Below, piece by piece: positions 1 to 42,267 of a stretch of DNA of 42,267 bases. Numbering within the stretch: position 1 is the stretch's first letter; every line of letters begins with the position of its first letter. The notes beneath the pieces were generated by a model. That model was not told where the DNA came from, did no database searches, and worked only from the letters and a program-made list of their open reading frames with translations. This DNA comes from a virus. Location: IMG/VR virus record IMGVR_UViG_3300033273_000608, positions 1-42,267 of that record; one strand, 5' to 3'. The position numbers and the translations under genes were made by a program.

Positions 1-3000
1 AAGTTGAATGTTGCCGTTATCTAATTTTTTAAACTGTGCGGTTCGAACTCTAACGATGTCATTAGCAGGATCTAAGCTGATAGTTCCTTGTCCAACAGAT
101 AAGATAACTGTGACTCTCATGTCACCTTCAACAACCACATCGGTGTTTCCAACACCAATTTTCATGTTGCCAATGGTGGATATACCACTTACATTGACTC
201 CAAGATTACTAGTATTCCCTAAACCTAAAACATCATCAAGAGTTTGAGTTTCTGTGTAAGATGTTAGATACGTGTTAGTATCAACAGATCCATCTGCCTT
301 AAGGAACTCAGTAGAAGCACCACCATCTTTTACAAATGAAGTTGCAGTAATGACTCCAGTGACATTAAAGTTTCCAGTGCCAGTAATATCATTACTATTA
401 AGATCTAAGTCTCCGCCGAGTTGTGGAGTTGTGTCATCCACAATATTACTACTACCACCACCAGATTGATCGGCAAAGGAAAGAACGCCAGAACCATTAG
501 AAACAAGAACCTGATTGTTTGATCCTCTTGCTGCAGGGAAAGTATATCCATTTGAACTTGTTCCAATACGAAACTGTCCATCACTATTGATGTGAATTCT
601 ATCTGCCTCAGCACCATTTTTATCTCTGGTTCTGATATTTACAATACAAGCATCTTCATCAGTCCCGTCAATATCAAACTGAACACTTGCCATGCTTTGC
701 ATGGAACCATCTTGTTGTCCTTCAATATTCAGACGATAAATGTAGTCACCAGTTTGTAAATTAGAAGGACTTGCTTGTGTTCCTCTACCTCTTCTAACTC
801 TGTGGTCTACTGCATCGGCACTGTTGTTGTATTGTTCGAGTCTGATTTGTGTTTCTTGTGCTGCCTCACCAACAATGTGAAACTTGGTCTCTGGATTTGC
901 TGTGCCAATGCCTAAACGATTATTAGCAGCATCAAGAGTCAGTGCAGTACTAGTTGTAAGTGACTTGCCTGTTCCAACGACAACAACACTGTTTACGTCG
1001 CCAAGTGAAGAAATGGTTGTTATACCAGATACATTAAAATCCCCACCAACAGTTAAGTTGTCAGCAATTGCCACACCATCTAGATCAATGTGCATCCTGT
1101 CATTGTTTGGATGCTGTCCACTTCCACCATCAGCATCAGAAGCACCGTGAGATGGTTTATCAAGGTAGAAACCAATGCGTCGATTGGCTGCACCAGAAGT
1201 GTTGTCAATGGCAGCAAACCAAGTCTCATACCAAAGTTGGCCCATACCATACTGTCTGTCATTGGATGAATACCAATTGGCAAACTTTACCTTTACTGTA
1301 TCCTCATTGAAAGCAAAGAACTGAGAACCAGAACCATTTAGTCTGAGATCACCACTAACTCTAATGTCTTCACTATAAAGAGTATCAGCAATTCCTACTG
1401 TGCCTCCAATTGAAACAATATCAAAGTTTGCATCACCAGAGAATGTAGAAACACCTGATACAGTAAGTGTTGTTGCACGAATATTGGCAGTTGTAATTCC
1501 TAATCCATCGGCATTTGCAAAAGATAAGTTTCCAGATCCATCAGTTTGAAGGACTTGATTTGCGTTACCGTCTGATGTTGGGAATGTATATTCATCGTTG
1601 AAAGTGATTGCACCACCAGTTGCAATACCAATTCTTACAGAGGGAGTACCGCTGAATGAATCATGAGTCAGAAACTGTAAGTCTCCACCTGCTCCACCGG
1701 CACCTGATCTAGATCTTAAAACAGCACCTTGCTTAAAATCCGTTCCATTGTGTCCATAGAACACAAACTTACCAATCTCATCACCACTTTGGGTTACTGA
1801 AGGACTGTCCTTTGTTCCTCTTGCTTTATGAAGAAGTACATCAGGGCCATCGTTACTATCATGATATTGATCAATACGCATTGATCCTTCAAATTGATCT
1901 TCACCAACCAAGTGTAAAGTTCTCACTGGATTGGTAATACCAATACCCAATCTGTCATTGACAGTATCGATACTTAAAAGATCGGTTGATACAAGAGTCT
2001 TTCCACTACCAACAATAACAGTCTCATTGGTTTCACCAAGTGAAGAAATAGTTGTAACTCCAGATGCATTGATGTCTGCAACTGAGATATCTGGGGTTCC
2101 ACTCAATCCTGCCGATGTTCCAGTGATATTACTATCAGTTAAAGCGACCGTACCTGTGGAATCAGGAAACGTGATTGTCCTGTCGGCAGTGGCGTCCACT
2201 GAAGTAATGGTGGTTTCAAAGTCATTATCAGTAGAACCTTCAAATCTGAACTGAGTTCCAAACTCAAGAGTTCCACTAATGTTTGAATAGATTAAGGTTG
2301 CATCTCTTTCAGTATATCCATCGTCTACATCACTTTGTTCACTAGCAGTGGTGGTATTAATTGTAATGTTATCACGTTGTGCAGCACTTCTGGGGATAAT
2401 ATCCACATCACAAGTGATGTTGCCATACAGACTTGCATTATGAATATATTCAAAGGCGATGATGAATCCAGCAGTGCTGGTTTCTTTGGTGAACAGTTTT
2501 GGTTCAATAAATGCTGTTCCGTTATGTTCTTGATAATAATTGGTTGTAAAGGAAAGATCAGGTAAGGTATTACTTCTTAAGGCACCTGAGAAATATACAA
2601 TCTGATAACTGCTAGCACTTGTTGCAGTGATTCTAGCAATGAAGGTATAGTTCTGCGAATTGCCAGATGGGATGATGGTAGCAATCTTCTGGTATTCACC
2701 TTGACTGTAATAACTCCCATTGGCACTGCCGTCAAATACTTGACTGAATCTAACAGTGTTTGCATTTACAAAACGCTGCTCAAGGAATTGTGGAGCATTA
2801 CTTCCTGATTGAAATATCGGAGCAGAGAGGGTTTTGTTTGTTAGAGTTTCAGTCCTAGTGACATAAGAAACTGTTCCGAAACCACTACTGACGAAGTTGG
2901 ACGCAGTTGTAACACCACTAATGTCAACATCACCAGTATAAGAAATTGATCCTCCACCATATGTTTCCTGCCATGGTGTGATATTTGTTATAGTTGTGGC

Positions 3001-3144
3001 AATACCAACACCTGAGGTATCTTGCCTTACGAATAAATTTCCATCATAAGTATTAAGAGCTATTTCACCCAACTCTAAGTTGGACAATGCTGGCCTTTTA
3101 GATGCGACAGCAGATCTCTTTAATCTAATATTAGGGCTTGCCAT
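1..3144 (-). CDS. Tail-fibre-like structural protein, C-terminus beyond the window
   Basis: The frame is open from ATG at 3144 to the left edge (1048 codons, no stop seen), so the C-terminus is missing. The start MASPNIRLKRSA, followed by LELGEIALNTYDGNLFV, resembles the N-terminal beta domain of phage fibres of the Mtd_N type, as in the 559-aa protein at 3564-5243. The rest is Gly/Ser/Thr-rich. A unit of about 345 residues occurs twice, each with an ISSLGE/D segment and an LGIG.NP....H.VGE segment (near residues 396 and 741). The motif ITFPDSTGTVALTD is common in such fibres. No transmembrane or catalytic motif is seen. By family knowledge it would be a distal tail appendage that contacts the host surface; the host-binding tip or an intramolecular chaperone domain could lie outside the window. 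No Shine-Dalgarno sequence is obvious before the start, which lies behind a late-promoter box and two hairpins. Confidence 0.8.
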   Translation of the reverse strand, partial: MASPNIRLKRSAVASKRPALSNLELGEIALNTYDGNLFVRQDTSGVGIATTITNITPWQETYGGGSISYTGDVDISGVTTASNFVSSGFGTVSYVTRTETLTNKTLSAPIFQSGSNAPQFLEQRFVNANTVRFSQVFDGSANGSYYSQGEYQKIATIIPSGNSQNYTFIARITATSASSYQIVYFSGALRSNTLPDLSFTTNYYQEHNGTAFIEPKLFTKETSTAGFIIAFEYIHNASLYGNITCDVDIIPRSAAQRDNITINTTTASEQSDVDDGYTERDATLIYSNISGTLEFGTQFRFEGSTDNDFETTITSVDATADRTITFPDSTGTVALTDSNITGTSAGLSGTPDISVADINASGVTTISSLGETNETVIVGSGKTLVSTDLLSIDTVNDRLGIGITNPVRTLHLVGEDQFEGSMRIDQYHDSNDGPDVLLHKARGTKDSPSVTQSGDEIGKFVFYGHNGTDFKQGAVLRSRSGAGGAGGDLQFLTHDSFSGTPSVRIGIATGGAITFNDEYTFPTSDGNANQVLQTDGSGNLSFANADGLGITTANIRATTLTVSGVSTFSGDANFDIVSIGGTVGIADTLYSEDIRVSGDLRLNGSGSQFFAFNEDTVKVKFANWYSSNDRQYGMGQLWYETWFAAIDNTSGAANRRIGFYLDKPSHGASDADGGSGQHPNNDRMHIDLDGVAIADNLTVGGDFNVSGITTISSLGDVNSVVVVGTGKSLTTSTALTLDAANNRLGIGTANPETKFHIVGEAAQETQIRLEQYNNSADAVDHRVRRGRGTQASPSNLQTGDYIYRLNIEGQQDGSMQSMASVQFDIDGTDEDACIVNIRTRDKNGAEADRIHINSDGQFRIGTSSNGYTFPAARGSNNQVLVSNGSGVLSFADQSGGGSSNIVDDTTPQLGGDLDLNSNDITGTGNFNVTGVITATSFVKDGGASTEFLKADGSVDTNTYLTSYTETQTLDDVLGLGNTSNLGVNVSGISTIGNMKIGVGNTDVVVEGDMRVTVILSVGQGTISLDPANDIVRVRTAQFKKLDNGNIQL
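896..2070 (-). repeat. Intragenic duplication in the tail-fibre gene
   Basis: Two copies of a fibre segment are recognisable in protein and DNA. The DNA at 1001-1033 closely matches 2036-2068, about 1035 bp apart, which equals 345 codons. In the protein both copies run from ISSLG through a V.VG.GK.L motif to LGIG..NP...H.VGE and then an acidic RxxQY segment and an RGT motif. The copies have diverged in the middle, so this is an old in-frame duplication, not a sequencing artefact. Confidence 0.7.
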
Positions 3145-3155
3145 TTATGAAGTGC

Positions 3156-3189
3156 TGGTATATACCAAGATACTCAGTATAAACTGAGT
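3156..3189 (-). other. Two hairpins in the leader of the tail-fibre gene
   Basis: The 12-bp perfect palindrome TGGTATATACCA lies at 3156-3167. A second hairpin has a 7-bp stem, ACTCAGT at 3172-3178 and ACTGAGT at 3183-3189, with a 4-nt loop. Both lie between the late-promoter box at 3196-3202 and the ATG at 3144, so they would form near the 5' end of the minus-strand mRNA. Read on the plus strand, the second hairpin is followed by TTTT and looks like a weak intrinsic terminator, but no plus-strand gene is known here. Confidence 0.5.
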
Positions 3190-3195
3190 TTTTAT

Positions 3196-3202
3196 TATTT
3201 AT
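3196..3202 (-). promoter_or_regulatory. T4-type late promoter box (ATAAATA)
   Basis: The minus strand reads GATAAATAATAAAA, close to the T4 late-promoter box TATAAATA. It lies 6 nt downstream of the stop codon of the 101-aa gene and about 50 nt upstream of the tail-fibre start. By analogy with T4, transcription would begin 5-7 nt further on, just before the hairpin at 3172-3189. Confidence 0.55.
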
Positions 3203-3208
3203 CCTTAC

Positions 3209-3514
3209 TTAAAAAGTTCCTCCATCGCGAACTTCAATGTTTTCAGGTGTTGATATTTTTTTTCTTGTTCTTTTTAAAGTTGATGATTTACTTAGATTTT
3301 CTATTTGATCTTCTCTTTCTCGAACATGTGTTCTTAAATTTTCAATTTCTTGAACTAGTTGTTGATTTGTCTGCACTAATTCATCAATCTTTTCTTTATA
3401 TGAAGATGCAAGATCTGTGATTTGTTGAACTTTTGAATCTAATAAAATAGTCTGATTAAATAACTCAATAGTTTTTTTCTGATAAGCGTTTATCACATAT
3501 TTTGACTCATCCAT
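3209..3514 (-). CDS. Small coiled-coil protein of unknown function
   Basis: A 101-aa protein, highly charged and rich in Gln, Glu and Lys. Residues about 10-75 show heptad-like spacing of Leu/Ile/Val and are predicted by eye to form a long coiled coil. The C-terminus is basic (KRTRKK) then short and polar. No signal peptide, membrane segment or enzyme motif is seen. It lies between two fibre-type genes, which suggests a fibre assembly or connector role, but this is inference only. The start at 3514 has no Shine-Dalgarno sequence: the upstream bases are the 3' arm and T-run of a strong hairpin at 3517-3544. Confidence 0.75.
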   Translation of the reverse strand: MDESKYVINAYQKKTIELFNQTILLDSKVQQITDLASSYKEKIDELVQTNQQLVQEIENLRTHVREREDQIENLSKSSTLKRTRKKISTPENIEVRDGGTF

Positions 3515-3516
3515 AA

Positions 3517-3544
3517 AAATAGGGGGGTTATCGCCCCCCTATTT
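3517..3544 (-). terminator. Intrinsic terminator-like hairpin, probably bidirectional
   Basis: An 11-bp perfect stem (AAATAGGGGGG at 3517-3527 paired with CCCCCCTATTT at 3534-3544) has a 6-nt loop. On the minus strand it is followed by a run of T that leads directly into the ATG at 3514. On the plus strand it is followed by TATTTACTTTTTT. It lies 19 nt after the stop codon of the 559-aa gene. It could end the transcript of that gene, or act as a 5' hairpin for the 101-aa gene. Confidence 0.75.
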
Positions 3545-3563
3545 ATTTACTTTTTTCTTATTA

Positions 3564-5243
3564 TCAGAATGCACCACAATCAATTAATATATTTTCAAGC
3601 ACTCTATCTGAGCCACTAACAGAAATTACATTTTCTCCTGTTCCTGCACCATCAGATGCAACCAGTCCGGCGACTTCAATAGTGGAGTATGTTATACTTC
3701 CTAATACACCACTTGTCTCTGTTACTTCTGCAGCAAGTGCAATTCTTGATGCCGAATCATCCCAGAATACTGCTGCTTTCTTTAAAGAATCAGTATAATA
3801 ATTTAAAAGTAAACCAACGTCTTTGTTAGTATCAGAACTGAGTGAGGCACCATCGACAACCTGAAGTTCAATCAGGGTGTCTTCAACAGTCAACTGAGTT
3901 GTGTTGACCTCAGTGGTTGTACCATTGACTGTTAAATCTCCAGAGATAATCAGACTACTAGCAATTGAAACATTACCATTACTATTTGCAATTGTAATCG
4001 CTGCTGTACCATCTTTTGCTTGGATAGCACCAGTTTCAATAGTTGGAACATCAAGTTCCGTTGTAATGTTTACAGTGTCTGGTAAACCAATAGTGATGGT
4101 TTGTCCAGATACACTTGTGTTGACTTCATTTGCTGTACCAGAAACTGTCAGAGTCTGAGAAGTGGCAACAGAGCCAGAACCAGAATCAGCTGCCAATGTA
4201 GTTGTCAAATCAACATTGCCAACTGTAGTATCAACATATGCTTTGATGGACTGTTGAGTCGCTAAAGCATCTGCTCTATCAGATGCCAGGCTGTCTTCAT
4301 CAAGGATTGCTGTAACAGCAACACCTGCAAGGGTAAAGGTTGTAGCGGTAAGACCACCACCAACAACAACATTGTCAGGAAGACCAACAGTTACAGTTCC
4401 ATTTGATCTTGAAACTTCAACTTCACTTGTAGTTCCACTGACTGTAAGAACAGCACCATTAGTGCTATTTGCCAGAGTTACAGCGCCTGAAGAAACTGAG
4501 AAATCACCAGAGTCAAATGATGCAATACCTTTATTGCTGTCTGATGCATCTTCACCAGCGACTGTAATGGTTGTTCCAGAGTGAGTGACATCAACACCCT
4601 CTCCACCATTGATGGTGAAACCGTGAGAGGATGGAGTAAGTGCTCCACTATCAGTGGTTACCGACTTAACAACAGCATCATTCAGTGAAACAGCACCACT
4701 AGAAACACCAAAGTCATTGCTATCAAATGAGGCAACACCCTTGTTTGAAGTCGAAGCGTCTTCTGCAGAAATAGTTACAGTGTCATCTGTAACAACAGTA
4801 TCAATGCCTTCACCACCAGAGAAAGTGAGTGTATTTCCAGTGGTAAAAGTATCAGTTCCACTATCACCAGCAATATCGAATGATCCAGATGGAATGGCTG
4901 CAAATTGAAGAGTTGATATTCCTGAATTGGTTGCAGATATTTTTAAGTACTGATCTGCTGAGCCCGAAGCGGGCATAATATAAGTATGAATGCCAGACAG
5001 AGAGTCTGGAGACTTAATTTCAATGAAGTCATTACCATTATCAGTTCCTTCATATAATCTGATTCCACCTCCCGTTGTAGTTCCTTCAAGAGAGAAAAAA
5101 TCGTTTCCACCAATTAGTTTATTTCCATCAGAGGATCCAACATATAACTGATAAGAATCAGTTGTAAACCCAGGTTCTCCAATTGCCAAAGATGGGAGAT
5201 CTGCTTGAGCTCCTCTTTTTAACTTTAAGGTAGGTGCAGCCAT
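3564..5243 (-). CDS. Fibre-like structural protein with an Mtd_N-type N-terminus
   Basis: A 559-aa protein. The N-terminus, residues 5-45 (LKLKRG...LAIGEPGFTTD...LYVG), resembles the N-terminal domain of phage receptor-binding proteins such as the major tropism determinant. Residues about 143-257 hold two copies of a 70-residue unit: GGEG, then EDAS..NKG at 161 and 231, then ASFDS.DF.VSSGAV. That unit is common in phage tail fibres. The rest is beta-rich Ser/Thr/Val sequence, and the protein ends with a short Cys-containing tail (ILIDCGAF). A particle-surface fibre is likely from family resemblance; receptor binding is inference. The gene follows a CTAAATA late box and ends before a strong terminator-like hairpin. 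Confidence 0.75.
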   Translation of the reverse strand: MAAPTLKLKRGAQADLPSLAIGEPGFTTDSYQLYVGSSDGNKLIGGNDFFSLEGTTTGGGIRLYEGTDNGNDFIEIKSPDSLSGIHTYIMPASGSADQYLKISATNSGISTLQFAAIPSGSFDIAGDSGTDTFTTGNTLTFSGGEGIDTVVTDDTVTISAEDASTSNKGVASFDSNDFGVSSGAVSLNDAVVKSVTTDSGALTPSSHGFTINGGEGVDVTHSGTTITVAGEDASDSNKGIASFDSGDFSVSSGAVTLANSTNGAVLTVSGTTSEVEVSRSNGTVTVGLPDNVVVGGGLTATTFTLAGVAVTAILDEDSLASDRADALATQQSIKAYVDTTVGNVDLTTTLAADSGSGSVATSQTLTVSGTANEVNTSVSGQTITIGLPDTVNITTELDVPTIETGAIQAKDGTAAITIANSNGNVSIASSLIISGDLTVNGTTTEVNTTQLTVEDTLIELQVVDGASLSSDTNKDVGLLLNYYTDSLKKAAVFWDDSASRIALAAEVTETSGVLGSITYSTIEVAGLVASDGAGTGENVISVSGSDRVLENILIDCGAF

Positions 5244-5279
5244 TTACTTATTGTGCCTATTGGCATTGTTTTCTTTTAC

Positions 5280-5286
5280 TATTTAG
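5280..5286 (-). promoter_or_regulatory. Late promoter box CTAAATA over a stop codon
   Basis: The minus strand reads TTTCTAAATAG; the TAA in the box is the stop codon of the 306-aa gene. The box lies about 37 nt upstream of the 559-aa gene. A small hairpin (TGCC/GGCA, 5254-5265) lies in the leader. Confidence 0.5.
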
Positions 5287-6203
5287 AAAGAACCATAGTC
5301 TAAACTATCATCATCAGTGCCGTCTGATCTGTCAATGATTTCAAAAGGAGTTGTAAATGTAAAGTCATCACCGTTAAAGAATAATATATCATTTGTACTT
5401 GCAGTGCCGACAACATCATCCAGACTGACAAGTGTTGTTCTGCCTACTCCAGCAGAGTTGGTGGTTGCGATAAACTTACCTTGAGATGAAGAATATTGAA
5501 TTATATCTCCATCATTAAAATCTCCTGCAAGTAAAGTTGCAATCCCTGCTAATGTTCCCAATGAAGTAATAATACCTGCTAAAGCAGATCCATCACCATG
5601 AAATGATGTTGCAGTTACAATTCCACTGACATCAATTGATGAAAATGTAACAGCAGTTCCAGGTGCAACCACTCCTTTGATGCCTGTATAGTATGCACCA
5701 CTTATGTAAACACTTTTTCCAGAGAAATTGATACCATCGGGAAGATTGCTTCCAATGAAGTGTAGAACTCCTGCTTGATAATCAAAAAACCATTCATCAT
5801 TGTTGCCAGAACCTGTGACAAATACTTGATCTCCATTTGCTGCAGCATTGGAGGCATCACCAGATGTATGAATATAAACCTTGACAAGATATGTGGATCC
5901 TACTTGAGGGGGAATCCAGTCAGTTAATCCGGTCTTCCAAGTTCTATTTGCAGTGGCAGTATTATCTGCTGTAAGTTCAACTGGTGCAGATGTTGTTCTT
6001 ACATTAACAACTCCCTGAGTGGAAGCAGGTATGATAGCAGGAATTTGTGCTGACTCAGACCAAATAGTTGTTCCCTGTACAAATAAAGGAGAAGCAATAG
6101 CTTCATTAGGTGCTAATTTATTGGAGTTTGTATCTGTCTTTACTCTGCCGTAACCAACTTTCTTCCAAAGGTAATCAACCTTTTGGGTATCTGAAATAGC
6201 CAT
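5283..6203 (-). CDS. Virion structural protein, cyanophage type
   Basis: A 306-aa beta-rich protein with an N-terminus (MAISDTQKVDYLWKKVGYG) of a type I associate with cyanophage structural proteins. Around residues 195-215 it has VSGIVTATSFHGDGSALAGI, a motif shared with the 1576-aa protein. Further on, FNDGDIIQYSSSQGKF parallels ADGYILQYNASENKW in the 1576-aa protein. The C-terminus is acidic (DRSDGTDDDSLDYGSF). No enzymatic motif is seen. Its start codon overlaps the stop of the upstream gene by 1 nt (TAATG), so the two are translationally coupled and may form one appendage. Confidence 0.75.
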   Translation of the reverse strand: MAISDTQKVDYLWKKVGYGRVKTDTNSNKLAPNEAIASPLFVQGTTIWSESAQIPAIIPASTQGVVNVRTTSAPVELTADNTATANRTWKTGLTDWIPPQVGSTYLVKVYIHTSGDASNAAANGDQVFVTGSGNNDEWFFDYQAGVLHFIGSNLPDGINFSGKSVYISGAYYTGIKGVVAPGTAVTFSSIDVSGIVTATSFHGDGSALAGIITSLGTLAGIATLLAGDFNDGDIIQYSSSQGKFIATTNSAGVGRTTLVSLDDVVGTASTNDILFFNGDDFTFTTPFEIIDRSDGTDDDSLDYGSF

Positions 6204-9200
6204 TATGCTGCCACCCCAATACTAAGTGCAGTAACAGATTGACCTGAAGCAAGAGCAATTCTTACTAGGACAACATTACCAGTAGCATCAGACATATTTT
6301 GATCACCTAATGTCATTGTATATCCACCACTTAATGATGTTGATGCTGCTATTCTATCACCAGAAGTGAAAGCACAACCATCACTTCCATTACCACCGTT
6401 AGCAGTATCACTTCCTGGTGTACCAGAACCACCAAAAGTTTGATCTGCTCTCAACCAACCATTCAAACCAGAGGCATCGTCAATATCAGTTCCTGGTGCA
6501 GCGATCCAAAGTCCAGAAATACCTGAGGATGTTATGTTTATATCAAAGTTTGCAACAACTTGTCGTCGGAATGCAAACGTAAAGAATTGAGTTCCAGTAT
6601 CACTACTTCTATCAGGCCCAACCGGCAAGAAACCGGAAGAATAATCTGTGGTATCGTGCTTAAGAACTCCAAGTCTAACAGTCGCTTCTTTTGTTCCAGA
6701 AACTCCAGGATCTGATGATTCTGAATATGTATTATTCGTGTAAAAATTAGTCGAACCATCAAAAGATGGAGTGTTTGCAGTTGCTGAACTAAAATCAAAT
6801 ACTCTCACACCATCATCATCAAAATTTGATCCAAGAGAGTCGGAAACGGCGATTGCCGTTTCATTAATACCACTTTGTGATGCTGTATGCACTTGAATCT
6901 TTGTACTATTAGTGGTATAAGAACCATTACCGCGAGGATTTTTTGCCCTTACCTTGATAGTTTGAACAGATCTTACACTGCTTGAAGTAATTGGAACAGC
7001 AAGAGTTCCAAACGTGTAAGCAACACCAACACCTGTATTTGCAATAGGAATACCACCGCTTAAGAAAGTCGTGTCACCATCAATATCCGAATAATTATAA
7101 TCATTGTTTCCAATTACGTTTCCAGAAGTTGATTCTTGATTAGTTCCAGGATCAACTTCAACGGGTGAAGTGATATTCCTATACGTTTGTCCCATGAAGT
7201 TTGTCACTTCTACGCCTGTTAGGTTGAGCGAAGGACTTCCTGTATTATAGTATGGAATTCCAGAAATATATTTTTTAGTGCCACCTGTCCCCTCACTTAG
7301 GGTGCCTGCGGTTACGCTAGGTGTACTATTTAGATTGTCTTTGACAAAGGTAACTAATCCACAAGATCCAGTGGAATGAGTCATTCCAAAATCATTTACT
7401 CCAGTATCAATGCCTGACAGTGCTTTTGAAATTCTGGCAGTAAAACACTGGAAAAATCCTGTGGGATATGTAGAAGATGAAATCTCATCATGAGCATCAC
7501 CCTCAGAAGTAATTACTAAGGATGTAAATGTGCCAGTTTCTCCAGTTGAAGTGGTGAAGGTTTTCTGACCATCTGCAGAACCATTGTAAAGTGCAGTCAG
7601 AATACCAGTATGTGAACCATTGATATCATTCAAATTATTTGTTTGAATTGTTGAAGCCGTGGCATATCTGGTTACACTAGATCCAGAGGGAATACCAGAT
7701 CCTGATGTATTGTCAGTGGCATTTGCACAAAGTAAAGGACTAGTTCCTTCAGAGCCCGTACTTAAAGTTAAAGTAGATGCACTTAAAGATGTAGGAGCAG
7801 ATGGGACAGCATTTAATTGCATTGTCACTGTACTTTGTCTTCCATTTTGAACTAATGTTCCAGGAGTACCGTTAGCAGTTAAAGTGACAATTTTGTTTCC
7901 AGTGGATCCCTGGAATGTATGATTGATTGGTGTTGATGTACCTCCAATTGCCTCATTATTAGCGATAGTATCATTAGAACTTCCATCACCCCATGCGAAA
8001 ACATAATCATCAGCATTCTGAGATGTGTTTGTAAAAATACCAACTCTTCTATTTCTACCAAATATATCAACACCATCGTACAGATCTTGACTATTATCAC
8101 CAGTTCTGTCACTAATTACAGTTGCAACACCAGTGAAAATAGAACGAGTTTCGGGTTCAACCGTAACCACAACATTATCCGTGATAAATGGAGATGAAGT
8201 ATGATTAGTGATTGCTCTTAGATTTACTGCAAAAGTTCTAGATGTGCCGACAGATTGTTGCTCATCTGTAAGAGCAAATGTGTGAGAAATATCCACATCA
8301 TTATCACCGGCAGATCCACTTCCAACATTGACATTATCTGTACTTCCATCACCCCAAGTCCACCTGTAAGTATTACCAAATGTAGTAAAACTACCAATGG
8401 TATCCTCAGTTGTATTTGTGAATATAACTGGGAATCCTGAGTTTGAAGAACTATTAATACCAATTAAAGGTGTATTGGAAAAAGAGGGTGTGTGAGTTGA
8501 ATAAACTCTAAATGTCTGTGTTCCATTTACAGGTATAACACCAGGGTTAGCAGCAGGGTGGCTACTCAATTCTAAATCTACAGTATATTCAGTATCTTGT
8601 TCTGAGGAATTATTGTAAGTATGAACAGTTCTTCCACCACCAACACCACCAGGATCAGAGTTTTGATTAATAGTGATGATGTCTCCATCACCCCAATCAA
8701 GCGAATATGTAACTGCAAATCCAGTTACATTTGAAGTTGAGTTTTCAAGGTATACAGGAGTGCCACTATCCCAGAGACTAATTGAAGAACCGCCAGAAAC
8801 AGCAGCAAACATTTCAAAGGCAATACCAGGATCGGGAGTGTATACTACAACATAATTTGATTTAATTACTGTGAAACTATGTCCTGCACCAACTCCGTTA
8901 TTGTTGTAAGCGGTTACAGTAACAGTGTTAGTACCGCCGCTAGATTGAGTATATGTGTGACTTACTGTCGCTAAAGAACTTGCAGTATCAGAAGATCCAT
9001 CACCCCAATCAATATCATATCTGTTAGCATTGCCAGAATGAGTGATAGTTAATGCTATACCAAGCGGAGAACCACCCGCAAGAGGAAATCCCTCAAAGTC
9101 TACCTCCGTCACTGCAGTGTTTCTGATGACATTAAACATTAATTCATTTAAGTCATCAATACTATCTGTAACTTTAGTTTCGGTAGTGAATGTATTAAGT

Positions 9201-10933
9201 GCTCCAGGAGTTACTAAATCAGAATCTGTTGGAGTTCCCAATCCGATACTCATACCGTCTGTTACAGCTATACCAGAAGAAGTAGAGTTGATAGTAAAAG
9301 AACCACCATCCTGAGAAACTGTGATATTGTCTCCTGCAATTATATTGGTTGCGATTCCTGTAAGTCCAGAACCATCACCATCAAATGATGTTGCAGTAAC
9401 AACACCAACAGACATTCCGTTTGATGATGTATTTCCTACAGAGAGAACCTCATCTAATGAGGCACTTCCAGCACCGCTATTTACAACTGTTTCCCACTTA
9501 TTTTCTGATGCGTTATATTGAAGAATATATCCATCTGCTAATCCAGAAATATCAACATCAGAGAGATCTTTAATATATCCTGCTCCACCACCTCCGATAG
9601 TGGATAGTTGTTGCTGAATGCGAGTAACAAAAAGTTGATAATGCTTTGAAAGATCATCTAATGTTGCAAATTTTTGATCGATCGGAGTAAGAGGATCTTT
9701 TCCTGCTCCAATATCTTGGTTTACTTCTGAAGGTTCATTTATGATTTGCTCATTAAGTTTAATTTGAGTTTTTTTTATATCCTCTACGATTTTGTAGATA
9801 GATTTAATGTCACTTTCAATTGGTAAAAATCTTTTATTAGATTTTTTTATAGACTCTTGAAGTGTAATAATATCATCATCATAATATTTTACTTTGGGGG
9901 CTTTAGAAATTTCTTCTTTTAACTCAGTAAAATACTTAAGAAGTAATTCGTCAGTTTTTACACTCTCTTGATTATACTTCTCTAATTGTTCTTGTATGGA
10001 TTTCTTTAGTTTATTGTACTCACCTTGTATCTGTTTTTTTAATTTTCTATCATCATCTTTGAACTCATTATGAAGATCAAAAATTTTCTGAGATGATTCT
10101 TTGATCTCTGCGAGTATTTGTTGCTTATCTTCTGCAAAATTATCTTTTACTTCATTAATAAGAACTTTATTCTCAAATACCTTTACGTCAACAGTTTCAA
10201 GGATTGAGTCGAGTTCTAAACTTATTTTTTCTTCGACAGTTCCAATACTGTCATTTACATTGTCAAGACTTTCCTCAACTCCTTTAAAATTTGCCTCAAT
10301 CCAAGGAAAGTTCTTTTTGACAATTTCAATATCTTCTCTAATAGATTGAAGATCTTCATCATAATATTTTGGTTCTGGGAGATTTTCAATATCCTCTTTG
10401 ACGATATTGATCCTATTTTGTATGTCATCAATATACTCATCATAATACTTTACTTCGGGAAGTTCTGATATAGTATTACGGACAAGATCAATCTGCTCAC
10501 AGATTGCTTCAACTTCTGTGTCGTAGTATTTTACTTCTGGTATTTCATTTCTTATTTCATCAACGATCTCGCAAAGTTTTTCTAACTCTGCGTCATAATA
10601 TTTAATTTCTGGGATATCGGGGATTTGATCTCTGACATCATTGATTATTTTTAAAAGTTCTGGCCATGGAGGAATAATATCCTCAATTTCAGCAAAAGTA
10701 TTCCCTTCAGCATCCTCTATGGATACTGTCTCTTCGCTTAAAATTTCTGTAAAATCTTCAACTGAGGGAAGATCTTCGTTATCTGGTATATCTTTTATCG
10801 ATGGTAATATATTATTCTCTACTAAACTATCCAAAGAAGGTAAGTCGTCTTTACCTTCTTCAATAAAATCCTCAACAGAGGGTAAATTTTCATCAATAAG
10901 ATCTTCAATAGAAAGCAAATCTTCCTTAGACAT
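6203..10933 (-). CDS. Coiled-coil and PKD-repeat appendage protein
   Basis: A 1576-aa protein with clear modules. Residues 5-75 are acidic with repeated LPS(V/I/L)(E/D/K) motifs. Residues 90-400 are helical with five KYYD motifs (111, 135, 162, 189, 349) at 24-27-residue intervals except the last, probably a segmented coiled-coil stalk. Residues 445-530 are a Gly-rich linker with VVTATSFDGDGSGLTGI. Residues 620-1040 contain four PKD-like Ig domains marked by WGDG at 643, 747, 860 and 981, each followed by an HT(Y/F) motif. The C-terminal 500 residues are Gly/Ser/Thr-rich. PKD domains are extracellular adhesion modules, so a host-contacting fibre or neck/tail whisker is plausible. It follows gp16, where T4 has gp17. 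The start at 10933 has AGG about 12 nt upstream. Confidence 0.8.
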   Translation of the reverse strand: MSKEDLLSIEDLIDENLPSVEDFIEEGKDDLPSLDSLVENNILPSIKDIPDNEDLPSVEDFTEILSEETVSIEDAEGNTFAEIEDIIPPWPELLKIINDVRDQIPDIPEIKYYDAELEKLCEIVDEIRNEIPEVKYYDTEVEAICEQIDLVRNTISELPEVKYYDEYIDDIQNRINIVKEDIENLPEPKYYDEDLQSIREDIEIVKKNFPWIEANFKGVEESLDNVNDSIGTVEEKISLELDSILETVDVKVFENKVLINEVKDNFAEDKQQILAEIKESSQKIFDLHNEFKDDDRKLKKQIQGEYNKLKKSIQEQLEKYNQESVKTDELLLKYFTELKEEISKAPKVKYYDDDIITLQESIKKSNKRFLPIESDIKSIYKIVEDIKKTQIKLNEQIINEPSEVNQDIGAGKDPLTPIDQKFATLDDLSKHYQLFVTRIQQQLSTIGGGGAGYIKDLSDVDISGLADGYILQYNASENKWETVVNSGAGSASLDEVLSVGNTSSNGMSVGVVTATSFDGDGSGLTGIATNIIAGDNITVSQDGGSFTINSTSSGIAVTDGMSIGLGTPTDSDLVTPGALNTFTTETKVTDSIDDLNELMFNVIRNTAVTEVDFEGFPLAGGSPLGIALTITHSGNANRYDIDWGDGSSDTASSLATVSHTYTQSSGGTNTVTVTAYNNNGVGAGHSFTVIKSNYVVVYTPDPGIAFEMFAAVSGGSSISLWDSGTPVYLENSTSNVTGFAVTYSLDWGDGDIITINQNSDPGGVGGGRTVHTYNNSSEQDTEYTVDLELSSHPAANPGVIPVNGTQTFRVYSTHTPSFSNTPLIGINSSSNSGFPVIFTNTTEDTIGSFTTFGNTYRWTWGDGSTDNVNVGSGSAGDNDVDISHTFALTDEQQSVGTSRTFAVNLRAITNHTSSPFITDNVVVTVEPETRSIFTGVATVISDRTGDNSQDLYDGVDIFGRNRRVGIFTNTSQNADDYVFAWGDGSSNDTIANNEAIGGTSTPINHTFQGSTGNKIVTLTANGTPGTLVQNGRQSTVTMQLNAVPSAPTSLSASTLTLSTGSEGTSPLLCANATDNTSGSGIPSGSSVTRYATASTIQTNNLNDINGSHTGILTALYNGSADGQKTFTTSTGETGTFTSLVITSEGDAHDEISSSTYPTGFFQCFTARISKALSGIDTGVNDFGMTHSTGSCGLVTFVKDNLNSTPSVTAGTLSEGTGGTKKYISGIPYYNTGSPSLNLTGVEVTNFMGQTYRNITSPVEVDPGTNQESTSGNVIGNNDYNYSDIDGDTTFLSGGIPIANTGVGVAYTFGTLAVPITSSSVRSVQTIKVRAKNPRGNGSYTTNSTKIQVHTASQSGINETAIAVSDSLGSNFDDDGVRVFDFSSATANTPSFDGSTNFYTNNTYSESSDPGVSGTKEATVRLGVLKHDTTDYSSGFLPVGPDRSSDTGTQFFTFAFRRQVVANFDINITSSGISGLWIAAPGTDIDDASGLNGWLRADQTFGGSGTPGSDTANGGNGSDGCAFTSGDRIAASTSLSGGYTMTLGDQNMSDATGNVVLVRIALASGQSVTALSIGVAA

Positions 10934-10975
10934 TTATTAGTAACCTATGTACTTTGGGATTTCTCTCCCTTTCAG

Positions 10976-11404
10976 TTATTTAGGATCTTCCTTAAGTCCA
11001 TCCTTTAACATCTTGGCAAGTTCTGCAGTAGAACCAACGAATAATGCATTGTTTACTGTAGACGGACCTTTAACCGCTTTATCTTCCTCAACATCTTTGA
11101 GTTTTTTCTGCAGGTCCATCAACTTGTCAGTTGCATCAGATACACTCTTAATCAACTGACCAGCAACTTCATAGGCTCTTGGTTGCTCAGATTCTTGTGC
11201 TAATTCGAGCACACCATTCAGTGCTTCTTGCCCCTTCTCAATGATTGAATAAAGATTACCTCTTGTATAATCGTAATCTTTTTTGATGTCGTCAGCAGTT
11301 GCTTTGATCTTGTCGATTTTCTTTTCAACAACCTCAGGGTGAACGATATCATTTGACACATCGAACGCATTATTAAGATCGTCGTACTTTTTTGTCATCT
11401 TCAT
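10976..11404 (-). CDS. 16: Terminase small subunit gp16
   Basis: A 142-aa protein matching the T4-like gp16 family of DNA-packaging proteins, with the typical segments DYDYTRGNLYSIIEKGQEAL, QPRAYEVAGQLIKSV and NNALFVGSTAELAKMLK. It is mainly helical. In T4, gp16 forms ring oligomers that bind DNA and stimulate the large terminase gp17 in the cytoplasm. T4 gp16 is 164 aa, so the length is normal. The start overlaps the gp15 stop in ATGA (4 nt); a second ATG two codons in (11398) is an alternative. The gp17 gene does not follow directly in this window: five appendage genes do. Confidence 0.88.
   Translation of the reverse strand: MKMTKKYDDLNNAFDVSNDIVHPEVVEKKIDKIKATADDIKKDYDYTRGNLYSIIEKGQEALNGVLELAQESEQPRAYEVAGQLIKSVSDATDKLMDLQKKLKDVEEDKAVKGPSTVNNALFVGSTAELAKMLKDGLKEDPK
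10977..10983 (-). promoter_or_regulatory. Late promoter box CTAAATA at the end of gp16
   Basis: The minus strand reads GATCCTAAATAACTG. The box covers the last sense codons and stop of gp16 and lies about 45 nt upstream of the 1576-aa gene, which it would drive as a separate late unit. Confidence 0.5.
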
Positions 11405-12399
11405 GAGATCGTTCCGCTAAATCCAAAGTCATCGCCTTCCGCGATGAGTGCATCATCAGCATCATTGATTACCTTAATAGGTGAACCCTTGACATGAGAT
11501 ACAATAGTGGTATTATCTTGACCACGATTGACTGTGATCTTATTACCAGAGATGGATTTGATAAACAATTCCTCACCATTTAGATCGACATATGTCTTGG
11601 CAGTGAGACCACTCGCATCTTCGACTTCGATTACCTTAGTTGTTATAGTGATGTCATCGGTGATTGTTGTTGCAACTTCACCAGTATAATCCTTGATCGC
11701 TCTAGGAGTGACAGTGTAAGAAATATCTCTTGTGGTGCTTCTGGAATCTCCAGAAATATAAGATACTTTTGCAACCTTGATGATGTCTCTCGTTGCAGAG
11801 GAGACAGGACCGTACATGTATGTTTTTGCAGTAAATCTTAAGGTATACAGAAGGACTCTTCTCTCCTTAAAATCTCCGTCATAATCATCTTGCATTGTGA
11901 TGTTCTCAAGCACAACGGGAACATCTCTTTTTTCCTTGATACCCTCAACTAACTCAACAGTCAAGTTATACGCTGGTTGGAAGTATGGAAGAATTTGCTC
12001 AACAATTTGCAGCGCATCATCATTCAACTTACACATAATTGCAAGTTCAAATTGCATATTATATGGAACTGGCATGAAACCTTTTTTTGTTTCCTCACCA
12101 GTGTTTGGATCCTTAACAACGAAGGTTTGAGTGGTTGTTACTTTCCTTGATGGATCGTAGGTCAAACCAGTAAACTCAAATGACATTCTTGGCAATGTCA
12201 TTGCAGTCGATCTATTTAAATCTGCCTGCTGCTCAAGTCTCGCAAGAAACTTTTGTGTGGGACCATATGCTAAGGGCACTTTGGTCACGCTAACAACCGA
12301 ATCAGATGCATTGGTCGCTTTTATTGTCAAGCTATTAAAGAGAGTACCAAATCCAATGATGGTCCTCCTCAATATCTCGTTATAAAAATACTCAAACAT
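11401..12399 (-). CDS. 15: Tail sheath stabiliser and completion protein gp15
   Basis: A 332-aa homologue of T4 gp15, which caps the tail tube and sheath and joins the tail to the head neck. The N-terminus MFEYFYNEILRR matches the T4 start MFGYFYN; the segment LQIVEQILPYFQPAYN is nearly identical to T4; TLPRMSFEF and MYGP are also family-like. T4 gp15 is 272 aa. The extra length is a C-terminal extension (residues about 235-332) with VIEVEDASGL and GEELFIKSISGN, similar in style to modules in the larger virion proteins. It is coupled to gp16 by a 4-nt overlap and preceded by a late-promoter box. Confidence 0.92.
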   Translation of the reverse strand: MFEYFYNEILRRTIIGFGTLFNSLTIKATNASDSVVSVTKVPLAYGPTQKFLARLEQQADLNRSTAMTLPRMSFEFTGLTYDPSRKVTTTQTFVVKDPNTGEETKKGFMPVPYNMQFELAIMCKLNDDALQIVEQILPYFQPAYNLTVELVEGIKEKRDVPVVLENITMQDDYDGDFKERRVLLYTLRFTAKTYMYGPVSSATRDIIKVAKVSYISGDSRSTTRDISYTVTPRAIKDYTGEVATTITDDITITTKVIEVEDASGLTAKTYVDLNGEELFIKSISGNKITVNRGQDNTTIVSHVKGSPIKVINDADDALIAEGDDFGFSGTIS

Positions 12400-12421
12400 T
12401 GTTAAGGTTTAATGATAATAT

Positions 12422-12428
12422 TATTTAG
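12422..12428 (-). promoter_or_regulatory. Late promoter box CTAAATA over the gp14 stop
   Basis: The minus strand reads CCCTAAATAATATT. The TAA in the box is the gp14 stop codon (12425-12427). The gp15 ATG follows about 24 nt later, fitting the short leaders of T4 late transcripts. Confidence 0.5.
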
Positions 12429-13849
12429 GGAATACCAAATGGGTTTTGTTCACTAAAGTCTAAAATAGAATCTGCTTCAGTTTCAATGTTTACATTATCT
12501 GCAAAACCATCATCAGGTGGATCAGTGTTTATAACTCTCAATTGATGCGAAGCACCTGAAGTTGATCCAACAATATTTTCTCCAACAGTGAAGTCTCCTC
12601 CGACTTTGTAAATTTCTAGCTCGTTAGTTGTAGAATCCCATCTCTTAACTCTTGCTGTCGTTCCGCTGATTGATCCAGTCACAACTTCATTAAATGCAAA
12701 GTCTCCTGTCGAATCCAGGTCTGGGTTTGCAATAGTAATTGTTGGAGCAACTGTGTATCCAGCACCAGAGTTTGTGAAGTGAATTGCACTGATTGTTCCA
12801 GCAGCACTTACAATCGCTGTCGCAGCAGCAGACACAGTTGAGACACCAGAGATTGTAATAGTGGGGTTGACTGTATATCCAGCACCAGCGTTTGTGATGG
12901 TTGCAAGACCAACTACTCCAGTGTTGATAACAGCAGTTGCAGCAGCTCCTGCACCTCCTCCACCAATAAACTGCACACTAGGTGGTGTAGTATAACCAGC
13001 ACCAGGATTAATAATATCTACCTGCTGAACAGATTTAAGTGCTGGATTAAGATTATCAGTACAAACTCTGATACCACCAATAAACACAGCGGTTCCTATA
13101 CCAGTCGTCCCAGTGATAGGTGCGGAAGAGATCGCAACTCGTGGGGGAGAACTATAGTTACTTCCTCTATTAGATATGACGAAGTTCTGAATACCTCCAT
13201 TAAACAATGAAATAACTGCAGTTGCAGTGACGCCAGTCCCTACGAGTGTAAGTGTCTGTGAGGGACCTGTGAGGGTGCTGATACCATCCTCAGTCTCTCC
13301 AGTGAGTTCTCCGCCAACCAGTACATCATCTATATCATCAATACCAGTATCGATGAGTTCATCCTCAAGTCTGAAGAGTTCACATCTCAACTCATAAACA
13401 TAATTTTTCTGAAGTTGATAAAATGGTCTCTCATGTTCTACATACTTAATCTCGAATAATCTATCACCAAGTGGGAAGTAAACTAAATCTCCCTCTTTTG
13501 GTCTGGTTGAGAGTTTGATATTCGTTTCGTTCTTAATCAAAGGTTGGATATAGTTCTCCCACCTTTCTTTTGATATAATCAAATTCAGTTCATTCGTTGC
13601 TTGAATACCAAACTTAGATAATAGAGTTGGATTATCTCCATATCCATCTACATTCTCAACATACGCTTCTATGGGATATGCATCATCAAATGATGACTGA
13701 ATTACCTCACGTATTACAGATTTCTCAGTAACATACTTTCTGGGAAGGTAATGCACCTCAACCCCATACATCTTCAACTGTTCGTTGATAAGATCTTGGA
13801 GCAGATTTTGTTCTGTCCTAGCGCCTTGCTGAAAATATGGATTAAGCAT
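12425..13849 (-). CDS. 14: Neck protein gp14, enlarged by beta repeats
   Basis: A 474-aa homologue of T4 gp14 (256 aa), which with gp13 seals the portal after packaging and receives the tail. The family core lies in residues 1-165: LNPYFQQ, GVEVHYLPRKYV, PKEGDLVYFPLGDRLFEIK and PFYQLQKNY match T4 motifs. The C-terminal SEQNPFGIP resembles the T4 end. Between them lies an insertion. Residues about 225-375 contain four GxGY/GxNY repeats (230, 284, 323, 363), each followed by a PP or xP and a hydrophobic strand. Residues 382-440 form a second module with two GE.(V/I).GS.SG segments. Both modules recur in neighbouring virion proteins. The gp13 gene lies 4 nt upstream. Confidence 0.9.
   Translation of the reverse strand: MLNPYFQQGARTEQNLLQDLINEQLKMYGVEVHYLPRKYVTEKSVIREVIQSSFDDAYPIEAYVENVDGYGDNPTLLSKFGIQATNELNLIISKERWENYIQPLIKNETNIKLSTRPKEGDLVYFPLGDRLFEIKYVEHERPFYQLQKNYVYELRCELFRLEDELIDTGIDDIDDVLVGGELTGETEDGISTLTGPSQTLTLVGTGVTATAVISLFNGGIQNFVISNRGSNYSSPPRVAISSAPITGTTGIGTAVFIGGIRVCTDNLNPALKSVQQVDIINPGAGYTTPPSVQFIGGGGAGAAATAVINTGVVGLATITNAGAGYTVNPTITISGVSTVSAAATAIVSAAGTISAIHFTNSGAGYTVAPTITIANPDLDSTGDFAFNEVVTGSISGTTARVKRWDSTTNELEIYKVGGDFTVGENIVGSTSGASHQLRVINTDPPDDGFADNVNIETEADSILDFSEQNPFGIP
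12751..13015 (-). repeat. DNA-level copies of the GxGY repeat in gp14
   Basis: The stretches 12751-12777 and 12871-12897 match at about 25 of 27 bases and lie exactly 120 bp (40 codons) apart. A third, weaker copy covers about 12990-13015. They encode the GAGYTxxP segments of gp14. The near identity points to recent tandem duplication or gene conversion. Confidence 0.7.
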
Positions 13850-13853
13850 GATA

Positions 13854-14696
13854 TCAACCTATAAAATCCAGTGGGGGAAGTTCATAAGTGTTTGACATTT
13901 GCTCTTTGATCATTTCTAAATCTTTTTGAGCATCATCATAAATTTGTCTACCGTTAAGTTCTACTCCTCCAGGCAATTTGACACCTTGGAACTTAATAAG
14001 GTTTTGACCCCACTGCCTCTTCATGAGAGCTGTAGCATATTTTTTTAAGAAAGCGTCGTTATAAACTCTTGTAAAATCATTTGGATCAATGAGTCTGTAG
14101 CAGTCAATAATAAGGTAATCATCAACTGCCACGTCACCAAAGTCGATATCTAAGTATAGTCTATTTTGTCTTTGGTTAAATCTTATTTGCTTATCATTAT
14201 TCAGAATAAAATCTAAATCTTCCAAATACCTTTTTGTCATTGCATATGTAAGGATCTCAGTCGATCCAAAATAATACATGTCATTAAGGAACATCTGATA
14301 CTTCACACTGAACATATTATTTGTGGAAGTTTGTGGTCCGTCATACTTAAAGATCTTGTTGATCCCTATGACTGATGGTGGAACTTGAATATAGTTACTG
14401 TTTTCTTCATAATCAAATGTAGTTGATAATCCTACAGTTGATGTTGCGGTTGTTGTAACGATACCGATAGGGTTATTACCACCTCTTCCTTGTCCTCTAT
14501 CTTTATCTGCTTGTGTTATCTTATACTTTAAGAAAGTTTGAATGACACCATCAAAATGACGCTCATGAAAATACTGTAGAGCATCATCAATAATATCCTC
14601 TACTTGCTCATCAGCAATATTGATTTCTAGGACCGGAGCACCAAGTTGTCTTTTGCAATAATTTATTAGGTCTGCCCTACTAGATGGTTGTGCCAT
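13854..14696 (-). CDS. 13: Neck protein gp13
   Basis: A 280-aa homologue of T4 gp13 (309 aa), a head-completion/neck protein that binds the filled head before tail joining. Diagnostic segments are LGAPVLEINIADEQVEDII, ALQYFHERHFDGV, KKYATALMKRQWGQN, the motif LPGGVELNGRQI and the end PPLDFIG, all aligned by eye with T4 gp13 (LGAPIINVELTPDQI, EYHFDGL, LPGGVTIDGQRL). A good ribosome-binding site (AGGAG, 14710-14714) and a CTAAATA box precede it. It is followed after 4 nt by gp14. Confidence 0.92.
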   Translation of the reverse strand: MAQPSSRADLINYCKRQLGAPVLEINIADEQVEDIIDDALQYFHERHFDGVIQTFLKYKITQADKDRGQGRGGNNPIGIVTTTATSTVGLSTTFDYEENSNYIQVPPSVIGINKIFKYDGPQTSTNNMFSVKYQMFLNDMYYFGSTEILTYAMTKRYLEDLDFILNNDKQIRFNQRQNRLYLDIDFGDVAVDDYLIIDCYRLIDPNDFTRVYNDAFLKKYATALMKRQWGQNLIKFQGVKLPGGVELNGRQIYDDAQKDLEMIKEQMSNTYELPPLDFIG

Positions 14697-14709
14697 TTAA
14701 CAAACTATT

Positions 14710-14725
14710 CTCCTAACATATTTAG
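14710..14725 (-). promoter_or_regulatory. Late promoter box and strong RBS for gp13
   Basis: CTAAATA on the minus strand (14719-14725) includes the TAA stop of the 128-aa gene. AGGAG (14710-14714) lies 13 nt upstream of the gp13 ATG. The neck cluster gp13-gp14 can thus start its own late mRNA. Confidence 0.5.
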
Positions 14726-15108
14726 GGAGCAGATGAAATACCTGCTTCTACCATAATATTTCCGTTCACGATACTGTAAACAGTAGATCCTGAACTTACC
14801 AAAACATTATATACATATCTTCCTTCTTTTAAGTTTCTTGTATCAGTTGATCCAAGAGAAACTTTAAACTTGCCATCATAAGCACTTGTAAATCCTACAG
14901 TGAAACTGGTAGTAACTCCGAGTGTTGCACCAATAGCAACACTCTTTGCCATTTGAGCAGAACCCGAATATCCAGTGAAGTTAAATGCAGAGTTTGATGT
15001 ATTAACTACATTAAAGTTAGCATTAAAATCTGCACCAGTGTGAATAGTAAAGTTAGCCGCCTTAGGTACACCAGCGTCTGGATCAAAAGTGATATTCTTG
15101 CTAGGCAT
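14722..15108 (-). CDS. Small beta-rich structural protein
   Basis: A 128-aa protein, beginning MPSKNITFDPDAGV and rich in Asn, Ser, Thr and Phe in alternating patterns typical of a beta sandwich. The segment GKFKVSLGSTDTRNLKEGRYVYNVLV looks like an Ig-like or upper-baseplate fold seen in tail proteins. No signal peptide, membrane helix or catalytic motif is seen. Proteins of this type occur next to gp13 in cyanomyoviruses, so a virion role is likely, but I cannot name it. The start overlaps the upstream 59-aa gene by 8 nt. Confidence 0.75.
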   Translation of the reverse strand: MPSKNITFDPDAGVPKAANFTIHTGADFNANFNVVNTSNSAFNFTGYSGSAQMAKSVAIGATLGVTTSFTVGFTSAYDGKFKVSLGSTDTRNLKEGRYVYNVLVSSGSTVYSIVNGNIMVEAGISSAP

Positions 15109-15280
15109 TGGGCATTCCTATGATTGACATCGTTTCCTGTTGTTTATAATAAAGTTTGCAAAATGACTTTGCAATATTTCTAAGAGTGTCACGATCATCA
15201 CAACTATCTATCTCAGATGCTAGTTGCGAATATGCAAACATCTTTGATAGATTGCTAAGTTCGATATTGTCGGGATCCAT
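15101..15280 (-). CDS. Small conserved phage protein, unknown function
   Basis: A 59-aa protein, MDPDNIELSNLSKM..., mainly helical, with one Cys pair region (DSCDDRDT, FCKLYYKQQ). A longer frame reaches 15313, but the Shine-Dalgarno sequence AAGGAGAT lies 7 nt upstream of the ATG at 15280, which fixes this start. The gene overlaps its upstream neighbour by 26 nt and its downstream neighbour by 8 nt. Such packing suggests co-translation with structural genes. No function can be assigned. Confidence 0.7.
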   Translation of the reverse strand: MDPDNIELSNLSKMFAYSQLASEIDSCDDRDTLRNIAKSFCKLYYKQQETMSIIGMPNA

Positions 15281-15494
15281 TGATAATCTCCTTAAGTAAA
15301 AACTTGATTTCATCTAGTTCGCCCTTAATGTTAGCAACTTCTTCTTCGATTGTCTGTACCTTTTGATTCTCTTTGGATTTTACACTCCTTCTTTCAACAT
15401 ATTGATTATAATCTGTTCTATTCACGTTAATGATAGCATTAGTTTCGGGATCTCTTGCGAGATCCCCATGTCCTTCAACTGTGTAATAATCCAT
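15255..15494 (-). CDS. Small conserved coiled-coil protein
   Basis: A 79-aa protein. Residues 1-40 (MDYYTVEGHGDLARDPETNA.. INVNRTDYNQY) are a conserved-looking head of a type I associate with cyanophage genomes. Residues 41-75 form a short amphipathic coiled coil (VQTIEEEVANIKGELDEIKF). The ATG shares one base with the stop codon of the 2494-aa gene (TGATG), so translation is coupled. A minor structural or assembly factor is plausible from context only. Confidence 0.75.
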   Translation of the reverse strand: MDYYTVEGHGDLARDPETNAIINVNRTDYNQYVERRSVKSKENQKVQTIEEEVANIKGELDEIKFLLKEIINGSRQYRT

Positions 15495-18400
15495 CAGGCA
15501 AGTGCAATAACTCTAAGGTCTTTCATTCTTGGAACATGCACCTGACTTGTAGAGGTCATCAGAAGTTTGATTCTGTAGTTTCTAAAAGCAGGCAACTCAT
15601 CAATACTAAAGACATATTCTTTGAAGTCAAGATTCTCGGACTCAAACGCATAGATATTGGATTTGGGAACGAAAGAATCCGACTCGCCATTATTGTCTTT
15701 AGCATCAATCACATCTCCCCTGACATTCAAGTTAGAGTATCCGGGGAATGGGATAAAGATTGGATCTTTACCCTGCTCATCGTTGATTGCATAAAATGCT
15801 CTGATGTCAGATTTAACATTGACATGAGCACTAACCAAAATCTTTATTGAAGTAGCAGATTGTTCCAATACGACTTCTTTAGAAACATACTGACATGCAG
15901 TTGGGTCTGCATTAAGTGTGTTGACTCTACTATCTGTCGCAAAGTTTGTCACAATGTTATTTACTCTATTGGATGTAAGAACTGTGCTTACTCTTTGAGC
16001 ATCGACAACTGGAGAAACTCTTGTGTCAGTTGTATTCATCAAAAGTCTCATATTCATTGACTTACCGCCAACTATCGCAGTAAGTTTTTCATCTTCATTA
16101 ACCTTGGAAGCAATCATCCTTGGTGAATCAAGATAGTTTGCTTGGTTGAGTGTAAGTGCTTCAAATCCAGTATCAAGATAAGGAAGTTCGGTTCCACTTA
16201 AAGAAGAAGATGTAGTAGATCTCAACTCCGCAGTGAGACTTGTTCCCTTGACAGTTACGTTCTGAACAATTGGTGTGATAATCTCGAAAGGAATGTTCTT
16301 AGAAGCCTGAACATTGTAACCACCTGTTGACTTGGTGTTGCTCAAATAGAGAGCAGGGAATCCAACATCATTACTTCTATCATCATTAGCACTGTCAAGT
16401 GCAGTCATGTCAAGTTTTATATGATAAGAATCGAATGTAATCGGGTTCGCAACCGTTACGTTATTCAAGTCATGAGTCTTGTTGATTCTTTGAAGATTAA
16501 CTCCAGAGTTTTCATACTTATAAACAGGTGTTCCAACTGGATAGTTAATAGGATTAGATCCTCTAACTATATTTCCACCAATGTTGTTGCCCGAGACATT
16601 ATCATATTCGATAATCTCACTACCAATAAGAAGATATCCTTTATTAGTAGTTCCAACTCCAACATTCTCAAATGTTGAGAACTGAGTTGCTGCATCAACA
16701 GAGATAGCACTGGTTGAGTCTGCATTGTAAGCAGTGCTCAGTTTTGTGGGTCTGATATCTGGCAGGACACCAGAAATGCTTACTCTATTATCATCGAAAT
16801 ACATGCCATGGTTCTTGTGATTAACCTTGATATGTAATCCATCATTTACAACGTTTACAGATGAAACCTGAACATCTCCACCAAGTGAGAAGTTAAGATC
16901 AGTTGTAATACCAGAACTATTAACAAACTGAACTGTGTTAGCAGATCCAACAACAAAGTTACCTTGAACATTGTCAAGGATGAGTTCTTGAGTTACTCCG
17001 ATTCCAGCAACAGACAATCTCATGTTCTGTCCAACAGAACTTAGACCGATGGTGTTAACAGTTACAACATCACCAACTTGATATCCAGATCCACCTGTTC
17101 CAAGAGTCGCTGCGATTGCAACTCCATTTTGAACAGTAATATCTGCTTTACCACCTCTACCATTACCAGTAACCGTTACCAGATCAACACCATTAAACTG
17201 GAACTGACCACTAGCAGGTGTGTAACCAAGACCAGCATTGACAATGCTAAGAGTTCCTGTTGCAATACCTGCTGTTGAAATCAAGTCGCCAGTTGCATTT
17301 GTTCCCAACTGAGAGAAAGTATTGCCAAGTGCATAGGTGCTGTCGCCAACTGTTGTTCCAAGACCAACTCTTAACTGTCTTGAAGTAACGACCAAACTAT
17401 CTGGTTGCAACGTAGCAACCTGATTATTTGCCTTGGAGAGTTCAGGACTGTAGAACTCAACAGATCCAGACTCAAGGAAGTCTGCTCTATAAAGAACAAA
17501 CTTAAGATCTTCCCACTGACTAGGTTCCCATGTAGAGGCGTTTTGTGACTTGAACAGTGATCCAAGATAAGGTTGGTTAGAGATGAATGTTTGAGTCAAC
17601 AGGTCATTTTCACCAACTCTCGAAACTGCAACAGTATACTTAGTGGAGTTGGATGCAAGTGCGATTGCATACTCAGTGTTGTTACCCTCTAAGTATACTG
17701 GTGCTTTGAAAGTAAATGTAGTAGCCACAGATCCATCTGCAGATACATTTACATCAGTAGGATCAAGAACAACCTCGGAGAAAGGAAGAACCCTTGGAGA
17801 TGGGAATCCATCCTTCATTGCACGAATCTGGAAGACAACAGGAATATCCATGTCATCCTTACTTCTAAAGTAAACATCACACTTAGTAATGAATACTCCA
17901 GTTTCATCCTCAACTAAGAAAGATTGTGCCAGAGGGTCATACCAACCAATCTGAACTCGTTCACTTCTTCTACCAGTGATCTCACTACTTACTACTTCAG
18001 TTCCAAGAGATCTATTAACATTTCTGCTTTGAAACTGCTGTCTGTTTTCAACACGAGCGTTTCTTACAGAAATGATATTTTCTTGGACGGTTTCAAGCGT
18101 ACCGGAAGCAGTGTATGTCTCCTCAGAGATAGTTGTGCAGTCATCTTGATCATTGTCCTCATCATTAATCAGAACAAAAGTTTTCGTTCCTGTTTCAAAT
18201 CTTGGATGATTTACATTATTAGGATCTGGAATAAAGAAACATCCGGTAACATGGGCAGAGAGATCTGTCACCAGTTTAACACCAGTGATTGTCGCTCTTG
18301 CTCCACTTGATGATCCAACAAGTGTCATGCCATTTTCGACATAACCAGAGAATGCACCTTGCGCTTCATTTGCAAGTGAGAATGTATCAACATTCAATAT

Positions 18401-21400
18401 TGTCGAAGTTGATGAATATGTTGCGGGAAGTGGTTGATTTGTATATGGATTTTCTGGATAAGTCTTTGTAGGAACATTATATGCACCCTCTTTATGATTA
18501 GACTGTGCAACTCTAAAGGTTATACTAGCAGCAGTATTTGCAGTATCGGGTCCTAATCCAGTTTGAACCACTCTGCCAGTCACAGTTTCTCCTACTGTGA
18601 AGGTTCCTGCAACCATTTGGATCTCAAGTAGTTTAGGAACACAGTATTTTGTTACATCCTTTCCGTCAAAGAAGGCATACAAACGTGTAAGAGGTTTGTT
18701 TCTCTTCGAGACAAACTGAACATTTCTTGATCTCATGAACGGAATGAGATCTCTGCTTACAACTCTGTCTCCGACAGATGTTTGATCAAACTGCTCAGTA
18801 ACAGCCAATGTAGTTCCAGTTCTAGATTCAATTCCTCTTTGAACTGTTTCACGAACTTCCTCTCTAAACGTAGTGGTTGTTCTTGTGCCAAAAGCAGTTC
18901 TTCCTCTTCCTCCCCAAAGAACACCTCTCCACTCTCCACCTTGAGTTTCTGTTCTATTTCTAGTGTTGTTTATAACATCAATACCAGTCCAGTTTGTTTC
19001 CCATGAATCCCAAACAATAGGACCAAATCCGGTATTAGGGTCAATCTGACCAGCACTAACCATATTATTGAAGGTTTCTGCGTAGTTACCCTCAGTATTG
19101 ATGATTTTTGCTTCAAGTCTTGATTGGTCAACCCAGGTGTCAGTTGCAGGAGTCAGTTCCATTGTTCCTTGCCAGAAACTGATAAGGAATGGAGTTACAT
19201 TTTCAAATCTTGTAGCAAATGTTTGTGCTAACCACACTACTTCTGCATAATCAAGAGTTACAACATCATTATTACTTCTTACATTAATACCTTCAATCGG
19301 TGCAAAGTTAAGATCAGCTTCCGAATCTTGATTTACAACTGGACCAAAAATCATATCAACAGCAGTTGTATGATGCTTTGCTCTAAGTTCTTTATTCTTA
19401 AGGTCAAGACTATTCTTCAGTTCCACGTTTTGTTCTTGTGGTTGGAAAGAACCAAAGTTGTCAACAAAAAATCCAGATTTAAATCTATTCAATCCATCAG
19501 AATCTGGGACAAAAAGATTTGCAGTATTTGTCTCAAGGAGAGACAAGGTGGTATAATATTCAAGATTTCTGATTCTATTTTCAAGACGACGGATATCCGC
19601 CATCTTATATCCCTTATGCTCTACAAACGAGAGTCCAGCAGAGGCAGTTTCATAGAGATATGGAGGTAAAGTGATTGTTGCAATCTCAATAGCATTGTCA
19701 ACACTCTCAGGTTTTACAGGTCTCTCTGATGGTTCTCCATACTTGACCTGGAACGCTCCCTCTTTAGTTAAGAAGATTCTATCAATCCTACCAAGATAGT
19801 AAGAGAACGTGGTAAGAATAGATTCATCAGATGCTAAAGTGTTTGCTGCAGAATTGCCAGATGCATTGAAAGATCTACCCAAAAACTCAAGAGGAGATCT
19901 TGTCGATTCAGCAACTGTATAATCAGACACTCTGGGTCTAATGTCAATGATGTCTGTTAATCTCTTACCTCTAATAGCAGGAATATCTCTAACATAATCA
20001 AAAGTTTTATAAGATTCTACAGTAGTGATGTCACCATCATCTGTTGACTGGAAATATCCGTTAGAGAAATATACTTTAAGTTGCTTAGATGGTTCTGCAA
20101 CATCTGATTTTCTCTTAAGAACACCGATATTGTAAATCGTTCCCTCTTGACCATCATTGAAGATGTAGTTTGAGGACACCTCAAAACTTGCCGCATCAAG
20201 TGTTTGAATCACACCTTCAATGGCAGATTCGGATGATACAATATTTTCACCCTCTCTAAATACAATGTCATTTTTATAAACAAAAGAAATCTGGGAATCA
20301 GACAGTTTCTCTGCAACTATGGCAATAGCACCAGTTGTTTGACCTGTAAACGATTCACCTACCACAAACTCTGAAGTGGTTGTAGAAGCACTATTTAAAG
20401 CGGTAAATGTTGCCTTTGGAGCCGTTGCCTCAGATGTATCTGCAGATTCAAAAACCCCATGGATTTCAATAATGTCAGGGACATTTAATGAAAGTTGCTC
20501 ATCCTGAACTCTAGTTCCAAATGGATAATCTCCATAAGTAAGACCATCATTTAATGTTGTTGTCCCTGTGCCAGACGCACTTAACTTTGATTTATCAATA
20601 GTCAGGACATTGACTCTATTTTTGACTTTTTCTTTTGACTTTGGTTTTTCTTTCTTTAAGGTGGTAATGAAAGTTGCACCAGTGTTATCAGTTCCAAGAT
20701 TGAGTAAGTTTAAAGACTTGCCACCATCTGTAAAGACAAGTCTGTCAGAGGTGAGAACCTCTGTTGTTCCGTCCGACCTAATAAGGGCATATCTCTCTTC
20801 ATCAAATGGAAGGAAAGTTTCATTGTCACCTGCAGTTACTGCTGAGGAAAGTTGATTTCCTGAAATATTAACAGTAAACTCTTTTCTAATTGAAATACTC
20901 GCAGATGTGAGATCAAGAGTTGCTATATTATTTTTTGGGAGAGGAGTGAAGAGCGTATTGTCAGTCGAGGACTCTAACTTAGTCGTTAAAGTAGTAAAAT
21001 CTTGAACTTCGATTTGAGTTGCGACTGTACCTCCGATTGCAACTCCAGTTACAGTTGTGATACCTGCGATTGTTATGTGAGATGATCCAACGGAAACAAC
21101 TCTTGCAAAAACTGGATCATTAGTTGTATTACCCGGACGATTTACGTCTGAATAACGAACAAGATTATTTTCTTTGATACCTGTTGGGAATCTAGGGTTA
21201 GTGCTCCTAACAGTGCTTATTCCACTACGAGTCTCTGTGATGGTGGCGACACCGACAACTGATTGTGCAGACTGAATAGTATCAGCGTTGAATGTATATC
21301 CGGCTCCCACAACACCATGCAAAGACTTTACATCAGAGATGCCAAAGTTTGTGATTGCAACACCAACAAAACCACTTGCTACACCATTAAAGGTAAGAGG

Positions 21401-22978
21401 TTCAAACTCATTAAACTGTCCATCAACTTCATAAAGTGTTAATGACTTACTGGAACTTACAGCACTTCTAAGAAATGCAGTTGCTCCACTTTGTTGTCCT
21501 TTTACAAATGTTGGAATACTTAATGTATGTGCTTCGTTTAAAGTTACTGTGGTGAATGTCTGAACATCGAATAGGGAAATATCCCATTCATTGATATTAG
21601 AGTTGCTTGTGCTATAAGATCCAGATTCAAGTGAAAAATCATATACACGAGCAAGTCCTATTTCAGATCCAGCAGCGATAGTGCTTGCAGATCCTATTCT
21701 TTGATCTCTTAAAGAAACGGTAAATGTATTTCCAAGACCAACTTTAGGGGCACCATACACATTGTTTACTTTGACTGTAGGTCCAGTATTATAGATAATA
21801 TCTTCATCTTCAATGGTTTTAGTTGTTCTTGGTTTTTGAAAATCCAAGAATGTAGGACCAACAGTTTCTACTTCAAAACCTCTTACAAATGCATGTCCTG
21901 GTGAAATCTTATATACACCTGCATCATCAGTGGCAGGAGCTCCACCTGGAGTAAACTGACCTGCGTTAAATAATCCTCTATTTCCTAATCCGTCATCAAG
22001 AGCGTTTATCACAGAAACGTCAAAGTCTCTTACCGTGTAATCACCAGATTCTGCATATGTTCTTTTTGCAAGAAGATCTAAAAAGTTTACACTATAATCA
22101 GTATTGATAACTTGAGATCTTAAAACACCGTCTGTTACTGTTGCGAGTTCAACGAAATCATCATCTTGAAAATCTCCAAGGGGTTTTTTACCAAGTCTTG
22201 CACTAATTTGTAGTCTATCAGCACCAGGTGCAGAGTAGTTGTTAAATCCCTGTGAGTTATCATTCAGAGTTTCATCAAGATCTGCAGTGACGATCTGCTC
22301 GGTAACACTTAAACCGATTCTATAATTAGGAGTGTTGCCATATTGATCAAGAATAAGGGTTTCAGTTGCAACATTTACAAACTGACCTCTAATAAAATAT
22401 ACACCGTCTTGAATCTGAAAAGAAGATCCAGTTACAGCGGCACCAGCAGCAAGAGTTGATGCAAACGCAGATCCTGCTTCGATGGTGGTATTACCAAGAA
22501 GACCTGATGTGATTACCTGGTCACATGATAGATCCTCTCCATCAGAAAATGTCTGGGTAGCATTATTTGTTGTGCTAGATCCCAAATAGTTGATATAAAG
22601 AGTCAGATTTCCTCTTTCAGAATCAGCAGGTGACAAAACTGAAGCAACAAATGCTGTAACACCTGATGTCAATCCAGTAATCTTTGTTCCTACAAGTTGA
22701 TCAGCATACGCTGCAACTGGAACTCCTTGAAATGTATTGGCAAGTTGAATACCATAGTAATACTGACTATATCCTGTATTTCCTGGAATGACTTTTGCAC
22801 CCTCTTTAAAGAAGTGCTTGCCAAACTTTTCGATTTGATCTTGTAATATTGATTGCAGCGTCGTAAGTTCTCTTGCCTGGACAGGATATCCAGGCTTGAA
22901 TAGAACTTTATGAAAGTCATTACCCGCATCAAAATCGTCGAAATATGGTGCGACGTTGAGATTAGTTTGCTGTGGCAT
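15494..22978 (-). CDS. DUF4815-type giant virion protein
   Basis: A 2494-aa protein. The N-terminus (NLNVAPYFDDFD, FHKVLFKPGYPVQARELTTLQ, QIEKFGKHFFKEGAKVIPG) is the signature of the DUF4815 family of phage structural proteins. Later segments include a conserved central region (RLENRIRNLEYYTTLSLLE, residues about 1130), an Arg/Thr-rich linker near residue 1380, and GxGY modules near residues 1916 and 1963. The C-terminal third (ending VHVPRMKDLRVIALA) is beta-rich. It lies between gp8 and the neck genes, where T4 has gp9-gp12 and wac, none of which is recognisable here. A baseplate or tail-fibre attachment role is the best inference. The gene starts 6 nt after gp8. Confidence 0.85.
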   Translation of the reverse strand: MPQQTNLNVAPYFDDFDAGNDFHKVLFKPGYPVQARELTTLQSILQDQIEKFGKHFFKEGAKVIPGNTGYSQYYYGIQLANTFQGVPVAAYADQLVGTKITGLTSGVTAFVASVLSPADSERGNLTLYINYLGSSTTNNATQTFSDGEDLSCDQVITSGLLGNTTIEAGSAFASTLAAGAAVTGSSFQIQDGVYFIRGQFVNVATETLILDQYGNTPNYRIGLSVTEQIVTADLDETLNDNSQGFNNYSAPGADRLQISARLGKKPLGDFQDDDFVELATVTDGVLRSQVINTDYSVNFLDLLAKRTYAESGDYTVRDFDVSVINALDDGLGNRGLFNAGQFTPGGAPATDDAGVYKISPGHAFVRGFEVETVGPTFLDFQKPRTTKTIEDEDIIYNTGPTVKVNNVYGAPKVGLGNTFTVSLRDQRIGSASTIAAGSEIGLARVYDFSLESGSYSTSNSNINEWDISLFDVQTFTTVTLNEAHTLSIPTFVKGQQSGATAFLRSAVSSSKSLTLYEVDGQFNEFEPLTFNGVASGFVGVAITNFGISDVKSLHGVVGAGYTFNADTIQSAQSVVGVATITETRSGISTVRSTNPRFPTGIKENNLVRYSDVNRPGNTTNDPVFARVVSVGSSHITIAGITTVTGVAIGGTVATQIEVQDFTTLTTKLESSTDNTLFTPLPKNNIATLDLTSASISIRKEFTVNISGNQLSSAVTAGDNETFLPFDEERYALIRSDGTTEVLTSDRLVFTDGGKSLNLLNLGTDNTGATFITTLKKEKPKSKEKVKNRVNVLTIDKSKLSASGTGTTTLNDGLTYGDYPFGTRVQDEQLSLNVPDIIEIHGVFESADTSEATAPKATFTALNSASTTTSEFVVGESFTGQTTGAIAIVAEKLSDSQISFVYKNDIVFREGENIVSSESAIEGVIQTLDAASFEVSSNYIFNDGQEGTIYNIGVLKRKSDVAEPSKQLKVYFSNGYFQSTDDGDITTVESYKTFDYVRDIPAIRGKRLTDIIDIRPRVSDYTVAESTRSPLEFLGRSFNASGNSAANTLASDESILTTFSYYLGRIDRIFLTKEGAFQVKYGEPSERPVKPESVDNAIEIATITLPPYLYETASAGLSFVEHKGYKMADIRRLENRIRNLEYYTTLSLLETNTANLFVPDSDGLNRFKSGFFVDNFGSFQPQEQNVELKNSLDLKNKELRAKHHTTAVDMIFGPVVNQDSEADLNFAPIEGINVRSNNDVVTLDYAEVVWLAQTFATRFENVTPFLISFWQGTMELTPATDTWVDQSRLEAKIINTEGNYAETFNNMVSAGQIDPNTGFGPIVWDSWETNWTGIDVINNTRNRTETQGGEWRGVLWGGRGRTAFGTRTTTTFREEVRETVQRGIESRTGTTLAVTEQFDQTSVGDRVVSRDLIPFMRSRNVQFVSKRNKPLTRLYAFFDGKDVTKYCVPKLLEIQMVAGTFTVGETVTGRVVQTGLGPDTANTAASITFRVAQSNHKEGAYNVPTKTYPENPYTNQPLPATYSSTSTILNVDTFSLANEAQGAFSGYVENGMTLVGSSSGARATITGVKLVTDLSAHVTGCFFIPDPNNVNHPRFETGTKTFVLINDEDNDQDDCTTISEETYTASGTLETVQENIISVRNARVENRQQFQSRNVNRSLGTEVVSSEITGRRSERVQIGWYDPLAQSFLVEDETGVFITKCDVYFRSKDDMDIPVVFQIRAMKDGFPSPRVLPFSEVVLDPTDVNVSADGSVATTFTFKAPVYLEGNNTEYAIALASNSTKYTVAVSRVGENDLLTQTFISNQPYLGSLFKSQNASTWEPSQWEDLKFVLYRADFLESGSVEFYSPELSKANNQVATLQPDSLVVTSRQLRVGLGTTVGDSTYALGNTFSQLGTNATGDLISTAGIATGTLSIVNAGLGYTPASGQFQFNGVDLVTVTGNGRGGKADITVQNGVAIAATLGTGGSGYQVGDVVTVNTIGLSSVGQNMRLSVAGIGVTQELILDNVQGNFVVGSANTVQFVNSSGITTDLNFSLGGDVQVSSVNVVNDGLHIKVNHKNHGMYFDDNRVSISGVLPDIRPTKLSTAYNADSTSAISVDAATQFSTFENVGVGTTNKGYLLIGSEIIEYDNVSGNNIGGNIVRGSNPINYPVGTPVYKYENSGVNLQRINKTHDLNNVTVANPITFDSYHIKLDMTALDSANDDRSNDVGFPALYLSNTKSTGGYNVQASKNIPFEIITPIVQNVTVKGTSLTAELRSTTSSSLSGTELPYLDTGFEALTLNQANYLDSPRMIASKVNEDEKLTAIVGGKSMNMRLLMNTTDTRVSPVVDAQRVSTVLTSNRVNNIVTNFATDSRVNTLNADPTACQYVSKEVVLEQSATSIKILVSAHVNVKSDIRAFYAINDEQGKDPIFIPFPGYSNLNVRGDVIDAKDNNGESDSFVPKSNIYAFESENLDFKEYVFSIDELPAFRNYRIKLLMTSTSQVHVPRMKDLRVIALA

Positions 22979-22984
22979 AATCCG

Positions 22985-24529
22985 TTAGAACTGCAAAATG
23001 ACTTTAATATCTTCTTTTTGGTTAGATGACCTCGTGATCGATGGTCTATTGTCTACGTAAATAATATTACCAGAGTGCTTTCTAACCTCAGCACCTGCTA
23101 CACCATTGTCAAATGACTGACCAAGGTAATATGTCCTATTATTTATTACGGTGCTTACACCTGTGAAAGAAGTATCAATCGCCAAGTTTGAACCCGTTGA
23201 AGGAACGATTGTAAGACTTCCTCCAGTTGATGGTGCTGAAGTAAACTCCTTTAGATCAAATCCATATGTTGGTTGAGTCTGTGCTGTCCCAACAGTGTTG
23301 AATCCAGCAAGAGAGCGATCTTGCCAATACTTAAGCACACCAGTTGTTTGATCGTAGTTAATCACTCTACCAACTGCTGTGGATCCAGTTGCAATAGTTT
23401 GAGTCACATATGAATCTGCCTCAAAAGTCGCTGAACTATATCCTGCACCCACCAACTTGATTGCTGGGACAGCACTTGATTTATCAGAACTTAAAATGGT
23501 TCCCGCACTTTCTTCTGGATTTTGAACAACACCGATTCTTGCTACCTGGTTCCCAGTAATAAAATCGGGGTTTTCATTGTCATTCTCGATTCTAGAATAT
23601 AGGAGCACATTGTATGCGCCGAGTTCTCTATAAATGTCTGCACCATGACCACCTTGTGGAGTCATGATAACATCAAATGTTGGTCTAGAAGTTCCTGTAG
23701 GAACACCACCAGCAACAAGATCAACACTGCCAAACGAGTATCCTGAACCTTGATTGGAGACAGTCACGGTATCAACTTTTTGGTCATTATTGATAACGAC
23801 CGTGCAAGTTGCACCTGTTCCATCTCCTCTGATGGGAACATTTGAATAAGTTCTGTTAGCAGTTCCAAGACCAACACCACGATCAGTGATTGCAACGATT
23901 TTGATTGATCCATCTACAGCATTATCTCTAACAGCAGCGTTGTCTGTGGATGTAGACCAATCAGACGGTACGGGAATGTAATCAGTAGTTTCAAACTTTA
24001 CAATCTCGCTTGGTTTGATTCTAAAGAGGTACTTCCAAATATATCCATCACCACTGGTTCCTGCAGATCTTGGTTCGAGATCTGTAAATGTTGGTTCATC
24101 CAGAGAGGGTCTTCCACTAGGGTTATCTGGATCAGTTCCATTTTGCAAACAAATGTAGACTTGGTAGTCTTCATTCATTACAAAGTATGATGCAGAATAT
24201 AAGTTAGTAGCACCAGATACTTTAGCAGTGTTTGATCTGCTATAATCGTGACGATAGTAGTCATAAGTCGTACCAGAGGACCATTGCCTCTTGGGCACCA
24301 CTTGCCTTACATCAGAAGTATTGATTTTCTTCAGGGCAATCATTGTGTCCCAATAATCATTCTCCTGATCAAAGTTGTCCTTTGGAGAAGGAGGATTATT
24401 ATTCCAATCAGACTGATAGTCTGCTGGATTGGGCAAACCAATAAAAGAATAGTATGTGTTGATGCCGACATCAGCCACAAAATTCTTGGCATTTAATACT
24501 CTTATTTGATCAGTTATAATAGCAGCCAT
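22985..24529 (-). CDS. 8: Baseplate wedge protein gp8
   Basis: A 514-aa homologue of T4 gp8 (334 aa), a dimeric baseplate-wedge subunit. Family segments: VVPKRQWSSGTTYDYYRHDY (T4 VIPRRDWG), GDGYIWKYLFRI (T4 GDGYVWEYLFEI), and the end HSGNIIYVDNRPSITR..Q.EDIKVILQF, which aligns with the T4 C-terminus HSGEMIYMENRPPI. The extra residues are inserted in the middle, including a GSGY module (VSNQGSGYSFGSVDLV) and a GS..VGRV..YDQTTGVLKYW module like that of gp14. It is preceded by a CTAAATA late box 50 nt upstream and followed closely by the DUF4815-type gene. Confidence 0.92.
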   Translation of the reverse strand: MAAIITDQIRVLNAKNFVADVGINTYYSFIGLPNPADYQSDWNNNPPSPKDNFDQENDYWDTMIALKKINTSDVRQVVPKRQWSSGTTYDYYRHDYSRSNTAKVSGATNLYSASYFVMNEDYQVYICLQNGTDPDNPSGRPSLDEPTFTDLEPRSAGTSGDGYIWKYLFRIKPSEIVKFETTDYIPVPSDWSTSTDNAAVRDNAVDGSIKIVAITDRGVGLGTANRTYSNVPIRGDGTGATCTVVINNDQKVDTVTVSNQGSGYSFGSVDLVAGGVPTGTSRPTFDVIMTPQGGHGADIYRELGAYNVLLYSRIENDNENPDFITGNQVARIGVVQNPEESAGTILSSDKSSAVPAIKLVGAGYSSATFEADSYVTQTIATGSTAVGRVINYDQTTGVLKYWQDRSLAGFNTVGTAQTQPTYGFDLKEFTSAPSTGGSLTIVPSTGSNLAIDTSFTGVSTVINNRTYYLGQSFDNGVAGAEVRKHSGNIIYVDNRPSITRSSNQKEDIKVILQF

Positions 24530-24548
24530 TTGTACTGGTTTTTTTACT

Positions 24549-24584
24549 TATTTATTGTTAGTGTTGGACACAAAAAATATTTAG
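24549..24584 (-). promoter_or_regulatory. Late promoter boxes before gp8
   Basis: CTAAATA (24578-24584, minus strand) includes the stop codon of the 4043-aa gene. A second box, ATAAATA (24549-24555), lies in the gap and is 20 nt upstream of the gp8 start. Either could start a late mRNA for gp8 and the genes after it. Confidence 0.5.
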
Positions 24585-27500
24585 ACTATGTAGTTTGTGA
24601 ATTTCAAAGGATTAGTTCTTCTGACCAATCCAGAGGTAGAAATACCTCCAGTGCCATCTTTACCATAGAAGTTATATGTATAGGATTGAGCACGTCCTGT
24701 CAGATCAATACGTCCCCAACTGTAATCGCCCATGTAGTTGGATGTTGTGTATATTCCACCAGTGGTAGTTCCAAGTCCGACAACAGTTGCCTGAACTCTT
24801 CTAATATGAGTTGTTCCAATACCAGTGATATTAGACTCAACGGTTGAAACAGAGGCAACTTGATAAACGTTGTCAATGTATTCAGAACCAATACCAATCG
24901 TGCTACCACCATTATCTTTAGAAGTTATTGATGTTGTGGCAAGACCAACGTTTGAGTTGTAGACCATGAAATAATCATTTGTCGAGATACCACTAATCGT
25001 CACAGCAGTGCCGGTGAGTGATGCGTCTCTCATGAAAGACCCTGCAGGGACATGAAGATCAAGCACAATCTGAAGATCAGATCCAGAAGCAGTTGTACCG
25101 AATCCAACTACGATTCCATTATCACCAGCGTATGATCCAACGCTGTTTGTTTCAACATTAGAGGAAGGAGGAGCGATTAGTACTTGTGGTGGGTTCGTAT
25201 TTGTATAACCTGTTCCTGCGTTAGAAAGCGTGATAGAAGTTACAACCCCAGCGGTGATAGATGCGGTTGCGACAGCAGTTGTTCCAAGTCCAACAGATTG
25301 TGCAGTATTTCCGATACTGACAGTTGGTGTGGTTGAATATCCAACACCACCTGAAGAGATGGAAATCGAAGATATTGTTCCCAGTCCAGAAACAATCGCT
25401 GTAGCAGCAGCCCCAGTCTTAGTGTCTTGAGATACAAGAGTTACTTTATTCTGGAAAGTCAGACTTGTAGCATCCTCAACCTGAGAGTTGAAGAATGGTC
25501 TGATATTATCAACATAGATGGTTGTAGATCCGATTCCAACTGACTTCAGCAAGTATGCTCCAGGTTGAATACCTGGTTCATAAAGTTCCCTGTCCTTACC
25601 AACTTCAATATTGTCAATAATCTTATCTTCAGTTTGTCTGCAGAGAGTCACTGGTCTTGTCAGATTTTCATCAGCAGTATTACCTGGTCCATAATAAGGA
25701 TCAGTGGTGATAAGGTCAGTAGCGTTGATTTGATCAACAACTCTTACATCCTCATCAAGGTAAGATTCTTGACCACGACTTTCATCAGCAAGAATCTGTA
25801 AAGTGTCACCAATCTTGACAGGAGGAATGATATCTCTGAATACAACATCAACAGCACCAGTTCCTTTGTAGAAGATAATCTTAGACTTGTCGCCAACTTT
25901 AGGTGCTTCAGTGAATGTGATTGTTGAACCACCAGTGAAGATGTACCCTTCACCCGGAACCTGTAAAGTATCGTTGATGAATACAAGCAGAACATCCTGT
26001 ACGTTGATGTTTGAACCTTTTGCTGCTCTGATAGTAATCAGCGAACCAGAGTTTCTCAATGAGAAAGCAACTGTGCTTCCATCAAACAAATTATCAAGGT
26101 TGTCCAGAACTTGTAAAGTTCCAAGAGACCATGCAGTAAACTCATCAGTGAATGTAGTTTGAACATCCAATAACATCTCACGATAAGAAGAGGTTGTTGG
26201 AATGCCTGTCAGACCACCGATAGGAACGGTCAGTTTTTCTCCTGGTTTATATCCAAATCCAGTATTGCTGATTTCAAAGGATATAATGCTTGATCCTTGT
26301 CCAACAACAACATCCATCTTTGCACCACTTCCTACACCACTGGAGACAGAGCTATATGTGAGTGCAATCCCACTATATGACAGGGGATCATCAAATATAA
26401 CGTATGGAACATTTGAAGTCGTGTAACCAGTTCCTGGGTTTGTAATCGCTACACTTACAATGTTTCCATTACTAATAGCAGCAGTTCCTATAAACTCAAT
26501 GCTAGGAGCACTTGTGCTTGACAGTGCAACACCAACATTGACAACTGTTTGAATACCAGCACGATATCCAGATCCACTGTTACCAATACTAATAGCAGAG
26601 ATTGTACCAGCAGCGGAGACAGTGGCGGTTCCTCCTGCAGAAATAAGTGGTTGGAATCCAAGTCCTTGGTCTGTCATTCCAACAGAAACAATCACACCAC
26701 CAACTGGCAGATTAGAACTGTTAACATCGTATGAAACAGAAGATGCAGTTCCTGAAAATCTGATGGAACTGATACCAGAACTTTCAACAATTGTATAATC
26801 ACTGGTCGCACCTGGTCCCTGGAATACATCATTAATAAGAACGACAGCGTTCTCAGTTGAGATACCAGTTACATTTGATGACTCAGATTGTAAAGTGAAC
26901 AACCTATCTGTGCCATTGAATCCGGCAGAGATATCATCAAGAACTCGGTTTCTATAATAAGTTTCATTTGAAGTATCTTGGATACCAGATCTTAAGAAGA
27001 TTCTTCCTTGGAAAGAAGATCCCGTTGCGATTCCAGTCCAATCTCTTTCGTCAGGTCTATTTGTTGAAGTGCCGAACGGAGTTTGTCCGACAGGAGGATC
27101 AACAAAGTTAAGAATATTGTCAACAATGTTGTAGTTTCCAACAACTTTTGTTACCAAAGCATCAGTAGAGTGACCAGCAAGTGTTGTTCCCAACCATTGT
27201 CTCTGAACTGAAAGTGTATTTGTTGAACCAATACCAACACCAGATACTTTAACGATCTCATTTTCGATCTTAAGAAGATCTCCACCAAAGATAGAGTTGA
27301 TTCCCGTGCTAACAGTTATTCGATCATCACTAGAGGTTGCGGTTCTGTGGAGATGAGTTGTAAGTGCAGTTGCAACGATTGGTGATTGAATGACATTATC
27401 AAGAGCCAAAATGCCCTTAGAGTTTTGATTACTAGCAACAAATCTGTGTGAGGTGCCGATTCCAACACTAGTGAAGTCAAGAACCTCTGGAGTTGCTTTC

Positions 27501-30500
27501 AATGCATTCTCTGCTGTAGATGCAAGTTTGATCTTGTTATCGTCAACCTTGATAGCAAATACAGTTCCAGGAACTTTATCAGTAGTTCCGATACCAACAA
27601 ATGATGTTGATGAAATGCCAATCGCCTGTGTACTTGCAGCACCAGCATGAACATAAGTAAGTTGCTCACCAGTAACGAAGAAGTGATCAGGTAGTCTGAT
27701 GGTATTATCAGAAACGCTAACAATGTCAGAGTCATCACCTTCAAAGTATCTCTCAAAGATTGGTCTACCTCTGTGCTTGAGTTCAAACGCTCTCTTAATA
27801 TCAATATCAGTTCCTTGATATTGAGAGAATGTCGTTTCAATGGTGCCGTTTGTAAAGTTAACTTCAGATCTATCATCATCAGCATGTCTCAAAGCAACCA
27901 TGAATACTTTTGCTTGTGCTTGGACATCTGCAGGTGGAGTGTAAACGAGTTCAACAGTTGCTGCTACGCCGACTGCTGCACCAGTGATTCTGGTTCCAAT
28001 AGTACCAATACCAGATGTTGTTTCAATGATTCCAAACTCAGTATCATAAGTATCACCCGATCCATCATCAGAAATATAATCATCAACAACCAACACTTCT
28101 GAAAGCGCATATTGGTTGTTGGTGATGTCTGTCAACTGAACGATAAAGTGGGCAACGTCATACTCATTATCATATGAACCAATCACGTTCTGAATAGGTG
28201 AATCGGAAGATGCGATGCTAGTATTTCTCCCCTCAAGTCTTGCGTGATTCAGGTCCAGAGTTCCAATGCCTGTAGTGTCACTATTGCCAACACCAATGAC
28301 CATCGCATTTACAACACCAGTGGTTCCGACACCTGTGGTTGCAGGAATGTAATCAACCTTGAGAAGACTGCTCTCAAGATAAGCATGATAAGTGCCATAT
28401 CCAGCGTATGCATGTGCACCTGCACTCGTGGTCAGTTCACCATATTGAAGAACAGATACATTTGTTCCATCATGTACAATATTAAGATTATCATAAGCAA
28501 ACTCATTATTGTTAATGTCTGGTGTGACTTCAACCATCAACTTGATGGAACTATATGTGCTAGCAATGCTCACAACATTAGATGTTGATCCAGCACTCAG
28601 TGCTACACTCTTAGTATCAATCAAGACAGGACCAATGCCTGTTGTTCCGACTCCGAGAAGATTGTCATCTAAGTTGTAAGAAAGTGTGGTGACATCATAG
28701 TTGTTGACAGAGGACTTGGTTGGGAAGAACTGAAGTTCTCCATTACCACCGGAAATTCTAAAGTCAAATGATCCCTGATCATACACTGTCTCAACACGAC
28801 CATATTGGTTCATATAACCAAAAGAACGGTCGTGAATCAAGTCAACAATCATCAGTTGCCTTTGACCCACGAAGCGTCTGTCTTTAACGTAAGTAATATA
28901 TTTCTGCGCTCTTACATCATCTAAGTCGAATGTATTAGCAATGCTGAAGGCAGTTGGTCTTGGGTTGCTATTAAACGAACTACTTACATCATCGATTGAA
29001 AGAACTCTGTTTCCGACCGACTCGAAGAAATCTGTAAGAACTCTGCTGGAGAATGTGATTTGATCAGAAACAATATTTGTTTGAGACTTAGAGTTCTCCT
29101 TGACAAGATCAAAGTCGTTGACGCAGTTAAGATCAATGAAACTTTCAAGTTGATAAACAGTATCAACGGAGGTCAGGTCAGTTGCAACTCCAACAACCAT
29201 CGCATTTTGATTACCCTCTGGCAGAGCAGACTCCATTTGATAATCGGAGAATCTTCTAAATCCAAGTGTATGGTTGAGTGATCCAACAGAATCATTCCAA
29301 GTATCATAATCAACTCTTGATCTCAAAGAATAAGAGAAGTTCTGATAATAGAAACTATCCTGAACACGCTGCAAGTTATCATTCAAGAAACCAGAGTTGG
29401 TTTGGTTTCCTTGAGTTACCTTAGAGAGGGTATCAGTGTTAAGAGAGGAATCAAAATAAGTGATCGATGAAGCTACACCATGTGCATTGGAGGATTGTCC
29501 AATGATAATATCGTTGACATCAAAGTCATCATTTGTAGAGATTGAGAGAAGATTCGTTTTTGTATCAAATCCTTGAACGACTCCAGTCTTTGTTCCAGTC
29601 TTAACAGTCTCACCTTTAGCATAGTAGTTGGGTCTCAAAGTAGATGTGAAGATTGGGAAGAACTTTTCAGGGATTATTCTACCGATTGAGTTAGAAGAAT
29701 CAAAGTCACCCACAATCTCTCCACTCTTTACCATTCCAGAGATGTTGAAAGAAACTGTTCCAATACCACCGTAGTTTGGAGTTACGGTCTTGATAGTAAA
29801 CAAATCATAATCATAGTTTTCAGAGTTAAATCCTTTTCCAGTTGATCCAACACCGACGCTAGTTCCTTCAACCATCACCTTATCGCCAACAGTGAATGGG
29901 AAGGAGTCAGCAGTGCTAAATCCAACAGCCATGGTCACGGTTACATCTTCGGTGGTGGTATTGTATGCGATAGTGCTAATACCCACGCCGTTGGTGTTTT
30001 CAATGGGAAGTATTCTTGGTTCAGTGTTGTTAATACCAAAAGTGTTCTTCAGGATTGAAACCTGGTTATCACCAAGACTATACTTAAGATCAACATCTGA
30101 GAGTCTTGCATTTGTTTTACCGTCAAATACAATCAGTCTTGGTGCCTTTACATATCCTCTACCAACGGATGAGATCGCTACAGACTCAAACCCAGTCTGG
30201 GATTCAATCTGAACAATCTGTGGAAGTGATGTCGATGGTCTTACGGTTTTATCTACTTGAAAGTTAAATCCAATATCTTGAATACGAATCTTCTTAATGG
30301 ATCCAATAGTATCGGAAGATACTGTCAATATGGCACCTGTTCCGATACCAGATGTTACGGTAGAGAAACCAGGCAATGAATAATAGTTCTTACCAGGATT
30401 TTCGATTGATACTCTTGAGATTGGTCCGGTTGTATGAGTACAATCAGTCTCATATGACAGTTTTGAAGTAGAAGAAATGTAAGAACTCTTCTCTGGTTTT

Positions 30501-33500
30501 ACTGCAAGAGTATATGTAAATGAGTTAGTCGTAGCAGTCCCGATTGGGAAGATGCCATTGTAGGCACTAAACTCTACATCAATCTCATTATTAAGGAGAA
30601 CGTCAGAATCAGTGATTATTTCTTGCTTTTCAGTCGGAAGATCACTCTCATAAACCGGATCAAGTTTGTAGTACAACTCATTTGGAGTGTCCTTAGTGAT
30701 ACTCAGGGTAACCTTAGCATCTGTGGTAATACCAACCGTTCCAGTTCTTACAACATTGAATACTGAACTCTCTTGGTTCTTATCATAGAGTTGTGAGAAT
30801 GTTTTATCACGATAGAAATTAAGTTCAAATGCAGCATAAGAAGATGCTTGTTTCGTATATGACAAAGATGAATCAGATACATCAAACTCAACTGTGGAGT
30901 CTCTATAAACCTTCAATGGTGGATTGATACGTGAAATGGTTCCTGCTGCAGTGCTAGCAACACCAACTACTGATGGTTTGAGTTTAGTTGTCTCATAATA
31001 AGTGTTTGTCAGTTTGAAGTTATTATCATCTACCCTGTAAACATAGTAAATCTTATTGTCATCTAATCCCTCAGCTGGAGTGGAGGAAGTGTGGATGACT
31101 TTATCACCACTTACAAATCCGTGATTTGTAATCGTAAATGTATTTGTTGATGTATTAACACCAGTTGCAACAAAAGATTTTGGATCAATAACAAGTCTTC
31201 TGTTAAAATCATTATAAGATACACTAAACGATGTAGTAAGTGATGGATTAACATCCATGTATACTACATGATTGCCTTGAATACCATGTGTCTCTGCAAC
31301 TGATACTGTTACGAGGTTTCGAGAAATATCACCAGTAATGACTGTGTGATTGGTTTTCAGGCTATGATATACTCCTGTTCCAATACCACTGAAGAATAAA
31401 GTTCTGGAATCACGGACTGTGCTACCAATTCCAACGAATACACCCGTTGTTCCCAAACCAACCTTCACAGTTGAAAGTCCAATCAGAGAATCTGAAATCT
31501 TAGCGACAAACAAATCAGTTTGATCTGCTAAAGTTGTACCAGCTCCAGCACCAGTTTCAAACGATATGATTCCACTACCATTACCTGGCGAATAAGTTAC
31601 TCTATCGCCAGTTTCAAGTTCATGATTTGGAATGTAAAGTGCCTTTGTCTGAATAAAGATTTCAGTGATCCCAGTACCTGGATTTGAGAAAGAAATAGTT
31701 GTTCCAATGCCAACACCAGCAGTTGTGCCTAATCCAACAGTTTCAGATGGATTGAAATATATTTGCTTGTTTCTTCTAAACTTGTAATCAGTATTAAATC
31801 CAATATTTGCAGTAAGTTTCTTAGGAACTTCGTAAAGTTTAGTAGTTACTGTGTGTGCAGAACTTACAGTTCCATCAACTGCTCTAATTACTCTGATTCT
31901 TGAGAGTCTCTTATCAACATTAAGAACTTGAACTCTCTCAGTCCCAATACCTAAAAGGTCATTTTCTTTAATCGCAGGATAATCAATATTACCAGTAACG
32001 TTAAAGAAGGTAACAATACCCGTTACACCTACCGTTCCGATTCCAGAGGATGTAGTTCCAACTCCACTGAGAGCAAGAACATTTGACGAAATGCCAACTT
32101 TATATGCACCTTCAATCTCTGATGAAGTGGTTGATAATCCAGAGATTACTAATGTCTCACTATTATTGAAATTGTGAGGGTTATTGGAGAAAATAACATA
32201 TTCACCCTTTTTACTAGACGGAGTTATTTCAACACTAGTAACTGTACTTGTAGCGACACTTACACTAGTAACAGATCTACCTGCAAGGTGAGATACTTTT
32301 CCAATAAATCCTTCGCCACCAGTGCCAGTATTATCTAATACAACATCGTCATTTACTCGATAGTTGTTACCTCCTGTAGAGATGCCAATACTCTTTACTG
32401 TCCCTGGAGAAGACGCAGTGATATCGATCTTCTGTTTCAACTCATTCGGGATAGGCAAATAACTATAGTTTACATCATCACCGATTAAGTTGTACGGATC
32501 AGTATTTCTAAGATAATCAGTTTGATTTAAATCAAAGGAATCTTGATTAGAACTTGCTTCAAAGTTAAACTTATTAGGAACTGCTTTAAAGTTGTCTCCA
32601 ATCAAATACGGGAATACAGGTCTCTTAAAGTTCAAGAAAGGACCAGCAGAGTCAACTGTTGTTGTATTAACGGTTGCAAAGTATGCATATGTTCCTTTAG
32701 GGAACTCTGGTGTAACGCAGAATCTACCGTTATTAACATCAAGAACAGTTTCATCTGACAACTCACTATGAGTGTAATCCTCGATGAAGAAACCCTCTGG
32801 GAAAAGTGAGGTTGGTGGTCTGTTACTTTGTAAGTTGAGTTTATATCCCGACTTCATCTGGGCAACAACACCACCCGATTTAGTCACGTATCCATATGGA
32901 CCATAAATCGGATATCCATCATATGCCCATCCAATAATTGGAGAGTGGTCAGAAGATGCAACCTCAACGTTATTAGCAATCTTAAGATCAGCATCTCCGT
33001 AAAGAACATTGCCTGCCTGGTCAACGGAGTTAAGTTCTTTTCTTAAACTTCTTGGAGCATACAATGCAGAATACTGAAGACCATAATCATTGTTTGTTCC
33101 AAGAGAAATAAATCCATCATCATTTGTAAAACTTTCAAAGTTTTTCTCAAAGTTATTGACTCTCCAGTTTTGAACATTTGCTGAGAAATCAACTCCTGAT
33201 CCTGGGAAAGTGATACTGATTTCTGTATTGTCTTTTGAATATCCAACTCCACCCTTTACAACTGTGATTGACGAAATAGTGCCGTTACTTAATACGGGTG
33301 TAAGAACTGCGCCAAAACCATCACCAGAAATGTCAATGTCCGGTGGTGAGTTGTAGTTACTTCCAGCGTTCAGTACAATAACACTTTCAATAACACCATT
33401 GTTGATTACTGCTTCAGCTTGTGCATTTTCTCCAGAGAGAAGTTTGATGTTTGGATTTCTATCAAAGTTAAGAATTTCAGAGGATCCATATCCAACACCG

Positions 33501-36500
33501 TTATTTGAAAGGTGAACTGACTGGATTTCTCCTCTAAAAATAGGTTGAACTTCTGCTTCAAAAGTTTCTGTACCGATTGAAGATATTCCAATCTTTCCTT
33601 CAATAGTAACAGAAATGTCTTGATAGTTGAATGAGTGTGTTCCAACTCCAACTGTGGACAGATCGATATATTGATTTGTTCTGTAGAAAAAGTCTTTTTC
33701 AGTTGTGCCAGTGCCAATATTGATTAGTCTAAAGTTGTTATTATCTACTTTAGAAATATAATATTCTGTACCACTTGTTAATCCACCAATAGCGGTTCCA
33801 TCCGCAGTATATTTTACGATTTCACCAGACTCATAATCATGATTAGAAATAGTTACTGTGTCACGAGATGTGTTGATTCCAGTTGTCGTAGTGGTTCTTT
33901 GCTTGTTTTCGTATCCTGAACCGGAGTCAGTTACTGTGATACTCTCGATAGAGAGTTTTTGGTTATATGATCTTATCTTGTGCTTTCCTAATCCAAACGA
34001 TGTAAAAGTAATCGTGTTAATGCCTGAGATAGCATCATTCTCTGTATTATGTAAGGTGAATGAAGTATTGCTTACTGAAGATACAAAATATGATCCATCA
34101 GTTGTAATACCACCGATTGCTTGCTGTCCATCGGGGTTGTAAATTATTCTCTCTGCATTTCTAAACTTATGATAAGTAGATATTCCAATAACTGAAGTAG
34201 AGAGAGTAACTTCACCCGCTTCGATCTGTGAGTTGAATGTGACTTCATGGTAGTCACTTCTCATGTTTACAGAGGCTTGTGCTCCCGAACCATTACCACC
34301 AGTAATCCTGACTGTCGGAGTTGTTTCATAATCAAATCCTGGATCAATGATTCTAATCTCCTCAAGAGAACCAGAAACCGCAACATAACCAGTTGCACCT
34401 GTACCAACAGTATCTGAAATGTTGAGAACAGGGGGATTGACTACATCATAGTTTGATCCAGGAGATACAACTTCAACTTCATTCAGTTTTCCGTAAATGA
34501 CTCTATCACTTGACTTATAGTTTCTGACTTCAACACCATTTACAAGGACACCTGTGAATCCTGGTTCTGTAGGATGAAGACTGCCATCTTCGTTAGGAAG
34601 AGAGACCTCTCTTAAGATTTTTTGAGATTCAAGAGTTCTAAATCTGAAATCATAAGGTTGCACCTTGTTGTCCGTAACGGAAGTTGAATCAATGGTTACA
34701 AAAGTAGAGTTAAAAATGTCAGTTCTGCTCTTTGCGAACTGAACAGTGGTTGAACTGATTCTCTTTATGAAATACAGACCCTCAGCGAATAAAGAGGAAC
34801 TAACAACGTCTCTTTCATCGACTTCACCACTCTCATTAATAAACTTCTCTGTGGTTTTTTGTGGAGTATAGTAAACAGCATCTCCAGTATAGAAACCATG
34901 ATCTGATGTTGATGTGATCTGATACTCAGTGCCTGAAAAAGTTCCAGAGAATGTTATAGTTCTGTCTGTGGTATCAATAGGTTGAACATTGTAAAAAGGA
35001 ATAGATGGCGACGCTACCAGTAACTTTTGAGGTCTCTTTCTTGAATCTGACTCATTTACATAAACATTCTGAACATTTGCTGAGATATTGAGAACTGATG
35101 GAAAAACACTTGATGAAGCCCTTACAATCTTTCTTTTTATCGTATATGAATCAGTCTCAAAAAGTTGTCCTTGACCACGAACTCTAAATCCTGTCGCAGA
35201 GTTTACAGAGATAATCGTGCCAGTTTTTTCCGCTCCATCTCCACCAGTGATTCCGATAGTATCACCAACAACCAAATAATGCTCACTTGACAAAGTGATA
35301 TCATAAGTTTGGTCAGAAACATCAATCAAACTGAGAGACTTGACTCTATATGTTGAGGCAACATTAAACAACCAGTTTTTCGATGCATAGTCTCTTGATT
35401 TTGCGCCGAGTGACTTTAAAAGAATATCATCACCCTTTGAATAGTATTTTGTTCTAGAATCAATGATTAAGTTATTGAGAACCGAGTTGATTCTTACTCG
35501 AATTGTTTCGCCGGGATTTTTAAATGATGATCCGTAAGCATAAGTATTGATTCCAACGCTTGAAGCATCAGAAATTGTTTTTGTAATGTTTGAACATCCA
35601 AAAAACTGATTAAGTGATTTTGAAGTGAAAGACACCACACCTGTGGTATTATCAGTATATTTTACATACAGTTCTCCACCTGTAGGAAAACCAACTGTAG
35701 AGTCTACATCAAATACGGTGGCACCAGAGGCAACTTGACCGATTACTTGAGTTTTTGGATGGATGGAAAATGATCCATACAAAGCACCATCAACACCAAT
35801 GTCTCTTGCATATCCAGAGTCAATACTTAACTTATAAAAAGTATTCCCCGTCCCTACATTAACCTTCTCTACAGCGGTTATAGGGGCGTATGCTCTTGTA
35901 AATAAGTCTTTATAGGTATTCTGATTCAGAACTGAATCGAGGAGGTGTGTAGGGTCTCCTAGGACAGGCTCAACGACCAGATCGTTAGTTACTCGATAGT
36001 CTGCGTTAGATGGTGTAAAAAGAAAATCCCTAGGTTTGACGATTCTTACTTCTTCATTGTAAAGTGCTTTGAAAAGAATCTCAAAAGATCTATCTGTGCC
36101 TTTACTCCTGTAAAAATCTTTCGATTGTTTAATAAATGTATTTTGATTTAATCCAGCGGTTAACTCTCTACTTGTCAGTCCTGGAGTGAGTTGTTTTTTG
36201 AGTTTGGTAAGAAACTCATTCAGAAAAAGAATAGAAAGGTTTTCAATAGTTGCACCTTCTTCATGCGTTTCTCTAAGAGATGAAGAAAATACTAACTGCT
36301 CAGGATTATTTTCTGTTTTATATGATGTAATACCACTAAATCCTCTAACACAACCCGTAAAAGAGGAAGATGTTTTGCCCGTATAGGTAATGATTTCATC
36401 GTTTATTTTTAAAATACCATAAGTGTCTGGAAATCCAACAGTCCCTGTTGGAGATTTTGTCAAATCAACACTTATCGTTGTATCATTATAATCGACATCA

Positions 36501-36712
36501 GATCCTAAAATGACAGAATCAACGAGATTGGTATTTTCATTAAGTTTGATATACTTGTCAAGATTTTGAATCAGATCAACAGGTCCACCCTGGTACTCTT
36601 GTCCAATATAATATTGCTTTAAAAAATCTACAAGAAGTGGAAAATCTTCCCTTACATACGCAGGAACCTGGTTCTGGACTACGTTGCTGAAAAGTACTCT
36701 TTGTTCTGCCAT
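24581..36712 (-). CDS. Giant baseplate-associated protein with YHYH-type domain
   Basis: A 4043-aa protein in the slot of T4 gp7, between gp6 and gp8. Residues 1-230 are a distinct helical/beta head (MAEQRVLFSNVVQNQ, REDFPLLVDFLKQYYIGQEY, FYRSKGTDRSFEILFKALY) that is probably the baseplate-anchoring part. Near residue 1262, IIGWAYDGYPIYGPYGYV matches the YHYH-type domain. About twelve GxGY modules lie in groups near residues 749-789, 1113-1155, 2107-2181, 3348-3484 and 3788-3831. Much of the rest consists of VGIGTT/GVGTT-rich beta repeats. No frameshift is seen across 12.1 kb. I see no sequence similarity to T4 gp7 (1032 aa), so equivalence is positional only. Confidence 0.85.
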   Translation of the reverse strand: MAEQRVLFSNVVQNQVPAYVREDFPLLVDFLKQYYIGQEYQGGPVDLIQNLDKYIKLNENTNLVDSVILGSDVDYNDTTISVDLTKSPTGTVGFPDTYGILKINDEIITYTGKTSSSFTGCVRGFSGITSYKTENNPEQLVFSSSLRETHEEGATIENLSILFLNEFLTKLKKQLTPGLTSRELTAGLNQNTFIKQSKDFYRSKGTDRSFEILFKALYNEEVRIVKPRDFLFTPSNADYRVTNDLVVEPVLGDPTHLLDSVLNQNTYKDLFTRAYAPITAVEKVNVGTGNTFYKLSIDSGYARDIGVDGALYGSFSIHPKTQVIGQVASGATVFDVDSTVGFPTGGELYVKYTDNTTGVVSFTSKSLNQFFGCSNITKTISDASSVGINTYAYGSSFKNPGETIRVRINSVLNNLIIDSRTKYYSKGDDILLKSLGAKSRDYASKNWLFNVASTYRVKSLSLIDVSDQTYDITLSSEHYLVVGDTIGITGGDGAEKTGTIISVNSATGFRVRGQGQLFETDSYTIKRKIVRASSSVFPSVLNISANVQNVYVNESDSRKRPQKLLVASPSIPFYNVQPIDTTDRTITFSGTFSGTEYQITSTSDHGFYTGDAVYYTPQKTTEKFINESGEVDERDVVSSSLFAEGLYFIKRISSTTVQFAKSRTDIFNSTFVTIDSTSVTDNKVQPYDFRFRTLESQKILREVSLPNEDGSLHPTEPGFTGVLVNGVEVRNYKSSDRVIYGKLNEVEVVSPGSNYDVVNPPVLNISDTVGTGATGYVAVSGSLEEIRIIDPGFDYETTPTVRITGGNGSGAQASVNMRSDYHEVTFNSQIEAGEVTLSTSVIGISTYHKFRNAERIIYNPDGQQAIGGITTDGSYFVSSVSNTSFTLHNTENDAISGINTITFTSFGLGKHKIRSYNQKLSIESITVTDSGSGYENKQRTTTTTGINTSRDTVTISNHDYESGEIVKYTADGTAIGGLTSGTEYYISKVDNNNFRLINIGTGTTEKDFFYRTNQYIDLSTVGVGTHSFNYQDISVTIEGKIGISSIGTETFEAEVQPIFRGEIQSVHLSNNGVGYGSSEILNFDRNPNIKLLSGENAQAEAVINNGVIESVIVLNAGSNYNSPPDIDISGDGFGAVLTPVLSNGTISSITVVKGGVGYSKDNTEISITFPGSGVDFSANVQNWRVNNFEKNFESFTNDDGFISLGTNNDYGLQYSALYAPRSLRKELNSVDQAGNVLYGDADLKIANNVEVASSDHSPIIGWAYDGYPIYGPYGYVTKSGGVVAQMKSGYKLNLQSNRPPTSLFPEGFFIEDYTHSELSDETVLDVNNGRFCVTPEFPKGTYAYFATVNTTTVDSAGPFLNFKRPVFPYLIGDNFKAVPNKFNFEASSNQDSFDLNQTDYLRNTDPYNLIGDDVNYSYLPIPNELKQKIDITASSPGTVKSIGISTGGNNYRVNDDVVLDNTGTGGEGFIGKVSHLAGRSVTSVSVATSTVTSVEITPSSKKGEYVIFSNNPHNFNNSETLVISGLSTTSSEIEGAYKVGISSNVLALSGVGTTSSGIGTVGVTGIVTFFNVTGNIDYPAIKENDLLGIGTERVQVLNVDKRLSRIRVIRAVDGTVSSAHTVTTKLYEVPKKLTANIGFNTDYKFRRNKQIYFNPSETVGLGTTAGVGIGTTISFSNPGTGITEIFIQTKALYIPNHELETGDRVTYSPGNGSGIISFETGAGAGTTLADQTDLFVAKISDSLIGLSTVKVGLGTTGVFVGIGSTVRDSRTLFFSGIGTGVYHSLKTNHTVITGDISRNLVTVSVAETHGIQGNHVVYMDVNPSLTTSFSVSYNDFNRRLVIDPKSFVATGVNTSTNTFTITNHGFVSGDKVIHTSSTPAEGLDDNKIYYVYRVDDNNFKLTNTYYETTKLKPSVVGVASTAAGTISRINPPLKVYRDSTVEFDVSDSSLSYTKQASSYAAFELNFYRDKTFSQLYDKNQESSVFNVVRTGTVGITTDAKVTLSITKDTPNELYYKLDPVYESDLPTEKQEIITDSDVLLNNEIDVEFSAYNGIFPIGTATTNSFTYTLAVKPEKSSYISSTSKLSYETDCTHTTGPISRVSIENPGKNYYSLPGFSTVTSGIGTGAILTVSSDTIGSIKKIRIQDIGFNFQVDKTVRPSTSLPQIVQIESQTGFESVAISSVGRGYVKAPRLIVFDGKTNARLSDVDLKYSLGDNQVSILKNTFGINNTEPRILPIENTNGVGISTIAYNTTTEDVTVTMAVGFSTADSFPFTVGDKVMVEGTSVGVGSTGKGFNSENYDYDLFTIKTVTPNYGGIGTVSFNISGMVKSGEIVGDFDSSNSIGRIIPEKFFPIFTSTLRPNYYAKGETVKTGTKTGVVQGFDTKTNLLSISTNDDFDVNDIIIGQSSNAHGVASSITYFDSSLNTDTLSKVTQGNQTNSGFLNDNLQRVQDSFYYQNFSYSLRSRVDYDTWNDSVGSLNHTLGFRRFSDYQMESALPEGNQNAMVVGVATDLTSVDTVYQLESFIDLNCVNDFDLVKENSKSQTNIVSDQITFSSRVLTDFFESVGNRVLSIDDVSSSFNSNPRPTAFSIANTFDLDDVRAQKYITYVKDRRFVGQRQLMIVDLIHDRSFGYMNQYGRVETVYDQGSFDFRISGGNGELQFFPTKSSVNNYDVTTLSYNLDDNLLGVGTTGIGPVLIDTKSVALSAGSTSNVVSIASTYSSIKLMVEVTPDINNNEFAYDNLNIVHDGTNVSVLQYGELTTSAGAHAYAGYGTYHAYLESSLLKVDYIPATTGVGTTGVVNAMVIGVGNSDTTGIGTLDLNHARLEGRNTSIASSDSPIQNVIGSYDNEYDVAHFIVQLTDITNNQYALSEVLVVDDYISDDGSGDTYDTEFGIIETTSGIGTIGTRITGAAVGVAATVELVYTPPADVQAQAKVFMVALRHADDDRSEVNFTNGTIETTFSQYQGTDIDIKRAFELKHRGRPIFERYFEGDDSDIVSVSDNTIRLPDHFFVTGEQLTYVHAGAASTQAIGISSTSFVGIGTTDKVPGTVFAIKVDDNKIKLASTAENALKATPEVLDFTSVGIGTSHRFVASNQNSKGILALDNVIQSPIVATALTTHLHRTATSSDDRITVSTGINSIFGGDLLKIENEIVKVSGVGIGSTNTLSVQRQWLGTTLAGHSTDALVTKVVGNYNIVDNILNFVDPPVGQTPFGTSTNRPDERDWTGIATGSSFQGRIFLRSGIQDTSNETYYRNRVLDDISAGFNGTDRLFTLQSESSNVTGISTENAVVLINDVFQGPGATSDYTIVESSGISSIRFSGTASSVSYDVNSSNLPVGGVIVSVGMTDQGLGFQPLISAGGTATVSAAGTISAISIGNSGSGYRAGIQTVVNVGVALSSTSAPSIEFIGTAAISNGNIVSVAITNPGTGYTTSNVPYVIFDDPLSYSGIALTYSSVSSGVGSGAKMDVVVGQGSSIISFEISNTGFGYKPGEKLTVPIGGLTGIPTTSSYREMLLDVQTTFTDEFTAWSLGTLQVLDNLDNLFDGSTVAFSLRNSGSLITIRAAKGSNINVQDVLLVFINDTLQVPGEGYIFTGGSTITFTEAPKVGDKSKIIFYKGTGAVDVVFRDIIPPVKIGDTLQILADESRGQESYLDEDVRVVDQINATDLITTDPYYGPGNTADENLTRPVTLCRQTEDKIIDNIEVGKDRELYEPGIQPGAYLLKSVGIGSTTIYVDNIRPFFNSQVEDATSLTFQNKVTLVSQDTKTGAAATAIVSGLGTISSISISSGGVGYSTTPTVSIGNTAQSVGLGTTAVATASITAGVVTSITLSNAGTGYTNTNPPQVLIAPPSSNVETNSVGSYAGDNGIVVGFGTTASGSDLQIVLDLHVPAGSFMRDASLTGTAVTISGISTNDYFMVYNSNVGLATTSITSKDNGGSTIGIGSEYIDNVYQVASVSTVESNITGIGTTHIRRVQATVVGLGTTTGGIYTTSNYMGDYSWGRIDLTGRAQSYTYNFYGKDGTGGISTSGLVRRTNPLKFTNYIV

Positions 36713-36728
36713 TTTATGATTTTACTTC

Positions 36729-38861
36729 TTAGTAGGAATATGAACCGCCGCCAGAGCCGGAGGATGAGGAACCAGTTGATGTGCCGCTAGAAGCGGATGA
36801 GGTTGTGCTTGTTGTTGAAGATGATGTAGAGGAAGTTGTAGAAGTGGTTGTTGTAGATACATCTCTTGTGGTTGGTGTTGTAGAGATATTTGAAACATTT
36901 ACAACTCTTTGTCCACTTGTTGTTCCAATATCACCCGTTACACGAACAAGAGCACCATTTGCATAAGATGATGATGTAATATAGTTAGACGCCGAGGGAT
37001 CGAGTCCTGAAGCGATATTATCAACCACCATGTCAAAGTTGCTGTTAGTAATATCTAGTTGCAAATAAAGGTCCTGTAATCCAACAACATCATTTGAGTG
37101 AGGCACCGCAGAAAGTTCAATAATGGGTTGACCGTCTTTGATTTTACCTGCCTGAATGTTAATCGGATTTATAGTGATGATTCCTTTTTTGTAGTTGATA
37201 CTACCAACATTCCTTCTAACTATTGTCGGGTTGGTTGAGTTAACAGAGGGCACGTTGAATAAGAAAAGCGTTCCATCGATTCTGTTAGTATTGGGAATAT
37301 CAGAAATGTAAACATTCTGATTGATTCCAGCAACTTTAAACGCCGTAGACTTAATATTGTAACCGCCCATATTTTTAATATGGAACTCATTTCCAAAACC
37401 AATCTGATATTCGGTAAATGTATCGAGAACGACTCTAAGGTCTCTTCTCATTTCAACGGTTGTAATATTTGATGTGATTGATTCGTGACTATCGTCCAGA
37501 ATCTTCAAAAACTTACTATATTTAAATCTTGCACCATACTTATTTAACTCAGTTGATTCTGAGTACTTATTCGCATTACTTTGCACCACTGATGAGACAT
37601 ATTCAGAACTTGGAGCAAGATTACTGTTATAATACAGTTTTGAGGTTACCTCAAGATAGAGATACTTGAGATCAAGAATCTCTGGAACAATACCGGCAAC
37701 AGAAAACTTTTTAAGTCTGTTTCTGATATTCTCTTTTACCAGGTTTGGTAAGAAATCACCAAATCTGGGTTTAATGCTAATGAATACCTTTCCATATTGA
37801 GGTGGAATCAGTTCTTCTCCACCAAAAACAGAAATCGACTCAGTTTCTGGATAGATTCTTGATGGAATCAGTGTTTCATAGTCATCAGCAGTCAGAGCTC
37901 TATTCTGAGAAGCATAGATGCGTGGTGCATACTTCTTAATTGACGCCACAGACTCGATAGATTCGCCTCCAGAGGACTGTAAACCGGTGGTGACTAGGGA
38001 GATGCCCGATGTAACGTTATATTCGACAGAGTTCCTTGTATAGGTCAATCTGCCTGCAAATGAGAAAGAACTGACGCCATTACCACTATCACCTGATGAT
38101 GTAATGTAGTTTATGGTTACAAAGTTACCTTCTTCAAGTGCTTGACCAAAAATATTATCACCAAAAAGCAGTTCATAACGTTCATCTTCGATTTCTTGAA
38201 GATAATAGATTTTTGAGTCCGACTTGACAGCAAAAAGATTTTCCTGTAACGTATATTTAACGGACTGAGTTGATTCTTCGTTTGCTTTGACGGTGACAGA
38301 CATCAATCCAGTATCAACTCCTGAATTTGGGAGTGTAAAACGTTGAAATGGATTTCTTGCGCTAAACGTAAAGTTTGTAGACAGTAAAGACCCTTCGTAA
38401 ATCGGAATATCATCAAATGTAGCAATTCCATCAAACACAGGAACTGTAATATCTTCTAAAATCGAAAAAAGGAATGATTGATTACCAAAAGTGCCAGAAG
38501 TCGTTGCAACAGGACCTTTTTTAAGAGTAATCGAGACGGGATTGGGCGAAATATTGCTTGCATCAACGAAAAAACTGATCGTGGCACGCGCTGCCTTTCT
38601 TGATCGGGGAACATATCCAATATTTCTTGCTAAAGCGACAACATTTTCTCTTAATGTTGCACTATCAATGAAAACCTCATTCGCAACCATGTTTGCGTTA
38701 TATGAGGTGATGTAAGTATTGTACGCCAGCACATCAAGGATCGTCGATAAGTTCGATCCTTCAAAGTCATAGTCCGTAAAGTTGGAATTTGACTTTAAAT
38801 AGTCTCTAAGTGTATTTTTGACTTGATTAAAGTCAAGATTGGAAAAGTTTGCTAGTGGCAT
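36729..38861 (-). CDS. 6: Baseplate wedge protein gp6
   Basis: A 710-aa homologue of T4 gp6 (660 aa), which forms the inter-wedge ring of the baseplate. The segments FTDYDFEGSNLSTILDVLAYNT, LRENVVALARNIGYVPRSRKAARATI, RALTADDYETLIPSRIYPE and DILFGDNIFG-like LLFGDNIFG fit the gp6/J-like family. The C-terminal 43 residues are nearly all Ser, Thr and Gly, a low-complexity tail that T4 gp6 lacks. It is placed 2 nt after gp25 with AGGTAA as a ribosome-binding site. Confidence 0.92.
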   Translation of the reverse strand: MPLANFSNLDFNQVKNTLRDYLKSNSNFTDYDFEGSNLSTILDVLAYNTYITSYNANMVANEVFIDSATLRENVVALARNIGYVPRSRKAARATISFFVDASNISPNPVSITLKKGPVATTSGTFGNQSFLFSILEDITVPVFDGIATFDDIPIYEGSLLSTNFTFSARNPFQRFTLPNSGVDTGLMSVTVKANEESTQSVKYTLQENLFAVKSDSKIYYLQEIEDERYELLFGDNIFGQALEEGNFVTINYITSSGDSGNGVSSFSFAGRLTYTRNSVEYNVTSGISLVTTGLQSSGGESIESVASIKKYAPRIYASQNRALTADDYETLIPSRIYPETESISVFGGEELIPPQYGKVFISIKPRFGDFLPNLVKENIRNRLKKFSVAGIVPEILDLKYLYLEVTSKLYYNSNLAPSSEYVSSVVQSNANKYSESTELNKYGARFKYSKFLKILDDSHESITSNITTVEMRRDLRVVLDTFTEYQIGFGNEFHIKNMGGYNIKSTAFKVAGINQNVYISDIPNTNRIDGTLFLFNVPSVNSTNPTIVRRNVGSINYKKGIITINPINIQAGKIKDGQPIIELSAVPHSNDVVGLQDLYLQLDITNSNFDMVVDNIASGLDPSASNYITSSSYANGALVRVTGDIGTTSGQRVVNVSNISTTPTTRDVSTTTTSTTSSTSSSTTSTTSSASSGTSTGSSSSGSGGGSYSY

Positions 38862-38863
38862 TG

Positions 38864-39265
38864 TTACCTAGTCGGTTGCAAAACAAATTGTAATTCTTGT
38901 GCTGGAACATCGATACCAATAATGTCATAAACGATCGTTACGTTGAAGGCATTATCATCAAAGTTTGGATCTGCAAATACATTGCGTAATCTCACTCTTG
39001 GTTCAAAGTTTCTGATTGATTGACGAATCTGATCTTGAATCAAGTTTGCTGAAATATCATCAATGTTCTCAAAAAGTGATCTTGAGATGTCAGAGCCAAA
39101 ATCTTCATCAAAAAACTTCTCACCAGGGAGGGTAAAGACAATATTTCGGATAGAACGTGCGATTGCTGTCTCATTTTTGATCGCAATAAGGTCACCATTC
39201 AGAGGATTAGTCTGAAATGTCGCACTAATATCCTTAAATGCTTGACTTACCCTCTCTAAAGGCAT
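38864..39265 (-). CDS. 25: Baseplate wedge protein gp25
   Basis: A 133-aa protein of the GPW/gp25 family (T4 gp25 is 132 aa), the sheath-initiator part of the baseplate wedge with a lysozyme-like fold. It shows the family pattern: TAIARSIRNIVFTLPGEKFF, DFGSDISRSLFENID and the conserved EPR motif at residues 88-90 followed by VRLRNV. It heads the gp25-gp6 baseplate cluster and is preceded by a GATAAATA late box that overlaps the stop of the upstream 50-aa gene. Confidence 0.94.
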   Translation of the reverse strand: MPLERVSQAFKDISATFQTNPLNGDLIAIKNETAIARSIRNIVFTLPGEKFFDEDFGSDISRSLFENIDDISANLIQDQIRQSIRNFEPRVRLRNVFADPNFDDNAFNVTIVYDIIGIDVPAQELQFVLQPTR

Positions 39266-39295
39266 TGATTATACAAAAATACTATGATTAAGAGT

Positions 39296-39302
39296 TATTT
39301 AT
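39296..39302 (-). promoter_or_regulatory. T4-type late promoter box before gp25
   Basis: The minus strand reads TGATAAATAAC: the TGA is the stop of the 50-aa gene and ATAAATA is the box. The gp25 ATG lies about 30 nt downstream. This probably starts the main baseplate late transcript. Confidence 0.6.
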
Positions 39303-39454
39303 CACCCAAAAAGCGGTTCTGGATCGCTCTCAGGGTCGAAGATTTCACTTTCTTTGATCTTATCGCTCTTTTTAGGGGTCAACTTGTCATTTGAGATCTC
39401 ACGAAGCATCTTTTGGTGCTGATTATTGCCCAAATTGTCTAAAAAATCGTTCAT
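39302..39454 (-). CDS. Small conserved phage protein, unknown function
   Basis: A 50-aa protein, MNDFLDNLGNNQHQKM..., strongly charged, ending in the acidic tail FDPESDPEPLFG. The frame extends upstream into the 224-aa gene, but the ATG at 39454 lies 4 nt after that gene's stop, so this start is preferred. The Shine-Dalgarno match is weak (TTAGAAAA). Function unknown; the position before gp25 suggests a late or assembly role. Confidence 0.65.
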   Translation of the reverse strand: MNDFLDNLGNNQHQKMLREISNDKLTPKKSDKIKESEIFDPESDPEPLFG

Positions 39455-39458
39455 TTTT

Positions 39459-40133
39459 CTAAAATTCTGGTAAATTTTCTTCGTTTTTGCGCTCTTTGGC
39501 AGTTTTCCAGAAATAATTCTCATCATTTCCGAGTCCATCGCGGTCATGACCGTTCTCAACTTGGTAATATACGGTCGAAACCTTGAAATCTGGGATTTTT
39601 GGTGTCTCAGGAGTGAGTGAGTTGTCAAAAATACGAGTTCGGTTGTTTGGATACAGTGCAAACTGCCCATTATCGAGCTCAATCAGGTTATGAGACTTGT
39701 GTTCCGAGGGGTTCTCGGACGTTGCATAGTCAACTGCATCAGGATCTTGATGGTAGTTATCAATGGTGCAGATATATGTCCCTGTCTGGGGTCCATAGTC
39801 CCTTGTATAGCACTCATAATGCATACTACCTATAAACTGCTTCTGGACAACAGTTACGCCATAATCCATACAGTTCCAGAACTGAAGGTTATGTAACTCC
39901 ATATCAGGTGATGGTTTCTCTGGTGAAGAAACAAATGCACTGATAGGTAACTTATCATACATTGCAGCATACTCAGGTAAGTATGTCTCAAAATAAAAAG
40001 CACGCCCAGGTATCGATTTAACCGACACCCAGACGCCCTTTACAAACTCACCATGACCACTTTGATGATCAGTGAGATATTCTTTTCTTACCCATACCTC
40101 ATAGGAAGGTAGATTCGCAATCAAACAGGGCAT
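39459..40133 (-). CDS. Conserved cyanophage protein of unknown function
   Basis: A 224-aa soluble protein beginning MPCLIANLPSYEVWVRKEYL. It is rich in aromatic residues, with FVKGVWVSVKSIPGRAFYFETYLPEYAAMYDKLPISAF, a central GTYICTIDNYH, and FALYPNNRTRIFDNSLTPETPKIPDFKVSTVYYQVE. No signal peptide or membrane segment is seen. It resembles a protein I recall as widely conserved among T4-like cyanophages, but I can assign no function. The long leader (91 nt) contains a TTGAGT-N17-TATGGT promoter and a CATAC/GTATG hairpin. Confidence 0.8.
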   Translation of the reverse strand: MPCLIANLPSYEVWVRKEYLTDHQSGHGEFVKGVWVSVKSIPGRAFYFETYLPEYAAMYDKLPISAFVSSPEKPSPDMELHNLQFWNCMDYGVTVVQKQFIGSMHYECYTRDYGPQTGTYICTIDNYHQDPDAVDYATSENPSEHKSHNLIELDNGQFALYPNNRTRIFDNSLTPETPKIPDFKVSTVYYQVENGHDRDGLGNDENYFWKTAKERKNEENLPEF

Positions 40134-40192
40134 ACTTAATATTTCGTATCTTCCCTTATTTAACCTATTGGAACCTAGAGCTTCCCGGATAA

Positions 40193-40221
40193 ACCATACA
40201 AAGGTATGTAGGTAAACTCAA
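40193..40221 (-). promoter_or_regulatory. Possible host-type promoter for the 224-aa gene
   Basis: TTGAGT (40216-40221) and TATGGT (40193-40198) are 17 bp apart on the minus strand. Each matches the sigma-70 consensus at 4 of 6 bases. It is weaker than the promoters at 41161-41189, 41571-41599 and 41874-41902. Confidence 0.35.
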
Positions 40222-40224
40222 CTT

Positions 40225-40359
40225 TTAACGACCTTGACCTCTGTAACGCTTCTTTGCACCATTACGAGAAGTTGCGGATAGTTTAGTGTGTTTACCCGAG
40301 CCTTGACGAGTTTTTTTCGGACGACCCTCAATGTAACCGCCACCTTTCATTGCTGCCAT
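40225..40359 (-). CDS. 44-aa basic conserved cyanophage protein
   Basis: Reading the minus strand from ATG at 40359 gives 44 residues, beginning MAAMKGGGYIEGRPKK and ending AKKRYRGQGR. About a third of residues are Lys or Arg with many Gly, so it may bind nucleic acid or acidic protein; this is inference. It resembles a short protein I recall from cyanophage genomes. The Shine-Dalgarno sequence GAGG lies 8-9 nt before the ATG and overlaps the glycosyltransferase stop region. Confidence 0.8.
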   Translation of the reverse strand: MAAMKGGGYIEGRPKKTRQGSGKHTKLSATSRNGAKKRYRGQGR

Positions 40360-40369
40360 AATCTATACC

Positions 40370-41137
40370 TCAAAGAACACGAGTTTTTTCATGACCAACA
40401 CGAATCCGTGGGTCGCACCAAATATCAAATCCTTCTTCCTTTGCATCGAGACAGAAGGAGACATCCTCTCCACACATGTCTTGTACTGCACCAGATTCAA
40501 AGACTTGCATCTTAGGTGCAAACCAGGGATATTCCAGTTTCTCGAAGACACCCTTCTTGATCAATACCCATCCAAAACCTGTGTAATCTACGGTGAATGG
40601 TTTGCGTCGCTTTGAGATGCTCTCTACAGTCTCATGATTCATCACACCACCATTGTTGCGAAAATCATCTTCCTCCAACCAGTGTGCGACAGATGTTGTT
40701 GACCCATCTTCTGTGGCATACCATCCTGCAACAACTTCCTTCTCTTCTCCTTCAGCAGGCAGTGCAAGGTCACACAACTGCCAGAACTTGTTCGTGTCAA
40801 AGACAATATCCGAGTCGATCCAAAGTTGATAGTCATACTTCAGCTTACCATCCCAAGGAATCTGCTTTGGTCCACGCAGTACATTTGCGCCAAGACACTT
40901 ACAACGTGCAAAGTTAACCATCGAAGAATAGTCTTGACTAATCTGAATCGCAACGCCAGACTGTACCATATCAAAGCACAGCTGTACGAAGTTCTTCAAA
41001 AATACATAAGAGCACCCACGACCTGGGAGACAGAAGACAATCGTCTTGCCTCGCATACGCTCTTTGATTGCTGCAATGTCCCACTCTTCTTTCTTCTTAG
41101 TGGGCGCATTCGCCTTTACTGTAAATCCTTTTGCCAT
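40370..41137 (-). CDS. Glycosyltransferase-like protein (GT-A fold)
   Basis: A 255-aa soluble protein. After a short basic N-terminus, residues 31-50 (KTIVFCLPGRGCSYVFLKNF) fit the first Rossmann-like strand. DSD at 108-110 in YDYQLWIDSDIVFD is the DxD metal and nucleotide-sugar site of GT-A enzymes. EEKEVVAGWYAT, FTVDYTGFGWVLIKKGVFEKL and GEDVSFCLDAKEEGFDIW (224-225 ED acid pair) continue the family pattern, and a C-terminal H249 may be a further metal ligand. It would transfer a sugar to an unknown acceptor, perhaps a virion protein or host surface glycan. The phage acceptor cannot be told from sequence. A good TTGACA-N17-TATACT promoter lies upstream. Confidence 0.75.
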   Translation of the reverse strand: MAKGFTVKANAPTKKKEEWDIAAIKERMRGKTIVFCLPGRGCSYVFLKNFVQLCFDMVQSGVAIQISQDYSSMVNFARCKCLGANVLRGPKQIPWDGKLKYDYQLWIDSDIVFDTNKFWQLCDLALPAEGEEKEVVAGWYATEDGSTTSVAHWLEEDDFRNNGGVMNHETVESISKRRKPFTVDYTGFGWVLIKKGVFEKLEYPWFAPKMQVFESGAVQDMCGEDVSFCLDAKEEGFDIWCDPRIRVGHEKTRVL

Positions 41138-41160
41138 AACGTGTTGGTTACTTCAGTTCA

Positions 41161-41189
41161 AGTATAACGTGTAATATGTAGTGTGTCAA
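41161..41189 (-). promoter_or_regulatory. Host-type promoter for the glycosyltransferase gene
   Basis: TTGACA (41184-41189) and TATACT (41161-41166) are separated by exactly 17 bp on the minus strand. The -35 box overlaps the TGA stop codon of the upstream 72-aa gene. The start codon at 41137 lies about 24 nt after the -10 box, leaving a very short leader. Confidence 0.7.
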
Positions 41190-41404
41190 TAACTATCACA
41201 CCCTTCTGGTTCTGTAGTGTTTGCCGCACCACCTCCTGGGACCACTCTGCACTCCTCATAAGACAAATCCTCAAGTTCATAGTCAGTCTTCATTAGACCA
41301 ACCATTCCCTTGAGGGTTTCCCATGTACTATTAAACTGTTCCTCACTTAGATTGTTATATAAACATTCCTTTTTCGCATAGATGTGATAAACCTTATCAG
41401 TCAT
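41186..41404 (-). CDS. 72-aa conserved phage protein
   Basis: A 72-aa acidic protein, MTDKVYHIYAKKECLYNNLS..., with EEQFNSTWETLKGMVGLMKTDYELEDLSYEEC as a helical middle and a Gly/Ala/Thr tail ending CDSY. It has three Cys. It resembles a short protein I recall as recurrent in T4-like cyanophages next to photosynthesis or tail genes, but the function is unknown. No Shine-Dalgarno sequence is seen; the ATG follows AAAAATTTTT. It lies 160 nt downstream of the promoter at 41571-41599. Confidence 0.75.
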   Translation of the reverse strand: MTDKVYHIYAKKECLYNNLSEEQFNSTWETLKGMVGLMKTDYELEDLSYEECRVVPGGGAANTTEPEGCDSY

Positions 41405-41543
41405 AAAAATTTTTGGGCGATTTTTTTATTATAAATGGATTCGCAATCCGCTTTATATATCCAGGTCGATCTGTCACCTCTGTAGGTTAGGGTAGTTAGG
41501 GGTTTTTATCACGCCGCCGCGCATAATAACAACGCCGCCCCCA

Positions 41544-41564
41544 AACACTGTGGATCACGGTGTT
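41544..41564 (-). other. Hairpin at the predicted transcript start
   Basis: A 9-bp stem with one G-U pair (AACACTGTG at 41544-41552, CACGGTGTT at 41556-41564, plus-strand reading) and a 3-nt loop. It begins 7 nt after the -10 box of the minus-strand promoter at 41571-41576, so it would form the very 5' end of the RNA. Such 5' hairpins can protect mRNA from decay. Confidence 0.5.
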
Positions 41565-41570
41565 ACTGAG

Positions 41571-41599
41571 AGTCTACCACATCACGCAGAGACTGTCAA
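41571..41599 (-). promoter_or_regulatory. Host-type promoter for the 72-aa gene
   Basis: TTGACA (41594-41599) and TAGACT (41571-41576) with a 17-bp spacer on the minus strand. The -35 box is perfect; the -10 box matches 4 of 6. Two copies of CACGCAGAG flank the -35 box (41583-41591 and 41606-41614), 23 bp apart, about two helical turns, as a regulator site might. Confidence 0.65.
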
Positions 41600-41614
41600 T
41601 AGCACCACGCAGAG
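41583..41614. repeat. Paired CACGCAGAG direct repeats around a -35 box
   Basis: CACGCAGAG occurs at 41583-41591 and 41606-41614, each followed within 3 bases by CTGT. The copies are 23 bp apart and bracket the -35 box of the minus-strand promoter. This could be a regulator-binding pair; no protein is known to bind it. Confidence 0.4.
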
Positions 41615-41672
41615 TGACTGTTAGCTAGGACTGCTAATCTACAATCGTTCGTTTACTCCTTCGTCGTAAACA

Positions 41673-41846
41673 TCACCAACGGACAGGTACACTCAGATCC
41701 TCTACATATGCCTCGACCTGTTCATCACCACCGAGGTCAAAGATATCCTCCCATGAAATCTGATGAGGATCAAAGTCACCGAGCACGTCAAGTTCCAGTG
41801 TGATTCTATAACGTTGCTTCTGTGCCTGACTGTAAACGACTGACAT
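41673..41846 (-). CDS. 57-aa acidic conserved phage protein
   Basis: From ATG at 41846 the minus strand reads 57 residues: MSVVYSQAQKQRYRITLEL..., then DVLGDFDPHQISWEDIF and VEAYVEDLSVPVRW. The GGAG Shine-Dalgarno lies about 9 nt upstream, and a TTGACA-N17-TATACT promoter precedes it. Both fix the gene and start over a longer frame on the same bases in another phase. The protein is acidic with a helix-strand pattern; function unknown. It resembles short early proteins I recall from cyanophages. Confidence 0.75.
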   Translation of the reverse strand: MSVVYSQAQKQRYRITLELDVLGDFDPHQISWEDIFDLGGDEQVEAYVEDLSVPVRW

Positions 41847-41873
41847 GATTGACTCCGTTGGTGTGACTTAGAT

Positions 41874-41902
41874 AGTATAGGGGACCTGAGAGATATTGTC
41901 AA
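41874..41902 (-). promoter_or_regulatory. Strong host-type promoter for the 57-aa gene
   Basis: TTGACA (41897-41902) and TATACT (41874-41879) with a 17-bp spacer, a near-perfect sigma-70-type promoter. The ATG of the 57-aa gene lies 28 nt after the -10 box. Confidence 0.75.
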
Positions 41903-41914
41903 TCTTCCACCTGT

Positions 41915-41922
41915 TATTTATA
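41915..41922 (-). promoter_or_regulatory. Perfect T4 late box TATAAATA
   Basis: TATAAATA on the minus strand, exactly the T4 late consensus, 13 bp upstream of the -35 box at 41897-41902. The 57-aa gene could thus be expressed both early and late. Confidence 0.55.
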
Positions 41923-41977
41923 AGCACGACTGATAAAAACACGATGTCAATCCCCACAAAAACTTATGCCCGCCCCC

Positions 41978-42006
41978 TTGACATTTCTCCGAGAGCGTGA
42001 TAGACT
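41978..42006 (+). promoter_or_regulatory. Plus-strand host-type promoter inside an inverted repeat
   Basis: TTGACA (41978-41983), a 17-bp spacer and TAGACT (42001-42006) on the plus strand. The -10 box is bracketed by the inverted repeat AGCGTG (41994-41999) and CACGCT (42008-42013), which could be an operator or form a hairpin. It points to the right, against all supported genes. No open frame follows within the window. Confidence 0.6.
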
Positions 42007-42145
42007 GCACGCTAAGATCACGACTCCCAGACACATTTATCAACCACTAATAATCACGCATAAATCACACTTAATACGCCCCCAAGTAACCACGAAGACA
42101 CCACAGATACACCACTAAGTACATCTTACATATAAAACGAAAGTA

Positions 42146-42153
42146 TATTTATA
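42146..42153 (-). promoter_or_regulatory. T4 late box TATAAATA in an AT-rich stretch
   Basis: TATAAATA on the minus strand in a 65-bp AT-rich segment. It would start a late transcript that reads through the non-coding region to the 57-aa gene. The AT-rich context makes a chance match possible. Confidence 0.35.
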
Positions 42154-42200
42154 ATAGCATTTATAAACGATTTTTATACATTTAGTGTAACGGTAGATAC

Positions 42201-42228
42201 AAAAAAAGGGAGGAAATGTGTCCCCCCT
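42201..42228 (-). terminator. Intrinsic terminator on the minus strand
   Basis: On the minus strand an 8-bp stem (AGGGGGGA with TCCTCCCT, one G-U pair, 42207-42228) with a 6-nt loop is followed by TTTTTTT (42201-42207). It implies that a minus-strand gene ends just right of it and isolates the 41-42 kb block from that gene. Confidence 0.75.
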
Positions 42229-42247
42229 ATCTTACACGAACGAACGA

Positions 42248-42267
42248 CTAATCAAGCACTAATTGAT
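42248..42267 (-). CDS. Possible C-terminal end of a gene right of the window
   Basis: One minus-strand frame reads QLVLD then TAG (42248-42250), 20 nt before the terminator. Only about six codons are visible, so this is a guess supported by the terminator behind it; the other two frames also meet stops. Confidence 0.2.

Follow-up and report, generated by a model that had tools for sequence, protein, structure and literature searches.

At one end of a 42,267-nt viral sequence (IMG/VR record IMGVR_UViG_3300033273_000608, positions 1 to 42,267; this whole stretch is referred to below as the window), a strong plus-strand promoter is directed against the neighbouring genes and into DNA that carries no gene, which raises the question of what such a promoter could serve. 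The initial annotation placed it within an inverted repeat and suggested that it may make a small or antisense RNA under the control of a repeat-bound protein.

A promoter directed into gene-less DNA

The features of the locus, by position in the window, are as follows.

41673-41846, minus strand: small hypothetical gene of 57 aa to the left of the element, homologue of Bellamy gene 103 (DNA alignment to L001:5353-5529)
41874-41902, minus strand: divergent early promoter TTGACA-N17-TATACT, from the sequence and compared with relatives
41978-42006, plus strand: sigma-70-type early promoter TTGACA-N17-TAGACT, kept in relatives
41978-41983, plus strand: -35 box TTGACA
41994-42013, no strand: inverted repeat AGCGTG/CACGCT around the -10 box (arms 41994-41999 and 42008-42013), judged to be chance
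41998-41999, plus strand: TG of the extended -10
42001-42006, plus strand: -10 box TAGACT
42007-42040, plus strand: predicted transcribed leader GCACGCTAAGATCAC...ACATTTA, kept in relatives outside the search pattern
42085-42128, plus strand: four iteron-like units of about 11 bp (AGTAACCACGA, AGACACCACAG, ATACACCACTA, AGTACATCTTA), seen by lag-11 autocorrelation; counterpart of the DnaA-box array of relatives
42107-42206, no strand: AT-rich stretch (23% GC), candidate DNA unwinding element by base composition
42146-42153, minus strand: late-promoter-like octamer TATAAATA for the minus-strand genes, inside the AT-rich stretch
42207-42228, minus strand: intrinsic-terminator-like site at the far edge of the element, also in Bellamy

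The promoter at 41978-42006 is present and opposes the neighbouring genes, both as first described; it agrees with 10 of 12 consensus positions and has a TG ahead of its -10 box. The predicted start site, taken from the position of the -10 box, lies at about 42012-42015, and the first plus-strand start codon beyond it is at 42185, leaving none for 170 nt; no hidden plus-strand gene was found in the window downstream of the promoter, where every frame is of 14 aa or less, in agreement with the frameless stretch originally reported. Sites of the form TTGACAN16-18TANACT number four in the window as against 0.18 expected from shuffles, and all four fall within 41161-42006, the one at 41978-42006 on the plus strand and the other three on the minus strand. 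These three (41161-41902; TTGACA-N17-TATACT/TAGACT) stand ahead of small genes at the window end. The first reading had noted neither the conserved leader and the 11-bp iterons (42085-42128) nor the AT-rich stretch and how widely the site is conserved. Elsewhere in the window, a minus-strand gene at 39459-40133 matches phrog_3704 (E 2.5e-115), labelled ferredoxin / auxiliary metabolic gene, a label which disagrees with the annotation of the S-SM2 gene at the same position as phosphoribosylaminoimidazole synthetase (purM).

The inverted repeat and the transcript

The inverted repeat around the -10 box is present in the window with 6/6 matching arms, but it is kept in the same register at 6/6 in 0 of 76 relatives. 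The mean number of matching positions between the arms (2.96) equals the value obtained after re-pairing arms between relatives, and there is no covariation. The repeat was rejected as an operator on this absence of conservation, and control by a protein bound to it is left unsupported for the same reason.

A plus-strand non-coding transcript is likely to be made at the promoter, judging from the promoter, extended -10 and leader that are kept, and to this extent the proposal of a small or antisense RNA stands. A structured small RNA finds no support: folding of the predicted transcript gave a z-score of 0.06, no better than shuffles, and an Rfam search returned no match above the gathering score, the best (sraA, E 0.55) being far below it. 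The predicted transcript is G-poor, and not of the purine-rich composition by which stable R-loops are favoured.

Conservation among T4-like cyanophages

The window resembles T4-like cyanophages, its best DNA match over the promoter end being Synechococcus phage Bellamy (Kyanoviridae), followed by S-SM2. The promoter and leader (GCNCGCTNAGATCAC...ACATTTA) are found at the equivalent place, and against the gene direction, in Synechococcus phages Bellamy, S-SM2 and SynMITS9220M01; the element lies at about 58.1 kb in S-SM2 and about 73.4 kb in Bellamy. The promoter is kept far more widely than this, since a pattern made of the promoter and CGCTNAGATCAC matches at least 119 IMG/VR stretches, as against 0 for a scrambled control in which the leader motif was reversed. 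Conservation also extends to positions that the pattern left free, namely the TG of the extended -10 (76 of 77 sequences), a GC ahead of CGCT in the leader and, some 25 nt into the leader, a block reading ACATTTA. One pattern match, in the 578-kb contig L060, lies inside coding-like GC-rich sequence and was rejected as chance.

A sequence-only model built from the promoter and leader was run on 19 whole named cyanophage records, of which 16 gave matches at E < 1 and 15 at E < 1e-5, with one strong copy per genome. The match in Syn9, at about 52.6 kb, is weak and confined to the leader (E 0.0024), and the whole records of P-SSM2, S-PM2 and S-RSM4 gave none. Extra weak matches in S-SCSM1, S-SM2 and S-SKS1 are without the boxes described below and were set aside as chance. 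Forty-one loci have a downstream ORF, and in 40 of these the longest one runs on the minus strand; in S-8S55, S-8S53 and S-BM3, a plus-strand gene begins about 100-150 nt past the element. In S-8S55 and S-8S53 the element is immediately followed by a plus-strand 2OG-Fe(II) oxygenase gene (L126:3156-3899 and L128:2774-3517).

DnaA boxes downstream of the promoter

The sequence TTTTCCACA is a published cyanobacterial DnaA box, adjoining dnaN (PMC4674748). Of the 76 non-redundant elements, 39 carry TTTTCCACA or TTATCCACA boxes within the 300 bp that follow the promoter and leader, with 97 copies in all and both strands represented, so that the family as a whole carries the cluster of host-consensus boxes expected of an oriC-type origin; 38 of the 39 have two or more boxes, most having only 2-3. 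The density of TTTTCCACA downstream of the promoter in the 76 elements is 3.8/kb, compared with 0.016/kb over the remaining 580 kb of these loci, an enrichment of more than 200-fold, and its 87 copies in the elements compare with at most 3 in shuffles. Among 16 named genomes, each with 0-8 copies in the whole genome, the elements hold 12 TTTTCCACA boxes where 0.052 would be expected. In seven genomes that only the model had identified, they hold 6 boxes against 0.029 expected, the box-positive ones being S-8S56, which is close to a phage of the training set, and Syn9, DSL-LC02 and S-SKS1, which are not. S-SKS1 has a repeat of about 23-25 bp in five copies and, after it, three DnaA boxes at 21-bp intervals. 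P-SSM2 and S-RSM4, which have no match to the model, have no clustered DnaA boxes either, and S-PM2 has a box cluster and AT-rich DNA without the conserved promoter.

The S-PM2 cluster, at 19177-19333 (L322:1178-1334), comprises three TTTTCCACA boxes and AT-rich DNA overlain by annotated tRNA genes for Asn and Leu, at a place where ARAGORN finds no tRNA. The tRNA annotation looks wrong, and the stretch looks like an origin element whose promoter has diverged.

Of 36 pairs of same-strand neighbours among the boxes, 25 are spaced by 20-22 bp and 6 by 42 bp, which places them on one face of the helix. Such phasing is the behaviour of arrays of protein-binding sites and not of conserved RNA; beyond the leader, the sequence is not conserved as RNA, whereas the phasing of the boxes is.

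On the host side, 16 Cyanobiaceae genomes were tested, and 12 of them have TTTTCCACA within 700 bp upstream of dnaN, at a density of 1.7/kb; on the dnaN side, 30 kb contain no copy. In one of these genomes five boxes, in two groups with internal spacings of 12, 22 and 12 bp, lie between dnaN and an apparent threonine synthase gene. The phage array thus matches the host origin in sequence and, in one genome, in spacing. The two differ in that the phage element is set among phage genes and includes a strong promoter and a leader, and in that about half of the phage copies, including that of the window, carry other repeats in place of the boxes. It should be kept in mind that the dnaA gene of Synechocystis can be deleted (discussion in PMC4674748), and the dependence of picocyanobacterial replication on DnaA is uncertain.

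Variable repeat arrays

The element of the window contains neither TTTTCCACA nor TTATCCACA, and those of Bellamy and SynMITS9220M01 contain no exact TTTTCCACA. In place of a host-consensus cluster, the window has 11-bp units with a CCAC core, whose period stands out by autocorrelation at lag 11 (z 4.3 against shuffles); across 19 modules of this iteron class, the mean autocorrelation peaks at lags 11, 22 and 33. DnaA boxes are found in 0 of 11 strictly defined members of the class, and several relatives read ACTCCACAG. The units of the window may be either degenerate DnaA sites or sites of another protein.

Other relatives carry further arrays. In L105, L059 and L031, ATTCTCAA/TTGAGAAT boxes replace the DnaA boxes downstream of the promoter, and ATTCTCAA arrays with two or more copies are found in 11 elements, which would make these possibly a third initiator class. 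The array at L015:900-1100 consists of TGTGTTACA/TGTAACACA repeats and not of DnaA boxes, and may be served by a different initiator. The differences among elements indicate that promoter and leader are fixed, and that it is the array between the leader and the AT-rich DNA which changes.

AT-rich DNA and nucleotide skew

The stretch at 42107-42206 is among the most AT-rich of the window, only 47 of its 42168 100-bp intervals being lower in GC. Of 74 loci, 36 have their lowest-GC 100 bp no more than 400 bp downstream of the promoter, compared with 4 expected, and in four complete genomes the GC minimum of the element is within the lowest 0.01-0.05% of 100-bp intervals. Part of the AT-rich stretch may serve a minus-strand late promoter, as it includes TATAAATA, which we take to be late-promoter-like from the late-promoter consensus of T4-like phages. 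No switch of GC skew was found at the element in the four complete genomes, whose coding is nearly all on a single strand, and skew was dropped as support for an origin. The features that are conserved downstream of the leader, phased box or iteron arrays and an AT-rich stretch, are features of DNA, and they point to a replication origin and not to an RNA regulator.

A candidate origin of replication

In T4, oriE is an origin with an early-mode promoter and 12-nt iterons, while oriF and oriG combine a promoter with an A+T-rich unwinding element and an R-loop primer; oriE, oriF and oriG lie near switches of transcription direction and nucleotide skew, which is a tendency and not a requirement (PMC3016281). 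The cyanophage site has, at the level of sequence, a promoter directed into the putative origin, DNA downstream of it that is A+T-rich by base composition, and direct repeats of the oriE type (11-bp period in the window), a likeness to oriE in layout. It differs from the three active T4 origins in not being near a switch of transcribed strand or skew.

A second comparison is with the iteron origins of plasmids and lambdoid phages, in which repeats that bind an initiator lie beside AT-rich DNA and transcription activates the origin. The cyanophage element likewise has its array beside AT-rich DNA; unlike these origins, it has no recognised initiator gene beside it, and the sequence of its boxes switches between relatives.

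With an anatomy of promoter, repeats and AT-rich DNA as in T4 oriE and oriF/oriG, we think it probable that the site is an early-promoter-linked replication origin of a T4-like cyanophage, one which resembles T4 oriE and, in many relatives, imitates the host oriC, and which would be opened by transcription together with a box-binding initiator. A more specific proposal, to which we give slightly less than an even chance, is that the origin is modular, with a fixed early promoter, leader and AT-rich DNA and an exchangeable array of initiator boxes set between these or next to them, such that host oriC boxes in about half of the elements allow host DnaA to start phage replication, and the other phased repeats, including those of the window, are presumably read by other initiators.

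Promoter, leader, boxes, spacing and composition are read from the sequence, and from them we infer transcription, DnaA binding, opening and priming in the following way. The host-type sigma-70 early promoter would fire soon after infection, against the direction of the genes and into the non-coding stretch, and the transcript would cross the helically phased boxes and run into the AT-rich DNA, where transcription and the box-bound initiator would together open the duplex. For about half of the relatives, this initiator would be the DnaA of the host; in the window, the 11-bp iterons would be bound by host DnaA as degenerate sites or by another initiator. The RNA, or primase, would then prime a first round of replication, after which recombination-dependent replication would take over.

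Several observations count against an origin: the lack of a GC-skew switch, the lack of an exact TTTTCCACA box in the elements of the window, Bellamy and SynMITS9220M01, the G-poor transcript, the plus-strand gene behind the element in S-8S55, S-8S53 and S-BM3, the failure to find the element in P-SSM2 and S-RSM4 and its conserved promoter in S-PM2, the sharing of part of the AT-rich DNA with a minus-strand late-promoter-like site, and the uncertain dependence of picocyanobacterial replication on DnaA.

The chief rivals of an origin are a promoter for a DnaA-regulated RNA and a sink for DnaA. In the first, which we regard as unlikely, the promoter would be a regulated one that makes a non-coding or antisense RNA, or that in some phages serves a plus-strand gene, and DnaA or other regulators would use the boxes as operators. 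The strength and conservation of the promoter agree with this, as do the plus-strand genes of the three phages just named, but the RNA lacks structure and a start codon for 170 nt, the longest ORF behind the element is nearly always on the minus strand, the promoter is well separated from the boxes downstream of it, and past the leader it is the phasing of the boxes and not the RNA sequence that is kept. In the second, which is considerably less likely still, the boxes would titrate host DnaA and thereby halt host replication, at a site that is not the phage's own origin. Their match to host oriC boxes in sequence and spacing would suit such a sink, but the 2-3 boxes of most positive elements are few for titration, about half of the elements carry other arrays, and a sink needs no conserved promoter, leader or AT-rich stretch. 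That the promoter is an ordinary early one whose downstream gene was lost in the window's lineage is very improbable, since, despite the presence of three further early promoters of this type within 820 bp, the gene-less layout, leader and position are kept across many phages, a relic would not retain the leader, and chance does not account for the box arrays.

Implications for cyanophage replication

In the ocean, T4-like cyanophages count among the most abundant viruses. In the open-licence literature we found no reports of a cyanophage replication origin, of transcription start sites, or of DnaA boxes in T4-like phages, and an earlier description in subscription journals is possible. The reading of the site as a phage origin would provide a precise, single-copy origin candidate in well-studied phages, in S-SM2 and, more weakly, in Syn9. 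The element is a candidate for a T4-like, promoter-linked origin whose initiator sites are exchangeable and often host-like. The review of T4 replication, in which DnaA goes unmentioned, does not describe for T4 the borrowing of a host initiator (PMC3016281). The element suggests such borrowing by a T4-type phage, and it bears on the question of the role of the T4 oriE iterons.
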